Assembly: GCA_026706895.1 (NCBI GenBank)
Contig: JAPOXW010000013.1
Location: forward strand, 1-64,000
Source of the DNA: Gammaproteobacteria bacterium
GTDB lineage: Bacteria; Pseudomonadota; Gammaproteobacteria; Poriferisulfidales; Poriferisulfidaceae
Direction: 5' to 3'
DNA length: 64,000 nucleotides
Shown piece by piece: positions 1 through 64,000 of this stretch. Position 1 is the stretch's first letter. Each line of letters opens with the position of its first letter. Position numbers and translations under genes: made by a program. A model generated the notes under the pieces. That model worked only from the letters and a program-made list of their open reading frames with translations. It was not told the origin of the DNA and did not search any database.

Positions 1-115
1 ATCAGACAGGACTCCAGACTGAAACTCTGGAGCATTATCTCTGACCGCCGTTCCATACAAAACCGTGATGCGCCGCTATTGATATGTTGTCTTTTTTGTC
101 TGGCTCCGAGATCTT

Positions 116-1150
116 TTACTCTATCAGGTTAACCGCCACTCCTTTTTCCTGCAGGCGATCCGCCCGCATCTGAATATAACGCTGGAATTCGTCGTATTCC
201 AAATACGCGCCCGAAGCTACATAGTCCAGGATGGACTGCACATGAAAGGCCTTGACATAGCCTTCGTTCCGGAAAACTTCCTCGCCTTCAGAATCAAACA
301 TCACCTGCGTCGGGACGACCTTGACTCCCAAGCGCATCGTCCAGTTCAAGGAGTCTGTCTCTTTCCCTGAGGGAGTCGTCAGCGGCACCTTCTCGCGGAT
401 ATCCAATACTGCGATCTCAAATTTCTCAAGAACATCCTGCGTTTCCGGTCGGCGAAAAATATCCTGATGCAACTCGTCGCAACCCAAACATTCCTTTTGT
501 TCGAACATGACTAATAGAGGCTTGTCGCGATCGCGATCCGTCAAGTCAAACGGCGGCCCGGACAGGGTTGAAGACTCAACATGCAGAACACCGTTTCCGG
601 CCTGCTTGTCCTGGCTTCCGTAGTATTCGACGAACCGCTCGCTTGTATAGCGCCGTTCCGAGATGAAACGCATCACGGCCCGGAACCGGGGCGGCGTGTA
701 GTAGCCGTTCATGCGAAAGATGACCGAACCGTCCTCTCCAAAAACCAAAAGGGTTGGGGTGAACATCACCTTGGTTTTCATCGCGTACTCCCTTTCGGGC
801 AAGGCTTCCCCGTCCACATCTGTCACTTCCAGCGCACCAAAAATGTTGATGGCAACGAGATCGAAATGTTCTTGCGCATACTCGGCAATGTCGTACTGAC
901 CCAAGTCATTCTCAATGAACATCTTGCAATACGGGCAGCCGTCCTGATAGAAATACAATATCAGGTGGCGGTCTTCCGCGGAGGCTTCCTCAATGTCCTC
1001 GTTCAGATCCAAGAATGACTGTTTAAACCACTCCGGATGGGATACGTAACCCGGACTGGTCATGTCCGAGCCCAACGCAGGGTCAGACTCGGCCCAAGCT
1101 GCGGGCCAAGCCAGCGTCCAGATCAAAAGAGCGGCAAAAAGCCTGCGCAT
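116..1150 (-). CDS. Exported protein with two thioredoxin-like domains (SoxW-like)
   Basis: This is a 344-residue exported protein. A signal peptide occupies about residues 1-20 (ending AAWA). The first thioredoxin-like domain has CPYC at 72-75 and a likely cis-Pro in FTPTLLVF. The second, near residues 200-330, has CLGC at 221-224 and VVPTQVMF. It is the last gene of the sox operon and starts 8 bases after the preceding gene. By analogy with SoxW/SoxS thioredoxins it probably keeps Sox protein cysteines reduced in the periplasm, for example the SoxY carrier cysteine. Having two redox domains is unlike ordinary single-domain SoxW. Fold and export are well supported; the Sox-specific role is inferred from position. 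Confidence 0.8.
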   Translation of the reverse strand: MRRLFAALLIWTLAWPAAWAESDPALGSDMTSPGYVSHPEWFKQSFLDLNEDIEEASAEDRHLILYFYQDGCPYCKMFIENDLGQYDIAEYAQEHFDLVAINIFGALEVTDVDGEALPEREYAMKTKVMFTPTLLVFGEDGSVIFRMNGYYTPPRFRAVMRFISERRYTSERFVEYYGSQDKQAGNGVLHVESSTLSGPPFDLTDRDRDKPLLVMFEQKECLGCDELHQDIFRRPETQDVLEKFEIAVLDIREKVPLTTPSGKETDSLNWTMRLGVKVVPTQVMFDSEGEEVFRNEGYVKAFHVQSILDYVASGAYLEYDEFQRYIQMRADRLQEKGVAVNLIE

Positions 1151-1158
1151 AACTCCAA

Positions 1159-1626
1159 CTATTCTTCAAATTCCAGGTCGTCCATAACCTCATCAATGCC
1201 AGCCTGAGCGCAGGCCTCGTCAATTTCCCCGGTCGCGCCGGAGACCCCGACACCCCCGTAGAACTGGCCTCCCGCCTCGATCGGCAGTCCGCCGCGCAAA
1301 CCAGTCAATTTCTTGCTGGCACGCGCCAAGGGCTTTGGAACTTCCATGCTTGGCAGGCGCATGTTCGCTGAAGTCTTTGCCTTTTTCTTGGCGATTTTGA
1401 CCGTGACCGGTGAAGCCAACGCATGGCGCAACAACGCCTGGATCCGCCCGTCGCGCGCCACCACCACAGCAGTGACCTGATAGCCTTCCTTGGCACAATG
1501 TTCCAAGGCGGTCACCACGATCCGCTGGGCAACGTCCGCGGTAATCAACTTGACCGTGACCGTGTTGCCTGCAACAGCAGGTGCTGCAAAGCACAGCAGC
1601 AATAAACCCGTAGCAACTCGCTTCAT
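1159..1626 (-). CDS. GlcG/HbpS-like (DUF336) exported protein in sox operon
   Basis: This is a 155-residue protein with a cleavable signal peptide (residues 1-19, ending AVAG) and a GlcG/HbpS-type domain that includes the typical glycine-rich stretch GLPIEAGGQFYGGVGVSG. ATG at 1626 is chosen because AGGAGG lies 5 bases upstream. The gene sits 14 bases after soxB and just before the thioredoxin gene. Family members bind haem or act in redox sensing, and they recur in sox clusters. No specific function is established here. A longer reading frame upstream overlaps soxB and is unlikely to be used. Confidence 0.8.
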   Translation of the reverse strand: MKRVATGLLLLCFAAPAVAGNTVTVKLITADVAQRIVVTALEHCAKEGYQVTAVVVARDGRIQALLRHALASPVTVKIAKKKAKTSANMRLPSMEVPKPLARASKKLTGLRGGLPIEAGGQFYGGVGVSGATGEIDEACAQAGIDEVMDDLEFEE

Positions 1627-1640
1627 GAATTCCTCCTTTT

Positions 1641-3386
1641 TCAAATCCCGATTCCTGGATTGTTTTGAACGTTCAGCAAACGTGGCTGGTCGAGCGTCGC
1701 AAGATTGACTTCCTTCTGTGAAAGCAGCCAATTCTTCACTATATCCCAAACCGGCGGCCCCGGCGCTACCGAGCCGACGACCCCCCAGCCCGTCACCTTG
1801 TAGCGGCGCTTCGGGTCTAGTGCCGCGCCGTCGCGGGTGCGCAGATCCCGGAGTCTTTCCCCGATCGGGGCCGTCGGGTCCAGGCTGTATTCGATTCCGG
1901 CCATGCGCACCATGTCCCCTCCCTGCTGCAGGTATGGATCCAGGTTGAAAAGATTGTCCGCCACATCCTCCAGAATCAGCTTGATCTGCTCTCCGCTCAT
2001 CTCGTTCATGTACGTTTCCGGGTACGTGATAGCCGTCTGGGCCAGGACGTGCTCCATGGTCAGGGTTTCGCCCGGCAATACGCTCGTCCCCCAGCGGAAG
2101 CCCGGAGACAGGGCGACTTCGGCATCGTAGTGCTCCAGAAGCGCCTCGCAGATGACCTGGTCGAAAGTCCCGTTGAAATTACCCCGGCGGTACAGGGTCT
2201 GCCCCGCCACCGCAAGCGGCTGATTCAGGGTTTCCAGATGCGGGAACCGCGCCTGATCGATCCAGTTCTGCATTTCAGGATCCGGCGGAAGCATCGAGGA
2301 GAACACCGGAAGCAAGCGATAGCGGGCGTCGGCCATGCGGCCCTGCTTCACTTGAAAATCCATGACACCCAGGAATTTCCCATTCGACCCCGCATTGGTC
2401 ACCAGCGTGACCCCTCCGGGATTCTTGACCTTGATCGCGGTCGGCACCCCGTCGTGGGTATGCCCACCGAAAATCGCATCCAGTCCCGACACCCGGGAAG
2501 CGAGCTTGAGGTCCACGTCCATGCCGTTGTGCGACAACAGCAAGACAAGGCTCGGGTTGTGGCGTGCCCGGATCTCGCCAACCAATGTCTGCAGGGCAGC
2601 CTCCTGGATGCCGTAATTCCAGTCAGGGACGAATCGCCTGGGATTCGCAACCGGCGTGTACGGGAACGCCTGCCCGATCACAGCCACCTGCACACCCCCG
2701 ACATCGCGCAGGGCATAAGGCTGGAATGCGTGCCCGGTCTCTTCGTCGAATGCCGGGCGTTCATCGAACAAGGCTTCTTCCGTCAGGAAAACGTTCTGGG
2801 CAACGAATTCAGCTTCCGACTGCGCCAGGTTGGCGCGCAGCGCTTCTTCTCCGTACGTGAATTCCCAGTGTCCAGTCATTACGTCCACGCCCAAGCGGTT
2901 GCACGCTTCCACCATGTCCGCGCCCTGGCTCCACATGGCCGTCGCCGACCCCTGCCAGGTGTCCCCGCCATCCAGCAACAAAGTACGATCCGCGCCCGCA
3001 GCCTCCCTCAGACGTGAAATCAAGGTGGACAGATGCGCAAAGCCCCCCACCTCGCCGTACTTTTCCGCCAAAGACGGAAAATCGAGGTAAGTCAGCGCAT
3101 GCGCTTCTGCACTGCCTGCACTCAGGCCAAAGTGATCCAGGAAAGCTTGCCCGACCAAGTGAGGTGGCCGGCCCCGTGCCGGGCCGAGTCCCAGATTGGT
3201 GTCCGGCTCACGAAAGTAGACCGGCAACAACTGCGCGTGACAGTCGGTGAAATGCAGGATTCGGACGTTGCCGAAAGATGGGAGATCGTACAGGGCATCC
3301 GCAGCCCGTGCACCGCGGTACGGCAGGATCCCTGCCGCCGAAGCCGCCACCATCACCGACAGAAATTCGCGTCGGTTCAGGTGCAT
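1641..3386 (-). CDS. soxB: SoxB, thiosulfohydrolase of the Sox complex
   Basis: SoxB hydrolyses the sulfone sulfate from the sulfur chain carried on SoxY in the periplasm. The 581-residue protein begins with a twin-arginine signal (NRREFLS at 4-10, then a hydrophobic stretch ending ARA). The metallophosphoesterase/5'-nucleotidase fold follows, with metal-binding motifs HFTDCH (45-50), DGGDTWQG, TGHWEFTYG, LSHNGMDVD and GGHTHD, and then a 5'-nucleotidase C-terminal domain. It lies 7 bases after the SoxK-like gene in the operon. Full length with all expected motifs. Export depends on Tat, whose genes tatA and tatBC are elsewhere in this window. Confidence 0.97.
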   Translation of the reverse strand: MHLNRREFLSVMVAASAAGILPYRGARAADALYDLPSFGNVRILHFTDCHAQLLPVYFREPDTNLGLGPARGRPPHLVGQAFLDHFGLSAGSAEAHALTYLDFPSLAEKYGEVGGFAHLSTLISRLREAAGADRTLLLDGGDTWQGSATAMWSQGADMVEACNRLGVDVMTGHWEFTYGEEALRANLAQSEAEFVAQNVFLTEEALFDERPAFDEETGHAFQPYALRDVGGVQVAVIGQAFPYTPVANPRRFVPDWNYGIQEAALQTLVGEIRARHNPSLVLLLSHNGMDVDLKLASRVSGLDAIFGGHTHDGVPTAIKVKNPGGVTLVTNAGSNGKFLGVMDFQVKQGRMADARYRLLPVFSSMLPPDPEMQNWIDQARFPHLETLNQPLAVAGQTLYRRGNFNGTFDQVICEALLEHYDAEVALSPGFRWGTSVLPGETLTMEHVLAQTAITYPETYMNEMSGEQIKLILEDVADNLFNLDPYLQQGGDMVRMAGIEYSLDPTAPIGERLRDLRTRDGAALDPKRRYKVTGWGVVGSVAPGPPVWDIVKNWLLSQKEVNLATLDQPRLLNVQNNPGIGI

Positions 3387-3393
3387 CGGAGTT

Positions 3394-3705
3394 TTATTCC
3401 AGGAAAGGATCGAGCCCGACGTTGCCAGCCTGCGAAGTCATCTGCTCGTGGCCCCGGTGTCCTTGGTGCTCTGCTTGCTTCGCCAACTTGATCGCCCCTT
3501 CGAAGTCGCCTTCCTCGGCTTTCTTCTTGGCCTCCTTCAGCATCTTTGCGGTATCGCGCCATTCGCCGCTGACTGAAGCCGCTTTCTGCTGCGCAGCGAC
3601 CGCTGCCTCGTATGCCTCGTCGAAGTCCGCCTGATCGGCTGTCAACGCAACCGTCAAACCCAAGCACAAGGCCAAGATCACAAAAACTGGCATCTTCGAT
3701 TTCAC
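3394..3705 (-). CDS. soxK: SoxXA-binding protein (SoxK-like)
   Basis: This is a small exported protein of 103 residues, with a signal peptide over about residues 1-22. The mature part is alanine-, lysine- and glutamate-rich and helical (for example AYEAAVAAQQKAASV and AKKKAEEGDFEGAIKLAKQAE). This matches SoxK, the SoxXA-binding subunit that increases SoxXA activity in organisms with type-II SoxXA. It sits exactly between soxA and soxB, where soxK is usually found. Identification rests on size, composition and position rather than on a catalytic motif. Confidence 0.8.
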   Translation of the reverse strand: MKSKMPVFVILALCLGLTVALTADQADFDEAYEAAVAAQQKAASVSGEWRDTAKMLKEAKKKAEEGDFEGAIKLAKQAEHQGHRGHEQMTSQAGNVGLDPFLE

Positions 3706-3712
3706 GGTGTCC

Positions 3713-4570
3713 TTACTTCCGTGCTGCCGGCCCGTTCAGGGGCAAGCCGTTGCTCATATGGGTATGGAAATATTCCAGGTTCCGGTATTCCTCGCCCTGG
3801 GCCTCGAACGGTTTAGCGCGGACCTGCTTGTTGCAACCGGTATAGCGGCGGTGCAGGGTTCCGATCGCGCCCCACTTCGACCGGTAGACCGGCCAGCCGG
3901 TCGCCTGACCCAATGCAGGGCTTAGGGGTTCGGTCCGGAGCGTGCGCCCCGCCATGCTGAAATGGCAATGCGCGCAAGCGAAATTCAATTGGCCGCGGCG
4001 CGTGAAATAGAACTCGCGTCCCTTCTTGTACGCCTCCAATGCGCCGGGGTCGTCCTCGGGCACCACCACATTGATGATCTGACCTCGCGACTCGTACGCC
4101 ATGTAGGCCAGAAGGTCCACGATCAGGCCTTTCTTGTACTTCAGCGGTTCTTCGCCGTTGGCCTCGCGGCATTGGTTGATTGCAAGCGCCAGGGTGACAA
4201 CCTGCCCCTGCTCCTTGTCCCACCGCGGGTAGTGATGCTGAACGCCCGGCTCGCCGAAGCAGTCCGCGTAAGACTTCCCGTTGGCGAACGGGGTGTTCCA
4301 CATTTCTTCGCCATTGCCGACCGCGATTTCATAGGGTGGAAATTCCTCGATCAACAGCCAGTTTTCATACCAGGCCTTGTTCAAAGCGTATGTGCCATTG
4401 GCGAAATCTTCCCAAGCAATCTCGGGAAACTTTTCTGTGAAGAACTTCTGTATCGCCTCCAAGTCCTTCTTGGGACTCACATCGGCATCCAGGCTTTCCG
4501 CACCCGCATTGGCCACCAACCCCGCCAGCAGCAGGGAAGCCGACCAAGCCAAGACTTTTCTAGAGATCAT
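3713..4570 (-). CDS. soxA: SoxA, dihaem/monohaem cytochrome c of SoxXA
   Basis: SoxA is the catalytic subunit of the SoxXA cytochrome that couples thiosulfate oxidatively to the SoxY cysteine. The 285-residue precursor has a signal peptide (ending ANAGA near residue 24) and one c-type haem site, CAHCH. The conserved cysteine that ligates the active-site haem and forms the persulfide is seen in RRYTGCNKQ. Only one CxxCH occurs, so this is the single-haem SoxA type. A cysteine pair (ADCFGEP and INQC) replaces the N-terminal haem site and probably forms a disulfide. Its start overlaps the soxZ stop (ATGA), indicating translational coupling. Confidence 0.96.
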   Translation of the reverse strand: MISRKVLAWSASLLLAGLVANAGAESLDADVSPKKDLEAIQKFFTEKFPEIAWEDFANGTYALNKAWYENWLLIEEFPPYEIAVGNGEEMWNTPFANGKSYADCFGEPGVQHHYPRWDKEQGQVVTLALAINQCREANGEEPLKYKKGLIVDLLAYMAYESRGQIINVVVPEDDPGALEAYKKGREFYFTRRGQLNFACAHCHFSMAGRTLRTEPLSPALGQATGWPVYRSKWGAIGTLHRRYTGCNKQVRAKPFEAQGEEYRNLEYFHTHMSNGLPLNGPAARK

Positions 4571-4875
4571 TTGACCTCGGCTTCTAGCGAATCCGAATGG
4601 CCATCGTTGTCCGTCCAGCTCAGGGTCACGATGTCACCCTTGGAGCCTTTGTATTTAAACGACAGATACGGGTTCTTGGAGACGCCCGTCCCCCAGTTCG
4701 CGGTAAAGACGACCTTGTCGCCGACCGTCGCGGTGACTTCCTGAATAAAGTGCTCCGGAATGATGTTCCCGTCTTCGTCCTTACGCAGGCCTGTCTCCAT
4801 CGGATGAGTAATCAGGGCCTTCACGGTCACGATACCGTTTTTTTCCTTAGCCCGTACACGCATGCTTCCTGCCAT
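4567..4875 (-). CDS. soxZ: SoxZ, sulfur-carrier partner of SoxY
   Basis: SoxZ pairs with SoxY to present the sulfur-carrying cysteine to the other Sox enzymes. The 102-residue protein has the SoxZ immunoglobulin-like fold, with the typical stretches HPMETGLRKDEDG and TANWGTGVSKNPYLSF. ATG at 4875 is chosen because AGGAGG lies 8 bases upstream and the product then begins MAGSMRVRA, without a signal peptide. SoxZ is normally co-exported with SoxY. A longer in-frame start at 4911 would overlap soxY and is not needed. The stop overlaps the soxA start by 4 bases. Confidence 0.95.
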   Translation of the reverse strand: MAGSMRVRAKEKNGIVTVKALITHPMETGLRKDEDGNIIPEHFIQEVTATVGDKVVFTANWGTGVSKNPYLSFKYKGSKGDIVTLSWTDNDGHSDSLEAEVK

Positions 4876-4891
4876 GATTTTGCCTCCTGGT

Positions 4892-5329
4892 TCAGCCGCC
4901 GCAGCCGCCAATGGTTACTTTGACTTCCCGCACGCCGGAATACGATTTGCCGCCCGCTTCGACCAGTGCCACGACGTTGGACGTCTTGAGCATCTTCACT
5001 CGGGTCGAGACATACGGGACTGAATCGGCGGTCAGATCGTACGTGGACGTCAACGGCAGAGGATTCTGCTCGACCACGATACTGATCCGAGTCACGTCTT
5101 CCAGCGTCGTGGAAACCGAAATCGGGACCACTGCGCCGTTTTCCGCAATATCGGGAGCAGTAATGGTGATCGCATCGCTGGGCGCCAGTTTACTGCTTGT
5201 CAGCATGTCGATCAGTGCGTTGGACTCTTGAGCCTCGAACGCCTCTTTGGGCCAAGCGGCCTGCACGGAACCCGCTACGCATAGCGTCCCCAAGCCTAGA
5301 CCCGCTGTTAGAAAAGTTCTTCGATCCAT
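4892..5329 (-). CDS. soxY: SoxY, sulfur carrier with C-terminal GGCGG arm
   Basis: SoxY is the periplasmic carrier on which thiosulfate intermediates are covalently bound. The 145-residue precursor starts with a Tat signal (DRRTFLTAG, cleavage near SVQA) and ends in the swinging arm VKVTIGGCGG, whose cysteine carries the sulfur chain. SoxY enters the periplasm through Tat, taking SoxZ with it. The gene follows soxX by 18 bases and is followed directly by soxZ. All hallmark features are present. Confidence 0.97.
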   Translation of the reverse strand: MDRRTFLTAGLGLGTLCVAGSVQAAWPKEAFEAQESNALIDMLTSSKLAPSDAITITAPDIAENGAVVPISVSTTLEDVTRISIVVEQNPLPLTSTYDLTADSVPYVSTRVKMLKTSNVVALVEAGGKSYSGVREVKVTIGGCGG

Positions 5330-5347
5330 AATCTTGTTCTCTCCCGG

Positions 5348-5695
5348 CTACAGAGTGTGTATGAATTCGACAACTTTGTCGATTTCCTCTTCCGTCAGAA
5401 TCTGGTGCTTGCCGAACGGCGGCATCATGGCGTGCGGCCGGAACTGGGTCTGATCCCAGACATTCTGCCGCAAGACTTCCCTGTCCGGAAAACGCGCCTG
5501 CATCGCGATCAGCGGCACCGAGATGGTGCCCGGAACCTCGCCCCCTGCGATCGAGTGGCACGAGAGGCAGTTTCCCTTTTTCCTGTCGAAGGCGATTTGC
5601 CGCCCTTCTTCGATCATTGCGTCGTCCGCCTGCGCCAATGGCGCGAAGCCTACGCATGCGACGGCCAGCAGCAACGACAAGCTAGAGAATTTCAC
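5348..5695 (-). CDS. soxX: SoxX, monohaem cytochrome c subunit of SoxXA
   Basis: SoxX is the electron-accepting cytochrome subunit of SoxXA. The 115-residue precursor has a signal peptide (about residues 1-23, ending LAQA), a haem site CLSCH and the distal methionine region in HAMMPPFGKH. It is the first gene of the sox operon. A TATAAT element lies about 33 bases upstream of the ATG on the same strand. No transcriptional regulator gene is visible next to it. Confidence 0.95.
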   Translation of the reverse strand: MKFSSLSLLLAVACVGFAPLAQADDAMIEEGRQIAFDRKKGNCLSCHSIAGGEVPGTISVPLIAMQARFPDREVLRQNVWDQTQFRPHAMMPPFGKHQILTEEEIDKVVEFIHTL

Positions 5696-5727
5696 GTTTG
5701 ATGCCTTGAAATCCGCAACGGCGAGAC

Positions 5728-5733
5728 ATTATA
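5728..5733 (-). promoter_or_regulatory. Candidate -10 box of the sox operon
   Basis: Read on the minus strand this is TATAAT, placing the transcription start near 5721 and leaving a leader of about 26 bases to the soxX ATG. No good -35 is seen 16-18 bases upstream, so an activator may be needed. It is the only -10 consensus match in the short soxX-tRNA gap on this strand. Confidence 0.5.
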
Positions 5734-5787
5734 CCTAAAGAAAATAAGGGTTTTTCGACAAAAATTTACAAAAAACGCTTTAGAATA

Positions 5788-5816
5788 TTGGCGAAAATCG
5801 TCGCTACTGATAGACT
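5788..5816 (+). promoter_or_regulatory. Sigma70 promoter for tRNA-Val
   Basis: TTGGCG at 5788-5793 and TAGACT at 5811-5816 are separated by 17 bases. The predicted start is about 5 bases before the tRNA 5' end, which is typical of tRNA promoters. Confidence 0.6.
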
Positions 5817-5827
5817 GTTTTGCGGAT

Positions 5828-5902
5828 GGGCGATTAGCTCAGGGGGAGAGCGCTGCCTTCACACGGCAGAGGTCGCTGGTTCAATCCCAGCATCGCCCAC
5901 CA
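5828..5902 (+). tRNA. tRNA-Val(CAC)
   Basis: The acceptor stem GGGCGAT pairs with ATCGCCC. The D arm is GCTC-loop-GAGC. The anticodon stem CTGCC/GGCAG encloses TTCACAC (anticodon CAC), and the T arm is CTGG-TTCAATC-CCAG. CCA is encoded at 5900-5902. The anticodon reads GTG codons, a dedicated isoacceptor found alongside the more usual TAC and GAC forms in some proteobacteria. Confidence 0.95.
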
Positions 5903-5970
5903 CTCCCGATCACACTTCGCTTCAGCGACTCGAAACGTATCGTCGCCTGCTAGAATTTCTGATGTGCTCC

Positions 5971-6046
5971 GCCCCCATCGGTTAAGCGGATAAACCACGG
6001 GATTCCTAATCCCGGACTGGTGGTTCGAATCCACCTGGGGGCGCCA
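5971..6046 (+). tRNA. tRNA-Arg(CCT)
   Basis: The acceptor stem GCCCCCA pairs with TGGGGGC, discriminator G, with CCA encoded. The anticodon stem CGGGA/TCCCG encloses TTCCTAA (anticodon CCT), and the T arm is GTGG-TTCGAAT-CCAC. It reads AGG codons. A TAGAAT sequence at 5951-5956 may be its own -10. The 3' end lies only 6 bases from the stop codon of the convergent acetolactate-synthase-like gene. Confidence 0.95.
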
Positions 6047-6052
6047 CCCCCC

Positions 6053-7705
6053 TCAGATCGGGCAGACGATCTCGCCGAGGTGCTTGATGAGGCGCATGTT
6101 CTCCTCGTAGTCGATCGGCACCACGATCAAAGATGGCCCTTCTTCTTCGAACGCTGCTTCCAGCGTCGCCTCAAGGTCCCGGCTGGCTGTCACCACGTGT
6201 CCGTGCCAACCGAACGCCCGGGCCAGTTCCAGCCAATCCGGATTCGTGAACTCCAATTCCGTGTGACTGTTGAACTGCTGTTCCTGTTTCCAGGAAATCA
6301 GCCCGTAACCACCATCCTCCCACACCATCACGACGATAGGCACGCCCAAACGACGGGCAGTCTCCATCTCCTGCACGTTCATCAGGAACCCGCCATCGCC
6401 GCAGATCGCCAGGATCCTGCGATCCGGATGCACGAGACTCGCTGCAATCGCTCCGGGCAGTGCAAATCCCATCGAGCAAAATCCGTTAGGAATCAAACAG
6501 GTATTGGGTTCATGGCAGTGATAATGGCGGGCGATCCACATCTTGTGCGCGCCCACATCGGACAGCAGGATGTCCGATGGACCCATGACCTCACGCACGT
6601 CCCAAAGCACTTTTTGGGGACGTAATTTTCCTTTCGTATCGTCGTCCTTGTAGGCAGCGAACTCGCCCAGCATCTCTTCCCGGACCCTTTTCTCCCGGGA
6701 CAAGTCCCAGTCCATCTTCCCGTTCACCCGCGCCCGCTCGTTGAGCATGGCCAGGGTCTGGGCCAGATCACCGATCAGTTCCACTTCGGGATGGTAGTGA
6801 AAGTCGATTTCGGCTGGCTGGAAATCCGCATGAATGATGGTCTTGGTCCCGTCCGGATTCCAGAGGTGCGGGTGGTATTCGACCATGTCATAGCCCACAG
6901 CCAGCACCATGTCCGCCGCGTCGATCGCGCAGGCCACCAGGTCCTTGGCTCCCAAGCCAATGGTGAACAGGCAGTAGTCTTCGTCCATGTTGACGCAGCC
7001 TTTCGCCATGAACGTGCTGATCACGCCGATGTCGGTCTGCTCGCAGAACATGCGCAATTGCTGGCTGGCCCGGATCCGGATGCAACCATTCCCGGCAAGG
7101 ATCACCGGACGCCGCGCCCGGCACAACATGTCGAAAGCCCGATCAATCTGTTCTTCGGCCGGGATCGGTCTGCGGAAACGAACCGGGGCGATCGGTTCCA
7201 TGTCGGTGTCTCGTTTTGCAATGTCCTCCGGCAACTCAAGGTGAACGGCGCCGGGCTTTTCGCTGCGCGCGATGCGAACCGCCTTGCGCACGATTTCCGG
7301 AAGGCTATCCGGTTGGATGATGCTGGTCGACCATTTCGTCACTGCTTGGAACATGCTCACGGCATCCATGATCTGGTGGGATTCCTTGTGCTGGCGGGCG
7401 GTGGAGCCCTGGCCAGTCAATACCAGCATCGGCGACCGGTCCATGTTGGCGTTCGCCACGCCTGTCACCAGGTTGGTGGCGCCCGGACCCAAGGTGCCCA
7501 AGCAGCCTGCCGGCTGCCCGGTCAATCGGCCGTACACATCGGCCATGAATGCCGCCCCCTGTTCGTGCCGGGTCAGGATAAATTCAACCTTGTCCGACTT
7601 CGACAGGGACATGACGAAGTCCGCGTTCTCTTCCCCAGGAACGCCGAATACATACTCGATGCCCTCGGCCTCAAGGCAACGGACAAACAGGTCAGACGCT
7701 TTCAT
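6053..7705 (-). CDS. Acetolactate synthase-like thiamine-diphosphate enzyme
   Basis: This is a 550-residue enzyme of the acetolactate synthase (AlsS/IlvB) group, which condenses two pyruvates to acetolactate using thiamine diphosphate. The N-terminal pyrimidine-binding domain carries the catalytic glutamate context TRHEQGAAFMADVYGR and GTLGPGATNLVTG. The central domain and C-terminal diphosphate-binding domain (CGDGGFLMN, then EDGGYGLI) are complete. No small regulatory subunit gene follows, and it stands as a single gene. That suggests a catabolic or stand-alone ALS rather than the biosynthetic IlvBN pair, but substrate cannot be settled from sequence. Related enzymes such as oxalyl-CoA decarboxylase or glyoxylate carboligase are less likely. 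Confidence 0.85.
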   Translation of the reverse strand: MKASDLFVRCLEAEGIEYVFGVPGEENADFVMSLSKSDKVEFILTRHEQGAAFMADVYGRLTGQPAGCLGTLGPGATNLVTGVANANMDRSPMLVLTGQGSTARQHKESHQIMDAVSMFQAVTKWSTSIIQPDSLPEIVRKAVRIARSEKPGAVHLELPEDIAKRDTDMEPIAPVRFRRPIPAEEQIDRAFDMLCRARRPVILAGNGCIRIRASQQLRMFCEQTDIGVISTFMAKGCVNMDEDYCLFTIGLGAKDLVACAIDAADMVLAVGYDMVEYHPHLWNPDGTKTIIHADFQPAEIDFHYHPEVELIGDLAQTLAMLNERARVNGKMDWDLSREKRVREEMLGEFAAYKDDDTKGKLRPQKVLWDVREVMGPSDILLSDVGAHKMWIARHYHCHEPNTCLIPNGFCSMGFALPGAIAASLVHPDRRILAICGDGGFLMNVQEMETARRLGVPIVVMVWEDGGYGLISWKQEQQFNSHTELEFTNPDWLELARAFGWHGHVVTASRDLEATLEAAFEEEGPSLIVVPIDYEENMRLIKHLGEIVCPI

Positions 7706-7735
7706 TACTGAAGGGTTTGCCTGCCCATTTTAGAC

Positions 7736-8398
7736 TCAATACTTGCGCGCCAAAGTCAGGCCGTCTCCGATCGGCACCAGGCTGACCATGACCCGGGAAT
7801 CATTCGCCAGCATCCGGTTGAATTCCCGGATGGCAACCGTGTCGGATTCCTGTTCGGCAGGATCCGCCACCCGCCCGGACCACAAGGTGTTGTCTACCGC
7901 GATCACCCCGCCGGGCCGGATCAAATCCAGCAGGTGTTCGTAGTAAGCCTGATAGTTCCCCTTGTCGGCATCGATGAAGGCGAAGTCGAAGCGCCCGGCC
8001 TCTCCGGCCTCGCGCATCTGAGCCAAGGTTTCAAGCGCCGGAGCCAACCGCAGGTCAATGCGCTCCGCCACTTTGGCCTGCTCCCAGAACTCCCGCCCGA
8101 TCGCAGCCCACTCCTCGCTGATATCGCAACATACGACTCGCCCACGGGCCCCGACCGCCTGCGCCATGCACAAAGCGCTGTAACCGGTATAGGTACCGAC
8201 CTCGATGACCTGCTGCGCATTCATCAGTTTGAGCAACAGCTTGAAGAATTGCCCCTGCTCGGGACTGATCTGCATGTAGTGCTCTTCCAGCGTGGCCGTT
8301 CGGGCACGCAGGGCGTGGGCCACCGGATCCTCGTCGACCGACACTTCCAGCAGATACTGATGCAGCGTGTCGTCCAGACCGAAGGTTCGCGTACTCAT
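7736..8398 (-). CDS. Class I SAM-dependent O-methyltransferase
   Basis: This 220-residue protein belongs to the caffeoyl-CoA/catechol O-methyltransferase-type family (Methyltransf_3). It has the SAM-binding motif VIEVGTYTGYSAL, the acidic motif CCDISEEW, and the metal/catalytic region FAFIDADKGNYQAYYEH followed by AVDNTLWSG. ATG at 8398 overlaps the stop codon of the upstream carbonic anhydrase gene (ATGA), so the two are translationally coupled. Bacterial members methylate small catechols or unknown metabolites, and the substrate here is unknown. Confidence 0.85.
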   Translation of the reverse strand: MSTRTFGLDDTLHQYLLEVSVDEDPVAHALRARTATLEEHYMQISPEQGQFFKLLLKLMNAQQVIEVGTYTGYSALCMAQAVGARGRVVCCDISEEWAAIGREFWEQAKVAERIDLRLAPALETLAQMREAGEAGRFDFAFIDADKGNYQAYYEHLLDLIRPGGVIAVDNTLWSGRVADPAEQESDTVAIREFNRMLANDSRVMVSLVPIGDGLTLARKY

Positions 8399-9183
8399 GA
8401 TCCTTCCTGCAAGACGGTATGCACAGTTCGGTTGCCGAGTGGCTGCACGGGGCGGGCATTCTGCCCTCTTTGTCGTTCCAGCCAACGCTGCTCCGCCGAT
8501 CCTAAGGCCATTGGCTCTATCGCTAATAGCCAATTCACTCCCTCGGTGCACGGTGGCATCGTCAAGGACCCTCGATAACCCACAAAACGGCTTTGCCGGG
8601 GAATCAGTCCGGTCGGGTCAAGGGTCAGCGGCTCACCAGTCTTGGCAGCCTGCAGCCAATCCCAGAAAGAGTCTGGAAAAGCCTGCGCCGCATCGGGGCG
8701 CAACGGGATCCCAAGCACAGCGATCTCTCCCGAATCGGTTACATGCACCAGATGAAGCTCTCCCGCCTCTGCACCATCCGACCACAAGTGTTCACCCGGA
8801 GTATGGAAGTGGAATTGCCTCAAGGAAAAGGTCCGATCCCCGAGTAGCAGCCGGGAACCCGGCTCCATATCTACCCGGACGGCGTACGCGTTATCGCTCA
8901 GTCGTCCGGTCGTCGGCTGATAGTGGAGCGCAAGACGTTCGACCGTCGGCTCCGCCTCTTTCCCTGACAAGGCAATTGGGGACTGTTCCCGGCCCTCGGC
9001 GCATGCTTTCCAATCCGAATGCAACTGTCCCCAGTGATCCGGGCCTTCACTCCCGCAATAGCTCCAGCAGGGCAATTCTTCAGGTTTACGCGAAGTCACG
9101 GCAAGAGTCCGGTCCACTGCGAGAGACAGCCCGAAGCATGCGAATGAGCTTAGGAAATTCCGTCGATTCCACGTCGTGGGAAT
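8395..9183 (-). CDS. Alpha-class carbonic anhydrase with Tat signal
   Basis: This enzyme interconverts CO2 and bicarbonate in the periplasm. The alpha-CA zinc site is visible: HFHTP supplies two histidines and GELHLVH the third. MPPCTEGVNW is the usual C-terminal motif and QSPI the usual N-terminal one. GTG at 9117 is the first conventional start codon. However, the open frame continues upstream to a TAG at 9190-9192 and encodes a convincing twin-arginine signal, NRRNFLSSFACFGLSLA. No ATG, GTG or TTG exists in that part. The start could be ATT (9181-9183) or ACG (9175-9177, with GGAG 6 bases upstream), or there may be a frameshift. The limit given here is the furthest plausible start. Confidence 0.85.
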   Translation of the reverse strand: MPTTWNRRNFLSSFACFGLSLAVDRTLAVTSRKPEELPCWSYCGSEGPDHWGQLHSDWKACAEGREQSPIALSGKEAEPTVERLALHYQPTTGRLSDNAYAVRVDMEPGSRLLLGDRTFSLRQFHFHTPGEHLWSDGAEAGELHLVHVTDSGEIAVLGIPLRPDAAQAFPDSFWDWLQAAKTGEPLTLDPTGLIPRQSRFVGYRGSLTMPPCTEGVNWLLAIEPMALGSAEQRWLERQRGQNARPVQPLGNRTVHTVLQEGS

Positions 9184-9309
9184 CTCCGGCTAATGGAAGG
9201 AGCACTCGATTTGCTTTCAGGCATCAAAATTACGAGCCATTGTACCTGTCCACCCCCAGCATCCCGGACGCGAATGCCGTAGAATATGCGCGCCTTCTGA
9301 GGATTTGCC

Positions 9310-9981
9310 ATGCCTCTTCCCGACCAGATCGCCCCGTCCATCCTGTCCGCGGATTTCGCACGCCTCGGTGCGGAAGTGGATGCGGTTGTCGAAGCCGGTG
9401 CTGACATGATCCATTTTGACGTAATGGATTACCATTACGTTCCCAATCTCACCATCGGGCCACTGGTCTGCGAAGCCCTGCGCAAGCACGGCGTCACTGT
9501 GCCCATAGACGTTCATTTGATGGTAACTCCGGTGGACGGGTTGATTAACGACTTTGCCAAGGCAGGCGCCAGTTCCATTACGTTCCACCCGGAAGCGACC
9601 CAGCATGTGGACCGCAGCCTGCAATTGGCCCGCGATCTAGGCTGCAAGAACGGGCTGGTGCTCAATCCGGCCACGCCTTTGGGCGCCTTGGATCATGTTC
9701 TGGACAAGATCGACATGGTCCTGCTGATGTCCGTCAATCCCGGATTCGGGGGGCAGTCCTTTATCCCGCAAACCCTGGAAAAGATCCGCCAGGCCCGTGC
9801 CCGGCTTGACACCTGCGACCAACCGGTTCGCCTGGAAGTCGACGGTGGCATCAAGGTGGACAACATCGCCAGCGTGAAAGAGGCTGGAGCGGATACGTTC
9901 GTTTGTGGCTCTGCCGTCTTCGGCAGCGATGATTACACAGCCACGATGGCTGCGCTACGCGCGGAACTCGCCCGGATCTGA
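9310..9981 (+). CDS. rpe: Ribulose-phosphate 3-epimerase
   Basis: Rpe interconverts ribulose-5-phosphate and xylulose-5-phosphate in the pentose phosphate and Calvin cycles. The 223-residue TIM-barrel protein has the family motifs [31 protein letters not shown] (metal ligands), [18 protein letters not shown] and EVDGGI. In many gammaproteobacteria rpe is followed by gph and the trp operon. Here trpE lies 2.2 kb downstream, with no gph between. Confidence 0.97.
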
Positions 9982-10091
9982 AGGCATTGATCGAATCTAG
10001 TACGGCACAACTGTCAAGCAGGGCGCGCCCAGACGCTTGAATCAATGTCAGAGGGCAAAGGCCTTGCCTTCCGGATTACAAATTACTGGCT

Positions 10092-10373
10092 TCAAGCCGT
10101 GACGAAATGTTCGACTGAGATCTTCTCAGCGCGGTCTTGAGCCTGCCACAGATCGTACGCCATCTGCATCCCCAGCCAAGTCTCAGGAGTCGAACCGAAT
10201 GCCTTTGATAGGCGGATCGCCATATCAATGGAAATACCGGTCCGCTCGTTCACGAGTTTTGAAAGCGCTTGGCGTGTGACTCCCAAGCCTTGAGCAGCCC
10301 GAGTAACGGAAAGTCCCAGAGGCTCAAGGCATTGCCTTTTCACGATTCCGCCTGGATGTGGAGGGTTTTTCAT
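10092..10373 (-). CDS. higA: Orphan HigA-family antitoxin
   Basis: This 93-residue protein matches the HigA addiction-module antidote family. It starts NPPHPGGIVKRQCLEPLG and contains an XRE-type helix-turn-helix (SVTRAAQGLGVTRQALSKLVN, then GISIDMAIRLSKAFG and ETWLGMQMAYDLWQA). HigB toxins normally sit directly upstream. Here only about 120 bases separate it from the divergent tatA, and no RelE-like frame is visible on either side. It is therefore probably a retained antitoxin or a repurposed regulator. Confidence 0.85.
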   Translation of the reverse strand: MKNPPHPGGIVKRQCLEPLGLSVTRAAQGLGVTRQALSKLVNERTGISIDMAIRLSKAFGSTPETWLGMQMAYDLWQAQDRAEKISVEHFVTA

Positions 10374-10494
10374 GAACCCCAGATGTTGCCGTGCAACTTA
10401 CCAATTGACAATTGGCGACGAGGAGTATGGGACCAAGATACCCGCCCAAATAAGGTACAATGCCGTCATTCACATTGGCTGACGAAATAGGCTT

Positions 10495-10698
10495 ATGGGC
10501 GGCATCAGCATCTGGCAGATTCTTATCATTCTGGCCATCGTGCTGCTGCTGTTTGGCACCAAGCGCTTGCGCAACATAGGCGGCGACCTAGGCGAGGCCA
10601 TCAAGGGTTTCAAGCAGTCCATGCAGTCTGCATCACAGACTGAGAAGTCCGATACCGACGATTCCACCGAATCCAAGAAAGACACTCCGGGCAGTTAA
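10495..10698 (+). CDS. tatA: TatA, Tat translocase pore subunit
   Basis: TatA is the pore-forming subunit of the twin-arginine translocase. The 67-residue protein has the short N-terminal membrane helix ([21 protein letters not shown]), the [20 protein letters not shown] hinge and amphipathic helix, and an acidic, disordered tail. It lies alone between the orphan higA and an XRE/ImmA gene. The partner genes tatB and tatC are about 41 kb away, after hisE, where tatA would normally also be. No second tatA is visible near tatBC in this window. Confidence 0.93.
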
Positions 10699-10814
10699 CG
10701 CCTGATCGGCGGCGATCTGCCACCTCAACCTCTGTTTGACAATAAAGTCGGCGGGCACTCGCTCTCCGCCTCGCTTCATATTGGTCTTCAGAGGTGAAAA
10801 CGATAAAACATATA

Positions 10815-10847
10815 TTGCATGATAATCTTGCATTATTTATAATGCAA
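10815..10847 (+). promoter_or_regulatory. Promoter with overlapping operator of the XRE/ImmA gene
   Basis: TTGCAT (10815-10820) and TATAAT (10838-10843) are spaced by 17 bases and make a good sigma70 promoter. Embedded in it are a perfect inverted repeat TTGCATTA-TTTA-TAATGCAA (10828-10847) and an extra direct copy TTGCATGAT at 10815-10823, 13 bases upstream of the matching half-site. A repressor bound here would block both promoter elements. The downstream XRE protein is the obvious candidate, implying autorepression. Confidence 0.7.
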
Positions 10848-10872
10848 TTTACCTCAGTTGAGGGGAAATACC

Positions 10873-11982
10873 GTGTCTCAATATCTGATTGGGCGAAGGA
10901 TCAAGGCCCTGCGGAAGGAAAAAGGCCTGACACAGGATGGCCTCACGAAACTGTTGGGTTTCAACGACCGGCAAACCGTTTCCGCCATCGAAACCGGAAC
11001 GCGCCGTGTCACCGCGGATGAACTGGTGCTTGTCGCCGAGAAATTCGGCGAGCCGCTCGACTATTTCACTGATTCCTTCCGGCTCGTCGGCGAAGGGTGT
11101 TTTTCCTGGCGTCAGACGGGCGCAGAAGTTGGACAATTGAATGTTTATGAGCAACTCGCAGGAAGTTGGATTGCTGCGTATCGCACCTTGAGTAATCAAA
11201 TCGGACAGGAACGACCACTGCTGCGATACGCGCTCAGCCTCGATCGCCATGCACGTTACGAGGATGCAATGCAGGCAGGGGAACGGTTTGCCAGCCAATT
11301 CAGCCTCGGAAAAGCACCCGCATTGCGACTTGCCGAGGTGATGGAAAACGATCTGGGTATTTCCGTCCTTATGGTCGATGCGCCTGACAACATCTCTGGC
11401 GCAGCCTGTCGGTTGCCAGATCTAGATGTTGCACTAATTGCGCGTCACGAAGTGGCTGCACGGCGCCACTTCAATCTTGCTCACGAACTTTTCCATCTGC
11501 TCACCTGGGAAGCCATGCCACCCAAGCATATAGAAGAGGCAGAAAGCAAAACCGGAAACCGTATCGAGCAGCTCGCCAATAATTTCGCAGCAGCGGTACT
11601 TATGCCGTCGGAAATCCTGGAGCAATTTGGCGAATGGTCCGATTTTGACAAAAAAGAGTTAATTGCCCACTTGAATCTCGTGGCGGATGAACTGCATGTA
11701 ACGTCTTCGGCTTTGAAATGGCGTCTGGTCGCGCTTGGAAAACTGAAAAAGACAGTTGCGGATTCATTGCCTCAAGTCGAATTACGAAACAACGGCCGCA
11801 ACTCTATCGTGGAACAAGATCCTCCTCCCCTGTTCTCTCCATCCTTCATGAAAGTAATCGGCAATGCGATTGAAGACGGAAAGGTTTCAGTCCGGCGTTT
11901 GGCACGGTTATTCAACATGTCTGTAGACGACTTCTCGAACTTGTTTACGGCACAAGGCTTGGAAAGTCCCATTTTCCCGTGA
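10873..11982 (+). CDS. XRE helix-turn-helix regulator fused to ImmA/IrrE metallopeptidase
   Basis: This is a 369-residue two-domain protein. An N-terminal XRE helix-turn-helix (about 8-65: IKALRKEKGLTQDGLTKLLG, AIETGTRRVTADELVLVAEKF) is followed by an ImmA/IrrE-type zinc protease domain with HELFHLLTW (HExxH) near residue 205. The C-terminal extension is of unknown role. GTG at 10873 is preferred over the upstream TTG because AGGGG lies 7 bases upstream. Such proteins act as self-cleaving or cleavage-activated repressors in stress response and mobile-element control, and are often paired with a PIN-domain gene. Here that partner is only a remnant immediately downstream. Confidence 0.85.
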   Translation: MSQYLIGRRIKALRKEKGLTQDGLTKLLGFNDRQTVSAIETGTRRVTADELVLVAEKFGEPLDYFTDSFRLVGEGCFSWRQTGAEVGQLNVYEQLAGSWIAAYRTLSNQIGQERPLLRYALSLDRHARYEDAMQAGERFASQFSLGKAPALRLAEVMENDLGISVLMVDAPDNISGAACRLPDLDVALIARHEVAARRHFNLAHELFHLLTWEAMPPKHIEEAESKTGNRIEQLANNFAAAVLMPSEILEQFGEWSDFDKKELIAHLNLVADELHVTSSALKWRLVALGKLKKTVADSLPQVELRNNGRNSIVEQDPPPLFSPSFMKVIGNAIEDGKVSVRRLARLFNMSVDDFSNLFTAQGLESPIFP

Positions 11983-11988
11983 GGCACC

Positions 11989-12140
11989 ATGGCCCACTCC
12001 CGAAGGTCGATATTGGTCGACACCAATGCGATGACATTGGCCACAAACCCAAGGTGCCTCTGAGGGATGCTTACACTCGAAAATGGCTGCAAAAAACACT
12101 CGGCAAATTAATTTGCGCAGAAGCTTTCGATTCGATGTAG
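11989..12140 (+). pseudogene. Remnant of a PIN-domain-like gene after the ImmA gene
   Basis: ATG at 11989, 6 bases after the ImmA stop, opens a 24-codon frame reading RRSILVDTNAM, which resembles the start of a PIN nuclease (VDTN with the catalytic Asp). It stops at 12063. In the next frame the sequence continues as IGHKPKVPLRDAYTRKWLQK and ends at a TAG at 12138-12140. Together these look like both ends of a gene whose middle was deleted and whose frame was lost. Family assignment from such a short stretch is tentative. Confidence 0.45.
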
Positions 12141-12206
12141 GCTCCTCTCCACCTGCGACCATTTCCTCTGCGCTTAAAATGCGGACACCAAACAACGGAC
12201 TCTTCC

Positions 12207-13682
12207 GTGAACGACCACCCTACCTTGAGCCAAGCTCAATTCGAGCGCTACCGTTCCGAAGGCTGTACGCATGTCCCGCTGGTGACCATGCTGCCGGCAG
12301 GCCAGCACAAGGCCTTGGCCCTGTACGCGCCGATAGCGGATCAGCCGGGCAGTTACCTGCTTGAATCCGGAGAAATTGATACGCACGCCGGGCGGTACTC
12401 GATCATCGGCATGCCCACCGCGGTCGAACTGATTTACCAGGACAGCCGGTTTCGCATCGTGGAAGGCGGCGAAACCCGAAGCGCCCAGGAGACCGACGAC
12501 CCGTTGTCCTGCGTGGAAGGCTACCTGCACAGTCACAAAGTCGCCCCCCTGACGGAAGACCTGCGCTTCGGAGGCGGCCTGGTCGGCTATTTCGGCTACG
12601 ACCTGATCCGAACCATCGAGCCGGTTCTCGCCGGGAGCCGGCCGGACGACCTGCTTGGCCTGCCGGACCTGTGGCTGCTTCGCTCGACCGAACTGATCAT
12701 GTTGGACAACCAGACAGGGCAGATCCTGCTGATCGTCAACCAACCGGTAGATGTTCCAGAAGCCTATGCGGCAGGATGCCGACGGCTGCAGGAATTGCGC
12801 GCTCAAGTCGAAGAGACCCCGGAGCCGGAACCACTGGTGGAAACACCGGACCGGGAATCCTCGTTCACATCGGGATTTACCGAGGCCGGGTTCTGCGAAG
12901 CAGTTCAGACGGCCCGCGAATACATCATCGCGGGTGACCTGATGCAGGTCGTGCTCTCGCAGCGGCTCAGCCGGCCCTACCAGGGCGATCCGTTCCACAT
13001 GTACCGCGGCCTGCACGAACTCAACCCTTCTCCCTACATGTATTTCCTGAATCTCGGCCCGGTCCAGGTGGTCGGCTCCAGCCCGGAAATCCTGGTACGC
13101 CGCGAGGACGATGACGTCACGGTGCGCCCGATCGCCGGGACCCGCTGGCGCGGCGAGACGGAAGAAGAAGACCTGAAGCTGGAAGCGGAACTTCTGGCCG
13201 ACCCGAAAGAATGCGCCGAACACCTGATGCTGATCGACCTCGGCCGCAACGATATCGGCCGAGTCTGCCAGCCGGGCACGGTCCGACTGACTGAACAGAT
13301 GGTGATCGAGCGCTACTCCCACGTCATGCACATGGTCTCGAACGTGGAAGGAAAACTGTCGCCGGGCATCTCGACCCAAGACGTACTACGAGCGACCTTC
13401 CCGGCCGGAACGGTCAGCGGCGCCCCCAAGATTCGGGCCATGGAGATCATCGACGAGCTGGAACCGTCAAGCCGGGGCATTTATTCCGGAGCCATCGGCT
13501 ACTTCGGGTGGGATCGGAACCTCGACACCGCTATCGCCATTCGAACCGCAATCGTTCACAATGGACAGATTCATGTGCAGGCCGGGGCCGGGATCGTTTA
13601 CGATTCAATTCCAGAGCGAGAATGGCATGAAACCATGCACAAGGCGCAAGCCCTGCTCCAGGTCGCGGACCGGTACTGCTGA
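12207..13682 (+). CDS. trpE: Anthranilate synthase component I
   Basis: TrpE converts chorismate to anthranilate, the first step of tryptophan biosynthesis, using ammonia delivered by TrpG. The 491-residue protein has the chorismate-binding core motifs LSQRLSRPY, SSPEILVR, RPIAGTRWRG, LIDLGRNDIGRV and FPAGTVSGAPK. The start is GTG at 12207. It heads trpE-trpG-trpD-trpC. No leader peptide rich in Trp codons or attenuator is apparent in the short stretch between it and the decayed PIN gene. Confidence 0.97.
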   Translation: MNDHPTLSQAQFERYRSEGCTHVPLVTMLPAGQHKALALYAPIADQPGSYLLESGEIDTHAGRYSIIGMPTAVELIYQDSRFRIVEGGETRSAQETDDPLSCVEGYLHSHKVAPLTEDLRFGGGLVGYFGYDLIRTIEPVLAGSRPDDLLGLPDLWLLRSTELIMLDNQTGQILLIVNQPVDVPEAYAAGCRRLQELRAQVEETPEPEPLVETPDRESSFTSGFTEAGFCEAVQTAREYIIAGDLMQVVLSQRLSRPYQGDPFHMYRGLHELNPSPYMYFLNLGPVQVVGSSPEILVRREDDDVTVRPIAGTRWRGETEEEDLKLEAELLADPKECAEHLMLIDLGRNDIGRVCQPGTVRLTEQMVIERYSHVMHMVSNVEGKLSPGISTQDVLRATFPAGTVSGAPKIRAMEIIDELEPSSRGIYSGAIGYFGWDRNLDTAIAIRTAIVHNGQIHVQAGAGIVYDSIPEREWHETMHKAQALLQVADRYC

Positions 13683-13697
13683 ATACGGATTGCCATC

Positions 13698-14266
<569 letters not shown>

Positions 14267-14270
<4 letters not shown>

Positions 14271-15313
14271 CCCCGGATCACGCCCTCGAGATCGCCCAAG
14301 CCGGTTCCGACCTCGACGCCGCACAGATGGAGGCGTTGATGCGTTCGATCATGGCCGGCGAAGTGGAACCCGACAAACTCAAGGCCCTGCTGATTGCCTG
14401 GCGCGACAAGGGCGAGGCAGTTTCGGAGATCGTCGGGGCCGCAAGGGCTATGCGCGCCTGTTCCGTACGCATCAACGTCAATGCGCCGCAAATTCTCGAC
14501 ACCTGCGGCACCGGCGGCGATGGCTTGAGGACTTTCAATGTTTCCACCGCCGTGGCAATCGTTGCTGCGGCAGCGGGCGTTACCGTGGCGAAACACGGCA
14601 ATCGCGCAGTCAGTTCCAGCAGCGGCAGCGCCGATGTGCTCGCCGCAGCCGGCCTTGCGATCGATCTTCAGCCAGAGTCGGTGCGCCACTGTATCGAAGA
14701 AGCCGGGATCGGTTTCCTGTTCGCCCCCTCTCACCACCCGGCGATGCGGCACGCCGCCCCGGTCCGCAAGGAGATCGGGACCCGGACACTGTTCAACCTG
14801 CTGGGGCCCCTGACCAATCCGGCTGGCGCCACCCATCAGTTGATCGGGCTGTTTGATGCCCGCTGGCTACGCCCCTACGCCGAAACCCTGGCGAAACTGG
14901 GCAGCACGCGTGCCATGGTCGTACACTCGCGGGACGGCATGGACGAACTCTCCCTGAATGCGCCGACCGATTTCGCCCTCTTGGATCAGGGGAAGGTCTC
15001 CACCGGCACGCTGGACCCTAAAGCGCACGGATTCGAACCCGTGGACCCGGCTTCACTGCAGGCCGATTCCGCCGAGGACAGCCTCGCTATGATTCGCGAG
15101 GCATTTGCCGGTAAACCTTCACCCGCAGCAGACCTGATCTGCCTGAATGCTGGCGTAGCACTGCATACCGTCGGAAACGTCGAGGACGTGAGCGACGGCA
15201 TCCACCAGGCCCGCGTCATCCTTGAAGACGGTTCCGCTGCCGCCGAATTGGATCAGCTCGCACAAATCACCCAGCGTCTAAAGCAGGAGGAAGCCGATGC
15301 AGATGCTGGATGA
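14267..15313 (+). CDS. trpD: Anthranilate phosphoribosyltransferase
   Basis: TrpD transfers phosphoribose from PRPP to anthranilate. The 348-residue protein has the family signatures [17 protein letters not shown] and [21 protein letters not shown], and the conserved stretch [17 protein letters not shown]. The ATG overlaps the trpG stop, and its end overlaps the trpC start region, so this is a tightly packed operon. Confidence 0.97.
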
Positions 15314-16088
15314 GATTCTGGCGCACAAGCGCGACGAAATCGTACGGAAAAAAGGCAAGGTTTCGGAAGCGGGATTCCGGGAGATGGCACATGAGAATCC
15401 GTCGCCCGGCGGCTTCCGCGATGCCCTCAAGGCCGCAATCGCACAGGATCGCCCGGCCGTCATCGCCGAACTTAAAAGAGCCTCTCCGAGCCGAGGCGTC
15501 ATCCGCGAGGACTTCGATCCGACTGCCATAGCCAGCAGTTACCAGCGCGGTGGTGCTGCCGCCCTGTCGGTGCTGACCGATGCAAAGTATTTCAAGGGCT
15601 CCGGAGTCGTCCTGGAGCTGGCTCGGCGGGGTTCCACCCTGCCCATCCTGCGCAAGGATTTCATACTCGACCCCTACCAGGTCTACGAAAGCTGCGCCAT
15701 GGGAGCCGCCGCCATCTTGCTGATCGTCGCTGCCCTGTCGGATGATGAACTCAAGGAACTCCAACAACTGGCCCGAACTTTCGGGCTGGACGTGCTGGTG
15801 GAAGTGCACGACGGCGAAGAGTTGGATCGCGCGGCATCGATCGGTGCGGATCTGATCGGCATCAACAACCGCGACCTGCAGACCTTCGATGTAAGCTTGG
15901 ACACAACCGTCCAACTGGCCCCGCAAGCACCTGAAAATGCTGTTGTAGTCGCGGAAAGCGGCATTCACACCCCGGAGGACATCGCCAAGATTCGTGCCCG
16001 CGATGTGCAGGCTTTCCTGATCGGCGAGAGCCTGATGCGGGCAGACAATCCCGGCGACCGCTTGGCCGAACTGTTGCAGGAAGCATGA
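15297..16088 (+). CDS. trpC: Indole-3-glycerol phosphate synthase
   Basis: TrpC cyclises the anthranilate-derived deoxyribulotide to indole-3-glycerol phosphate. The 263-residue TIM barrel carries AELKRASPSRGVI (catalytic Lys), RKDFILDPYQV, GINNRDLQTF and VVAESGIHT. ATG at 15297 overlaps trpD by 17 bases, and ATG at 15303 is an alternative giving [10 protein letters not shown]. trpF, trpB and trpA are not in the window. The stop overlaps the OsmC-family gene start by 4 bases. Confidence 0.97.
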   Translation: MQMLDEILAHKRDEIVRKKGKVSEAGFREMAHENPSPGGFRDALKAAIAQDRPAVIAELKRASPSRGVIREDFDPTAIASSYQRGGAAALSVLTDAKYFKGSGVVLELARRGSTLPILRKDFILDPYQVYESCAMGAAAILLIVAALSDDELKELQQLARTFGLDVLVEVHDGEELDRAASIGADLIGINNRDLQTFDVSLDTTVQLAPQAPENAVVVAESGIHTPEDIAKIRARDVQAFLIGESLMRADNPGDRLAELLQEA

Positions 16089-16501
16089 AAGCGCGCGTCA
16101 CCTGGCAGGAGCACCGCACGTTCGTCGGAGAATCCGGCAGCGGGCACACGGTCGTCATGGATGGCGCACCCGAACACGGCGGGCGTAACCTCGCCGCGCG
16201 TCCGATGGAAATGATGCTGCTGGGAATGGGCGGATGCAGCGCATTCGATGTGGTCGGCATGCTGGAACGTGCCCGCCAGCCGTTGGACCGGCTGGAACTG
16301 GAAATCGAAGCTGAGCGGGCCGAGGACATTCCCCAAGTGTTTACCCGCATTCACGTGGTTTACCGGGCATTCGGTAACGGCCTGTCGGAGGCGCAGGTAC
16401 GCCGTGCCGTCGACCTCTCGGTCACCAAATACTGTTCCGCCTCCCTGATGCTCGGAGAAACCGCCGAAATCACCTACGATCTCGAACTGATCGAAAACTG
16501 A
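16085..16501 (+). CDS. OsmC-family protein
   Basis: This 138-residue OsmC/Ohr-fold protein has the two redox cysteines of the family in GMGGCSAFDVVGML and TKYCSASLM. Family members reduce organic or other hydroperoxides, although some are of unknown function (YhfA-type). It overlaps trpC by 4 bases and bioA by 1 base, so it is co-transcribed with the trp genes. No functional link to tryptophan synthesis is implied beyond shared expression. Confidence 0.85.
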   Translation: MKARVTWQEHRTFVGESGSGHTVVMDGAPEHGGRNLAARPMEMMLLGMGGCSAFDVVGMLERARQPLDRLELEIEAERAEDIPQVFTRIHVVYRAFGNGLSEAQVRRAVDLSVTKYCSASLMLGETAEITYDLELIEN

Positions 16502-17784
16502 TGGGCACTCCGCCCGAATGGACCGCCCTGGATCCTCGCCACCTGTGGCATCCGTACGCACCTGCCCCTGATCCTCTTCCAGCGCATCCGGTCGTCGGCA
16601 GCGAGGGCGTCCATCTGATATTGGCCGACGGACGCAAATTAGTCGACGGGATGGCCTCTTGGTGGTGCGCCATCCACGGTTACCGGCATCCGGACATGGT
16701 GCGGGCCCTGCAGGAACAGGTTGATGTCCTACCACATGTCATGTTCGGCGGACTGACCCATGAACCCGCCGCACGACTGGCCGAGCGGCTGGCCCGGCTC
16801 TCCCCTGGGAATCTCAATCGGGTCTTTTTCTGCGATTCCGGCTCTGTTTCGGTCGAAGTCGCCCTGAAGCTGGCCGTGCAGTATTGGCAAGCACGCGAGT
16901 GTCCGGAGAAATGTTGCTTCCTCGCCCTTCGCGGAGGCTACCACGGCGACACTTTCGCTGCCATGTCAGTCAGCGACCCGGATAACAGCCTGCATGACCG
17001 CTTCCGCAACCTGCTGCCGCGGCAGTACTTCACTCCACAACCCCCCGACGCAGATTGCACCGCATCCGAACTGGAAGACGCCTGTGCACGGTTCGAAGCT
17101 GATCTCGTTGCCCACCAGTACGCACTCGCCGGAGTCGTGTTGGAGCCCGTGCTTCAGGGGGCTGGAGGATTTCACCCCTACCCGCCCGCATTCCTGACAC
17201 AGGTCGCTGCCCTGTGCGCCCGGCATGAAGTGCTTCTGATCGCCGACGAAATTGCCACCGGATTTGGAAGGACCGGGACCCTGTTCGCCTGTGAACAAGC
17301 CGATGTCGTCCCGGATATCCTGTGTCTCGGCAAGGCGTTGACAGGCGGCATGCTGAGTTTGGCAGCCACGTTGACTCGCGAGGAAACCGCCAAGGTGGTC
17401 AGCGAAGCTGGACCATTCCTGCACGGTCCCACGTTCATGGCGAACCCTGCAGCCTGCCGGGTCGCCCTGGCAAGCCTGGATCTCTTGGAATCCCGGGATT
17501 GGAAGGCCGAGGTTGCGGCAATCGAGAAAATCCTGAAACGCGAATTGCTGCCATTGCAGTCAGCCAAAGGCGTCGCAAGGGTGCGCGTGCTTGGCGCATT
17601 TGCCGTCGTCGAGACTTCCGAACCGGTAGATGCCTCAGCCTGGCAAGCTTTGGCCATCCAGCACGGGGTCTGGCTGCGACCGTTTCAGAATTTTGTGTAT
17701 CTAATGCCGCCCTTTATCATCCAGGAGGCGGAGTTGATGCAGTTGACCGGCACCATCCAAACTGGCGTATCGGACCTATTGTAG
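16501..17784 (+). CDS. bioA: 7,8-diaminopelargonate aminotransferase (BioA)
   Basis: BioA transfers an amino group from S-adenosylmethionine to 8-amino-7-oxononanoate in biotin synthesis. The 427-residue class III aminotransferase has DGMASWWCAIHGY (the BioA-specific substrate region), RGGYHGDTFAAMS, IADEIATGFGRTG and the PLP lysine in LCLGKALTGG. It is last in the trp-osmC-bioA transcription unit. bioD lies elsewhere in the window (37.5-38.2 kb), so the biotin genes are dispersed here. Confidence 0.95.
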   Translation: MGTPPEWTALDPRHLWHPYAPAPDPLPAHPVVGSEGVHLILADGRKLVDGMASWWCAIHGYRHPDMVRALQEQVDVLPHVMFGGLTHEPAARLAERLARLSPGNLNRVFFCDSGSVSVEVALKLAVQYWQARECPEKCCFLALRGGYHGDTFAAMSVSDPDNSLHDRFRNLLPRQYFTPQPPDADCTASELEDACARFEADLVAHQYALAGVVLEPVLQGAGGFHPYPPAFLTQVAALCARHEVLLIADEIATGFGRTGTLFACEQADVVPDILCLGKALTGGMLSLAATLTREETAKVVSEAGPFLHGPTFMANPAACRVALASLDLLESRDWKAEVAAIEKILKRELLPLQSAKGVARVRVLGAFAVVETSEPVDASAWQALAIQHGVWLRPFQNFVYLMPPFIIQEAELMQLTGTIQTGVSDLL

Positions 17785-17814
17785 AATCCAAATGCCTCTA
17801 GAACGGATTTTTCA

Positions 17815-18015
17815 ATGGGAACAAAGTCACTCTCCACCAAACGGGGCAACAGTTTGCAGAATCGCACTTCCGAACCCAACTCCGAATTGGAACGCGTCAA
17901 TGCCATAACGCGTAGGAAAACCTATCATCTTGACGACATGCTGGCCCAGATTACGTCAGAAAACCGTCACCCCGAGTGGGACACCGGCCTCTCTCAAGGC
18001 GCTGAAGAATGGTAG
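17815..18015 (+). pseudogene. MazE-type antitoxin remnant with internal loss
   Basis: This 66-codon frame begins with STKRGNSL, which resembles the MazE/AbrB-type KWGNSLAVRIP start. It then jumps to KTYHLDDMLAQITSENRH, closely like the C-terminal toxin-binding tail of MazE antitoxins (YxLDELLAQITPENRHEE). The central part of the DNA-binding domain is missing. No MazF toxin follows: an ATG overlapping its end opens only a frame of about 22 codons before a stop. It is therefore probably a decayed toxin-antitoxin locus, though a short expressed peptide cannot be excluded. Confidence 0.55.
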
Positions 18016-18047
18016 AAAAGCTCCCCTTGAGTGGTGGGCAAAACTTG

Positions 18048-18065
18048 TTGACCTTTTCAGGTCAA
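18048..18065. terminator. Hairpin between bioA-side genes and rpoH
   Basis: A 7-bp perfect stem TTGACCT/AGGTCAA with a TTTC loop lies between convergent transcription units. There is no strong T tract in either direction, so termination efficiency is uncertain. Confidence 0.4.
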
Positions 18066-18074
18066 AATGGATAA

Positions 18075-18926
18075 CTAAGCCAGCGCGACGCGCAGCTTCT
18101 TCATTGCGGCGGCTTCGATCTGCCGAATCCGCTCACCTGAAACACCAAACTCTTCCGCCAATTCCTGCAAGGTCCGCTTGGGATCGGCGAACCAACGCTG
18201 CTGCAAAATCGAACGGCTGCGCTCATCCAGATCGGCCAACGCTTCGTGCAAGCGCGCATCACGGGTTTGCGCATAATCTTCCGCTTCCAACTGCGGAGCC
18301 GGGTCGGCGCCAGGTGACGGCAGGTATGCCATCGGGGAAAGTGGAGCTTCCTCGTCGTCGGAATCCATCTCCATCGGCACGTCCGGCTGGTTGAGACGGG
18401 ATTCCATGTCCCGAACCTCTCGGGCGGTCACGCCCAAGTCCTCCGCCACCGCGTTGACTTCTTCCTCGTTCATCCAACCCAGCCGCTTCTTGGCCTTGCG
18501 CAGGTTGAAGAACAGTTTGCGCTGCGCCTTGGTCGTGGCCATCTTGACGATGCGCCAGTTGCGCAGGACGTATTCGTGTATTTCGGCACGGATCCAGTGC
18601 ACGGCGAAAGACACCAGCCGCACTCCAACCTCAGGATCGAAGCGTTTCACTGCCTTCATCAGGCCGATGCTGCCTTCCTGGATCAGGTCCGCCAGTGGTA
18701 GGCCATAGCCGCTATAGCCACGGGCCACGTGGATCACGAAACGGAGATTGTGCAGCACCAACTTACGCGCCGCCTCGACATCGCCCTCATCGCGCAGGCG
18801 CAATGCCAGCGCACGCTCCTCTTCAGGGCTCAGCACCGGCAAACTGTAGGCCAGCTGGATATATTGATCCAGACTGCCCGCCGCGACCGGCAGGTTATGG
18901 GCGTAGTCCGAAACCGCTTGTGCCAT
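18075..18926 (-). CDS. rpoH: Heat-shock sigma factor RpoH (sigma32)
   Basis: RpoH is the alternative sigma factor that directs RNA polymerase to heat-shock promoters. The 283-residue protein has sigma region 2 ([38 protein letters not shown]), the RpoH box [15 protein letters not shown] that distinguishes sigma32, and region 4 with the helix-turn-helix [19 protein letters not shown]. It is monocistronic and divergent from the M16 peptidase genes. The ftsYEX genes that often neighbour rpoH are not in this window. Confidence 0.96.
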
Positions 18927-19137
18927 TCATTTTCTCCCGGAACAGGGAAATTCCCCCTGTCCGCAACTCCTTATTTTAGCAAATTGGGGCATTTTTGTCC
19001 ACATTTCAAGCCCTATGCCTTTTGCCGCACCTTAGTCGAGACATTTGATTTGGCTGATTATTTTACTGAAAATTCCCTCGGTTCACGGCTTTAGCACGCT
19101 ATTTTCGGCCATATCGCGGCTTGCGCCATTACCTATA

Positions 19138-20505
19138 ATGCGCCACATGATCGACCGCCTGTCCCTCCGTTTTCTCCTTCTGCTGGCACTCGTGCTGCCC
19201 CATACAGCGTCGGCGGAACCGCCTCCAGTATTCACCCGAACCCTGGACAACGGCCTGAAAGTGCTGGTGCAACCCGATACGCGGGCCCCGGTGGCCGTCC
19301 AGCAACTTTGGTATGGCGTCGGCGCCGCCCATGAATCCCCGGGCCAGACCGGCATCAGCCATGCGCTGGAACACATGATGTTCCGGGGCACCGAACGCTA
19401 TCCCGGGGAGTCGTTCAGCCACACCATCGCCTCTCGCGGCGGCCGCGACAACGCCTTCACCGGTCGCGACTACACGGCCTACTACCAGATTCTCAGCAGC
19501 GACCAGCTTGCGATCGCCATGGAGATGGAAGCCGACCGCATGCAGAACCTGCTCCTGGCTGAGGCGGATCTTGAAAAGGAACTGGAAGTCGTGAAGGAGG
19601 AACGCCGGCTACGGACCGAAGACCGGCCCGAATCCTTGGCATTCGAACAACTGCAGGCGACCGCGTTCCAGAACCATCCGTACGGTCAGCCGGTGATCGG
19701 ATGGATGAGCGACATCGCGCAATTGGACCAGCAGCAACTGCGCGACTGGCAACGGCGCTGGTACACTCCTAGCAACGCGCGCTTGGTGGTAGTCGGCGAT
19801 GTGGATCCGGAGCAGATCTTCGAGATGGCCGAAGAGCACTTCGGGGCGATCCCGAACCGTGAAACCACACCCGTGCCAAGGCGTCAAGAACCGGTGCAAC
19901 GAGGTGCGCGCAACGTCTCTATGCACATTCCGGCCCAGACCGAATACCTGCTCATCGGCTACAAGACCCCGGTCATGGCACAGTTGCCCAAGAAGCAACG
20001 CTGGGAAGCCTATGCACTGTCCATGCTGACCTCCATCCTGGACGGAGGCAATGCCTCGCGACTGGCCAAGCGATTGGTCCGAGACCGGAAGATCGCCGCC
20101 AGCGCCAGCGCTTCCTATTCCCTGTACAGCGCCCTCAACAGCCTGCTCGTCCTGGATGCCACGCCCAACCCAGGGCACACTGCGGAAGAGATGGAACAGG
20201 CCCTGCTCGAAGAAATCGCCGATCTTCAGGCCAACCCGGTCAGCGAAGCCGAACTGCAGCGCGCCCGTGCGCAGGTGATCGCGCACATGGTCTACGCCCA
20301 GGATTCCCTGCGCCATCGCGCCTACATGATCGGAATGCTTGAAACAAACGGGCTAGGCTGGGAAATCGAGCAGCAACTGGTTGCCGGCTACCAAGCAGTC
20401 ACCGCCACGCAGTTGCAAGAGGTCGCCCAGCGCTATTTAACCGACCACGCCCGTACCACGGTCACGATCCACCCTATCGACGTAACCGCAATTCCGACTC
20501 CCTGA
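19138..20505 (+). CDS. M16-family zinc peptidase, catalytic subunit
   Basis: This is an exported M16 (pitrilysin-type) metallopeptidase of 455 residues. The signal peptide ends near HTASA, and the inverted zinc motif HxxEH is present in ISHALEHMMFRGT. The distal glutamate region follows in ELEVVKEERRLRTEDRP. ATG at 19138 or 19147 is the likely start. A TATAAT overlaps the first ATG (19134-19139), which would favour initiation at 19147 from a nearly leaderless transcript if it is a true -10. It is paired with the inactive-type M16 gene downstream, as in YmxG/PqqL-type two-subunit peptidases. The substrate is unknown. Confidence 0.9.
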   Translation: MRHMIDRLSLRFLLLLALVLPHTASAEPPPVFTRTLDNGLKVLVQPDTRAPVAVQQLWYGVGAAHESPGQTGISHALEHMMFRGTERYPGESFSHTIASRGGRDNAFTGRDYTAYYQILSSDQLAIAMEMEADRMQNLLLAEADLEKELEVVKEERRLRTEDRPESLAFEQLQATAFQNHPYGQPVIGWMSDIAQLDQQQLRDWQRRWYTPSNARLVVVGDVDPEQIFEMAEEHFGAIPNRETTPVPRRQEPVQRGARNVSMHIPAQTEYLLIGYKTPVMAQLPKKQRWEAYALSMLTSILDGGNASRLAKRLVRDRKIAASASASYSLYSALNSLLVLDATPNPGHTAEEMEQALLEEIADLQANPVSEAELQRARAQVIAHMVYAQDSLRHRAYMIGMLETNGLGWEIEQQLVAGYQAVTATQLQEVAQRYLTDHARTTVTIHPIDVTAIPTP

Positions 20506-20507
20506 CC

Positions 20508-21815
20508 ATGACCCGGATCCTAACTGCCAGTCTTCTGGCACTCGCCATCAGCGCACAGGCACAAGCCGGTCCACGCATCGAACACTGGACCAGCGACAGC
20601 GGCACCCCGGTGTATTTCATTGCCGCCCCGCAGATTCCCATGCTGGACATCCAGATCGTTCTGGATGCTGGCAACAGCCGCGACAGCACGCTTCCGGGGT
20701 TGTCGCAAATCACCCATGCCCTGCTCAACACCGGCGCGGGAGATCTGGACGCAGATGCCATCGCCCAGCAATTCGAAGACGTCGGCGCGGCCTACAACGC
20801 CGAAGTCTGGCTAGACCGTTCCATGCTTTCCCTGCGCACCCTGGTGGATCCCGAATGGCGGGAACAGGCTCTGCAGACTTTCGTGACGGTGATCGGTCAG
20901 CCTGGATTTTCGGAGTCGGAACTGGAGCGCCGCCGAAAACAGATGCAGGTTGCGCTCAAGAAGATCGAGGAGGACCCTGGCTCCATCGCGAAACGAGCCT
21001 TCTACCAGACCGTTTATCCGGATCACCCTTATTCTTCACCTACCGCGGGGACCAGCGATTCCCTCGCCGCTATCACCCGAAGCGATGCCGAGGCGTTCTA
21101 CCAGACTTTCTTTTCCGCCGCCGGTGCCGTCGTCACGATGGTAGGCGCCATCGACCGGGCTGAAGCCGAAAAAATCGCAAATCGCATCAGCCAGGCGCTC
21201 CCACAAGGACCGGCACCGGAGCCGCTGCCAGCCCCCTCCGCGGTGACCGAAGCGAAAACCGTGACCATCCCGCACCCGTCCGAGCAAGCACACGTTCTGA
21301 TCGGCCAACAAGGCGTCGCCCGCGGAGAAGCATCTCACTTCCCGCTGTACCTCGGCAACTACACCTTGGGTGGTGGCGGATTCTCTTCACGCCTGATGCA
21401 GGAAATCCGCAACAATCAGGGTCTCGCCTATTCCGTGTACAGCTATTTCTTTCCCATGAGGCATCTCGGACCTTTCCGGCTGGGATTCCAGACACGGAAG
21501 GATCAAGTCGATCAAGCTCTGGACGCGGCTTATGCGGAAGTGCGGCGTTTTGTGGCCGACGGGCCAACCGAAGAGGAACTGGAGCACAGCCGCAACAGCC
21601 TAGTGTTGGGATTCCCGTTGCGGATCGCGGACAATGCCAGCATGATCGACTATCTCTCGATGATCGGCTACTACCGCCTACCCCTGGATTACTTGGACAC
21701 CTGGACGGCACGAATCAGCGCCATCAGCCATGAACAGATCGTCGCGGCGTTCCAAGACCGGCTGGACCCCGGCCAAATGATCACGGTGATCGTCGGTGGC
21801 CAAGACCAGCCCTAA
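20508..21815 (+). CDS. M16-family peptidase-like partner lacking zinc motif
   Basis: This 435-residue exported M16-fold protein (signal peptide about 1-20) lacks HxxEH. The corresponding segment reads LSQITHALLNTGAG, so it is not itself a zinc peptidase. It retains the C-terminal substrate-binding motif NNQGLAYSVYSYF, typical of the non-catalytic half of heterodimeric M16 peptidases. It starts 2 bases after the catalytic gene and overlaps rsmD by 20 bases, which implies one operon and probably one heterodimer in the periplasm. Confidence 0.9.
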   Translation: MTRILTASLLALAISAQAQAGPRIEHWTSDSGTPVYFIAAPQIPMLDIQIVLDAGNSRDSTLPGLSQITHALLNTGAGDLDADAIAQQFEDVGAAYNAEVWLDRSMLSLRTLVDPEWREQALQTFVTVIGQPGFSESELERRRKQMQVALKKIEEDPGSIAKRAFYQTVYPDHPYSSPTAGTSDSLAAITRSDAEAFYQTFFSAAGAVVTMVGAIDRAEAEKIANRISQALPQGPAPEPLPAPSAVTEAKTVTIPHPSEQAHVLIGQQGVARGEASHFPLYLGNYTLGGGGFSSRLMQEIRNNQGLAYSVYSYFFPMRHLGPFRLGFQTRKDQVDQALDAAYAEVRRFVADGPTEEELEHSRNSLVLGFPLRIADNASMIDYLSMIGYYRLPLDYLDTWTARISAISHEQIVAAFQDRLDPGQMITVIVGGQDQP

Positions 21816-22413
21816 GAACCAACCGCCGCAACGAGTCCGCATCATCGCCGGCCTCTGGCGCGGCCGTTATCTTCAAGTTCCCTCCGTCCCTTCGGTGCGG
21901 CCGACCCCCGCGCGGGTGCGCGAGACCGTGTTCAACTGGCTGGCTGGAAACGTCGAACATGCCGAATGCGCCGATCTATACGCGGGCAGCGGAGCATTGG
22001 GGTTCGAAGCCGCTTCGCGCGGAGCCCGGCAGGTCACGCTGGTCGACCGCAACCGCACCGTAGTGCAATGCCTGCGACAGGAAACGCAAAAATTCTCCGC
22101 CACGCAGATCGAAGTCGTGCACGCTCGGGCGCTGGCCTATATCGACTGCCTGCGCGAACCGCTTGACGTCCTGTTCATCGATCCGCCATTCGCGCTAGGC
22201 ACCGAACTGCTCGAAAAAACCTGTGCGCACCTCGCCGCATCCCGAGCCTTGAAAGAATCCAGCCTCGTCTACGTCGAATCCCCCGCTGATTGGGCCGTGC
22301 GGATTCCTTCTCGCTGGACTTCGCTGAAATCCAAGCAGGCCGGGCAGGTCGGCTACCACTTGTTTGCGGCGCGTCCCTACGTCCCATCCGACCCGACGAC
22401 ACCCCCCGCATAG
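21796..22413 (+). CDS. rsmD: 16S rRNA (guanine966-N2)-methyltransferase
   Basis: RsmD methylates G966 of 16S rRNA in the small ribosomal subunit. The 205-residue protein has RIIAGLWRGR near its start, RPTPARVRETVFNWL, a SAM-binding region DLYAGSGALGFEAASRGA and the catalytic motif DVLFIDPPF. It overlaps the preceding M16 gene and is followed by coaD, the usual rsmD-coaD pair. Confidence 0.95.
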   Translation: MAKTSPKNQPPQRVRIIAGLWRGRYLQVPSVPSVRPTPARVRETVFNWLAGNVEHAECADLYAGSGALGFEAASRGARQVTLVDRNRTVVQCLRQETQKFSATQIEVVHARALAYIDCLREPLDVLFIDPPFALGTELLEKTCAHLAASRALKESSLVYVESPADWAVRIPSRWTSLKSKQAGQVGYHLFAARPYVPSDPTTPPA

Positions 22414-22432
22414 TTACAATGTGTGGAGAATC

Positions 22433-22915
22433 ATGACTCGTTGCGCAATCTATCCGGGGACTTTCGACCCCCTTACGTTCGGCCACATCGACTTGGCCCA
22501 ACGCGCATTGCGCCTGTTCGACCGACTAATCGTCGCCATTGCGGCCGATACTGACAAACAGTCCACCTTCACTGCGGAGGAACGCGTCAAAATGGCGCAA
22601 CTGGCCTTCGCCAATGAGGGCGACAAGATAGAAGTCTCTTCCTTTGACGGCCTGCTCGTCGATTTTGCGCGGGACATGGGAGCTCAGTCCATCATTCGGG
22701 GCCTGCGGGCGGTATCGGATTTCGAGTACGAGTTTCAGCTTGCCAGCATGAACCGAGAGTTGGCTCCAGACCTGGAGTCCATCTTCCTGACGCCCGGCAA
22801 GGAATATGCTTTCGTTTCATCGTCGCTGGTCAAGGAAGTGGCCATGCTGGGCGGCGACATCTCACATTTTGTGCCCAGGGAAATCGAGCAGATGCTGATT
22901 TCGAAGCTTCGCTAA
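22433..22915 (+). CDS. coaD: Phosphopantetheine adenylyltransferase
   Basis: CoaD adenylates 4'-phosphopantetheine to dephospho-CoA. The 160-residue protein has the nucleotidyltransferase motif YPGTFDPLTFGHIDLA, RGLRAVSDFEYEFQLA and the end motif SSSLVKEVAMLGGD. ATG at 22433 gives the family's normal start, with GGAG about 5 bases upstream; a longer in-frame extension into rsmD is not needed. TACAAT at 22416-22421 could supply an internal -10. Confidence 0.96.
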   Translation: MTRCAIYPGTFDPLTFGHIDLAQRALRLFDRLIVAIAADTDKQSTFTAEERVKMAQLAFANEGDKIEVSSFDGLLVDFARDMGAQSIIRGLRAVSDFEYEFQLASMNRELAPDLESIFLTPGKEYAFVSSSLVKEVAMLGGDISHFVPREIEQMLISKLR

Positions 22916-22950
22916 GCGTAGTCTTTCCTGAACAACCTGATTCCTGAAGG

Positions 22951-24627
22951 ATGTTCTTGGTGAAACAACCGACTCTTCTGCTCTGCCTGTTCCTCCTATC
23001 CGGCAGCCTGTCGACGGCCTCGGCCAATCCACCCGGACATGCCTTGGCGACCGCGCATCCGGCCGCAACCGAGGCTGGCCTCGAAATCCTCAATGCCGGC
23101 GGCAATGCCTTCGATGCGGCAATTGCGGTTTCGGCGGTTCTGGGCGTCATGGAACCCTACAGTTCGGGAATCGGAGGCGGCGGTTTCTTCCTCTTGCACG
23201 ATAGCGCCCGAAACCACACTGCGATGCTGGACGCCCGCGAACGCGCCCCGCTGGCCGCCCACCGCGACTTGTACCTGGATGCAGACGGAAACGTGGATCG
23301 CGATCGGGCGCTGAACGGCCCCCTGGCCGCCGGCATTCCCGGAATCGCCGCCGCCTGGGGGCACTTGGCGGCGCACTATGCGCGGCTACCGCTCACCCGT
23401 TCGCTCGAATCCGCCATCCATCACGCCCGGGACGGCGTGTCGCTCAACCCCAAATTGCAACAGGCCATCGCCGCGCGGGCTGAAGCCTTTCTGCCCTACC
23501 CAGGTTCCTCAGTCTTCGTACTGGACTCCCCCGAGCCGCCACCCGGCACGCAGATCGTCCGAGACGACCTGGCATCGACCATGGCCCTGCTGGCCGAAAA
23601 GGGAGCACAGGCTTTTTATCGCGGCCCGCTGGCAGAAACCCTGGTCGCGGAAGTCCAGGACGCTGGCGGCATCTGGTCGCTTGAAGATCTCGAACAATAC
23701 CGGGTGATGGAACGTGAGCCGATTACGATCCGTTGGCGCGACGCCGAAATCGTAACGGCAGCACTGCCCTCTGCGACCGGCGTCATGCTGGCGCAGGTCT
23801 TCAACATGTTGGGCGAGGACTGGCTCGACGGAAACAGGGGCGACGTTCGCGTCCATCGCCTGATCGAGGCCTTGCGCCGGGCCTACCTGGAGCGCGCCAA
23901 ACACCTGGGCGATCCCGACCACGTGGATGTCCCGGTCGAGCAACTGACCAGCGCGGAATATGCCCGGGAACTGATGGCGGATTTCGATCCCGAGCGTGCC
24001 ACTTCTTCCCAAAGCCTCTACACGGCCGAACCGGAAGCCGGGAACACCACGCACTTCAGCATCCTGGACCGGGACGGCAACTGGGTCAGCGCCACCCTGT
24101 CCATCAACGGCCTGTTTGGCTCCGGGTTCATCGCGCCCGGCACCGGAGTCCTGCTGAACAACGAAATGGACGATTTCTCCGCCAAGCCCGGCAGTCCGAA
24201 CCTGTACGGCCTAGTCGGCAGCGAAGCCAACGCCATCGCGCCCGGAAAACGCATGCTGTCTTCGATGGCGCCAACTGCCGTACACCACGCCAATGCGCTG
24301 GCCCTGCTCGGAACTCCCGGCGGCAGCCGGATTACCACGATGGTAATGCAGGGAATCCTGCAGTTCCTGCAAGGCGCCAACGCCGAATCTCTCGTCTCCA
24401 GCCCGCGACTCCATCACCAGGCCCTGCCGGACAAGGTCTTCATCGAACCCGATACGGTGGTGGATCGGGAGCGGCTTGAGGCGAAGGGGCATGTTTTCGA
24501 GGTTGTAGAACCATGGGGCAACATGCAGGTGGTAGTGTGGGATGCCCACGAAGCTCGGCTGGATGCCGCATCAGATCCCCGGGGCCTCGGGTCTGCAAGA
24601 ATCGAGGTGTTGAATATCAATGACTAA
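22951..24627 (+). CDS. ggt: Gamma-glutamyltransferase (glutathione hydrolase)
   Basis: Ggt is a periplasmic N-terminal-nucleophile hydrolase that cleaves glutathione and transfers gamma-glutamyl groups. It is made as a proenzyme that self-cleaves. The 558-residue precursor has a signal peptide (ending STASA), GIGGGGFFLLHD in the large subunit and the cleavage/nucleophile Thr in AGNTTHFSILD. The small-subunit motifs LNNEMDDFS and GTPGGSRI follow. It stands alone between coaD and the signalling cluster. Confidence 0.95.
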   Translation: MFLVKQPTLLLCLFLLSGSLSTASANPPGHALATAHPAATEAGLEILNAGGNAFDAAIAVSAVLGVMEPYSSGIGGGGFFLLHDSARNHTAMLDARERAPLAAHRDLYLDADGNVDRDRALNGPLAAGIPGIAAAWGHLAAHYARLPLTRSLESAIHHARDGVSLNPKLQQAIAARAEAFLPYPGSSVFVLDSPEPPPGTQIVRDDLASTMALLAEKGAQAFYRGPLAETLVAEVQDAGGIWSLEDLEQYRVMEREPITIRWRDAEIVTAALPSATGVMLAQVFNMLGEDWLDGNRGDVRVHRLIEALRRAYLERAKHLGDPDHVDVPVEQLTSAEYARELMADFDPERATSSQSLYTAEPEAGNTTHFSILDRDGNWVSATLSINGLFGSGFIAPGTGVLLNNEMDDFSAKPGSPNLYGLVGSEANAIAPGKRMLSSMAPTAVHHANALALLGTPGGSRITTMVMQGILQFLQGANAESLVSSPRLHHQALPDKVFIEPDTVVDRERLEAKGHVFEVVEPWGNMQVVVWDAHEARLDAASDPRGLGSARIEVLNIND

Positions 24628-24758
24628 GAGGCCATTGCCGCCGTCTTCCGGGGCTCAGGGGAGTTATACTAGTCAACTTCCAAAACCGGCCGATCCCGAC
24701 ACGGACGAAACCCGAGATTCCTTCTTACATATGGAGTATCTGGGAGATGAGGTGCTGA

Positions 24759-25934
24759 ATGGACGACGACGCGATCAAGGACACTAAAGTCAAGATCCTG
24801 GTCGTTGACGACGAGGTGGATCTGGAGCAACTCATGTTGCAACAGATGCGCAGGGAGATCCGGCGCGGGCGTTACTCTTTTGAATTCGCGCACAACGGTG
24901 CGGAAGCCTTGGAACGCTTGCGCGAAGAGCCCGATTTCGACATCGTGCTGTCCGATATCAACATGCCCGTAATGGACGGGCTGACGATGCTGGAGCAGAT
25001 CCCGGACGTCAACCCCAACATCCGCGCCGTGATGGTTTCCGCCTACGGCGACATGGAAAACATCCGTACCGCGATGAATCGCGGGGCGTTCGACTTCGTA
25101 ACCAAGCCGATCGACTTCGGGGATCTCAAGGTGACGGTGGAGCGCACGGTTGAAAACCTGATGCTGTGGCGCGAGGCGTTAAGTTCGCGCGACAAGCTCG
25201 TCGCGGTCCAGCACGAACTGGGTGTGGCGCAGTCGATGCAGCAGAACATCCTTCCCCAGACTTTTCCGAAGACCGAAAACTTCGACGTCTATGCCCACAT
25301 GGTCGCGGCCCGCTCCGTCGGCGGCGATTTTTATGATGTCTACGACCTTGGCGACGACCGGCTGGGCGTCGTTATCGCCGACGTGTCGGACAAGGGCGTG
25401 CCGGCAGCCATGTTCATGATGGCCAGCCGAACACTGCTGAAAGCCTGTGCGTTTTGCTCCGTTTCCCCCTCCCAGGTTCTGGGACAGGTGAATCAGATGC
25501 TGTCCGAAAACAACGACGCCATGACCTTTGTGACCCTGCTGTACGGCATTTACGACCCCGAGACAAGAAGTTTCACCTACTCGAATGCCGGTCACAACTT
25601 CCCCATCGTCGTCCGCCCGGGGCCCACGGTGGGACTGCTGGAATCGACTGGCGGCATTGCCCTCGGTATCGAGGGAGAATTCCCGTTCCAGGAAGAGACC
25701 ACGACCCTTGAGCCGGGCTCCATGATCGTGCTGTATACCGATGGGGTGTCGGAGGCGGAAAGGGAAGATGGCGAAATGTTCGAGATGGAACGATTCGGCC
25801 AGATTTTCAAAGACAATTCCTACGGGAGCGCCCAGCAAGCCACGGAGGCGGTATTCAATGCCGTTCATGACTTCGTCGGCGACAGCCCGCAGTCCGACGA
25901 CATCACCTGCCTGGTCCTGAAGATTCCGGAATGA
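24759..25934 (+). CDS. Response regulator with PP2C (SpoIIE/RsbU-type) phosphatase output
   Basis: This 391-residue protein has an N-terminal receiver domain (VVDDE, phosphoacceptor Asp66 in VLSDINMPVMDG, switch Lys in FVTKPID). A short coiled linker leads to a PP2C serine phosphatase domain from about residue 180 (RSVGGDFYDV, ADVSDKG, YTDGVSEAE, SDDITCLV). Proteins of this build dephosphorylate STAS anti-sigma antagonists when their receiver is phosphorylated; HsbR in Pseudomonas and RsbU are analogues. GAGGTG lies 4 bases before the ATG. The stop overlaps the RsbW-like gene by 4 bases. Confidence 0.92.
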   Translation: MDDDAIKDTKVKILVVDDEVDLEQLMLQQMRREIRRGRYSFEFAHNGAEALERLREEPDFDIVLSDINMPVMDGLTMLEQIPDVNPNIRAVMVSAYGDMENIRTAMNRGAFDFVTKPIDFGDLKVTVERTVENLMLWREALSSRDKLVAVQHELGVAQSMQQNILPQTFPKTENFDVYAHMVAARSVGGDFYDVYDLGDDRLGVVIADVSDKGVPAAMFMMASRTLLKACAFCSVSPSQVLGQVNQMLSENNDAMTFVTLLYGIYDPETRSFTYSNAGHNFPIVVRPGPTVGLLESTGGIALGIEGEFPFQEETTTLEPGSMIVLYTDGVSEAEREDGEMFEMERFGQIFKDNSYGSAQQATEAVFNAVHDFVGDSPQSDDITCLVLKIPE

Positions 25935-26368
25935 CTGACGCGGTCGAGAAAATGGAATCCTCGCGCACCTTGATTGTTCCCAATCGCATCGAGGAAATCC
26001 GGACGATCGAGAGGTTTTTGGTCGAATTTTCCGAGCAGCACGACTTTCCGCCCGAGACGCTCTTCCAAATCCAACTCTCACTGGAGGAGATGTTCACCAA
26101 TGTCGTCAGCTACGGGTATGACGACGACACGGAACATGAAATCGAGATCGTCCTCTCCAGAAATGGGAAGACCGTGACTGTTGAAATTGCAGATGACGGC
26201 CGCCCTTTCGACCCATTGAAGGATGCGCCGGAAATGGATGCCGAAAGTGCGCTTGCAGAGCGCCGGGTTGGCGGCGCGGGAATCGCACTGACGAAAACCA
26301 TGATGACCGACCTGCGCTATCACCGGGACGATGGCCGGAATCACCTGATCATGGTGAAGGATCTCTAG
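25931..26368 (+). CDS. RsbW-like serine kinase / anti-sigma factor
   Basis: This 145-residue GHKL-type ATPase has the RsbW/SpoIIAB pattern: N box LSLEEMFTNVVSYGY, G1 box ADDGRPFDP and G2 box VGGAGIALTKTM. Such proteins phosphorylate a STAS antagonist on serine and can sequester a partner such as a sigma factor or enzyme. It overlaps the PP2C regulator gene (ATGA) and is separated by 4 bases from the binding-protein gene. No sigma-factor gene is adjacent, so its output partner is unknown. Confidence 0.9.
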   Translation: MTDAVEKMESSRTLIVPNRIEEIRTIERFLVEFSEQHDFPPETLFQIQLSLEEMFTNVVSYGYDDDTEHEIEIVLSRNGKTVTVEIADDGRPFDPLKDAPEMDAESALAERRVGGAGIALTKTMMTDLRYHRDDGRNHLIMVKDL

Positions 26369-26372
26369 CGAC

Positions 26373-27575
26373 GTGCGGACATTGCAGAAGCAGATTCCAA
26401 GAAACATATTCGCGGCTTTTGTGGCGGCGACAATGGCCGGTGCGGCTCTCGGCCAAGACCTCCAAGGATCGTCCGCCACACCCGGAGTGGCCGAGGATCG
26501 CATCCTGTTCGGGCAGTCCGCCGCCTTCGAAGGCCCGGCCCAGGAACTCGGCCGGAGCATGCAGGCCGGCATTCTGGCTGCATTCAAGGAAATCAATGAC
26601 CAAGGGGGCGTCCATGGGCGTCGGCTCGAACTGAGATCCCTGAATGATTCCTATGAACCGGACAAGGCCATCGCCAACACCCGACAGTTGATCGAGGAGG
26701 GCATCTTTGCGCTGATCGGCGCGGTCGGCACCCCGACTTCCAAGGCCGTGGTGCCCGTCACCGAAGAGAATCCCATTCCCTACCTGGCTCCGATGACCGG
26801 CGCGGAATTCCTGCGGGACAACGCGCACCATACCGTCATCAACCTTCGGGCCTCGTACTACCAAGAAACCGAGGAAATGGTCAAGCGATTGACGGTCGAC
26901 CGGAAAATCAAGCGTATTGCCATACTGTACCAAGACGATTCATTTGGCCGCGCCGGCTTGCGGGGGGTTCTTCGCGCCCTTGAGAAACGCAAGCTTTTTG
27001 CCATCGGCACAGGAGTGTTTTCCCGAAACACCGTTGCAATCAAGACAGCGCTTCTGGATTTGAAAGCGGTCGAGCCAGAAGCCGTCATCATCATTGGCCC
27101 GTACCAGCCCACTGCGACGTTCATCAAATGGGCGCACCGCCTCGGCATGGAGTCTGCGGTTTTCATGACGCTTTCCTTTGTCGGCAGCAACGCCCTGGCG
27201 AAGGAGTTAGGCACCGAAGGGGACGGAGTCGTCGTCACGCAAGTCGTTCCCTTCCCGACAGGCGACACAGTGCCGGTTTCCGCGTCATACCGCGCCGCAC
27301 TGAAAGCCTACGATCCCTCGATCACCCCCGGATTCATCTCGTTCGAGGGCTACCTGGCAGGCCACCTCGCCATTTATGCCCTGCAACAATGCGGTGAAAA
27401 GGTCGACCGGAACTGTATTCATTCCGCGCTACGGAGCGGCAGCGACATTGACCTGGACGGATTCATCCTGCGGTTCGGCAAGTACGACAACCAGGGTTCG
27501 GACCGTGTATTCCTGACGGCTATCGGCCCGGATGGCCAATACATGCCGCTTACCACTTTGCCCTCTCGGGAATAG
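26373..27575 (+). CDS. Periplasmic ligand-binding protein (LivK-type)
   Basis: This 400-residue protein starts at GTG (26373), has a signal peptide ending AGAALGQ, and has a type 1 periplasmic-binding fold like branched-chain amino-acid or urea receptors. Typical stretches are ILFGQSAAFEGPAQELG, RSMQAGILAAFKEINDQGGV and LRSLNDSYEPDKAIANTRQL. No ABC permease or ATPase genes are present. It sits between the RsbW-like kinase gene and a membrane histidine kinase gene 2 bases downstream. It therefore probably senses a ligand for the kinase rather than feeding a transporter. The ligand is unknown. Confidence 0.88.
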   Translation: MRTLQKQIPRNIFAAFVAATMAGAALGQDLQGSSATPGVAEDRILFGQSAAFEGPAQELGRSMQAGILAAFKEINDQGGVHGRRLELRSLNDSYEPDKAIANTRQLIEEGIFALIGAVGTPTSKAVVPVTEENPIPYLAPMTGAEFLRDNAHHTVINLRASYYQETEEMVKRLTVDRKIKRIAILYQDDSFGRAGLRGVLRALEKRKLFAIGTGVFSRNTVAIKTALLDLKAVEPEAVIIIGPYQPTATFIKWAHRLGMESAVFMTLSFVGSNALAKELGTEGDGVVVTQVVPFPTGDTVPVSASYRAALKAYDPSITPGFISFEGYLAGHLAIYALQQCGEKVDRNCIHSALRSGSDIDLDGFILRFGKYDNQGSDRVFLTAIGPDGQYMPLTTLPSRE

Positions 27576-27577
27576 CG

Positions 27578-29812
27578 ATGAAATTACCTGTGTCCAGCGG
27601 ATTTTCCAAAATCTGGAACCAGATCTCGACCCAGCTCCATACTAGTTTTGGAGGTGCCGTCGTGCTGATCGTTGCCATCAGCCTTCTCACCATATTCGTG
27701 CTCGATCATATCAAGACCATTCAGTACAGCATCAGCGAAAAAAGCATGCCGGACATGCAGGCAGCATTCTCCGTCGCGCAACAAACATCCACGCTCGTCG
27801 CGGCCGCCCCCCAACTTGCGACCGCAGCGACGCTAGAGCAATTCGAAGAAATCGTCGTATCGGTAGGCATGCAGGAAAGGGCTTTCGAGACCCAACTGTC
27901 GGTCATGCTGGATAGGCAGGCAGGCAACGAGCATACACAGCGAATCCAAGAAGACGGAGAGGGCATCATTCGGGCCATCGATCGCATTAAAGTGCTGGTT
28001 CAGGAGCACTTCGATCTCCGCCAGCGCAGTGGCCTCCTCAAGGATGAACTTCGTGAGGTCCATGACAAATTGATGGCGGTTTTGATTAGCGAAATCGACA
28101 ACCAGATGTTTTATACGATCACGGGCTACTGGTCGCTTGACAGTGCGCAATCGCCACGCCCGGATCATTTCTCCGAAGAAGAATTCCTGACTTACCGCCG
28201 TCTGGTCGAACTTCGCGAAGCTGCAACGGTAACCACCCAATTGCTCGCAACCGCATTTACAGTCAGGGACGCTGCACTGTTGCAGCCGTTGCGGGAAGAA
28301 TTCGAAGCGACGACCGGACTTGCCAGTCGATCCCTCGAATACCTCGAAGACCGTCCGATACATGAAGATTTGTCCCGTGCCTTCTCGGACCTGTTTTCAA
28401 TCGGCCGCCGGCAAGACAGCGGTTTCGATCTCCACGGTCGAGAACTCGCTGTCGAGGCGGAAATGACCTTCCTGCTCCAAAACAGTCAAGTCTTGGGAGC
28501 GGAGATTGTGGCGTTGGTGGAGGAGATTGTTAGCCAATACAGTCTGACTGCGCTGCAAATGGCAGCGGAAGCCACCGAGATCACCAAGACGAGCTCGACG
28601 CTGTTGCTCATCATCAACATTATCAGCATCACGGGTGCGGTTCTGATTGGATGGCTCTTCGTGGAACGGCGCCTGATCCGGCGCTTGGGCATTGTTTCCC
28701 AGCAAATACAGCGCATCGCCGGCGGCAACCTGGAAATTCCCATCGAAGTGTCCGGCAATGATGAGATTGGAGAATTGGCCAAGGCGCTTGAAGTGTTCCG
28801 GCAAAATGCGCTGGAAGTGCAACGCCTCAGCCTCGTCGAACAACTTGCCGACGAACTGAAAGAAATGTACCAGGATTTGGAGAAAGCGAACGAAAAACTG
28901 AAGAGTGCGCAAGGTCAGATCGTGATGCAGGAAAAACTTGCCGCCCTCGGCCAGCTGACGGCGGGAGTCGCACACGAGATCAAGAACCCCATGAATTTCA
29001 TCATGAACTTCGCCCAGGTCTCGAAAGACCTGCTGGAAGAACTGTTGGAAGAAGTGGCCAAAACCAAGCCGGGCGCAGAAGTCGAAGAAGAATATGATCC
29101 GGAGCTGGTCGATGAAATCGCCGAAGACCTGACTGGGAATCTGGAGCGCATCCACGAGCATGGTACTCGCGCCAATCGGATCGTGATGGACATGCTCAAG
29201 ATGGGCCGGCACGACTCTGGAGACTGGCAGCCGGCCGATATGGGCGTACTGCTGAACCAGCATGCCATGCTCGCGTTCCACAGTGCCCGTGCCACTGATC
29301 CTGACTTCCAGCTCGACATTCAGGAGGATTACGTGCCGGATGTCGACAAGATCATGGTGAAACCTCAGGATCTTGGCCGGGTATTCCTAAACCTGGTAAC
29401 CAATGCGTGCTACGCAACGGACGAGAAGAGGAAAGCCTTGATGGCAGAGAGTGGCAATGGCACGACAACGTATCAGCCAACACTCAACTTAAGCACACAG
29501 TTGGCGGGAGAATTTCTTGAAGTGCATGTCCGCGACAATGGAAATGGCATTCCCGAATCCGCTTTGAAACAGATCTTCAACCCATTCTTCACGACGAAAC
29601 CACCCGACAAGGGTACGGGTCTGGGACTGTCACTGTCCAGCGACATTGTCCGAGAACACGGCGGCGAATTCCGCGTGGATACGAAAGAGGGCGAATACAC
29701 CGACATGATCGTCTCCCTGCCGCTCAAGACTCCAGAAGAGCTGATGGCAACTCCGGAGGAAGAGGGTGCGCCGGAAGACCCGGCCGACACTCAAGATGAA
29801 GACGCCGCTTAG
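27578..29812 (+). CDS. Membrane sensor histidine kinase
   Basis: This 744-residue kinase has one membrane helix at about 25-44, a large periplasmic helical domain, and a second helix near 342-363 (LLLIINIISITGAVLIGWLF). A HAMP domain, a coiled coil, the H box AHEIKNPMNFI (His466) and an ATPase domain follow, with N box VFLNLVTNACYAT, RDNGNGIP and GTGLGLSLS. The C-terminus is acidic. It probably receives its signal from the binding protein encoded just upstream and phosphorylates the REC-PP2C protein of the same operon. That pairing is inferred from position. Confidence 0.92.
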   Translation: MKLPVSSGFSKIWNQISTQLHTSFGGAVVLIVAISLLTIFVLDHIKTIQYSISEKSMPDMQAAFSVAQQTSTLVAAAPQLATAATLEQFEEIVVSVGMQERAFETQLSVMLDRQAGNEHTQRIQEDGEGIIRAIDRIKVLVQEHFDLRQRSGLLKDELREVHDKLMAVLISEIDNQMFYTITGYWSLDSAQSPRPDHFSEEEFLTYRRLVELREAATVTTQLLATAFTVRDAALLQPLREEFEATTGLASRSLEYLEDRPIHEDLSRAFSDLFSIGRRQDSGFDLHGRELAVEAEMTFLLQNSQVLGAEIVALVEEIVSQYSLTALQMAAEATEITKTSSTLLLIINIISITGAVLIGWLFVERRLIRRLGIVSQQIQRIAGGNLEIPIEVSGNDEIGELAKALEVFRQNALEVQRLSLVEQLADELKEMYQDLEKANEKLKSAQGQIVMQEKLAALGQLTAGVAHEIKNPMNFIMNFAQVSKDLLEELLEEVAKTKPGAEVEEEYDPELVDEIAEDLTGNLERIHEHGTRANRIVMDMLKMGRHDSGDWQPADMGVLLNQHAMLAFHSARATDPDFQLDIQEDYVPDVDKIMVKPQDLGRVFLNLVTNACYATDEKRKALMAESGNGTTTYQPTLNLSTQLAGEFLEVHVRDNGNGIPESALKQIFNPFFTTKPPDKGTGLGLSLSSDIVREHGGEFRVDTKEGEYTDMIVSLPLKTPEELMATPEEEGAPEDPADTQDEDAA

Positions 29813-29822
29813 GAAGGCGTCT
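29800..29822. terminator. Hairpin shared by convergent kinase and STAS genes
   Basis: A 7-bp stem AGACGCC/GGCGTCT with a 9-base loop spans the stop codons of both convergent genes. It could act in both directions, but neither side has a clear T tract. Confidence 0.4.
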
Positions 29823-30177
29823 AACCGGTCACTGCAGAGACCGCCTCCGAAGGGGACCCGTAGACATCAATAACTTTGTCAAAGCCCGCAGTCTTGACCA
29901 TAGAACCGACGGTTTCCGACAAAGAACATATCGCGAATTTCCTGCCCTTGGCGTGGAGTATCTTCGCAGTCACCAGAATTACACGCAATCCGGCGCTGCT
30001 GACATAAGTCAAGGCTGCCAGATCCAGGATGACGGCACCGCCCCCGTAAGCCCCGACTCTTTCATTAAGCCCGGCTTGGAACTCTTCTGCATTCAGGCCG
30101 TCAATATGACCCGCCACATCCACCATGAGTGCGCTTTCAGTCTCGCGAACCTGAAATCCGAACTGATGATCAGAAAT
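29821..30177 (-). CDS. STAS-domain anti-sigma antagonist 1, probable ATT start
   Basis: This 118-residue single STAS domain has the RsbV-type phosphorylation site in LTYVSSAGLRVIL. The only ATG (30126) would remove the first strand. Upstream, the frame reads ISDHQFGFQVRE, aligning with ISDHQFELQTEE of STAS 3 and with the ATG-started STAS 2. The start is therefore placed at ATT 30177-30175, with AGGGAG 7 bases upstream. A TGCTATGAT extended -10 at 30208-30213 would start the RNA near 30201, and no ATG, GTG or TTG lies between that point and the ATT. It is probably the target of the RsbW-like kinase and PP2C phosphatase encoded opposite. Confidence 0.85.
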   Translation of the reverse strand: MSDHQFGFQVRETESALMVDVAGHIDGLNAEEFQAGLNERVGAYGGGAVILDLAALTYVSSAGLRVILVTAKILHAKGRKFAICSLSETVGSMVKTAGFDKVIDVYGSPSEAVSAVTG

Positions 30178-30207
30178 GGTCCTTCTCCCTAAAATAACTT
30201 GTTCCGC

Positions 30208-30213
30208 ATCATA
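30208..30213 (-). promoter_or_regulatory. Extended -10 promoter of STAS gene 1
   Basis: On the minus strand this reads TATGAT preceded by TGC, an extended -10. The predicted RNA start is near 30201, about 24 bases before the proposed ATT start codon. Confidence 0.45.
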
Positions 30214-30282
30214 GCACAGGGCAACCGCGGAGACGGAAGAGGTTGCGGGCTAAGCGCGGAATGAGAATTTTCGGCACGACGA

Positions 30283-30645
30283 TCACCGCGTCACTGCTTC
30301 AATAGCCGAGGAACGGGACATGTAGACATCGATAATATTGTCAAAACCCGTCGTCTGGATGATTTCCAAGATCGCACTTGGCAAAGAGCAGAGCGCCAGT
30401 TTTCTGCTCCGACGATTCATCGCTTCGGCAACCAGCAGGATCACGCGTAGTCCTGCACTACTGATGTAGGACAGGCTCTCAAAATCCAGGATGATGGCAG
30501 GACCGTCGTAACTCCGCGTTGCTTGCTCCAGGCCGCTTCGAAACTCCCGCGTATTCATGCCGTCCACCCGACCCGTGACATTGATTACGAGCGTATTCTC
30601 AAACTCTTCGGTCTGCAAATCGAATTGGGACCCTGAATCTGTCAT
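30283..30645 (-). CDS. STAS-domain anti-sigma antagonist 2
   Basis: This 120-residue STAS domain protein has the motif LSYISSAGLRVILLV, containing the conserved phosphorylatable serine. It starts with a normal ATG and reads MTDSGSQFDLQTEEFENTL, which anchors the N-terminal alignment of its two neighbours. It is the middle of three tandem paralogues on the minus strand, convergent with the histidine-kinase operon. It probably acts in the same partner switch. Whether the three copies bind the same kinase is not known. Confidence 0.9.
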   Translation of the reverse strand: MTDSGSQFDLQTEEFENTLVINVTGRVDGMNTREFRSGLEQATRSYDGPAIILDFESLSYISSAGLRVILLVAEAMNRRSRKLALCSLPSAILEIIQTTGFDNIIDVYMSRSSAIEAVTR

Positions 30646-30732
30646 GTTTCAGTGCGGAGTGGTTTCATAAGCATACCTGAAACCTCCGTCCAGCCCCAGC
30701 GACCGGTCAGCAAGCAAGATTCCTGGGCTTAT

Positions 30733-31092
30733 TCAACCGGTCGTCGCCGTGACCGCCACGGAGCGAGATTCGTGTATGTCGATAATCTTGTCGAAGCCGG
30801 TAATCTGAATGATCTCCATAATGGGATCGGGCAACGCACACATGGCAAATTTTATTTGTTTGCTCTTGAGTGTCTTGGCGATGAGCAAAATCGAGCGCAA
30901 CCCGGCACTACTGATGTAGGACAGGTTTTCAAGATCCAAAACAATGGCTTGACTGTCGCTAGAACTCTCGGCCTTTTGATCCAGATTTTCCTGAAACTCT
31001 TGTGCGTTTACGCCGTCGATGCGGCCCGCCACGCTGATTACAAGTGCTCCTTGGAGTTCTTCAGTCTGTAGCTCAAACTGGTGGTCGGAAAT
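30733..31092 (-). CDS. STAS-domain anti-sigma antagonist 3, probable ATT start
   Basis: This 119-residue STAS domain has LSYISSAGLRSILLI with the phosphorylation serine. In-frame sequence extends to an ATG at 31182, but a TTGGCA-16-TATAAT promoter (31121-31148, minus strand) would start RNA near 31114, inside that extension. Downstream of that point the only start-like codon with a ribosome-binding site is ATT at 31092-31090, with GGGAG 6 bases upstream. This gives ISDHQFELQTEEL, aligned with the starts of both paralogues. The upstream 30 residues (hydrophobic, IAPIPFW) are not conserved and are probably not translated. Confidence 0.85.
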   Translation of the reverse strand: MSDHQFELQTEELQGALVISVAGRIDGVNAQEFQENLDQKAESSSDSQAIVLDLENLSYISSAGLRSILLIAKTLKSKQIKFAMCALPDPIMEIIQITGFDKIIDIHESRSVAVTATTG

Positions 31093-31120
31093 GGTTGGCT
31101 CCCAAAATGGTATGGGCGCT

Positions 31121-31148
31121 ATTATAACAATTGCACACGGTTTGCCAA
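31121..31148 (-). promoter_or_regulatory. Sigma70 promoter of STAS gene 3
   Basis: On the minus strand, TTGGCA (31148-31143) and TATAAT (31126-31121) are spaced by 16 bases. The predicted start is near 31114, about 22 bases before the ATT codon. Confidence 0.6.
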
Positions 31149-31182
31149 ACGAAAATTCAAGGAGGGAATTCCACAATTCCAA

Positions 31183-31484
31183 TTAGTTGTCTCAGTAAGA
31201 AACATGTTCTGATTCAATAACATAAATATTCCGTCGGAAATGTGCCCATGTCGGCCATAGAAACAGTCACTCAAATTTCAATGTGCGATAGAGGCAGAGC
31301 AAGTTGCCGGATGCCCGACCATGTCCTTCAGTCAAAATCGCACGACTGGCGAGAATTCTCCACACCTCGTCCAGGTTTCCCATCCCAACTCAGTCACTCA
31401 GAACACGCCAAGGTTGTAAAATCCCTCTGCCGTCATCCGGTTATTGCTTTTCAAGCGTGCAACGCCATCAGCCCTCACCTTCTC
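31183..31484. other. Intergenic region upstream of the envelope pair
   Basis: This region of about 300 bases lies between the divergent STAS 3 gene and the LolA-like gene. An open frame from 31242 runs into the LolA-like gene but encodes no recognisable sequence before its signal peptide. TTGTAAAAT near 31415 is a possible extended -10. I see no RNA gene or repeat. Confidence 0.4.
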
Positions 31485-32312
31485 ATGAAAACGATTGACC
31501 ACTGCTTCGGGCGGTGCCTCTTTTCGTTGCCGTTCGCGTTTTGTATAAGCCTCCTGATCGGCTGGAGTCTCTCAACACCCGCCCATGCGGAATCCGCCGA
31601 AGAAAAAGGGCTGAGGATTGCGCGTGATGCCGATGCGAGAGACCACGGCTTCAGCAACTACGCTGCCCAGCAGACCATGGTGCTGCGCAACAAACATGGG
31701 CAAGAAAGCCACCGGAAACTCCGGGTGAAAATCCTGGAAGTGCCGGAAGACGGTGACAAGAGCCTGTTTGTCTTCGACAATCCGCGAGACGTCCAGGGAA
31801 CCGCTTTTCTGGTTCATTCCCACAAAGAGGGCCCTGATGACCAGTGGCTCTATCTGCCCGCCCTGAAGCGAGTCAAGCGCATCAGTTCATCAAATCGCTC
31901 CGGCTCCTTCATGGGAAGTGAATTTGCCTATGAGGACATGACCGCCCAAGACGTCGACAAATTCACCTATCAGTATCTTCGCGATGAACCCTGCGGTGAC
32001 CTGACATGCTTCGTGGTGGAACGCGTCCCCACCGACAAGGACTCGGGCTATCGGCGGCAGCTGGTTTGGTTTGACCAGGACGAATTACGTGCCCAGCAAA
32101 TACATTTTTATGACCGAAAAGACACACACATGAAGACGCTTACTTTGGAAGAATACGCTCAGTATCTAGATAAGTTCTGGCGCTCCGGCCTGATGACGAT
32201 GGTCAATCACGTCACCGGGAAAAGCACGACCATGATGTGGAAAGATTTTCAATTCCAAACCAAGCTGAGCGATCGCGATTTCACTAAGACAGGATTGAAA
32301 CGAGTGCGTTGA
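31485..32312 (+). CDS. Outer-membrane lipoprotein-sorting (LolA-like) protein
   Basis: This 275-residue exported protein has a signal peptide ending PAHA. It resembles the LolA-like outer-membrane lipoprotein-sorting family, with the signature WLYLPALKRVKRISSSNR and GSFMGSEFAYEDM. ATG at 31485 places the signal peptide at the N-terminus, although no good ribosome-binding site precedes it. Members usually accompany an RND/MMPL transporter in exporting lipids. Here only an outer-membrane protein gene follows, overlapping by one base (TGATG). Confidence 0.82.
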   Translation: MKTIDHCFGRCLFSLPFAFCISLLIGWSLSTPAHAESAEEKGLRIARDADARDHGFSNYAAQQTMVLRNKHGQESHRKLRVKILEVPEDGDKSLFVFDNPRDVQGTAFLVHSHKEGPDDQWLYLPALKRVKRISSSNRSGSFMGSEFAYEDMTAQDVDKFTYQYLRDEPCGDLTCFVVERVPTDKDSGYRRQLVWFDQDELRAQQIHFYDRKDTHMKTLTLEEYAQYLDKFWRSGLMTMVNHVTGKSTTMMWKDFQFQTKLSDRDFTKTGLKRVR

Positions 32313-33571
32313 TGCTGCACCGCAACGTGCTTTCCCGCATCGCGCCTGTCGCGGTTCTGATTTCAGGTATCGTCTTTGGTAGCGGAGTCCGTGCAGAATC
32401 CGATATCTATTTTGATTTTTCGGGAAAAATCAGCATCGAAAACCGATGGTTCCCGCAAACGAACCTCTACTCGCACCAATCCCGTCATTCGAGCGGGTTT
32501 GTCTTTGAGCCGGAGCTCTATTTCGAAGGCGCCGAAGGCTGGAGTTTCACCCTGGTCCCCTTCTTTCGCCACGACAGCGCCGATTCACGCCGTACCCATG
32601 GCGACCTTCGGGAAGCCTATTTTCTGTTGTTCGGCGAACTCGGGGAGGACGAGTGGGAGTTGCGGGTCGGTGTCGACCGGATATTCTGGGGTGTCATCGA
32701 ATCGAATCATCTGGTCGACATCATCAACCAAGTCGATGCCATCGAGCACCCCGATCAAGAAGTCGAATTGGGGCAGTTGATGGCCCATCTCACCCTGTCG
32801 GGGAAATGGGGCATCGCGGAGTTTTTCGTCCTGCCGCATCACCGGGAGCGCACGTTTCCCGGTCGCGACGGCCGCCTGCGCAGCGGGCTGATCGTGGATG
32901 AGGACCACCCGACCTACGAAAGTTCGGCCGAACAGTGGCATACGGACTTCGCGCTCCGGTACAGCCATAATTTCGGGCCTTTTGATATCGGCATCAGCGT
33001 GTTCGACGGCACCAGCCGGGAAGCGCTTCTGCTGCCGCGCTTTGGCCCGAACGGCATGATCGAGGGTCTCGTCCCGCACTATGAGCAGATCCGCCAATTT
33101 GGTCTGGATGCGCAGATGACGTTGGAAGACTGGATATGGAAACTGGAAGCCATCCATCGTTCCGGCGCGCAAAACCTCAGTTACGAGGAAGACGACTATG
33201 CCGCGCTCGTCATGGGAGTGGAATACACGTTTTACTCCATATTCGATTCTCCTGCGGACTTCAGCCTGGTCTGGGAATGGAATTACGACGAACGCGGAGA
33301 GGATGCGACCAGCATCTTCGACGATGACCTGTTTTTTGCGATCCGTTACGCGCTCAACGACCTTCATGACACGGCCTTCTTCTTCAGCATGATGCAGGAC
33401 AGGGAACATTCGACAAACGTTTTATTTCTCGAATTTGATCGGAGGCTGACCGATCAGTGGTCGATGAACATCGAGGGATTTCATCTGCTCAATTCGGATG
33501 AAAAAGACGTACAAGCCGATCCGATACGCCGCGACAGCTTTCTGGAGCTGCGGCTAAACTATAATTTTTAG
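32312..33571 (+). CDS. Predicted outer-membrane beta-barrel protein
   Basis: This 419-residue protein has a signal peptide ending GVRA and a mature part of alternating aromatic/hydrophobic strands rich in acidic turns, ending in LRLNYNF with terminal Phe as in outer-membrane barrels. It starts at ATG 32312, overlapping the LolA-like stop codon, so the two are coupled. Such barrels pair with LolA-like proteins in lipid or hydrophobic-compound export systems. The specific cargo is unknown and no transporter gene lies alongside. Confidence 0.75.
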   Translation: MLHRNVLSRIAPVAVLISGIVFGSGVRAESDIYFDFSGKISIENRWFPQTNLYSHQSRHSSGFVFEPELYFEGAEGWSFTLVPFFRHDSADSRRTHGDLREAYFLLFGELGEDEWELRVGVDRIFWGVIESNHLVDIINQVDAIEHPDQEVELGQLMAHLTLSGKWGIAEFFVLPHHRERTFPGRDGRLRSGLIVDEDHPTYESSAEQWHTDFALRYSHNFGPFDIGISVFDGTSREALLLPRFGPNGMIEGLVPHYEQIRQFGLDAQMTLEDWIWKLEAIHRSGAQNLSYEEDDYAALVMGVEYTFYSIFDSPADFSLVWEWNYDERGEDATSIFDDDLFFAIRYALNDLHDTAFFFSMMQDREHSTNVLFLEFDRRLTDQWSMNIEGFHLLNSDEKDVQADPIRRDSFLELRLNYNF

Positions 33572-33607
33572 TTCCCTCTTCCCCAAAACCGGCTCCAACG
33601 TTCTAAA

Positions 33608-34486
33608 GTGAATCTGGCTACAGAACTTGCCCCATTGCGACAACGGATCATCGATCGGTTGGAGGAGGTCCTGCCAAAATCCGAAGTCGCGCCCGAGCAT
33701 CTGCATGCGGCCATGCGGCATGGGGCGCTGGTTCCGGGCAAATGTGTCCGGGGGTGCCTTGTTTATGCTTCCGGGCAAGCCTTAGGAATAGAAGTCGAGC
33801 GTCTCGACCGTTTTGCCTGTGCCCTGGAACTGGTTCATGCCTACTCATTGGTGCACGACGATCTGCCATGCATGGATGACGACGATCTCCGGCGGGGGCG
33901 CCCCTCCTGCCACGCAGCTTATGGTGAAGCAACGGCCCTGCTGGCGGGCAACGCCCTGCTGCTGTGTGCCATTGCCGAAGTGTCAGGCGATAGGGAGGCG
34001 TCAGGAGAACAACGCAGCGCGAGTATCGACCGGTTGTGCCAAGCAGCCGGTTCGCTTGGCATGGTGGGGGGGCAGCAGTTGGATATAGAGTTAGAAAACG
34101 CCGAAGAGCATCAAATCGACTTGCTTAATGAAGTGTATCGACGCAAGACCGGGTGCCTGTTCCATGCCTCGGTCATGCTGCCGACGGAACTGGTGCAGGC
34201 CAACCCAGAGCAGAGAGACGCGCTGGACACGTATGCGAGAAAAATCGGCCTGGCCTTTCAAGTGCGCGACGATCTCGAGGATATGGAGCAGGATGCCCAG
34301 CTCGCCGGCGACGGAACGCGCCCGACTTATCCGGTTCTTCTCGGCGTCGAGGCAAGCCGCAAGAAGCTTTCCGATCTCGGTACGGAGGCGCTGGCGGCAC
34401 TCGACGTGTTTGGAGACCAGGCCGGCTTGCTTCGTTCGCTTGGGCGATGGCTGACCTCAGGTTCTGCGGATGAACAGTTGGATTAA
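33608..34486 (+). CDS. ispA: Polyprenyl synthetase, farnesyl-diphosphate synthase type
   Basis: This 292-residue class I prenyl synthase probably makes farnesyl diphosphate from IPP and DMAPP/GPP. The first aspartate motif is HDDLPCMDDDDLRRGRPS and the second is FQVRDDLED. The start is GTG at 33608. The usual GGKRIRP diphosphate-binding motif reads PGKCVRGCLVY, so the second basic residue and proline differ. No xseB upstream or dxs downstream accompanies it. Instead it leads into a squalene/phytoene synthase gene that would use farnesyl diphosphate. Confidence 0.88.
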   Translation: MNLATELAPLRQRIIDRLEEVLPKSEVAPEHLHAAMRHGALVPGKCVRGCLVYASGQALGIEVERLDRFACALELVHAYSLVHDDLPCMDDDDLRRGRPSCHAAYGEATALLAGNALLLCAIAEVSGDREASGEQRSASIDRLCQAAGSLGMVGGQQLDIELENAEEHQIDLLNEVYRRKTGCLFHASVMLPTELVQANPEQRDALDTYARKIGLAFQVRDDLEDMEQDAQLAGDGTRPTYPVLLGVEASRKKLSDLGTEALAALDVFGDQAGLLRSLGRWLTSGSADEQLD

Positions 34487-34534
34487 GATGCCGTAGCCGG
34501 ACGACGGTACACAACGAGCGGGGTCCCGGTTCAC

Positions 34535-35608
34535 ATGCCTACTTCAATCTCGAAGAGTCTGCAAGACTGTGACAGCGACCTCGCCTATCAGGACGCTATT
34601 CTGCAAGGTGTCTCCCGCACCTTTGCTCTTACGATCCCCCGGCTTCCCGATGCATTGCGCGACGTGGTGGGCAATGCCTATCTCCTATGCCGGATAACGG
34701 ACACCATCGAAGATGAACCAAGCCTGCCCTCGGAACAAAAACAAATGTTCTCGGAGCGCTTCATTGATGTCGTTGCCGGTCGTGAAAACGTAGAACCTTT
34801 CGCGCGTGAACTCGGCGCCTTGCTGTCCGCCTCGACCACCGAAGACGAACATGATCTGATCGCCAATACCGACCGGGTTATCCGGATTACTCATGGATTC
34901 CGTCCCAACCAGCGGAAGATCCTTGAGCGTTGCGTGGAAATCATGGCGCGGGGAATGTCCGAATTCCAACGGAACGCGACTTCCGACGGCCTGGAAAACC
35001 TGTCCCACCTCGATCGCTATTGCTACTATGTCGCCGGGGTCGTCGGCGAGATGCTGACGGAACTCTTCTGTGATTACTCTGCGGAAATAAATGAACGGCG
35101 CGAAGACCTTCTCGCGTTGTCGGTTTCGTTCGGGCAAGGGTTGCAGATGACGAACATCCTCAAGGACATGTGGGAGGACCGACGCCGCGGAGCCTGTTGG
35201 CTGCCACGCGACGTCTTCCAAGCTGCGGGTTACGATCTGAGCGCCATGTCTTCCGGAGAAACCAACCCCGCCTTCGCCAAGGGGTTGTCCGAACTCGTGG
35301 CCATCGCCCGCTGCCACTTGGAAAATGCGCTCCGGTTCATTATCCTTATCCCTCGCCATGAAACCGGCATTCGCCTGCACTGCCTGTGGGCATTGGGAAT
35401 GGCGGTTCTGACCCTGCGCCGCATTCATGCAACCCCCGCTTTTCACAGCGGGCAAGAGGTGAAAATCTCGCGCCGCAGCGTGCGGGCCGTTGTCGCCATT
35501 ACCAACGCATCGGTCCACTCCAACCTGGCTTTGAAGCTGCTCTTCAGGACACTGGCCTCCAAACTGCCGCGCACTCAAGTGGACTGCCTCCCGCAGGCGC
35601 AACCGTGA
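34535..35608 (+). CDS. Squalene/phytoene synthase family protein
   Basis: This 357-residue protein condenses two prenyl diphosphates head to head, and squalene synthase is the likeliest reading. It has the aspartate motif [14 protein letters not shown], the conserved [17 protein letters not shown] and the second motif [19 protein letters not shown]. The neighbouring ispA-type gene upstream supplies farnesyl diphosphate. Squalene would feed hopanoids, but no cyclase gene (shc) is in the window. A phytoene or dehydrosqualene synthase remains possible. Confidence 0.85.
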
Positions 35609-35674
35609 CAAGCCCCCCGTGTTTGGCATAAGTCTGGCACAATGTAACTCTGAAAGCGGGGACTCACATAAGAC

Positions 35675-36640
35675 ATGATGAAAGTAATCCTGGCCCAGCC
35701 ACGCGGTTTTTGCGCCGGTGTCGATCGCGCCATCACAATCGTTGAGAAGGCGCTGGAGCTTCATGCCTCTCCCATTTACGTGCGGCATGAAATCGTCCAC
35801 AACCGCAGGGTTGTAGAGAATCTGGAGGCGAAAGGCGTCGAGTTCGTGGATGAAATCGAACAAATCCCGGATGAGGCGGTTGCCGTGTTCAGTGCCCATG
35901 GTGTGTCGCAGAAAGTGGAGCAGGATGCCTCGAAGCGGAGTCTTCAATCCATCGACGCCACGTGCCCCCTGGTTTCGAAAGTTCACAAAGAAGGGCAGCG
36001 TTATGCTGCGCAGGGCTACGACATTATCCTGATCGGTCATGAAAACCACCCCGAAGTGGAGGGGACTCTCGGTCGGATCTCGGGACCGGTTTTCTTGGTC
36101 AGTACCGTAGAGGACGTCGAAACTCTTGAAGTGCAAAACCCGGAGAAAGTCGCCTATATCACCCAAACCACCTTATCGGTTGACGATACGCGGGAGATCA
36201 TCGAGGCGTTGCGCAAACGTTTCCCGGATATTGCGGGACCGGACGTCAAGGACATTTGTTACGCCACCCAGAATCGCCAAGCCGCCGTGCGCGCACTTGC
36301 CGAGCAAGTGGAACTGATTCTCGTGGTCGGTGCGAAGAACAGCTCCAATTCCAATCGCTTGTGCGAAGTCGCATCCGACAGCGGAGTATCCAGTTACCTG
36401 ATCGAAGACCCCTCGGCGATTGATCCTGAATGGCTGCGCGGGAAAGAGGCTGTCGGGATTACCGCCGGGGCCTCGACTCCCGAGGAACTGGTGCAAGACG
36501 TCATTGAAGCGTTGCGAGAGCACGCCGAACTGGAAGTCTCCACAATGGACGGAATCGAGGAGAACGTACATTTCCCTCTCCCCCCTTCTTTGCATCAGGC
36601 AACCAAGAGAAAAGCCAACTCTACCGAGAAGGTAGCATAA
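35675..36640 (+). CDS. ispH: 4-hydroxy-3-methylbut-2-enyl diphosphate reductase
   Basis: IspH makes IPP and DMAPP in the last step of the MEP pathway using a [4Fe-4S] cluster. The 321-residue protein has the cluster cysteines in [22 protein letters not shown] and [10 protein letters not shown], and the motif [13 protein letters not shown]. The second ATG (35678) is an alternative start. It follows the prenyl and squalene synthase genes, and ispG lies 1.6 kb downstream beyond two minus-strand genes. Confidence 0.97.
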
Positions 36641-36649
36641 GAACGCGGG

Positions 36650-37465
36650 TTACCGCTGGCATTGCCGGCAGTAAAAGCTTGAGCGTTGCCCGATCACCCG
36701 GCTGCGCACCGGCTCCCCGCACCGAGGACACGCCTCGCCAACCCGCCCGTACACCTGAAGTTCCTGCGCAAAATAGCCCGGTTCCCCTTCCGCTTTCGTA
36801 AAATCCCTCAACGTCGTCCCGCCCGCCTTTATCGCCTGGTTCAGGACCGTCTTTGCGGCCTCGGCCAACCGCCGGTAGCGATTCAGACCAACCCGTCCGG
36901 CGGCGCGAATCGGCGAGATCCCCGCTTCGAATAGTGCCTCGCTGGCATAGATGTTGCCCAGGCCCACCACGATTTTGGAATCCATCAGGAAGTTTTTGAC
37001 GGCACCGGAGCGTCCCCGCGACCGGGCATACAGCCATTCCCCGCCGAATTCTTCTCCCAGGGGTTCCGGACCGAGGTCCCTCAGCAATCGATGCCGTAGC
37101 GGATCGGCACGGGTCCAATGCAGGCTGCCAAACCGCCGCGGATCCCGGAATCTCAACGTGGCGCCTTTCTTCAGACAGACATCGACATGGTCGTGCGTTC
37201 CCGGCGTCGGAGGATTCCCGAGAACCCGGAACGAACCTGACATCCCCAAGTGCCAGATCAGGTGTCCGTCGTCCAGTTCAATCAACAAATACTTGGCCCG
37301 GCGATCGACTGCATGAACGCGCTGGTTTGCCGCTGCGCCCGGAAGCGTCCGGCTGATCGGCCAGCGTAACTGCCGTTGCCGGATGACCATCCGGTCGATG
37401 ACTTCTCCAACCAGGTGCGGCGCAATTCCGCGACGCACCGTTTCGACTTCCGGCAGTTCCGGCAT
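36650..37465 (-). CDS. mutM: Formamidopyrimidine-DNA glycosylase
   Basis: MutM excises oxidised purines such as 8-oxoguanine and nicks the abasic site. The 271-residue protein begins with the catalytic [13 protein letters not shown]. It has the internal NIYASEALF region and ends with a zinc finger (CPRCGEPV, then YCRQCQR). It follows bioD on the minus strand, sharing a base, and is convergent with ispH. Confidence 0.97.
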   Translation of the reverse strand: MPELPEVETVRRGIAPHLVGEVIDRMVIRQRQLRWPISRTLPGAAANQRVHAVDRRAKYLLIELDDGHLIWHLGMSGSFRVLGNPPTPGTHDHVDVCLKKGATLRFRDPRRFGSLHWTRADPLRHRLLRDLGPEPLGEEFGGEWLYARSRGRSGAVKNFLMDSKIVVGLGNIYASEALFEAGISPIRAAGRVGLNRYRRLAEAAKTVLNQAIKAGGTTLRDFTKAEGEPGYFAQELQVYGRVGEACPRCGEPVRSRVIGQRSSFYCRQCQR

Positions 37466-38157
37466 CAGCAGCCCACCGGAGTCGTCACGAAAGTAGCCAT
37501 CAAGTAGCGTGCCTGCTTCTCATCAAGCCATTGTTCGTGCCGGGTCTGCCAGACCGGGATCGCGCCAAGGCAGCTTTCGAGGACGGGGAGATTCCCGAAA
37601 TCTCCGGTACCCGGTCTCAATCGGTTGAGGATGACGCCTGCCAGCCGGCAGTGCGACTTTTGCACCGCTTCGCAGGTCAACAGAACCTGATTGATCGCAC
37701 CCAGCCGGTCCTCGGCCACGACCAGGACCGGCAATCCCAACTCCGAAGCGAGGGCCTGAACATCTCCGTCCTCCGCCAAGGGCGTCCTCCATCCCCCCGC
37801 CCCCTCGACGACCAGCAGTTCTTCCCGGCGGCAGAAGTCGACCAGGTCCTGCAACCGATATTCCACCCCCTCCTGCCGTGCCGCCAGCATCGGCGCAATC
37901 GGGGTGCGCAACTTGTAGCGCACCACCGGCTCCGTCTGCGCCAATTGCGCTGCCTCGCGCAAGGCCTCTGCATCCTCCGCTCGCAATGCCTCGCCTGAAG
38001 CCCCGTCAATTGCCACACACCCGGACTCCACGGGCTTCAGGGGGCGAACCTCCGGCACCTGCCCGTGCAAATCCCGAATCAAATGGGCCGCAGCCCAGGT
38101 TTTCCCCACTCCGGTATCGGTTCCCGTCACGAAAATACCGCGCAAATCGGCAAGCAT
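37465..38157 (-). CDS. bioD: Dethiobiotin synthetase
   Basis: BioD closes the ureido ring of dethiobiotin using CO2 and ATP. The 230-residue protein has the P-loop [24 protein letters not shown] and the downstream motif [16 protein letters not shown] at 38157 gives the family's normal start just before the P-loop. Longer in-frame starts would run into the divergent ispG promoter and coding region. Its last base overlaps mutM. Confidence 0.94.
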
Positions 38158-38209
38158 CACATATAATTCCAGTTTGACCCGAAAGTCGAACAATTTTACG
38201 CCTGTCTTC

Positions 38210-39445
38210 ATGAGCGAGTCGGATTCCATGCTCTCTTCCCGCCGAAAATCCGTTGCGGTACGGATTGGCTCGGTCACGCTCGGCGCCGGCCACCCCATCG
38301 CCGTGCAATCCATGACCGACACTCCCACCGCCGATGTCGCAGCAACGGTGGCGCAAGTCGAGGCCTTGACGCGGGCGGGCTCCGAACTGGTTCGGTTGAC
38401 GGTGAACGACCGTGACGCGGCGGCAGCCGTTCCCCAGATTCGCGAGCAACTGGACAAGCGCGGGGTTGCCGTCCCCCTGATCGGGGATTTCCACTACAAC
38501 GGACACAAGCTCCTGGCGGAATTCCCGGAATGCGCCGAAACACTGGACAAGTACCGCGTAAATCCAGGCAATGTCGGGCGCGGCAGTTCGCGCGACCCGC
38601 ACTTCACGCAATTCATCGAACTTGCCTGCCGCCACCAGAAACCCGTGCGGATTGGCGTCAACTGGGGAAGCCTTGACGCGGCGTTGCTGACTGAATTGAT
38701 GGACGAAAATGCCAAACTCGATTCTCCCCTGGATGCCGAAGCAGTCCAGCGCGAAGCGATGGTTCAGTCGGCGTTGCAAAGTGCTGCCCGGGCCGAGGAA
38801 ATCGGCCTGCCACACGACGCGATCGTGCTGTCCTGCAAGATGAGCCGGGTCCCCCTGGTGGTCCAGGTGTACACCGAACTCGCCCAGCGCTGTGACTATC
38901 CACTGCACCTGGGATTGACCGAAGCCGGCATGGGCACTCGCGCGGTCGTCTCGACCAGCGCGGCACTGGCCCTGCTCCTGCAACGCGGAATCGGGGATAC
39001 GTTGCGGGTATCGCTGACACCGGAGCCGGGCGGAGAAAGGACTGCAGAAGTCCGGGTCGCCTGCGACCTGCTGCAGAGCATGAACCTGCGCCACTTCATG
39101 CCGGCCGTGACGGCCTGCCCCGGCTGCGGTCGAACCAGCAGCGACTATTTCCAACGGTTGGCTCAAGACATCGAACACTATATCTCCGAACAGATGCCCG
39201 TATGGAAGAAACAGTATCCGGGAGTCGAGAACCTGAACGTGGCGGTGATGGGCTGTGTCGTCAACGGTCCAGGCGAAAGCCGTCATGCCGACATCGGGAT
39301 CAGCCTGCCCGGCTCCAATGAAAACCCCAGTGCGCCTGTTTACATCGACGGCGAGCGGGTCTGCACCCTGAGTGGAGAGCGCATTGCGGAGGAATTCCAG
39401 GAAATGCTTCTCGATTATGTGGAGAAAAGATACGCCTCCGTATAA
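38210..39445 (+). CDS. ispG: 4-hydroxy-3-methylbut-2-en-1-yl diphosphate synthase
   Basis: IspG reduces MEcPP to HMBPP in the MEP pathway using a [4Fe-4S] cluster. The 411-residue protein has [28 protein letters not shown] and NPGNVG at the N-terminus. The cluster cysteines are in [13 protein letters not shown] and [14 protein letters not shown] at 38210 is used, with ATG at 38228 as an alternative. TATAAT at 38162-38167 is a candidate -10. A very long reading frame on the opposite strand is an overlap artefact. Confidence 0.95.
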
Positions 39446-39478
39446 TTTATGAACTGAGCACATGTCACTTGCCCTTTC

Positions 39479-40015
39479 ATGAGCGTCCGAACTTTCGAGG
39501 GCCATACGCCCCGCATCGCCGACTCTGCCTACGTGGACGAGCATGCGCTGGTCATCGGCGATGTGCACATAGGCGATGACAGTTCGGTTTGGCCGATGTC
39601 GGTCGTTCGCGGCGACGTCAACTCGATCCGAATCGGAGCGCGTACCAACATCCAGGACGGCAGCGTCGTGCATGTCACGCATGACTGCGAATATTCCCCT
39701 GGCGGCTATGCCGTTACCATTGGAGATGACGTGACGGTGGGCCACCGGGTCATCGCCCATGCCTGTGAAATCGGTGATCGCTGCCTGATCGGGATGGGCT
39801 CCGTAATCTTGGATGGCGCCGTCATCGAGCCCGACAGCATGATTGGAGCCGGTTGCCTGGTGCCTCCCGGGAAACGCCTCGAAGGCGGTTGCCTCTGGAT
39901 CGGCAGCCCGGCCCGGAAGCTTCGCGAGTTGAGTCCCGAAGAACTTGAATTCCTGCGATATTCCGCGGCTCACTACGTCGACAACAAGAACCGTCACAAA
40001 GCTGAATGCTCCTAA
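39479..40015 (+). CDS. Gamma carbonic anhydrase family protein (YrdA-like)
   Basis: This 178-residue left-handed beta-helix protein of hexapeptide repeats (for example GDVHIGDDSSVWPMSVVRGD) has the putative metal histidines of gamma carbonic anhydrases in VVHVTHD and VGHRVIAHAC. Many YrdA-type members have low or no measured CA activity, so the function is uncertain. It lies between ispG and metY on the same strand. It is the second carbonic-anhydrase-family gene in the window. Confidence 0.87.
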   Translation: MSVRTFEGHTPRIADSAYVDEHALVIGDVHIGDDSSVWPMSVVRGDVNSIRIGARTNIQDGSVVHVTHDCEYSPGGYAVTIGDDVTVGHRVIAHACEIGDRCLIGMGSVILDGAVIEPDSMIGAGCLVPPGKRLEGGCLWIGSPARKLRELSPEELEFLRYSAAHYVDNKNRHKAECS

Positions 40016-40026
40016 GGACCTGAAAC

Positions 40027-41322
40027 ATGAGCGAAACCAAGCCTCAAGGCCTGCACACCCGGGCCATTCATGCCGGCGCCTCGCCGGACCCGACCACCGG
40101 CGCCCGGGTCACTCCGATCCACCAGTCCGTCGCTTTCGTCTTTCGGGATGTCGAGCATGCGGCCAACCTGTTCAACCTGGACGAGGCCGGGTTTATCTAT
40201 TCGCGTCTGACCAATCCGACGGTCAATGCCCTGCAGGACCGCATGGCCGACCTGGAAGGCGGAGTAGGTGCGGTCTGCACGGCTTCCGGCCACGCGGCGC
40301 AGATGCTGGCTCTGTTCGGCCTGATGAAGGCCGGCGACGAATTCGTCGCCTCCAACAAGCTCTACGGCGGTTCCATCACCCAGTTCGGGCATGCTTTCAC
40401 CCGCTTCGGCTGGAAAGTCGTGTTTGTCGACCCGGATGATCCGGACAACGTGCGCCGGGCCTGCAACGAACGCACCCGTGCCGTGTTCAGCGAAAGCCTG
40501 GCCAACCCCGGCGGTACGATGTGTGATGTACAGGGGCTTGCCGATGCCGCGCATGAGAACGGCGTCCCGCTCATCATCGACAACACGCTGGCCACGCCCG
40601 TGCTGTGCAATCCGATCGAGTACGGCGCCGACCTGGTGGTGCACTCCACCACCAAGTTCCTGTCCGGCCACGGCAATGCGATCGGCGGGGTCGTCATCGA
40701 TTCCGGCAAGTTCGACTGGTCCACCAACGATCACTACTCCCACCTGACGGACCCCAACCCGGCCTATCACGGGATGTCGTTCGTCGACAAATTCGGAGAC
40801 CTCGCCTATACGGTGTATTCCATCGCCGTCAGCCTGCGCGATCTTGGCCCTACCATGTCGCCGATGAACGCCTATCTCACGCTGAACGGAATCGAAACCC
40901 TGCCGCTTCGGATGCGCCAGCACAGCGACAACTCCCTGGCCGTCGCCCAGTGGCTGGAACAAAACCCGAAAGTCGAATGGGTGTCCTACGCAGGCCTGCC
41001 GTCCAGCCCCTACTACGAATTGGCCCGGCGCTATTGCCCCAAGGGAGCAGGCTCGGTTTTCACTTTTGGGGTGCGGGGCGGCTACGAAAGCGGCGTGAAA
41101 GTGGTTGAGAGCGTGAAACTGTTCTCGCACCTGGCCAACATCGGCGACACTCGTTCGCTGATCGTGCACCCCGCTTCCACCACACACCGCCAGCTCAGCG
41201 ACGAACAGAAAGCCGCCGCCAGCGCTGGTCCGGAAGTCATTCGCCTGTCCATCGGAATCGAGGATGCCGACGACATCATCGCCGACCTGGATCAGGCATT
41301 GGAAATTTCAGTTGGAGAATAA
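40027..41322 (+). CDS. metY: O-acetylhomoserine sulfhydrylase (MetY)
   Basis: This 431-residue PLP enzyme of the Cys/Met metabolism family makes homocysteine directly from O-acetylhomoserine and sulfide. It has RAIHAGASPDPTTGARVTPIHQ at the start, IYSRLTNPT, the PLP lysine in HSTTKFLSGHGNAIGG and SRLTNPTV upstream of a full C-terminal domain. Its length is typical of MetY rather than of the shorter cystathionine synthases. Direct sulfide assimilation fits a sulfur-oxidising organism. Confidence 0.93.
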   Translation: MSETKPQGLHTRAIHAGASPDPTTGARVTPIHQSVAFVFRDVEHAANLFNLDEAGFIYSRLTNPTVNALQDRMADLEGGVGAVCTASGHAAQMLALFGLMKAGDEFVASNKLYGGSITQFGHAFTRFGWKVVFVDPDDPDNVRRACNERTRAVFSESLANPGGTMCDVQGLADAAHENGVPLIIDNTLATPVLCNPIEYGADLVVHSTTKFLSGHGNAIGGVVIDSGKFDWSTNDHYSHLTDPNPAYHGMSFVDKFGDLAYTVYSIAVSLRDLGPTMSPMNAYLTLNGIETLPLRMRQHSDNSLAVAQWLEQNPKVEWVSYAGLPSSPYYELARRYCPKGAGSVFTFGVRGGYESGVKVVESVKLFSHLANIGDTRSLIVHPASTTHRQLSDEQKAAASAGPEVIRLSIGIEDADDIIADLDQALEISVGE

Positions 41323-41324
41323 AA

Positions 41325-41720
41325 ATGAATCCGAATGAAGTTGTCGAAGCTTATTTCGCGGCTTGGGACGCGCATGACGGGCAGGCCGTGATCGACCTGT
41401 ACGCCGAAGACGGCACGTACCAGGACCCTGCCACCGAAGGCCCGCTCTCGGGGCAAGCGATCGGCGATTATGCCGAGGCCTTGTTCGCGGCCTTTCCCGA
41501 CTTGAAACTGGAACTGATCTCCCAGGCGGATGCCAGCATCGGCCAGATTGCCGTGCCCTGGCTGCTGTTCGGCACGCACCAGGGACCGCTCGGCGAGATG
41601 GAAGCGACTGGAAAGTCCGTGGCGATCCGGGGTTGTGACTACATCGTGGTCGAGGACGGCAAGTTGAAGACCGTGTACGGCACGTTCAGCCTTCAGGAAC
41701 TGATGGAGCAATTGTCCTGA
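41325..41720 (+). CDS. NTF2/SnoaL-like ester-cyclase-type protein
   Basis: This 131-residue NTF2-fold protein of the SnoaL-like type starts EVVEAYFAAWDAHDGQAVIDLYAEDG, a common opening for this fold. Members include polyketide cyclases and many proteins of unknown function. It begins 2 bases after metY and ends 3 bases before thiS, so it is in their operon. No specific reaction can be assigned. Confidence 0.75.
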   Translation: MNPNEVVEAYFAAWDAHDGQAVIDLYAEDGTYQDPATEGPLSGQAIGDYAEALFAAFPDLKLELISQADASIGQIAVPWLLFGTHQGPLGEMEATGKSVAIRGCDYIVVEDGKLKTVYGTFSLQELMEQLS

Positions 41721-41723
41721 TTC

Positions 41724-41921
41724 ATGCAAATTACCGTCAACGGAGAAGCCCATACCCTCCCCGATGAGGCGACAGTCGAGGACTTGACCCGGCATTTGCA
41801 TGTAGAGGGCCGTATCGCGCTGGAAATCAACCACGAAGTCGTTCCGCGCTCCCGCTGGACCGGCCATGCCTTGCGCGAAGGCGACACCGTTGAAATCGTC
41901 CGGGCTATCGGAGGAGGCTGA
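41724..41921 (+). CDS. thiS: Thiamine sulfur-carrier protein
   Basis: ThiS carries sulfur as a C-terminal thiocarboxylate for thiazole synthesis. The 65-residue beta-grasp protein starts [18 protein letters not shown] and ends in IVRAIGGG, providing the required terminal Gly-Gly. It is followed immediately by thiG, the enzyme that uses it. No TPP riboswitch is visible before it, since the upstream gene ends 3 bases away. Confidence 0.95.
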
Positions 41922-41922
41922 C

Positions 41923-42708
41923 ATGTCCGACGACGATCTGCTGGTCATCGCGGGGCGATCCTACACGTCCCGCCTGCTGGTCGGTACCGGGAAGTACCGG
42001 GATCTGGAGCAGACCCGCGATGCGGTCGCCGCCTCCGGGGCGGAAATCGTGACCGTGGCCCTGCGCCGCACCAACATCGGCCAAGACCCGGATGCGCCAA
42101 ACCTTCTGGATGTGTTGCCGCCGGACGAATACACCATCCTGCCGAATACCGCAGGCTGCTACACTGCCGAAGACGCCATCCGCACCTGCCGCCTGGCCCG
42201 CGAACTGCTGGGCGGGCACCGGCTGGTCAAGCTGGAGGTGCTGGGTGACCCACGCACCTTGTACCCGGATGTCGCGCAAACCATCGTTGCAGCCGAGACG
42301 CTGGTCGTGGAAGGCTTCGAGGTAATGGTCTACACCAACGACGACCCGGTCGTCGCGCGACGTCTGGCGGAAGTCGGCTGCGTTGCCGTAATGCCTTTGG
42401 CGGCACCGATCGGATCGGGGCAAGGCATCCGCAACCCGGGCAACCTGAAAGTCATTCTCGAGGAGGCCACGACGCCAATACTGGTGGATGCCGGCGTTGG
42501 TATTGCCTCCGATGCGGCCATTGCGATGGAACTCGGGTGCGACGGCGTACTGATGAATACGGCGATCGCCGAAGCCGGAGATCCCGTGCGGATGGCCGGG
42601 GCGATGCGCCTGGCCGTGGAAGCAGGCCGGGCCGCCTGGCGGGCTGGACGCATGCCGGAGCGTCGTTTCGCCTCAAGTTCCAGCCCCACCGAGGGCACTC
42701 TGACGTGA
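41923..42708 (+). CDS. thiG: Thiazole synthase
   Basis: ThiG forms the thiamine thiazole phosphate from deoxyxylulose phosphate, dehydroglycine and ThiS thiocarboxylate. The 261-residue TIM barrel has [28 protein letters not shown] and the phosphate-binding [22 protein letters not shown] at 41923 is right after the thiS stop, with GGAGG about 7 bases upstream. It is coupled to trmB by a GTGA overlap. Confidence 0.97.
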
Positions 42709-43394
42709 GCCGGGCCGCCGCCGAATTGCGGCGTCCGATCCGCTCCTTCGTCCACCGTGCCCGCAGCCTCACGAAGGCCCGGAAGCGGGAGTTCGAGACC
42801 CTGTGGGAGCGCTACGGGCGGACTGTTCCAGAGCAAGGATTCCAGCCGGAGGCCCTATTCTCCCGAACTGGCCCGATCACGCTTGAGATCGGCTTCGGGC
42901 ACGGCGAAGTGCTGCTGCACGAGGCCCAAACATTCTCGCAACACAATGTGCTCGGCATTGAAGCGTACCGGCCGGTGCTGTTTTCCGTCTTGCGTGAAAC
43001 CGAACGACTCGGGATCGACAATGTGCGGGTGCTCTCTGGAGATGCGGTCCTGTTGCTGCCGAGGTTTCCAGGTCACTGCCTGCAGCAGATCCGGATCCTG
43101 TTTCCGGATCCCTGGCCCAAGCGCCGCCACTGGAAGCGCCGCCTGCTTCAGGATCGATTCATCGCCGAATGCGCCCGCTGCCTCGTGCCGGGCGGCCTTC
43201 TCCACCTGGCGACCGACTGGCCGGACTACGCGAAACAGATCGAGCAGGTCGTGGCAAACGCTGCTTGCTGGCACTCTCGACCCGATGTACCGGATCGACC
43301 GAAAACGCATTTCGAGCAGCGCGGTCTGCAGTTAGGACATAAGGTCTGGGAACGCGTCCTGGAACTCAAGCCCCCCGATACCGGGCAGGACTGA
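42705..43394 (+). CDS. trmB: tRNA (guanine46-N7)-methyltransferase
   Basis: TrmB methylates G46 of tRNAs. The 229-residue protein has [17 protein letters not shown] at the start, the SAM motif [12 protein letters not shown] and the family motif [15 protein letters not shown]. The start is GTG at 42705, overlapping the thiG stop (GTGA). thiS-thiG-trmB is a recurrent gammaproteobacterial arrangement. It is convergent with a small membrane protein gene. Confidence 0.95.
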
Positions 43395-43411
43395 AATCTG
43401 ACCAGGAAACC

Positions 43412-43579
43412 TTAGCGACTCTCGCGCATCTTGTACCACGCCCATCCGGCCAGAGCCATGAGCACCAGCCAGCCCACCGGATAGGCGAGCACGCCGGACA
43501 GGAACAGCCCGATCGTGGTGCACCATGCCAACACCAACGCCACGAATACGATCCGCCAGTGATTTCTCTGCATCGCCAT
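43412..43579 (-). CDS. Small membrane protein, two predicted helices
   Basis: This is a 55-residue protein with two hydrophobic segments, WRIVFVALVLAWCTTIGLFL and GWLVLMALAGWAWY, and basic residues at both ends. ATG at 43579 is preferred because GGGAG lies 8 bases upstream; an upstream ATG at 43603 is possible. The gene is divergent from the next small gene and convergent with trmB. I do not recognise a function. Confidence 0.65.
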   Translation of the reverse strand: MAMQRNHWRIVFVALVLAWCTTIGLFLSGVLAYPVGWLVLMALAGWAWYKMRESR

Positions 43580-43641
43580 ATTCTGTGCTCCCGCCCTGAT
43601 CATTGCTACAATAGCATGCCACCTAACCGCGACTTCATGCC

Positions 43642-43845
43642 ATGAGCACGAAACAGGACAAAATTGAAAAGTTGCTGGAGATGCAACGCCGCTTCATCGC
43701 CCTTGACCGCGAAAGAGGCGTCAACATGGACGAGTATTTTGCGCCGGACGAAGACTCGGACCTGCACAACTACCGGCAGGACTACATGGAGTACGCCATG
43801 GAAGTCGTGAAACTCGCGCACGAGGAAAAAGGTTCCAAGAACTGA
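43642..43845 (+). CDS. Small acidic protein of unknown function
   Basis: This 67-residue soluble protein has many charged residues and the pattern MQRRFIALDRERGVNMDEYF, DEDSDLHNYRQDYMEYAMEV, then a lysine/glutamate-rich end. No known motif is evident. TACAAT at 43607-43612 is a plausible -10 upstream, and a hairpin follows at 43850-43864, so it looks like an independent gene. Codon use is like its neighbours. Confidence 0.7.
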   Translation: MSTKQDKIEKLLEMQRRFIALDRERGVNMDEYFAPDEDSDLHNYRQDYMEYAMEVVKLAHEEKGSKN

Positions 43846-43849
43846 ACCT

Positions 43850-43864
43850 CCGTAGCCACTACGG
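43850..43864 (+). terminator. Hairpin after the small acidic protein gene
   Basis: A stem CCGTAG/CTACGG with a CCA loop is followed by a pyrimidine-rich run ending in TTTTT. It overlaps the end of the convergent PPK2 gene. Confidence 0.45.
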
Positions 43865-44671
43865 CTTCTCCTTCTTTTTCTCCTTGAACTGGTAGGCTGG
43901 CGGCGGGCCCGGCGGCAACGGCGGGCCTTGATAATCGTCCAGCTCGGAGCTGGGCGGCAATTCCTCCGCCGGGGGCGTCAGATCCTTGTAGTCGAATTCC
44001 GACAGCAGGTGATGAATGCAGTTCAGGCGCGCCTGCTTCTTGTTGTTTCCGTCGATCACGGTCCAAGGCGCTTGCTCGGTGTGGCAGTGCGCGAACATCC
44101 GATCCCGTGCCCGCGTGTAATCCGTCCAACGAGACCGGGCTTCCAGGTCTATCGCGCTGAGCTTCCAACGTTTGCGCAAATCGTCCCGGCGTGCCTGAAA
44201 ACGACGCTCCTGTTCCTCGCGGCTGATCGTGAACCAGTACTTGATCAGTTTGATCCCGGAATTGATCAGCATCTCCTCAAATTTCGGGCAACTGATGAAG
44301 AATTCCTGCACTTCGGCTTCCGAGCAGAACCCCATTGCCGATTCCACCCCCGCCCGGTTGTACCAGCTGCGATCGAACAGTACCATCTCACCTGTCCGGG
44401 GCAGGTGCGAGACATAGCGCTGGAAGTACCACTGCCCTCGTTCGCGTTCGGTCGGCTTCGGCAACGCCACCAAGCGCACGATGCGCGGATTCGTGTATTG
44501 CATGATGCGGCGGATCACCCCGCCTTTCCCGGCCGCATCTCGTCCCTCGAACAGCACGACTACGCGCAGGTCCTGGGACTGAATCCAGTATTGAAGCTTG
44601 ATCAGTTCGGATTGCAGGCGTAGCAACTCCCGCTCATAACCCTGGGCGTCAATCAGTCTCGGTTCAGACAT
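43859..44671 (-). CDS. ppk2: Polyphosphate kinase 2 family protein
   Basis: PPK2 transfers phosphate between polyphosphate and nucleotides. The 270-residue protein has Walker A EGRDAAGKGG, Walker B VLFDRSWYNRAGVE, the stretch PKPTERERGQWYFQRY and lid residues RRFQARRDD. It is a single-domain PPK2 with a proline-rich, lysine-rich C-terminal tail. Its ATG overlaps the end of the dioxygenase gene by 8 bases. Confidence 0.95.
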   Translation of the reverse strand: MSEPRLIDAQGYERELLRLQSELIKLQYWIQSQDLRVVVLFEGRDAAGKGGVIRRIMQYTNPRIVRLVALPKPTERERGQWYFQRYVSHLPRTGEMVLFDRSWYNRAGVESAMGFCSEAEVQEFFISCPKFEEMLINSGIKLIKYWFTISREEQERRFQARRDDLRKRWKLSAIDLEARSRWTDYTRARDRMFAHCHTEQAPWTVIDGNNKKQARLNCIHHLLSEFDYKDLTPPAEELPPSSELDDYQGPPLPPGPPPAYQFKEKKKEKP

Positions 44672-45332
44672 CAGCCCACATCCGCAACAGCCGCGAATAA
44701 ACCCAGTCCAGTCTTTTCAGGTCCTCGTCCGCTGGATCCTGCTCCATCTTTCGAGACCTCACAACATCCAAGGCCTGCAAAACTTCACGTTGCTGTTCGT
44801 CTCGCACCTGACTCTGGATCCACAACACCGCGACCCATCGTTCGCCCGAACTCACTTCATCGACCCGGTGCAGGTGGCCCGCGGGATACAGGACCGCATC
44901 CCCGGCCAGATATCGCGCGGTCTGCTCGCCATATGGAGTTTCCACGATCAGTGCGCCACCTTCATACTCCGAAGGATCGCTCAGAAATACGGTGACCGCG
45001 AGGTCCGAGCGGTAACCGCCCTCGCCCATGACAGCATCATCCGTATGCCAGCCATAGTGCATCCCCGGTCGGTAACGGGAAAAAATCGGATGGCTGATTC
45101 GCAACGGCAATGCGTAACGCTGCACCAGGGGATGGCGCTGCAGCGCCTGCGCGACACAGAGTTCCAGAGGCTCGCGCTCGGAGCGGGATGCTTGGAATTC
45201 TTCGTTCTGCTTGACTTCGCCCGCTAATCGGCCCGCGCTGGCGCGGCCGTCCGCAAAAGTGCCCTGACGCAGGCCCGTGCGGATTTTTTCCAGTTCCTCG
45301 GGAGTCAGAACTTCAGGAAGGTGGAGCAACAT
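44664..45332 (-). CDS. PKHD-type Fe(II)/2-oxoglutarate hydroxylase
   Basis: This 222-residue protein of the PiuC/YbiX family contains the iron-binding facial triad (YGWHTDDAVMGEG, and the distal His in YPAGHLHRVDEV) and the 2-oxoglutarate arginine region SGERWVAVLW. ATG at 45332 gives the usual MLLHLPEVLTPEE start, with GGAG nearby, rather than the longer frame. Relatives are often linked to iron uptake, and the substrate is unknown. Confidence 0.87.
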   Translation of the reverse strand: MLLHLPEVLTPEELEKIRTGLRQGTFADGRASAGRLAGEVKQNEEFQASRSEREPLELCVAQALQRHPLVQRYALPLRISHPIFSRYRPGMHYGWHTDDAVMGEGGYRSDLAVTVFLSDPSEYEGGALIVETPYGEQTARYLAGDAVLYPAGHLHRVDEVSSGERWVAVLWIQSQVRDEQQREVLQALDVVRSRKMEQDPADEDLKRLDWVYSRLLRMWADV

Positions 45333-45370
45333 GGCGGGGGAATCCGGCTTCTCCTCATTATAATGAGGCG

Positions 45371-46261
45371 ATGGCACGGATATGCGTCTTAGGGGGGACC
45401 GGATTTGTCGGTCAGGCGCTGGCCAGGCGCCTGGTGGCGCAAGGTCACGAAGTCCGGGTGCTGACCCGGCAGCGCTTCCGCCATCGCTCCCTGCTGGTTC
45501 TCCCTACACTGGACCTGGTGCAGGCGAACGTTCACAAAGAGCAGACGCTAATACGCCATACCGAAGGCATGGACGTCGTCATCAACCTGATCGGCATCCT
45601 CAACGAATCGCGCATGCGCGGGCAGTCCTTCAAGAAAACGCATGTCCAACTGGCACAGAAACTGGTGTCTGCCTGCCACACGCACAAGATTCCGAGATTG
45701 CTGCAGATGAGCGCGCTCGGCGCCAACCGCAATACGCGCAGCCAATACCTGCGAAGCAAGGCCGAGGCGGAAGCGGCGTTGCTCCAGTTCAGTGGGGTGA
45801 CCCAAGTCACGTGTTTTCGCCCTTCCTTGATCTTCGGCCCCGGCGACCATCTCATTGGTCGATTCACCACGCTGCTGCGTCTTGCGCCGTATTTCTTTCC
45901 TCTCGGCTGTCCCGACACCCGTTTTGCCCCAGTTTATGTCGGCGATGTCGTCACCCGGATGTGTGATTCCTTGGACGATCGGCAAACCTATTCGCAGTCC
46001 ATCAGCCTGTGCGGTCCCGACATCTATACCTTGCAGGAACTGGTGGAGTTGATCGCGAAAACGGCTGGCCTGAAACGCCGGATCGCCCGCCTGTCTCCAT
46101 TCCTGTTCCGGATGCAGGCGCGTATCCTGGGGCATGTGCCCGGCAAACCCATCACCATGGACAATTACTACAGCCTGCAGGTCGACAGCGTGTGCCCCGA
46201 TGCAGACCCCTGCCCCACCCATCTGGAGCCGATCATACGGGAGATTCTAGGAGGAAATTGA
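45371..46261 (+). CDS. NDUFA9-like NAD(P)-dependent epimerase/dehydratase family protein
   Basis: This 296-residue short-chain dehydrogenase-type protein has an N-terminal Rossmann motif ICVLGGTGFVGQALARRL and the stretch LLQMSALGANRNTRSQYLRSKAEAE, typical of complex-I NDUFA9-family proteins. In bacteria their role is not well defined, and several bind NADPH. It is divergent from the dioxygenase gene. Confidence 0.85.
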   Translation: MARICVLGGTGFVGQALARRLVAQGHEVRVLTRQRFRHRSLLVLPTLDLVQANVHKEQTLIRHTEGMDVVINLIGILNESRMRGQSFKKTHVQLAQKLVSACHTHKIPRLLQMSALGANRNTRSQYLRSKAEAEAALLQFSGVTQVTCFRPSLIFGPGDHLIGRFTTLLRLAPYFFPLGCPDTRFAPVYVGDVVTRMCDSLDDRQTYSQSISLCGPDIYTLQELVELIAKTAGLKRRIARLSPFLFRMQARILGHVPGKPITMDNYYSLQVDSVCPDADPCPTHLEPIIREILGGN

Positions 46262-46443
46262 CTTCCTCTCGCATCAAAGGAACACTATTGTCCCGATAAT
46301 TTTGAATTGGAGTCAGTTGACTAGAACGGTTAGCTGCATCTACTCGATAGCCGGCATATCCCATCCCTTACGATTTTTGAACATTGTGCAATTGAATCAA
46401 GTTTTGCGGTTCGCCAATTAAGCCCTGAGGTTTCCCAGATTTG

Positions 46444-46500
46444 CAGACAGGGACAGGCAGGTTACAATAACTTGATTAGACCTGTCTGACTAGTTATAAT
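46444..46500 (+). promoter_or_regulatory. Promoter and operator of the VapBC-like module
   Basis: TTGATT (46472-46477) and TATAAT (46495-46500) have a 17-base spacer. The inverted repeat CAGACAGG (46444-46451) and CCTGTCTG (46481-46488) has one arm inside the promoter spacer, a good place for antitoxin autorepression. The predicted RNA start is about 46507, which is the ATG of the antitoxin gene. The rest of the 46262-46506 gap holds nothing else recognisable. Confidence 0.65.
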
Positions 46501-46506
46501 TGTCCC

Positions 46507-46782
46507 ATGAAACTCATCTATTCAACCTACGAGGCCAAGGCGCATTTCTCCGAGGTATTGCGACACGTGCGGGAGGGCAGGACGGTCACGGTGTCCTACC
46601 GAGGTGAACCCGTCGCTGAAATACGTCCCGCATTGCCTCCCCCTCAGACTTTGGAAGACAGGCTGGATCAACTAAAACGACGGGGAGCCATCGTGCCGTC
46701 TGGACAACCTCAACGGCCACTTGCCGCGCTGGGTAAACGCCCTGGAGCTTTACGGCGTTTTCTTGACGAGCGCAACGCATGA
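46507..46782 (+). CDS. Phd/YefM-type antitoxin
   Basis: This 91-residue protein has the Phd/YefM N-terminal DNA-binding domain (MKLIYSTYEAKAHFSEVLRH, VREGRTVTVSYRGEPVAEIRP) and a basic/proline-rich C-terminal tail for toxin binding. It overlaps the PIN toxin gene by 4 bases (ATGA). The mRNA appears to start at or next to this ATG, so it may be leaderless. It probably represses its own operator at 46444-46488. Confidence 0.9.
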   Translation: MKLIYSTYEAKAHFSEVLRHVREGRTVTVSYRGEPVAEIRPALPPPQTLEDRLDQLKRRGAIVPSGQPQRPLAALGKRPGALRRFLDERNA

Positions 46783-47159
46783 GCGTTGCTTACGTCGACA
46801 CCTCTGCCTTGGTTGCCATTGCATTTGATGAAGATGGCAGCGCAGCAGTGACCGACCAGTTGATAGAAAACACACGCCTGCTTTCATCCAATCTGCTTGA
46901 AGCGGAATTGAGGTCTGCCTGTTCACGCGAAGGAGTCGTCTTCTCCCCGGAGTTGTGTGCCAATCTTGATTGGGTGTTTCCGGATCGGTCATTGGCGCGT
47001 GAGATAGCGACCGTTCTGGACGTCGGCTACTTGCGCGGGGCCGACCTGTGGCATGTCGCCTCGGCGCTATACGTTGCGCCGGAGCCGGACGAAATGCAGT
47101 TTATTACGCTCGATACGCAACAACAGACGGTGGCGGAAGCAGTAGGCTTCCGGATTTGA
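46779..47159 (+). CDS. vapC: PIN-domain (VapC-type) toxin
   Basis: This 126-residue PIN ribonuclease has the acidic triad region in VAYVDTSALVAIAF, ELRSAC and GADLWHVASAL. VapC toxins cleave initiator tRNA or rRNA sites, but the target here is unknown. The gene is coupled to the antitoxin by ATGA. The module appears intact, unlike the relic modules elsewhere in the window. Confidence 0.92.
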   Translation: MSVAYVDTSALVAIAFDEDGSAAVTDQLIENTRLLSSNLLEAELRSACSREGVVFSPELCANLDWVFPDRSLAREIATVLDVGYLRGADLWHVASALYVAPEPDEMQFITLDTQQQTVAEAVGFRI

Positions 47160-47182
47160 AGGTGCCCTGAAATCTATGGGAC

Positions 47183-47620
47183 TCATAGGCTTATATTGAA
47201 TGTGACCGGGCCATCATTAATCAAATGGACTTGCATGCCAGCCCCGAATTCCCCGGTTTCCACGGAGCCGTGCCACTCCCGGCACTCTGCACACAGTTTT
47301 TCAAACAGCATGCGCCCGGTTTCCGGCGGCGCGGCAGAACTGAAACTTGCGCGCATTCCCCGGTCGGTCTCGGCCGCAAGGGTGAATTGCGGCACCAGCA
47401 GCAGTGCGCCGTCCGTATCTACTAGGGAACGGTTCATTTTCCCTTCTTCATCGGCGAACAGGCGATACCCAAGGATTCGCTCTGCCATGCGCTCGGTCTG
47501 CTCCGGCGCATCATCCTTGTGAAAGCCGATCAAGGCCAGGATTCCGGGGCCAATGGCTGCCACGGTACGCCCGTCAATGTCGACGCGGGCCTCAATTACA
47601 CGTTGGAGCAGGGCAATCAT
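47183..47620 (-). CDS. dtd: D-aminoacyl-tRNA deacylase
   Basis: Dtd hydrolyses D-aminoacyl-tRNA and Gly-tRNA(Ala). The 145-residue protein begins MIALLQRVIEARVDIDG and has the catalytic VPQFTLAAETDRG and the NDGPVTF motif. It is divergent from tRNA-Arg(CCG) and convergent with vapC. Confidence 0.96.
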   Translation of the reverse strand: MIALLQRVIEARVDIDGRTVAAIGPGILALIGFHKDDAPEQTERMAERILGYRLFADEEGKMNRSLVDTDGALLLVPQFTLAAETDRGMRASFSSAAPPETGRMLFEKLCAECREWHGSVETGEFGAGMQVHLINDGPVTFNISL

Positions 47621-47629
47621 GGCGCTAAC

Positions 47630-47659
47630 TTGGCTGAGTCATGGTGAAGGCACTATAAT
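47630..47659 (+). promoter_or_regulatory. Sigma70 promoter for tRNA-Arg(CCG)
   Basis: TTGGCT (47630-47635) and TATAAT (47654-47659) are spaced by 18 bases, ending 10 bases before the tRNA 5' end. Confidence 0.65.
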
Positions 47660-47669
47660 CCAATTCTAC

Positions 47670-47745
47670 GCGCCCGTGGCTCAGTGGATAGAGCACTGGC
47701 CTCCGGAGCCAGGGGTCGCAGGTTCGAATCCTGCCGGGCGCGCCA
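47670..47745 (+). tRNA. tRNA-Arg(CCG)
   Basis: The acceptor stem GCGCCCG pairs with CGGGCGC, discriminator G, with CCA encoded. The anticodon stem CTGGC/GCCAG encloses CTCCGGA (anticodon CCG), and the T arm is GCAG-GTTCGAATC-CTGC. It reads CGG codons. The his operon follows on the same strand. Confidence 0.95.
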
Positions 47746-47831
47746 ATTTGTTGTTGTTTTTACTGATTTCAAACCCGTATCGAACATAGTAAAATGACCG
47801 AGCCAGCAGTGGCTCCACCCTCTTTCCTCCC

Positions 47832-48422
47832 ATGAGCGCCCGCACCGCCTGTATCCAGCGCGATACCCGTGAGACCCAGATCGAGGTCGAAGTCGACCTC
47901 GACGGCAAGGGTTGTTCGGAACTCGAGACCGGCCTGCCCTTCCTGGAGCACATGCTGGACCAGGTCGCACGGCACGGCATGCTGGACCTCCGCGTGAAGG
48001 CCACGGGAGACCTTTCCGTCGACGCGCACCACACCGTCGAGGACATCGGCATCGTCCTGGGCCAGGCCATACGCCAGGCGTTGGGCGACAAGAAGGCGAT
48101 CCGCCGTTACGGACACGCCTATGTCCCGCTGGACGAGGCACTATCGCGGGTCGTCATCGATTTCTCCGGCCGCCCCGGCCTGAATTACGAGGTCGAGTAC
48201 CCGCGTGCCCGGATACAGGACTTCGACGTGGACCTGGTGAACGAATTTTTCCAAGGTTTTGTCAACCATGCCATGGCCACGCTTCACATCGACGGCCTGC
48301 GCGGAAACAACGCCCACCATATCGCCGAGACGGTGTTCAAGGCTTTCGGCCGTGCCGTTCGCATGGCCGTGGAGCAGGATCCGCGGGAGACCGGCACCCC
48401 TTCGACTAAAGGCGTTCTATAG
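47832..48422 (+). CDS. hisB: Imidazoleglycerol-phosphate dehydratase
   Basis: HisB dehydrates imidazole-glycerol phosphate in histidine biosynthesis. The 196-residue protein is the single-function form without the phosphatase domain found in enteric HisB. It has the metal-binding histidine motifs [16 protein letters not shown] and [17 protein letters not shown], and [15 protein letters not shown]. It heads hisB-hisH-hisA-hisF-hisE. Confidence 0.97.
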
Positions 48423-48444
48423 CTCCATTCCATTCTGCTTTGCG

Positions 48445-49083
48445 ATGCAGACCGTCGCCATTGTTGACTTCAGTTTCGGCAACCTGCGTTCCGTGCACAA
48501 TGCTTTGCGCAGCCTGGCGGAGCCCGGGACCGATATTCGGATTGCAACCGAGCCTGCGGACATAGAACAGGCGGACCGGATCGTATTCCCGGGCCAAGGT
48601 GCGGCACGCCACTGCATGCTCGCTCTGCGCCAGAAAAGCCTGGCCGACGCGGTGCTGGACGCAGCCCAAAGCCGGCCCTTCCTCGGAATCTGCATGGGCA
48701 TGCAGGTCCTGATGGAATACAGCGAGGAGAACGATGGAGTTGATTGCCTTGGACTGTTCTCCGGGAGGGTCCAGGCTTTCGCGCCCCATGTCGAGCGCGG
48801 AAGCGGGTTCAAGATTCCGCACATGGGCTGGAGCCGCATCGAACAGACGCCCCATCCATTGTGGGAGAATATCCTGGATCAAAGTCGCTTTTATTTCGTG
48901 CACAGTTACTACACGGCCCCTCGCGACGAGGAGGCCATCGCCGGGCGCACCGATTACGTCCTGCCTTTCGCTTCGGTCATTGCGAAAGATCAGGTGTTCG
49001 CCATGCAGAGCCACCCCGAGAAGAGCGGGGAGCACGGCTTGACGTTATTGCGGAATTTCCTGAACTGGGACGGACAGTGCTGA
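48445..49083 (+). CDS. hisH: Imidazole glycerol phosphate synthase, glutaminase subunit
   Basis: HisH supplies ammonia to HisF. The 212-residue class I amidotransferase has [20 protein letters not shown], the nucleophile motif [11 protein letters not shown] and the His/Glu pair in [11 protein letters not shown] at 48445 gives the normal MQTVAIVDF start; longer in-frame extensions overlap hisB. Confidence 0.96.
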
Positions 49084-49102
49084 ACCGGGAACCTGCCGCA
49101 TC

Positions 49103-49831
49103 ATGCTGATTATTCCTGCCATCGACATCAAGGACGGACGGTGCGTGCGCCTGCGCCAGGGCCGGATGGACGACGAAACCGTCTTTTCGGACGATCCGGT
49201 CAGCGTGGCCCAGCGCTGGGTGGACCAAGGCGCGCAACGACTGCACATCGTGGATCTGGATGGCGCCCGCGCGGGCAAGCCAGCCAACCTTTCGATCATC
49301 GAGCAGATCACACAGAATCACCCGAAAATTCCGATCCAGGTCGGCGGCGGCATCCGAAGCGAGGAAACCATCCAGACCTACCTGAATGTCGGGGTGCGCT
49401 ACACCGTCATCGGCACCCGCGCCGTGCGCGAACCGCACTTCGTAGAGGAACTGTGCTTGGAATTCCCCGGTCACATCATCGTCGGCCTGGATGCCAAGGA
49501 CGGCAAGGTGGCCACCGACGGCTGGTCCAAGCTGTCCCACCATGACGCCATCGACCTGGCCCAACACTTTGTCCAGGAAGGGGTCGCCTCGATCATCTTT
49601 ACCGACATCAGCCGCGACGGCATGATGCAGGGCGTCAACGTGGACTCGACGGTTGAGTTGGCCCAGGCATTGCCCATCCCCATCATCGCCTCCGGCGGCG
49701 TCAGCACGCTGGAAGACATCAAGGCCCTTCAAGCCGTTGCCGACGAAGGCATCAGCGGCGCCATCATCGGGCGGGCTCTGTACGAAGGCAGTATCGACCT
49801 CCAGCAGGCCTTGGCGCTGACTTCCGACTGA
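49103..49831 (+). CDS. hisA: ProFAR isomerase
   Basis: HisA isomerises ProFAR to PRFAR. The 242-residue TIM barrel has [18 protein letters not shown] with the first catalytic Asp, [28 protein letters not shown] and [13 protein letters not shown] with the second Asp. The stop overlaps hisF by one base (TGATG). Confidence 0.97.
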
Positions 49832-50604
49832 TGGGCCTCGCCAAACGTATCATCCCGTGCCTGGACGTTGACGGAGGCCGGGTGGTAAAAGGCGTGAAGT
49901 TCGTCGATATCCGGGATGCCGGGGACCCGGTCGAAATCGCCCGCCGTTACGATCAGGAGGGCGCGGACGAAATCACGTTCCTGGACATCACGGCAAGCCA
50001 CCACGACCGTGACACTACGGTCCACATGGTGGAAGCCGTGGCGGAACAGGTCTTCATTCCCCTGACCGTCGGCGGAGGCATCCGAACTGTCGAGAACATC
50101 CGGACCCTGCTGTGTGCCGGTGCCGACAAGGTCGGCATCAACACGGCCGCTGTCGCCAATCCGGAGTTCGTGCGGGAAGCCAGCGACACGGTCGGCAACC
50201 AGTGCATCGTCGTCGCCATCGACGCCAAACAGATCAGTGCGCCAGACGCACCGTCGCGCTGGGACATCTTCACCCACGGCGGGCGCAAGGACACGGGTAT
50301 CGACGCTCTAGAATGGGCACAGAAGATGGAAGCCTACGGAGCCGGGGAAATTCTCCTCACCAGCATGGACCGGGACGGGACCCGCGAAGGATTCGACCTG
50401 GAACTGACCCGGGCCATGAGCGATGCGGTCGGCATCCCCGTTATCGCATCGGGCGGAGTCGGGAACCTGCAGCACCTGGTGGACGGCGTGACCGAAGGCG
50501 GGGCCGACGCGGTACTCGCGGCCAGCATCTTTCACTTCCAGGAGTACACGATTGGCGAAGCCAAGCAGTACATGCAGCAGAACGGGATCGAGGTCCGCTT
50601 ATAA
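49831..50604 (+). CDS. hisF: Imidazole glycerol phosphate synthase, cyclase subunit
   Basis: HisF cyclises PRFAR with ammonia from HisH. The 257-residue TIM barrel has [39 protein letters not shown] and [17 protein letters not shown], with the catalytic aspartates. The next gene, hisE, starts 4 bases after the stop. The hisI gene that commonly comes next is absent here. Confidence 0.97.
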
Positions 50605-50608
50605 CCCC

Positions 50609-50932
50609 ATGGACGAGAACATACGCATCCTCGAACAACTGATGGACGTGCTCCGGCAGCGCCGGGACGCCGATCCGGACAGTTCCTACGTCGCCTCGCT
50701 GTGCCGCGACGGGATTCCCGCCATTACGGCCAAGATCACCGAAGAAGCGGCCGAAACGGTGGAAGCGGCAGAGGGCGATCCCGAACACCTGGTGCACGAA
50801 GTCGCGGACCTGTGGTTCCACAGCCTGATCCTGCTGGCCCTGCGCGATCTCGATGCCCGCGACGTCCTCGAAGAGTTGCAGCGCCGATTCGGGACTTCCG
50901 GACTGGAAGAAAAAGCTAGCCGAGAATCATGA
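50609..50932 (+). CDS. hisE: Phosphoribosyl-ATP pyrophosphatase
   Basis: HisE hydrolyses phosphoribosyl-ATP in the second step of histidine biosynthesis. The 107-residue all-alpha MazG-like protein has KITEEAAETVEAAEGD and LVHEVADLWFHSLILL. ATG at 50609 is used because it follows hisF directly. It is a stand-alone HisE, not fused to HisI. It overlaps the next gene by 4 bases (ATGA). Confidence 0.95.
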   Translation: MDENIRILEQLMDVLRQRRDADPDSSYVASLCRDGIPAITAKITEEAAETVEAAEGDPEHLVHEVADLWFHSLILLALRDLDARDVLEELQRRFGTSGLEEKASRES

Positions 50933-51858
50933 CGCCATCCGCACTGCGGAATCTGGCCAGCGGCCTTGCCGCCATGGTTCTGGGATTGGCCGGTACGGTA
51001 CCGCCAACAGCTGTAGCCCAAGACGATGTTCCCCGCATTGCCGTCGTGTCCGCCTACACGCCGGAAATGGTGGTTCTGAAAGGCGAACTTGAGAACACTG
51101 CCGTCCACTCGCTGAACGGTGTCGATTTCTCCACCGGCCAACTGCAAGGGCACGAAGTCGTACTGTTCCTGAGCGGCATCAGCATCGTCAACGCGGCAAT
51201 GACCGTGCAACTCGCCTTGGATCACTTCAATATCGAGCAGATCGTGTTCTCCGGCATTGCCGGCGGGGTCGATCCGGAACTGAATCCCGGTGATGTCGTG
51301 ATCGCCGACCGTTGGGGACAGTACCTGGAATCGCTTTACGCCCGGAAAATCGAAGGCGGCTGGGACAAGCCAGAGTTTTTCGAGTACCCGTACCCGAACT
51401 TCGGCATGATGTTCCCGAGATCCGTCACCGTGCAGCGAGCCGGGGCCGACGCACCGGAGACCCGGTTCTGGTTCGAAGTCGATGAATCCCTGCTCGCTTA
51501 CGCCCGCCAGGCAGCCGCAGATGTGTCACTCAAACACTGCACGGCGGAAAACACCTGTCTGGAGCAGGCGCCGAAAATCGTCATTGGCGGGCCCGGAGTG
51601 TCGGGCGGCGCCTTCATCGACAACGCGGAATTCCGCGACTACACATTCAAGACCTTCGGCGCACGCGTTCTGGACATGGAAAGCGCGGCCGTTGCTCACG
51701 TCGCTTACGCGAACGATGTCCCGTTCATCGCCATCCGGAGCTTGTCCGATCTGGCGGGCGGCGGCAGGGGCGGGAACGAAGTGGACATCTTTTACACTCT
51801 CGCGGCGGACAATGCGGCCAAAGTCGTCAAGGCGCTGCTGCGAGTCATCCCCGAATAG
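50929..51858 (+). CDS. Exported purine-nucleosidase/MTAN-like protein
   Basis: This 309-residue protein has an N-terminal signal peptide (ending AVAQ near residue 30), then a PNP/UDP-phosphorylase-type domain. The domain shows VSAYTPEM, LSGISIVNAAMTVQLAL, IVFSGIAGGVDPELNPGDVV and the nucleosidase motifs LDMESAAVAHVA and RSLSDLAGG with the catalytic Asp. MTA/SAH nucleosidases are normally cytoplasmic and shorter; this version is periplasmic with extra segments. It is coupled to hisE by ATGA and precedes tatB. It may salvage extracellular nucleosides. The substrate is unproven. Confidence 0.82.
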   Translation: MTPSALRNLASGLAAMVLGLAGTVPPTAVAQDDVPRIAVVSAYTPEMVVLKGELENTAVHSLNGVDFSTGQLQGHEVVLFLSGISIVNAAMTVQLALDHFNIEQIVFSGIAGGVDPELNPGDVVIADRWGQYLESLYARKIEGGWDKPEFFEYPYPNFGMMFPRSVTVQRAGADAPETRFWFEVDESLLAYARQAAADVSLKHCTAENTCLEQAPKIVIGGPGVSGGAFIDNAEFRDYTFKTFGARVLDMESAAVAHVAYANDVPFIAIRSLSDLAGGGRGGNEVDIFYTLAADNAAKVVKALLRVIPE

Positions 51859-51976
51859 CCGGGCGAGCTTGTCCGGCGATTTGCCGCACCGTACCGGCCT
51901 TCTTCGACCGCGGAGCCTGCGATAATAGGCGCGAGGCGATCTGGATCGCTGATTCCGTAATTCCGGGCCCTCGGCC

Positions 51977-52330
51977 ATGTTTGATTTTGGATTCTGGGAA
52001 CTGATTCTGGTCATGATCGTCGGCCTGGTCGTGATTGGGCCGAAGCGCCTGCCGAAGGTCGCTGCCCAGGTCGGGGGATGGGTGGGACACATGCGCCATC
52101 TGGTCCACCAGTTCCGTCAAAGCGTACAACAGGAGCTGCAGGCCGAAGAGCTCAAGGAAATCCTGCACCAGCAGCAAAACGAGATCCAGGAGCTGCGCGA
52201 CATCGTCCAGAACCATGCCGATCCCGACGCCCCCCTCGTCGAAGCCATAGAAAAGCAGCTTGAAGAACGCCCGGACGCCGAACCGGACACTCCCGCTGAC
52301 GAACCCGCAAAAGAACGTGGACAAGGTTGA
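51977..52330 (+). CDS. tatB: TatB, Tat substrate-receptor subunit
   Basis: TatB forms the twin-arginine receptor with TatC. The 117-residue protein has the short N-terminal helix FGFWELILVMIVGLVVIGP, the KRLPKVAAQVGGWVG hinge and a long amphipathic, coiled tail ending in acidic residues. It is larger than TatA, as expected. The stop overlaps tatC by 14 bases. No tatA precedes it. Confidence 0.94.
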   Translation: MFDFGFWELILVMIVGLVVIGPKRLPKVAAQVGGWVGHMRHLVHQFRQSVQQELQAEELKEILHQQQNEIQELRDIVQNHADPDAPLVEAIEKQLEERPDAEPDTPADEPAKERGQG

Positions 52331-53165
52331 TCCGGAACGCCCGTTCCTCAGCCATCTGGTCGAATTGCGCGACCGGTTGTTGCGGGTGCTGATCGTCGTC
52401 GGCGTCGTCCTGGTCGCGCTTCTGCCATTCGCCAATACGCTGTACACCTTACTGGCCACCCCCCTGCTCGACAGCCTCCCGGAAGGCCACTCGATGGTCG
52501 CCATCGACGTGGCTTCGCCTTTTCTGGCTCCATTCAAACTGACCCTGCTTCTGGCACTGACGATCACGGTGCCGTATACCCTGTACCAGGCTTGGTCTTT
52601 TGCGGCGCCGGGACTGTACGGGCACGAGAAACGCCTAGCCGGCCCGGTACTCCTGTCCAGCGTGATCCTGTTCTACCTTGGAATGGTGTTCGCCTATTTC
52701 GTGGTGTTCCCGCTGGTGTTCGGGTTCTTCGTCAGCACGGCGCCGGAAGGCGTGGCGGTCATGACCGACATCAACCGCTTCCTGGACTTCGTGGTGAAGA
52801 TCTTCCTGGCTTTCGGAGTGGCGTTCGAGGTTCCGATCGTCACGGTCGCCATGGTCTCCATGGGAGTCACGACGCCTGCGCGCCTGCGCGAAATCCGCCC
52901 TTACGTGATCGTGGCGGCATTCGTTGTCGGCATGCTGCTGACACCGCCGGACGTCATTTCCCAGACCCTGCTCGCCGTTCCGGTCTGGCTGCTGTACGAG
53001 ATCGGCATTCTTTTCTCCAAGATGGTGGCCCCGAAACAGGATGAAGCAGAAGAAGAGACCCGGTTCCGTCCCATGAGCGAAGAGGAGATGGACGCCGAAC
53101 TCGACGCGATGGAGTCCACCGAAACCCCGGAACCGGCTTCTCCCGACAAGAAGACCGATGAGTGA
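52317..53165 (+). CDS. tatC: TatC, Tat translocase core subunit
   Basis: TatC is the multispanning core of the Tat receptor. The 282-residue protein has FLSHLVELRDRLLRVLIVVG, the conserved VPYTLYQAWSFAAPGLYGHEK loop, a phenylalanine-rich helix and VVGMLLTPPDVISQTLLAVP, giving six predicted helices. GTG at 52317 gives a start just before the conserved N-terminus; an in-frame TTG at 52260 is an alternative. A charged acidic tail follows. It overlaps gmk by 8 bases. Confidence 0.95.
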   Translation: MDKVDPERPFLSHLVELRDRLLRVLIVVGVVLVALLPFANTLYTLLATPLLDSLPEGHSMVAIDVASPFLAPFKLTLLLALTITVPYTLYQAWSFAAPGLYGHEKRLAGPVLLSSVILFYLGMVFAYFVVFPLVFGFFVSTAPEGVAVMTDINRFLDFVVKIFLAFGVAFEVPIVTVAMVSMGVTTPARLREIRPYVIVAAFVVGMLLTPPDVISQTLLAVPVWLLYEIGILFSKMVAPKQDEAEEETRFRPMSEEEMDAELDAMESTETPEPASPDKKTDE

Positions 53166-53766
53166 GGGCCGGCTGTTCATCGTGACGGCGCCATCCGGAG
53201 CCGGCAAGACCTCCCTGCTCCGGGAACTCCTGAACCGGGAGGGGCGCCTTGCGGTCAGCATCTCGCACACGACGCGGCCGATGCGCCAGGGGGAAGAAGA
53301 CGGCGTGGACTATTACTTTGTTTCTCCTGAAGAATTTGAGCAAATTAATGGGCAGGACGGGTTTTTAGAATGTGCGGAGGTGTTCGGCAATCGGTACGGG
53401 ACTTCGCGTGCGGAGGTGAAGCGATTGCAGAACGAAGGACTCGACGTGATCCTGGAGATCGACTGGCAGGGCGCACGACTGGTGCGACAGAAAATGCCGG
53501 AAGCGGTCGGGATTTTCATCCTTCCGCCTTCGCTTGCCGTGCTGGAGGCGCGGCTGAGAAACCGCGGCACGGACGACGACGACGTAGTCTCGCAACGACT
53601 GGATCAGGCCCGATCAGACATTCTGCACTGTGAAGATTTCGAACATTGCGTCATCAACGACGACTTTGAGGAAACAGTGGAGCAATTGTGTTCCCTGATC
53701 CAGAATCCGGATCAGGTCGATGAGGACCCCCGCCCCTGTCACGAGCGGGTTCTGGAGATATCTTGA
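53158..53766 (+). CDS. gmk: Guanylate kinase
   Basis: Gmk phosphorylates GMP to GDP. The 202-residue protein has the P-loop APSGAGKTSLL, SISHTTRPMRQGEEDGVDYYF and GRYGTSRAEVKRL-type motifs (NRYGTSRAEV), with DWQGARLVRQKMP. It is coupled to tatC by overlap. Its end is followed by a terminator-like hairpin. Confidence 0.96.
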   Translation: MSEGRLFIVTAPSGAGKTSLLRELLNREGRLAVSISHTTRPMRQGEEDGVDYYFVSPEEFEQINGQDGFLECAEVFGNRYGTSRAEVKRLQNEGLDVILEIDWQGARLVRQKMPEAVGIFILPPSLAVLEARLRNRGTDDDDVVSQRLDQARSDILHCEDFEHCVINDDFEETVEQLCSLIQNPDQVDEDPRPCHERVLEIS

Positions 53767-53800
53767 CCGGCAGGCTGAAAATCACCCTGTCGGATATTTT
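53767..53800 (+). terminator. Terminator-like hairpin after gmk
   Basis: CCGGCAGG (53767-53774) pairs with CCTGTCGG (53786-53793), including one G-T pair, with an 11-base loop. ATATTTT follows. It probably ends the his-tat-gmk unit. The remaining 53801-53904 gap holds nothing recognisable. Confidence 0.5.
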
Positions 53801-53904
53801 AGCCAAATTGGCCAGTCAGGATGCAATAGAGTATAGCGCCAATCATGCTGACACCGTGATTTATTAAAGCGGCGTGCCTGAGTCCCATTCCACCATCACT
53901 GCGC

Positions 53905-55083
53905 TTACCCTTCGCCGGCCTCAAAACGCTCCAGAACGTCGCGCAAATCAACGAATGGCACAACCTCTCCCGCACTTCGGGATTGTCTCTCCCCGCCTCC
54001 AAAAACGACTGCTTTCATCGAAACTTTCGGGATCAGTTTCTCAACTGCGTTGAGGGCGTCGAAGAAATCCGAGGCAACGGTCGCGCCGGACTTGATCTCG
54101 ATTGCACCGATACCGCGAGCGGTCTCGAACAGCAGGTCGCACTCCAGTCCCCGGCTGTCCCGGAAAAAGGAAAGATTGGCGTTACGGCCTAGGTTGAAGC
54201 GATGCTTCAGTGCCTCCGCCACGACCATGTTCTCAAACAACGCGCCCCGCAGGGGGTGGGTTTCGATCTGGCTGGCCCGCTCAATGCCGATGAGATAACT
54301 GGCGAGCCCGACATCGTAGAAATAGAGTTTGGGTGATTTGACGAGACGCTTTCGAAGATTGGCGTGAAACGGAGGAAGCCGGAAGATGAGGTAACTCGCC
54401 TCCAGAATTTCGAGCCAATGCCGAGCCGTGGTGTGAGAGATGCCCGCATCCGCCCCAAGCGCGGAAAGATCCGTCAATTGCCCGACCCGGCCCGCACATA
54501 GGCGGACGAATCTCTGAAAACTCGAGAGATTGCGAATTTCGCTCAATTGACGCACGTCGCGCGTGACGTAGGTTTCGAAGTAATCGGTGTACGCTTGGCG
54601 GGGCTCAATCTTCTGGTCATGGACACGCGGGTAGAAGCCTGAGTAGAGAATCTCGTCGATGGCATTGCTGGCACTCATGCGCCGAAGTTCGGCAAGGGAA
54701 AAAGGCAGCAAGTGAAGAAGTCCCGTCCGGCCAGCCAGAGACTGGCTGATCGCTTTGGAAAGCATGAAGTGTTCGCTTCCGGTCAAGACAAACAGGCTGT
54801 TCCGCCCTTTCTCGTCCGCAAGAACTTGAAGATACGAAAGGAGGTCGGGTACACGCTGGATTTCGTCAAGGATCGCTCCCTCGCCGAGTCGTGAAAGAAA
54901 GGTATGGGGGTCGGATTGAGCGAATTCCCGCTGGTCCGGCAATTCCAGATTGACGTATTTCAAATCGGGAAAAGTCGCACGGCAAAGAGTGGTCTTGCCG
55001 GATTGCCGCGGCCCGGTTACTGTCACAAAGGGATATTGTCCAAAAAGCTTGGCCAAGCGGGGAGTGATCTCACGTTCGATCAT
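53905..55083 (-). CDS. AAA-family ATPase with DUF4143 domain
   Basis: This 392-residue protein has a P-loop ATPase domain at the N-terminus (TVTGPRQSGKTTLCRATFP, Walker B EGAILDEIQRVPDLL) and a C-terminal DUF4143 nuclease-like domain (NLSFFRDSRGLECDLLF, GAIEIKSGA with a PD-ExK-like pattern). The start is ATG at 55083. Members are widespread, often variably present, and of unresolved function. It stands alone and has the character of an accessory gene. Confidence 0.9.
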   Translation of the reverse strand: MIEREITPRLAKLFGQYPFVTVTGPRQSGKTTLCRATFPDLKYVNLELPDQREFAQSDPHTFLSRLGEGAILDEIQRVPDLLSYLQVLADEKGRNSLFVLTGSEHFMLSKAISQSLAGRTGLLHLLPFSLAELRRMSASNAIDEILYSGFYPRVHDQKIEPRQAYTDYFETYVTRDVRQLSEIRNLSSFQRFVRLCAGRVGQLTDLSALGADAGISHTTARHWLEILEASYLIFRLPPFHANLRKRLVKSPKLYFYDVGLASYLIGIERASQIETHPLRGALFENMVVAEALKHRFNLGRNANLSFFRDSRGLECDLLFETARGIGAIEIKSGATVASDFFDALNAVEKLIPKVSMKAVVFGGGERQSRSAGEVVPFVDLRDVLERFEAGEG

Positions 55084-55161
55084 GGTTGCTGATTGTACCA
55101 AATAATTAACAATATGAAAATTATACTTTCAAAGTGTTCAAAGAAAGCTGTTTCGTCAGAC

Positions 55162-55902
55162 TCAACTGGATGTGCAAGCGCTCCTCAAGGCCCGAATCTC
55201 TTTCCCGGATAGCCAGCGTACCTCTCCCGCTGGATGGCTCCGGTCCAATGAAACCGGCCCGTAACCGATCCGAATCAGTCGGCCAACCTCCAGGCCGACG
55301 GCCTGCCACATTCTCCGCACTTCGCGATTGCGTCCCTCGTGCAACGCGACTTCGTACCAGCGGTTGCTCCCCTTGCCTCGTTTCTCGCGCATGTACTCGA
55401 ACTTCGCCATCCCGTCCTCTAAATCCACCCCCGCCGTCAAGCGTTCCAACTGCTCCCGGCTCGGCGTGCCATGAACCCGGGCCAGATAGCGACGTTGCAC
55501 CTGCCCGCTCGGATGCATCAGGCGGTTCGCCAACTGCCCGTCCGTGGTCAGCAACAACAAGCCTGAAGTCTGAAAGTCCAGTCGCCCGACCGCGATCCAA
55601 CGCCCGTGCGGAAGTTCCGGCAGGTTCTCGAAAACCGTCGGGCGCCCCTGCTCGTCTGAGCGGCTGGTAATCTGCCCTGCAGGCTTGTGATAGGCCACGA
55701 CCTGACAGGTTTCCGCGCCTTCCGGGAGGGGTCGTCCGTCGACTGTGACGACATCATCTGGAACCGCCCGGTCTCCAAGTTTGGCGGGTTGCCCATTAAC
55801 CTGAACCCGTCCGGCCTCGATCCATGTCTCGGCCTCGCGGCGCGAAGCAAGGCCCGCTTGGGCGATCAGTTTCTGGAGACGTTGCGGCGTGTCGCCCGCC
55901 AT
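55162..55902 (-). CDS. rluB: 23S rRNA pseudouridine synthase B
   Basis: RluB makes pseudouridine 2605 in 23S rRNA. The 246-residue protein has an N-terminal S4 domain (RLQKLIAQAGLASRREAETWI) and the catalytic motif AVGRLDFQTSGLLLLTTDG with its aspartate. NREVRRMWQAVGLEV follows. It is directly downstream of scpB, as is common in proteobacteria. RluE/F-type specificity is less likely given this context. Confidence 0.93.
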   Translation of the reverse strand: MAGDTPQRLQKLIAQAGLASRREAETWIEAGRVQVNGQPAKLGDRAVPDDVVTVDGRPLPEGAETCQVVAYHKPAGQITSRSDEQGRPTVFENLPELPHGRWIAVGRLDFQTSGLLLLTTDGQLANRLMHPSGQVQRRYLARVHGTPSREQLERLTAGVDLEDGMAKFEYMREKRGKGSNRWYEVALHEGRNREVRRMWQAVGLEVGRLIRIGYGPVSLDRSHPAGEVRWLSGKEIRALRSACTSS

Positions 55903-56562
55903 TCAGGCTGCTTCTTCCGGCAAGTCGGGCGGCATCTCTTCTTCTGGAGGCTCGGGAATTTCAGCATCGGCGGTCGGCTCTGCAAGCGCCTCGGGTTCAG
56001 ACATGCCTTGGATCTTCAACTGCGGGTCCACTTCTTCCTGGGCACGCGGTTCGGGAAGCGGCGGCAATTCCTTCAGATCCTTTAACCCGAAATAATCCAG
56101 GAACTCCTTCGTTGTTCCGTACAGTGCCGGGCGGCCCGGGACCTGCTTGTAGCCCAGTACGCGCACCCAGTTGCGCTCGGTCAGTGTTTGCATGATGCTG
56201 GTGCTGGGCGCAACGCCACGGACCTGTTCGATTTCGCCTCGCGTGATCGGCTGGCGATAGACAATCAGCGCCAGCGCCTCCAGCAAAGCCTGAGAGTAAC
56301 GCGGAGGGCGCTGCTCCCAGAGGCGTCCGATTACCGCAGCGTAGTCCTGATTGATCTGGTAGCGCCAACCACTGGCCACCCGAACCAGCGAGAAGCTCCT
56401 CCCTTCGCATTCCTCCGCAAGCCCCGTCAAGATCTCCGACACTTCCTTGCGCGACGGGCGGTCATGTGCGCCGAACAATTTCAATAAGGCATCCACAGAC
56501 AACGGGTCGTCCGCGGCCATCAATGCAGCCTGCACCGTGTCCCGGATTGAGTTTTCAGGCAT
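55903..56562 (-). CDS. scpB: Condensin subunit ScpB
   Basis: ScpB is the winged-helix partner of ScpA in the SMC complex that condenses and segregates the chromosome. The 219-residue protein has two winged-helix domains (VQAALMAADDPLSVDALLKL; QALLEALALIVYRQPITRGE, IEQVRGVAPS) and a proline/glutamate-rich tail. ATG at 56562 lies in the end of scpA, overlapping by 8 bases. The smc gene is not in this window. Confidence 0.95.
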   Translation of the reverse strand: MPENSIRDTVQAALMAADDPLSVDALLKLFGAHDRPSRKEVSEILTGLAEECEGRSFSLVRVASGWRYQINQDYAAVIGRLWEQRPPRYSQALLEALALIVYRQPITRGEIEQVRGVAPSTSIMQTLTERNWVRVLGYKQVPGRPALYGTTKEFLDYFGLKDLKELPPLPEPRAQEEVDPQLKIQGMSEPEALAEPTADAEIPEPPEEEMPPDLPEEAA

Positions 56563-57391
56563 GAGCCGGTTCCTCGTCTGTTCCGTAGACACGCCGGAAA
56601 ATCGTGATCGGGCCGGCAAATTCTTCCTGGCGGCAATCGATCATGCCGAGCTTGAGCAGTTCCAGGATAGCCAGCATGGAAACCGCCATCCCCTGACGCC
56701 CTTCCTGTGACGTAAACAAGTCGGTGAACAGGCAACTCTCGTTGGAAACAATCCGGTCCAAGATGTCGGACATTCGGTCCTGTACCGACAGCGATTCGGT
56801 TTCAATCTCGTGCGCCACATTGTATTGAGCCCGCAGCAACATGGCCTCCAGAGCCATCATGAGATCCTGCATGCCGACCTTGGGCAACGGGCGGGGCACC
56901 GACAGGTTCCGGGTGTCCAAAGCGAATTCGAACACATCCCGCTCCAGCCTCGGCAAGCCGTTGAGATTTTCCGCAGCAACCTTGAAACGTTCGTATTCCT
57001 GCAAGCGCCGGACCAGTTCGGCGCGCGGATCCTCCTCATCGCCCTCTTCTTCTTGGGCGGGCAGGAGCAGGCGGGATTTGATCTCGGCCAGCATCGCCGC
57101 CATCACCAGGTATTCGGAAGCCAGTTCCAGCTGCAACTCCTCCATCAGAGAAATATGATGCAGGTACTGGTTGGTAATCTCCACCAGCGGCAGGTCAAGG
57201 ATATCGAGGTTCTGTCGGCGGATCAGGTAGAGCAACAGGTCCAAGGGGCCTTCGAAGGCATCCAGGTAGATTTCCAAGGCCTCGGGGGGGATGTACAGGT
57301 CTTCCGGCAGATCGACCATCGGCTCGCCGTGCAGCATGGCCAGCGGCATTTCACGCTGTACCGGCGGATTGCTTCGCCTCGGGTCAGGCAT
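56555..57391 (-). CDS. scpA: Condensin subunit ScpA (kleisin)
   Basis: ScpA is the kleisin that links SMC heads and binds ScpB. The 278-residue protein has the N-terminal FEGPLDLLLYLIRRQNLDI, ASEYLVMAAMLAEIKSRLLL and a C-terminal winged-helix (MLAILELLKLGMI). ATG at 57391 overlaps the trpS end by 8 bases. Gene order trpS-scpA-scpB-rluB, overlapping throughout, indicates one operon. Confidence 0.96.
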   Translation of the reverse strand: MPDPRRSNPPVQREMPLAMLHGEPMVDLPEDLYIPPEALEIYLDAFEGPLDLLLYLIRRQNLDILDLPLVEITNQYLHHISLMEELQLELASEYLVMAAMLAEIKSRLLLPAQEEEGDEEDPRAELVRRLQEYERFKVAAENLNGLPRLERDVFEFALDTRNLSVPRPLPKVGMQDLMMALEAMLLRAQYNVAHEIETESLSVQDRMSDILDRIVSNESCLFTDLFTSQEGRQGMAVSMLAILELLKLGMIDCRQEEFAGPITIFRRVYGTDEEPAHA

Positions 57392-58598
57392 AGTCGAGCC
57401 CCATAGCCTCGCTGACATCTTCCAGCGTGTCGCGGGCCACATCGCGGGCAGCCTCGCAACCCTCGTGAATCAAGGCGTTTACTCCGGCTCGGTCCGACAG
57501 GTATTCGGCCGCACTGGCACGAATCGGATCCAGTTCCGCCACCATGGCGTCCAGCAGCCGACGTTTGCAGTCCGTGCAACCGATGCCGGCACTCCGGCAG
57601 CCTTCCTCCACCCATTCGAGCGTCTGAGGATCGGAATAGATTTTGTGCAAATCCCAGACCGGGCATTTTTCGGGGTCGCCCGGGTCGCTGCGCCGCTTGC
57701 GGGCCGGATCCGTCATCATGCCCATCAGTTTTTTCTGGATGACGTCCGGTTCCTCGCGCAAACCCAAAGTGTTGTTGTAGGACTTGGACATCTTGCGCCC
57801 ATCCACGCCGGGCACTTTGGGTGCGGTCGTCAGGTATTCCGCCGGTTCCGGGAGGATCATGCGCCATTCCCCTTCCAGGTAACCGTCCAAACGCTGCAAA
57901 TCGCCCAGCGAAATGCTCTGCTGCCCGCGAAGCATCTCGCGCGCCACTTCCAGGGCCTGCGAATCGCCCTTCTCCTGAAAACGGCGGCGATATTCCCGAT
58001 ACAAGCGCGCTTCGTTTCGTCCCAAGCGGTCGATCAGGCTCTCTGCCCGTTTCGCGAAGCCTTCCTCTTGTCCGTACAGATGATTGAAGCGGCGGGCGAC
58101 CTCCCGCGTGAACTCGACGTGTGCCGCCTGGTCCTCGCCCACTGGAACCAGTTGCGCCTTGTACATCAGGATGTCGGCAGCCTGCAGCAGGGGATAGCCC
58201 AAAAAGCCGTACGTTGCCAGGTCGCGGTCCGTCTGCTCCTGCATCTCCTTGTAACTCGGCACCCGTTCAAGCCAACTCAACGGCGTGAACATGGACAGCA
58301 ACAGGTGCAACTCCGCATGCTCCGGAACCTGCGACTGCACGAACAAGGTCGAAGCTCCCGGGCTGACGCCGCAGGCCAGCCAGTCCACCACCATCTCCCA
58401 GACATGGTCTTCCAGTCCGTCCGTCTCGCTGTAGTGGGTCGTCAGCGCATGCCAGTCGGCCACGAAAAAGAAGCATTCCTGGCTATGCTGGAGCTTCACC
58501 CAGTTCTTGATGACGCCGTGGTAGTGGCCCAGATGCAGCCGCCCGGTCGGGCGCATGCCGGACACCACCCGTTGACCGGCGGGTATGTCGCTTTCCAT
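57384..58598 (-). CDS. trpS: Tryptophanyl-tRNA synthetase with large insertion
   Basis: TrpS charges tRNA-Trp. The 404-residue protein has the class I signatures RPTGRLHLGHYHG and GRKMSKSYNNTLG. It is about 70 residues longer than the usual roughly 330-residue enzyme. The extra part lies mainly between EFTREVARRFNHLYG and the KMSKS region, including EYRRRFQEKGDSQALEVARE, and adds a basic helical segment. Near the C-terminus, GIGCTDCKRRLLD carries a close cysteine pair. ATG at 58598 shares one base with the preceding stop. Confidence 0.94.
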   Translation of the reverse strand: MESDIPAGQRVVSGMRPTGRLHLGHYHGVIKNWVKLQHSQECFFFVADWHALTTHYSETDGLEDHVWEMVVDWLACGVSPGASTLFVQSQVPEHAELHLLLSMFTPLSWLERVPSYKEMQEQTDRDLATYGFLGYPLLQAADILMYKAQLVPVGEDQAAHVEFTREVARRFNHLYGQEEGFAKRAESLIDRLGRNEARLYREYRRRFQEKGDSQALEVAREMLRGQQSISLGDLQRLDGYLEGEWRMILPEPAEYLTTAPKVPGVDGRKMSKSYNNTLGLREEPDVIQKKLMGMMTDPARKRRSDPGDPEKCPVWDLHKIYSDPQTLEWVEEGCRSAGIGCTDCKRRLLDAMVAELDPIRASAAEYLSDRAGVNALIHEGCEAARDVARDTLEDVSEAMGLDYA

Positions 58599-59269
58599 TA
58601 AGACATCATCCAAGGAAGTCCGAAGAATTGATGCGCGGCACCGATGAATGCTAGCAGCGGTGCCCCAATTAATCCGTACATGGATCCGAGCAGGAACAAG
58701 GCCAAGACCAAAATCAGGCCGTAACGTCCGAATTCCATCCATTTCCGGGCTAATTCCGGCGGCATCCACCGGGCGACCACGACCGATCCGTCCAAGGGAG
58801 GGATGGGAAGCAGGTTGAGCAGCATCAGGACCGAATTGATCACAATTCCGGCCTGGCCTACGGCAAACAGGATGACGCCAAATTCAGAATCAAGTGCCAC
58901 GCCCAGCCGGGCAATCAAGGCCCAGGCAATCAACATCAGCGCGTTGGCAGCAGGACCGGCCGCCGCCACCCAAGCCATTTGCTCGCGAGGCCGGCGCAAC
59001 CGGGAAGCATCAACCGGGACCGGCTTGGCCCAGCCCATCGCCACGCCAAGAGAGGCGACCATGGCTAGGGGCAACACAAGCGTTCCTAGCCAATCGACAT
59101 GCGGGAAGGGGTTGAGCGTCAGGCGACCGGCTTCAGCGGCTGTTGGGTCTCCAAAGCGATACGCGACCCAACCGTGCGCGACTTCATGCACGGTGATGGC
59201 CAGCAGGACGGGGACCGCCCAGATTGCTAACGTCTGCGCTAGTGACATGGCGGACAGAACAAGCGCCAA
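58598..59269 (-). CDS. Site-2-protease-family membrane metallopeptidase
   Basis: This 223-residue M50-family intramembrane protease has HEVAHGWVAYRFGDPTA (HExxH zinc site), NPFPHVDWLGTLV and LLNLLPIPPLDGS with the third zinc ligand. At least five hydrophobic segments are visible. It is the short form without a PDZ domain, and its substrate is unknown. It shares one base with the downstream trpS start (TAATG), so it is in the same operon. Confidence 0.9.
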   Translation of the reverse strand: MALVLSAMSLAQTLAIWAVPVLLAITVHEVAHGWVAYRFGDPTAAEAGRLTLNPFPHVDWLGTLVLPLAMVASLGVAMGWAKPVPVDASRLRRPREQMAWVAAAGPAANALMLIAWALIARLGVALDSEFGVILFAVGQAGIVINSVLMLLNLLPIPPLDGSVVVARWMPPELARKWMEFGRYGLILVLALFLLGSMYGLIGAPLLAFIGAAHQFFGLPWMMS

Positions 59270-59305
59270 CCGGCGGGAATCAGGAGGTTGGACACGATAC
59301 CCAAA

Positions 59306-59923
59306 TTATAGCAAGGGGAAGCTTCCACCGCCTTGGCGCACCACCTCCGGCACCTCGCCCATCAGGTCGATCACGGTGGTCGGAATACTGGGGCAAAACC
59401 CGCTGTCAATGATTAGCGAAACTCGACCTTTCAAGCGGTCGTACAGGTCGCCTGGCTCCACTGGCGGGTCTTCCAGATCTGGCAGCATCAGGGTACAACT
59501 CATCAGGGGGGCGTCGTATATTTCCAGCAAAGCCTGAACGACCCGGTGGTCGGGGATGCGCAACCCAATGGTACGGCGCTTCGGTTCCATCAAGCGTCGC
59601 GGGACTTCGCGGGTTGCCTCTAAGAGGAACGTGTAGGGCCCCGGGGTATGGGCCTTCAGGATCCGGTATGCTGTATTGTCGATTCGCGCGTACGAGGCCA
59701 GTTCCGAAAGGTCCCGGCATACCAAGGTGAACGGGTGTTTTTCGTCCAAGTCGCGCAGGCGCCTGATCTGTTCCATCGACGCCTTGTCCCCGACCGCGCA
59801 ACCGAAAGCATAGCAGGAGTCGGTCGGGTAAACGAGCAGGCCGCCGGCGTGGAGCATTTCCGCGGCCTGACGAATCAGTCGTGGCTGGGGGTTGTCCGGA
59901 TGGATCGAAAAACGCTGGGTCAT
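59306..59923 (-). CDS. YrdC/Sua5/YciO-family protein
   Basis: This 205-residue protein has the YrdC-type RNA/nucleotide-binding fold (YPTDSCYAFGCAVGDKAS, KHPFTLVCRDLSELASYARI, RTIGLRIPDH). Family members include the threonylcarbamoyl-AMP synthase for tRNA t6A and the less-understood YciO. The N-terminal sequence and operon position with trpS-scpAB suggest the YciO-like group. It is divergent from yciB. Confidence 0.88.
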   Translation of the reverse strand: MTQRFSIHPDNPQPRLIRQAAEMLHAGGLLVYPTDSCYAFGCAVGDKASMEQIRRLRDLDEKHPFTLVCRDLSELASYARIDNTAYRILKAHTPGPYTFLLEATREVPRRLMEPKRRTIGLRIPDHRVVQALLEIYDAPLMSCTLMLPDLEDPPVEPGDLYDRLKGRVSLIIDSGFCPSIPTTVIDLMGEVPEVVRQGGGSFPLL

Positions 59924-59944
59924 CGCTCTTTATAATTTAACCGC

Positions 59945-60553
59945 ATGAAGCTGTTCATTGAGTTGTTGCCCATCACGATCTTCGTGGTGGCGTATTTTTT
60001 CTACCCCGATCTGCCCACCGCATGGATCGATGCGTTCTCCGACGCGACCTATCTGGAATTGACCGCGGGGGAGTCTGGAGACCGGATCTACTTTGCCACA
60101 TTCGTACTGATCGTGGCCATGGTGATTCAGTGCGGGATTCTGTGGGCGATACGGGAACTGGGCGGCACGCATCTTGCCGCGCTGGCCGTGGTCTTGGTCG
60201 CCGGCGGGCTGACTCTGCTCCTGAAAGACCCCCTGTTCATCAAATGGAAGCCGACCGTGTTTTACTGGGCGTTGGCGATAGCGTTTTTGGGATCCAGCCT
60301 GATTGGCTCCCGTACGCTGGTGGAACGGATGTTCAGCAAGGCTTTTTCCCTGAATGATGCGCAGCTATGGCACCAGTTGAACATTGCATGGGTTGGGTTT
60401 TTCCTGGTTTGCGGCGCACTTAATCTCTACGTGGCATATGAATTTTCAGAAGAGTTCTGGGTGCAGTTCAAACTGTTCGGCCTTGCTTTGGGATTGCCCG
60501 TTTTGTTCTTGCTGGCTCAGGGAATCTACCTCGCACCCCGTTTGAAAGACTGA
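59945..60553 (+). CDS. yciB: Inner-membrane protein YciB (septation protein A type)
   Basis: This 202-residue integral membrane protein of the IspZ/YciB family has five hydrophobic segments, MKLFIELLPITIFVVAYFF at the start and KPTVFYWALAIAFLGS. YciB affects cell-envelope synthesis and septation in enteric bacteria. The mature core ends with LFLLAQGIYLAPRL. A 55-residue insertion-like region (YLELTAGESGDRIYFATFVL) contains acidic residues before the next helix. Confidence 0.88.
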   Translation: MKLFIELLPITIFVVAYFFYPDLPTAWIDAFSDATYLELTAGESGDRIYFATFVLIVAMVIQCGILWAIRELGGTHLAALAVVLVAGGLTLLLKDPLFIKWKPTVFYWALAIAFLGSSLIGSRTLVERMFSKAFSLNDAQLWHQLNIAWVGFFLVCGALNLYVAYEFSEEFWVQFKLFGLALGLPVLFLLAQGIYLAPRLKD

Positions 60554-60677
60554 CCACCGCAAGACGAAAAAACCGGATTCTGTCGTTCCGTTGTCGCCCA
60601 CTGCATCTTCGTTGCACGAGGCATTAAAAAATATTTCCTTATTTATCAATAATATATGCTCGCCCTAGCTCTGGGGC
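60554..60677. other. AT-rich intergenic DNA upstream of the mini transcription unit
   Basis: From about 60625 the sequence becomes much more AT-rich than the flanks. It includes a run of A/T (AAAAAATATTTCC, TTATTTATCAATAATATATG) that could act as an UP element, then an imperfect hairpin GCCC...GGGC (60662-60677) just before the -35 of the next promoter. I see no gene in it. Confidence 0.5.
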
Positions 60678-60707
60678 TTGACATATATAAAAATATTCTT
60701 ATATTAT
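60678..60707 (+). promoter_or_regulatory. Strong sigma70 promoter of the small-peptide unit
   Basis: Perfect -35 TTGACA (60678-60683). The -10 is TATTAT (60702-60707, 18-base spacer), or TATATT (60700-60705, 16-base spacer). The AT-rich DNA upstream resembles an UP element. Expected RNA start is near 60714, giving a leader of about 47 bases to the ATG at 60761. Confidence 0.7.
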
Positions 60708-60760
60708 GAAGTACTGGATGGCTGCAGCTTGGCCGTCACGAAACATTACCGGAGATATTC

Positions 60761-60847
60761 ATGGACATTATCGCTTTTGATCTTATCGCTGCCCTAGCAG
60801 TCTGGACTGCGGTCTTCATCGTAGCTCGCTTGGGCTACCTGGACTAA
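60761..60847 (+). CDS. 28-residue single-helix membrane peptide
   Basis: This short open frame of 28 codons has GGAG 8 bases before its ATG. The product starts MDIIAFDLIAALAVW, continues hydrophobic (TAVFIVARLGYLD) and ends with Arg, Tyr and Asp, so it is one transmembrane helix with a charged end. It has its own near-consensus promoter and is followed by two hairpins and a strong terminator, so it is a self-contained transcription unit. I do not recognise the family. By size it resembles small accessory subunits of membrane complexes (CydX- or CcoQ-like), but no such complex is encoded nearby. Confidence 0.65.
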   Translation: MDIIAFDLIAALAVWTAVFIVARLGYLD

Positions 60848-60872
60848 AAATCTTCCTCCAGTGAGGCTAGTG

Positions 60873-60915
60873 CCGGACTGGATGTCCGGTTCAAAGGTCG
60901 ACATGGATGTCGACC
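60873..60915 (+). other. Two consecutive RNA hairpins in the 3' region
   Basis: CCGGAC-TGGAT-GTCCGG (60873-60889) is followed by GGTCGACAT-GG-ATGTCGACC (60896-60915), both perfect inverted repeats. They sit between the peptide stop codon and the terminator, so the transcript has a structured 3' untranslated region that could stabilise the mRNA or act as a small RNA. Confidence 0.6.
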
Positions 60916-60929
60916 GCTCACACTACATA

Positions 60930-60968
60930 CCCGGCCACACCCCTCCTTCTTCGTGGCCGGGTTTTTTT
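60930..60968 (+). terminator. Strong intrinsic terminator of the small-peptide unit
   Basis: A 9-bp GC-rich stem CCCGGCCAC/GTGGCCGGG with a 14-base loop is followed by seven T. It is the clearest intrinsic terminator in the window. Confidence 0.9.
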
Positions 60969-61104
60969 CAAAATTCAATCGTCATGATGCTGACGGTGCC
61001 AATCTTTTGATGCCGCAAATCCGAAAACCGGGAGGAAGATTCGAAAAACCATAAAATCCCCTCGTGCGCACCGAGTCACACCTCATTATCCCGAGATCCG
61101 TCAA
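60969..61104. other. Intergenic stretch before the porin-like gene
   Basis: Short non-coding DNA between the terminator and the end of the convergent porin-like gene. I see no gene, repeat or regulatory element in it. Confidence 0.5.
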
Positions 61105-62196
61105 TTAAAACGAAAGAGTGCCGCGAAGAGTCAAGCCCCCGTCATTGAGCGCCCGAAAGTCTTCCCCGTTGCCTTCCACATAATCCAGTTCCAGAGCCAG
61201 CGTGGAGTCCGCACGCCAGTGGATTCCAAGTAGCATGGAACCCGAGCTCTCCGCTAGGCTTTCGACCCGGTTGTCGAGGTTCGCGTAGCGCACCACCAAC
61301 TCCCAAATCCCTTCCTCATCACGCGGTTCGATGTGCGCCAGCAATCCGGGCGCGTAACGGCTTTGCGTATGTTCGCCCGTAATTCTCCAAGCCCCGCGAA
61401 TATGGAAGCCATCCACGTTCGACTTGGCGCGATCATGAAATGCCTGACTTTCCTTCCGGTCTCTGGATTTCAGGTATTGGGCTTGGATCGCATAAGACTC
61501 CTGCGAATAGCCGATGTCGAAAGCCAGATACCGGCCGGAACCCTGCGATTCCCTCTCCTCGCCTGCCAGCATATCAAGATCCACATCCTCTCCCCAATAG
61601 CTGAATGACTGGAATGACAGCCCGACGTGCAGGAAACTCCCGTCCTCGAAGCGCGGCGCCACCATCAACTGCGCCTGCACTTCCGCAGAATCCGCCAAAG
61701 CTGAATTTTCATCGTATCCCCGGACTTGCAGCGAGCCATACCAGGGAATTTCCTCGCCATGCACGAATCCAACCACGACAGGAATCTGGGCATCCTGATT
61801 TTCTTCACCCGGAGACGTGGCAAAACGGCCCAGTACCCCTTGTTCAATGGTTCGGAACCAGCGCTCGCGCAATGAGCCGTCCAGCATGGCCGAGGCCGAG
61901 GCCCATGAAGAGGAATTGGCCAAACCGCCGCCGCTGCCTTGCCCTGAAGTTTCCGATACGCCGCTTTCCGGCAACCCGGACTGGTGCAACTGGCTCTGCA
62001 TGCGCATCATCAATTCTTTCATGCGCGCACCTTCGTCCACCAGACTGTCGATCTCATTCTCCGACAGCGCCTGAACCGGAGCAGCCAACAGCAAACTCAG
62101 GCTCACACAGGCGAGTTGAAAGGCAAGGCGTGGCAAGAAAAAAGCGGGCGCATGACCTTCCTTGGCCCGAGAACCCGGTGAGGCTAGAGAGCGCAA
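61105..62196 (-). CDS. Porin-like outer-membrane protein (OprP-related)
   Basis: This protein of about 363 residues has a hydrophobic signal segment (LAFQLACVSLSLLLAAPVQA), a short coiled coil (DSLVDEGARMKELMMRMQSQ) and beta-rich sequence ending in LTLRGTLSF with terminal Phe. It shares PRFEDGSFLHVGLSF-like and YANLDNRVESLAESSGSMLLG-like features with the porin gene upstream on the same strand. TTG at 62196 is the first conventional start. AGGAGG (62212-62217) is 15 bases from it but only 6 bases from an in-frame CTG (62203-62205), so the true start is uncertain. Related to the OprP/O phosphate-porin family but shorter. Confidence 0.7.
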   Translation of the reverse strand: MRSLASPGSRAKEGHAPAFFLPRLAFQLACVSLSLLLAAPVQALSENEIDSLVDEGARMKELMMRMQSQLHQSGLPESGVSETSGQGSGGGLANSSSWASASAMLDGSLRERWFRTIEQGVLGRFATSPGEENQDAQIPVVVGFVHGEEIPWYGSLQVRGYDENSALADSAEVQAQLMVAPRFEDGSFLHVGLSFQSFSYWGEDVDLDMLAGEERESQGSGRYLAFDIGYSQESYAIQAQYLKSRDRKESQAFHDRAKSNVDGFHIRGAWRITGEHTQSRYAPGLLAHIEPRDEEGIWELVVRYANLDNRVESLAESSGSMLLGIHWRADSTLALELDYVEGNGEDFRALNDGGLTLRGTLSF

Positions 62197-62325
62197 CTTG
62201 TCCAGAATCCACCTCCTGATCTGGAATCCGTCCGAAAACGGATGCTTCTCGCGATGGATTCGAGTTTATCACACAAAACCGATCAGGTAACAGGGTCTGG
62301 ACCGTTTCGGTGCAAGGAATAGCCC

Positions 62326-62365
62326 ATGAAAAATCCGCCGCCCGGTTTCCCAAGGCGGCGGATTT
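62326..62365 (-). terminator. Terminator of the partial porin gene
   Basis: Perfect 12-bp stem: on the minus strand AAATCCGCCGCC pairs with GGCGGCGGATTT, with an 11-base loop, and is followed by TTTTTC. It lies 25 bases after the stop codon of the upstream porin gene. Confidence 0.85.
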
Positions 62366-62390
62366 CAAGGAACCCTAGATCAGAGACCAA

Positions 62391-64000
62391 TCAGAACACG
62401 TACTGGCCTCGCAACGAGAATGCCTGACCATCGTCGTTGTTGCACTTCTTGATCGTGAGATCCTTGGTCTCGCTGCTATCTGTCCCATCTGCCAGCGCGT
62501 AGGCGCGAGTAGACGTCGTGCAGCCATCAACCTCGGAATCCACGTAGTTCAACATGAACTTGACATTTTTGTTGACATACCAGTTCACGCCGAGAACCAT
62601 GCGTTCCAGATCGGAACTCAGGCTTCGGCCAGGAATGTCGACTTCCGCATCTTCGTAACGTGCAACCACTTCCCAAGCACCACCTTCGCCCTTCGGCTTG
62701 ATTGCGGCAAATGCACCGGAACCGGCCTTGTAGCCACGGGTCTCGCCCGTGAGAGTGTATGCAGCCTGCAGATAGAAACCGTCCATCTCGATATCGCAAG
62801 TGTTGCTGAAGCCTTCGAGAACTTCCTCGGATGCAGGTTTCGTTACCACTTCAACCGTGCGCTTCCTGACAATGAAGTCGTCGACTTTCTCGCCACCCAC
62901 CATGCCGGGAGCGACACCGGTTTCTCCAGCCATTTCGTGTGGATTACCGCCAAACGATTCGCACGTGCCGATTTCGGCATCAGCCGCGCAACCCGTGTAC
63001 GTAGACAGATCAACATCTTCTCCCAAGTCCACCTCAAGATCGTATTCAATCTGAAAATCTGTTTCTACTGTCCCTTCAGTGGCGGGATTGTCTCCCAACC
63101 TTGTCGCTCTCAACACCAAGTATTTCTCTTCCTGCATCTCCGTTTCTGCTGGAGTGGCTCCTTCAGGAGTATATGTGCCGGAACCACAGGCAGAATCATT
63201 GGTGCCATCAGACTCAACGTTCATGAATTCGCCCTGAAGCGAGAATGGGCCATTGACGTACGCGAGCTCAACGCCGAACTGATCAATGTCGTCGGACGCG
63301 TGCCTGTTGGTCTCAAACGGATGCTCCGTGGTATGCACGCCCATGCGGGTGCGCATGCCGTAGGGGTTTCCCTTGTAGTCTACGGTGTAGAACGAAGCGC
63401 CTGCGTGCAGGAAAGAGCCATCATCGAGCTTCGGCATGATGGAAAAACGGGCACCGACGCCGTAGACATTGCCGCCGTCATCTTCCTCGATTTCGTCATC
63501 GAAGACACCGATCGCACCACTCATCGGCATATCACCCTGGGTTGCAAAACCGACTGAGATACCACCGAAATCAGGCTTGCCGAGAAAAGCATCCGACAGT
63601 TCATTGATGATGGATCGCTCGATCGTTGAGATCCACTTGGTACTGGTGCGCTCCTCGAGCATTCCCGGGCGCTTGTGTTTACCCAGCACCGCGAACATCG
63701 GCTTGCTGGAGTACTTCAGATAGCCAGTATCAACAGACGCTTGGGAGTTTTCGTGGTCGATATTGGCTGTGAACTTGTAGGACCAGTTCTTGCCAGACTT
63801 GCCGCTCAAGGTGATGCGTGACCGGCGGATTTCGTTTTCTTCCGCGTCTTCGCCACCCCAGAAGTCGTCATAGGAATCGAGGTCGAACATCAGCCGTCCA
63901 CCGATCTTGAACTCGTTGCCCTTGCTGGACTTGACATTGATACCCCCACCGGTCGTGGAAATAGTAATGTCTTCTTGCTCGGACTTGACCATACTGCCTT
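62391..64000 (-). CDS. Phosphate-selective porin OprP/O-like, partial
   Basis: This is the C-terminal part (at least 533 residues) of an outer-membrane porin. The frame stays open to the window edge and the signal peptide lies outside. The visible sequence begins near SEQEDITISTTGGGINVKS, then FKIGGRLMFDLDSYDDFWGG, RRSRITLSGKSGKNWSYKF and AFLGKPDFGGISVGFAT, all typical of OprP/O. It ends in LRGQYVF. A long acidic, cysteine-containing insertion (about YTGCAADAEIGTCESFGG) is unusual and may form an extracellular disulfide loop. The ATG at 63992 is internal. Confidence 0.88.
   Translation of the reverse strand, partial: GSMVKSEQEDITISTTGGGINVKSSKGNEFKIGGRLMFDLDSYDDFWGGEDAEENEIRRSRITLSGKSGKNWSYKFTANIDHENSQASVDTGYLKYSSKPMFAVLGKHKRPGMLEERTSTKWISTIERSIINELSDAFLGKPDFGGISVGFATQGDMPMSGAIGVFDDEIEEDDGGNVYGVGARFSIMPKLDDGSFLHAGASFYTVDYKGNPYGMRTRMGVHTTEHPFETNRHASDDIDQFGVELAYVNGPFSLQGEFMNVESDGTNDSACGSGTYTPEGATPAETEMQEEKYLVLRATRLGDNPATEGTVETDFQIEYDLEVDLGEDVDLSTYTGCAADAEIGTCESFGGNPHEMAGETGVAPGMVGGEKVDDFIVRKRTVEVVTKPASEEVLEGFSNTCDIEMDGFYLQAAYTLTGETRGYKAGSGAFAAIKPKGEGGAWEVVARYEDAEVDIPGRSLSSDLERMVLGVNWYVNKNVKFMLNYVDSEVDGCTTSTRAYALADGTDSSETKDLTIKKCNNDDGQAFSLRGQYVF

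Follow-up and report, generated by a model that had tools for sequence, protein, structure and literature searches.

Putative conserved ATT start codons in two of three tandem STAS genes of a gammaproteobacterial partner switch

We describe a tandem array of three STAS genes in the genus Candidatus Porisulfidus, two of which (genes 1 and 3) in all probability begin at AUU, their weak initiation being kept by selection, likely for reasons of stoichiometry. Comparison of orthologues strongly supports both the assignment of the start sites and their conservation: ATT occupies the putative first codon in every congeneric copy of the two genes, and the same alignment position holds ATT or TTG in other Gammaproteobacteria and ATG in a distant relative. 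The central claim of a first-pass annotation of this DNA, that genes 1 and 3 start at ATT, thus stands.

The partner-switch locus and its STAS genes

The window analyzed here, a stretch of 64,000 nucleotides, is contig C30 of a 1.69 Mb genome (G000) of Candidatus Porisulfidus, a genus whose genomes we infer to be of sponge origin and on which a search of the literature returned nothing useful. Its minus strand carries the three STAS genes in tandem between 29821 and 31092 (Table 1). Profile searches identify one STAS domain (PF01740) in each gene, with the conserved serine motif SSAGLR invariant in the alignment, and only one further STAS domain was found in the genome, within a 622-codon frame elsewhere. 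The trio is present in five of the six genomes of the genus that were examined (G000, G001, G003, G004 and G005, referred to below as the congeners, the window genome included). G003 additionally holds a fourth, stand-alone STAS gene headed by ATG (L021, G003:C16:2690-2992; L042 in the tree) on a 4.8 kb contig; it clusters with distant bacteria and was possibly acquired, or the contig may be a contaminant. In G004 (L017), the contig breaks off shortly before the start of gene 3, and the poly-C runs at that end are probably an assembly artefact.

Membership of the STAS genes in a partner switch, as suggested by the first-pass annotation, is borne out by the anatomy of the locus. The plus strand encodes a response regulator-SpoIIE phosphatase, whose SpoIIE domain was the sole one detected genome-wide, and an RsbW-like kinase whose ATG overlaps the phosphatase stop codon (ATGA) and which outscores all other HATPase_c_2 matches in the genome by a wide margin. 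Between this kinase and the STAS genes lie genes for a periplasmic binding protein and a TorS-like sensor kinase (26373-29812), which possibly constitute the signal input of the switch. A HATPase_c_2 kinase and a SpoIIE phosphatase are also found near the STAS genes in G005, G020, G037 and G038. The surroundings of the switch yielded no sigma gene; partner switches of some Gammaproteobacteria act on outputs other than a sigma factor.

Table 1. Features of the partner-switch locus, in window coordinates
Feature	Coordinates	Strand	Evidence
Response regulator-SpoIIE phosphatase, 391 aa, ATG start	24759..25934	+	PF00072 and PF07228
RsbW-like kinase (HATPase_c_2), 145 aa, ATG start	25931..26368	+	PF13581, 102.3 bits
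Periplasmic binding protein	26373..27575	+	PF13458
Sensor histidine kinase (TorS-like sensor, HAMP, HisKA, HATPase)	27578..29812	+	Domain search
STAS gene 1, 118 aa, putative ATT start at 30177-30175	29821..30177	-	PF01740, 63.7 bits; orthologues; dN/dS; AlphaFold model
Shine-Dalgarno AGGGAG, 7 nt ahead of gene 1 ATT	30185..30190	-	Sequence; AGGAG at 7 nt in G005
Extended -10 promoter-like element TGCTATGAT, gene 1	30208..30216	-	Consensus match; TATGAT/TATGAC in 5/5 congeners
STAS gene 2, 120 aa, ATG start	30283..30645	-	Sequence; orthologue alignment
STAS gene 3, 119 aa, putative ATT start at 31092-31090	30733..31092	-	PF01740, 75.8 bits; orthologues; dN/dS
Shine-Dalgarno GGGAG, 6 nt ahead of gene 3 ATT	31099..31103	-	Sequence; duplex energies
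Promoter-like TTGGCA-16-TATAAT, gene 3	31121..31148	-	Consensus match; TATAAT in 5/5 congeners

Start codons of genes 1 and 3 and their conservation

The immediate context of the two ATT codons is as originally described, with a Shine-Dalgarno sequence ahead of each and TCY GAY CAY CAG TTY behind it, giving ISDHQF in both proteins. The promoter-like elements reported with them are likewise present as consensus matches, and their -10 elements recur in the congeners. For gene 3 the parts are TTGGCA at 31148-31143, a spacer of 16 nt and TATAAT at 31126-31121. From these elements RNA would be expected to start near 30201 for gene 1 and near 31114 for gene 3. The accompanying statement that no ATG, GTG or TTG intervenes between RNA start and ATT holds in frame but fails out of frame for gene 3, where a TTG lies at 31105-31103.

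Alignment of orthologues had been set beforehand as a refuting test, and it left the proposed starts standing, with ATT kept and the downstream ATG not. ATT is found at the identical codon in ten of ten congeneric copies of genes 1 and 3 from the five genomes. Eight of these copies (gene 1 in G000, G001, G003 and G005; gene 3 in G001, G003, G004 and G005) are free of ATG, GTG and TTG from the upstream in-frame stop to the ATT, and in seven of the ten an uninterrupted frame of this kind is closed by a stop 8-11 codons upstream. A GGAG-type Shine-Dalgarno lies 6-8 nt upstream, within the genus mostly 6-7 nt, in every ATT gene except gene 1 of G003, whose poor sequence (GAGTGG) counts against the explanation we favor. 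Across the 12 ATT-headed genes, only 3 of the 42 columns that are invariant in amino acid are also invariant in codon, the ATT among them, which speaks against coincidence. Both genes are under purifying selection, with dN/dS of 0.10-0.25 for gene 1 and 0-0.045 for gene 3.

The codon is also retained beyond the genus. In a second gammaproteobacterial lineage (about 60% identical proteins) the aligned codon is ATT in two genomes (G020 and G021) and TTG in two others from the same order (G037 and G038); the copies with ATT, from two metagenome-assembled genomes (L032, L033), are 58-61% identical. The second STAS gene of that lineage has ATT in G037 and G038, 7-8 bases after GGAG, and probably starts at GTG in G020, G021 and G036. 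In the distant relative G002 the aligned codon is ATG. That ATT, TTG and ATG replace one another at one aligned codon is as expected of a start codon rather than an internal isoleucine. A class-level sample of 368 genomes contained no further close relative. Each STAS gene is grouped by orthology in the tree, which does not fix the deep order of the groups, so that ATT may be ancestral to both lineages or may have arisen repeatedly. At the G002 locus (L010, G002:C185), a single STAS gene starting with ATG precedes, on the same strand, a frame of 550 codons that carries both SpoIIE and HATPase_c_2 domains, so that the switch appears to be fused.

Gene 2 provides an internal control. The first-pass annotation had aligned its ATG with the ATT of the neighboring genes, but it sits two codons further 5' (MAISETQF or MTDSGSQF versus ISDHQF), which leaves the ATT-homologous codon inside the gene. 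There it reads ATT in G003 and G005 and GAT in G000, G001 and G004; since the homologous codon varies where it is internal, ATT appears to be kept only where it is the first codon. In a reversal of the pattern of genes 1 and 3, no clear Shine-Dalgarno was recognized for gene 2 in any of the five genomes.

To place these starts in a wider context, 450 orthologue pairs from sampled stretches of G000 and G001 versus G005, some genes being counted twice, were scanned for a shared near-cognate codon close to the start of conservation, with a Shine-Dalgarno in both genomes and no close shared canonical start. This stricter filter superseded an earlier version of the scan, which had returned 124 candidates, many of them apparently due to overlap with the upstream gene. 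It returned genes 1 and 3 and two open reading frames judged spurious, one with DNA resembling a tRNA T-arm (GGGATTCGAACC) and one short and without sign of being a gene. Relaxed start selection across the genus was rejected, there being no other convincing case among the 450 pairs; of the 136 pairs that have a canonical start in common, with a Shine-Dalgarno, 89 use ATG, 21 GTG and 14 TTG, and 12 are mixed. An altered initiator tRNA was also discarded, as the single close match per genome has a normal CAU anticodon. The scan filter missed infC, because an in-frame TTG lies two codons upstream of its start. This TTG is too close to the GGAGG to serve, and infC begins in the genus as GGAGG-N7-ATC AGC and in G020 and G021 with ATT. 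Near-cognate infC starts thus persist in these symbionts.

Probable weak initiation and competing readings

Genes 1 and 3 would be transcribed from their own promoters with short leaders of about 22-24 nt, and the ordinary initiator tRNA, assisted by the Shine-Dalgarno, would read AUU as fMet. The AUU starts of infC and pcnB in Escherichia coli are associated with low translation and IF3 discrimination (PMC9410913, which cites the original work, for pcnB that of Binns and Masters 2002). By analogy, the AUU starts described here may be low-yielding and IF3-sensitive; as poor starts discriminated against by IF3, they would give little protein per message, and selection for weak initiation would maintain the ATT codon. 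We propose that the purpose of the weak STAS starts is stoichiometric: with three STAS proteins to a single RsbW-like kinase and a single SpoIIE phosphatase, an excess of STAS protein would titrate the kinase and turn the switch permanently on. The ATG of gene 2 counts against this explanation, in that a weak codon is not common to the whole trio; an ATG without a clear Shine-Dalgarno nevertheless fits the idea that all three STAS genes are tuned down, by different means.

Near-cognate starts could also serve active control, as the first-pass annotation supposed in tying translation to initiation-factor level, with STAS synthesis rising when free IF3 or the state of the ribosomes shifts, for instance at low growth rate. 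We regard this reading as unlikely. It draws on the discrimination of IF3 against AUU in E. coli (PMC9410913, citing the original work), on the repression of sigR by IF3 in Streptomyces, where a GTC start lowers translation (PMC5472188), on the ATC start of infC in the genus, and on the predominance of weak start codons (ATT, TTG, GTG) over the lineages with this gene set. However, TTG is a canonical start, and its presence in G037 and G038 indicates that an IF3-specific sensitivity is not strictly conserved; the replacement of ATT by TTG in these two genomes favors a weak start over an IF3 sensor. Moreover, the AUU site of Staphylococcus aureus cvfC1 operates without medium dependence (PMC13009471), and stress-dependent derepression could not be shown by the authors of the sigR study (PMC5472188). 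We likewise give little credence to a scenario in which the twin AUU starts predate the split of the two gammaproteobacterial lineages and STAS levels co-vary with IF3 and ribosome state; were it true, the switch would sense translational capacity.

It is very improbable that translation starts instead where a gene caller restricted to ATG, GTG and TTG would place it, at ATG 30126 in gene 1 and TTG 31182 in gene 3. These are the first canonical codons of both frames in the window genome: gene 1 has no ATG, GTG or TTG from its upstream in-frame stop (30252, 25 codons before the ATT) to 30126, and a product truncated to this ATG retains its STAS profile match. Yet ATG 30126 is ATA in G003, where ATT is the sole near-cognate codon from the stop to the gene 1 protein. 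When the gene 1 protein is modeled with AlphaFold from its ATT onward (mean pLDDT 90.2), strand 1 spans residues 6-12 and strand 2 residues 17-25, and initiation at 30126 would begin the protein at residue 18 and is predicted to remove strand 1. As for gene 3, the codon at 31182, misread as ATG in the first-pass annotation, lies upstream of the putative -35; a second in-frame TTG in the window genome, at 31176, is like the first upstream of the putative -10, and four of the five congeners close the frame with a TAG 10 codons upstream of the ATT. Downstream ATG and GTG starts were hence rejected as not conserved and as cutting strand 1, and TTG 31182 was rejected together with upstream CTG, ATA and ATC candidates, no other near-cognate position being common to all orthologues. 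Gene 1 of G004 has a GTG 17 codons 5' of the ATT, upstream of the putative -10.

Least credible of all is a neutral relic, that is, decaying genes with an accidental start loss or a sequencing error, which the small, symbiont-like genomes (1.6-1.9 Mb in the more complete members) might invite but which is at odds with dN/dS of 0-0.25 in genes 1 and 3 and with the recurrence of the codon in a second lineage and in five separate genome assemblies, of which one consists of a single contig.

Related systems and implications

To our knowledge, few bacterial genes begin with AUU. The partner switch itself resembles HsbR-HsbA of Pseudomonas and SypE-SypA of Vibrio fischeri in combining a response regulator, a SpoIIE-type phosphatase, a HATPase_c_2-type kinase and STAS. 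In those systems phosphatase and kinase are joined in one multi-domain protein, whereas here they are encoded by separate genes, with three tandem STAS genes on the opposite strand. With infC of E. coli and other bacteria, genes 1 and 3 share a conserved near-cognate start, AUU or AUC, that follows a Shine-Dalgarno and that IF3 disfavors in infC, and infC itself carries ATC here; infC, however, is autoregulatory, while the STAS genes encode no initiation factor. AUU also limits translation in pcnB (PMC9410913) and in cvfC1 of staphylococci, where it is conserved, with a strong Shine-Dalgarno, and lowers translation (PMC13009471), but both are unrelated genes outside any partner switch.

Two systems bear on sigma control. 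In sigR, a sigma-control protein is kept low by a non-canonical start, with its partner in excess, and the start is conserved genus-wide (PMC5472188); there, the codon is GTC in a sigma factor with a redox anti-sigma, while here it would be AUU in STAS genes set against a kinase, twice per array. In Listeria, replacing the rsbW start by ATA or ATT lowers translation, in the order ATG > ATA > ATT, and upsets the SigB switch through stoichiometry (PMC13068326); those are laboratory-selected mutations of the kinase gene, as opposed to a conserved state of the STAS genes.

Gene finders that admit only ATG, GTG and TTG overlook or misplace AUU starts, in this locus truncating gene 1 and making gene 3 overlong. 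The conservation of ATT suggests that slow synthesis of these two STAS regulators is by design, and a conserved AUU in paired regulators would tie start-codon strength to the stoichiometry of the switch, as do sigR and the rsbW mutants.
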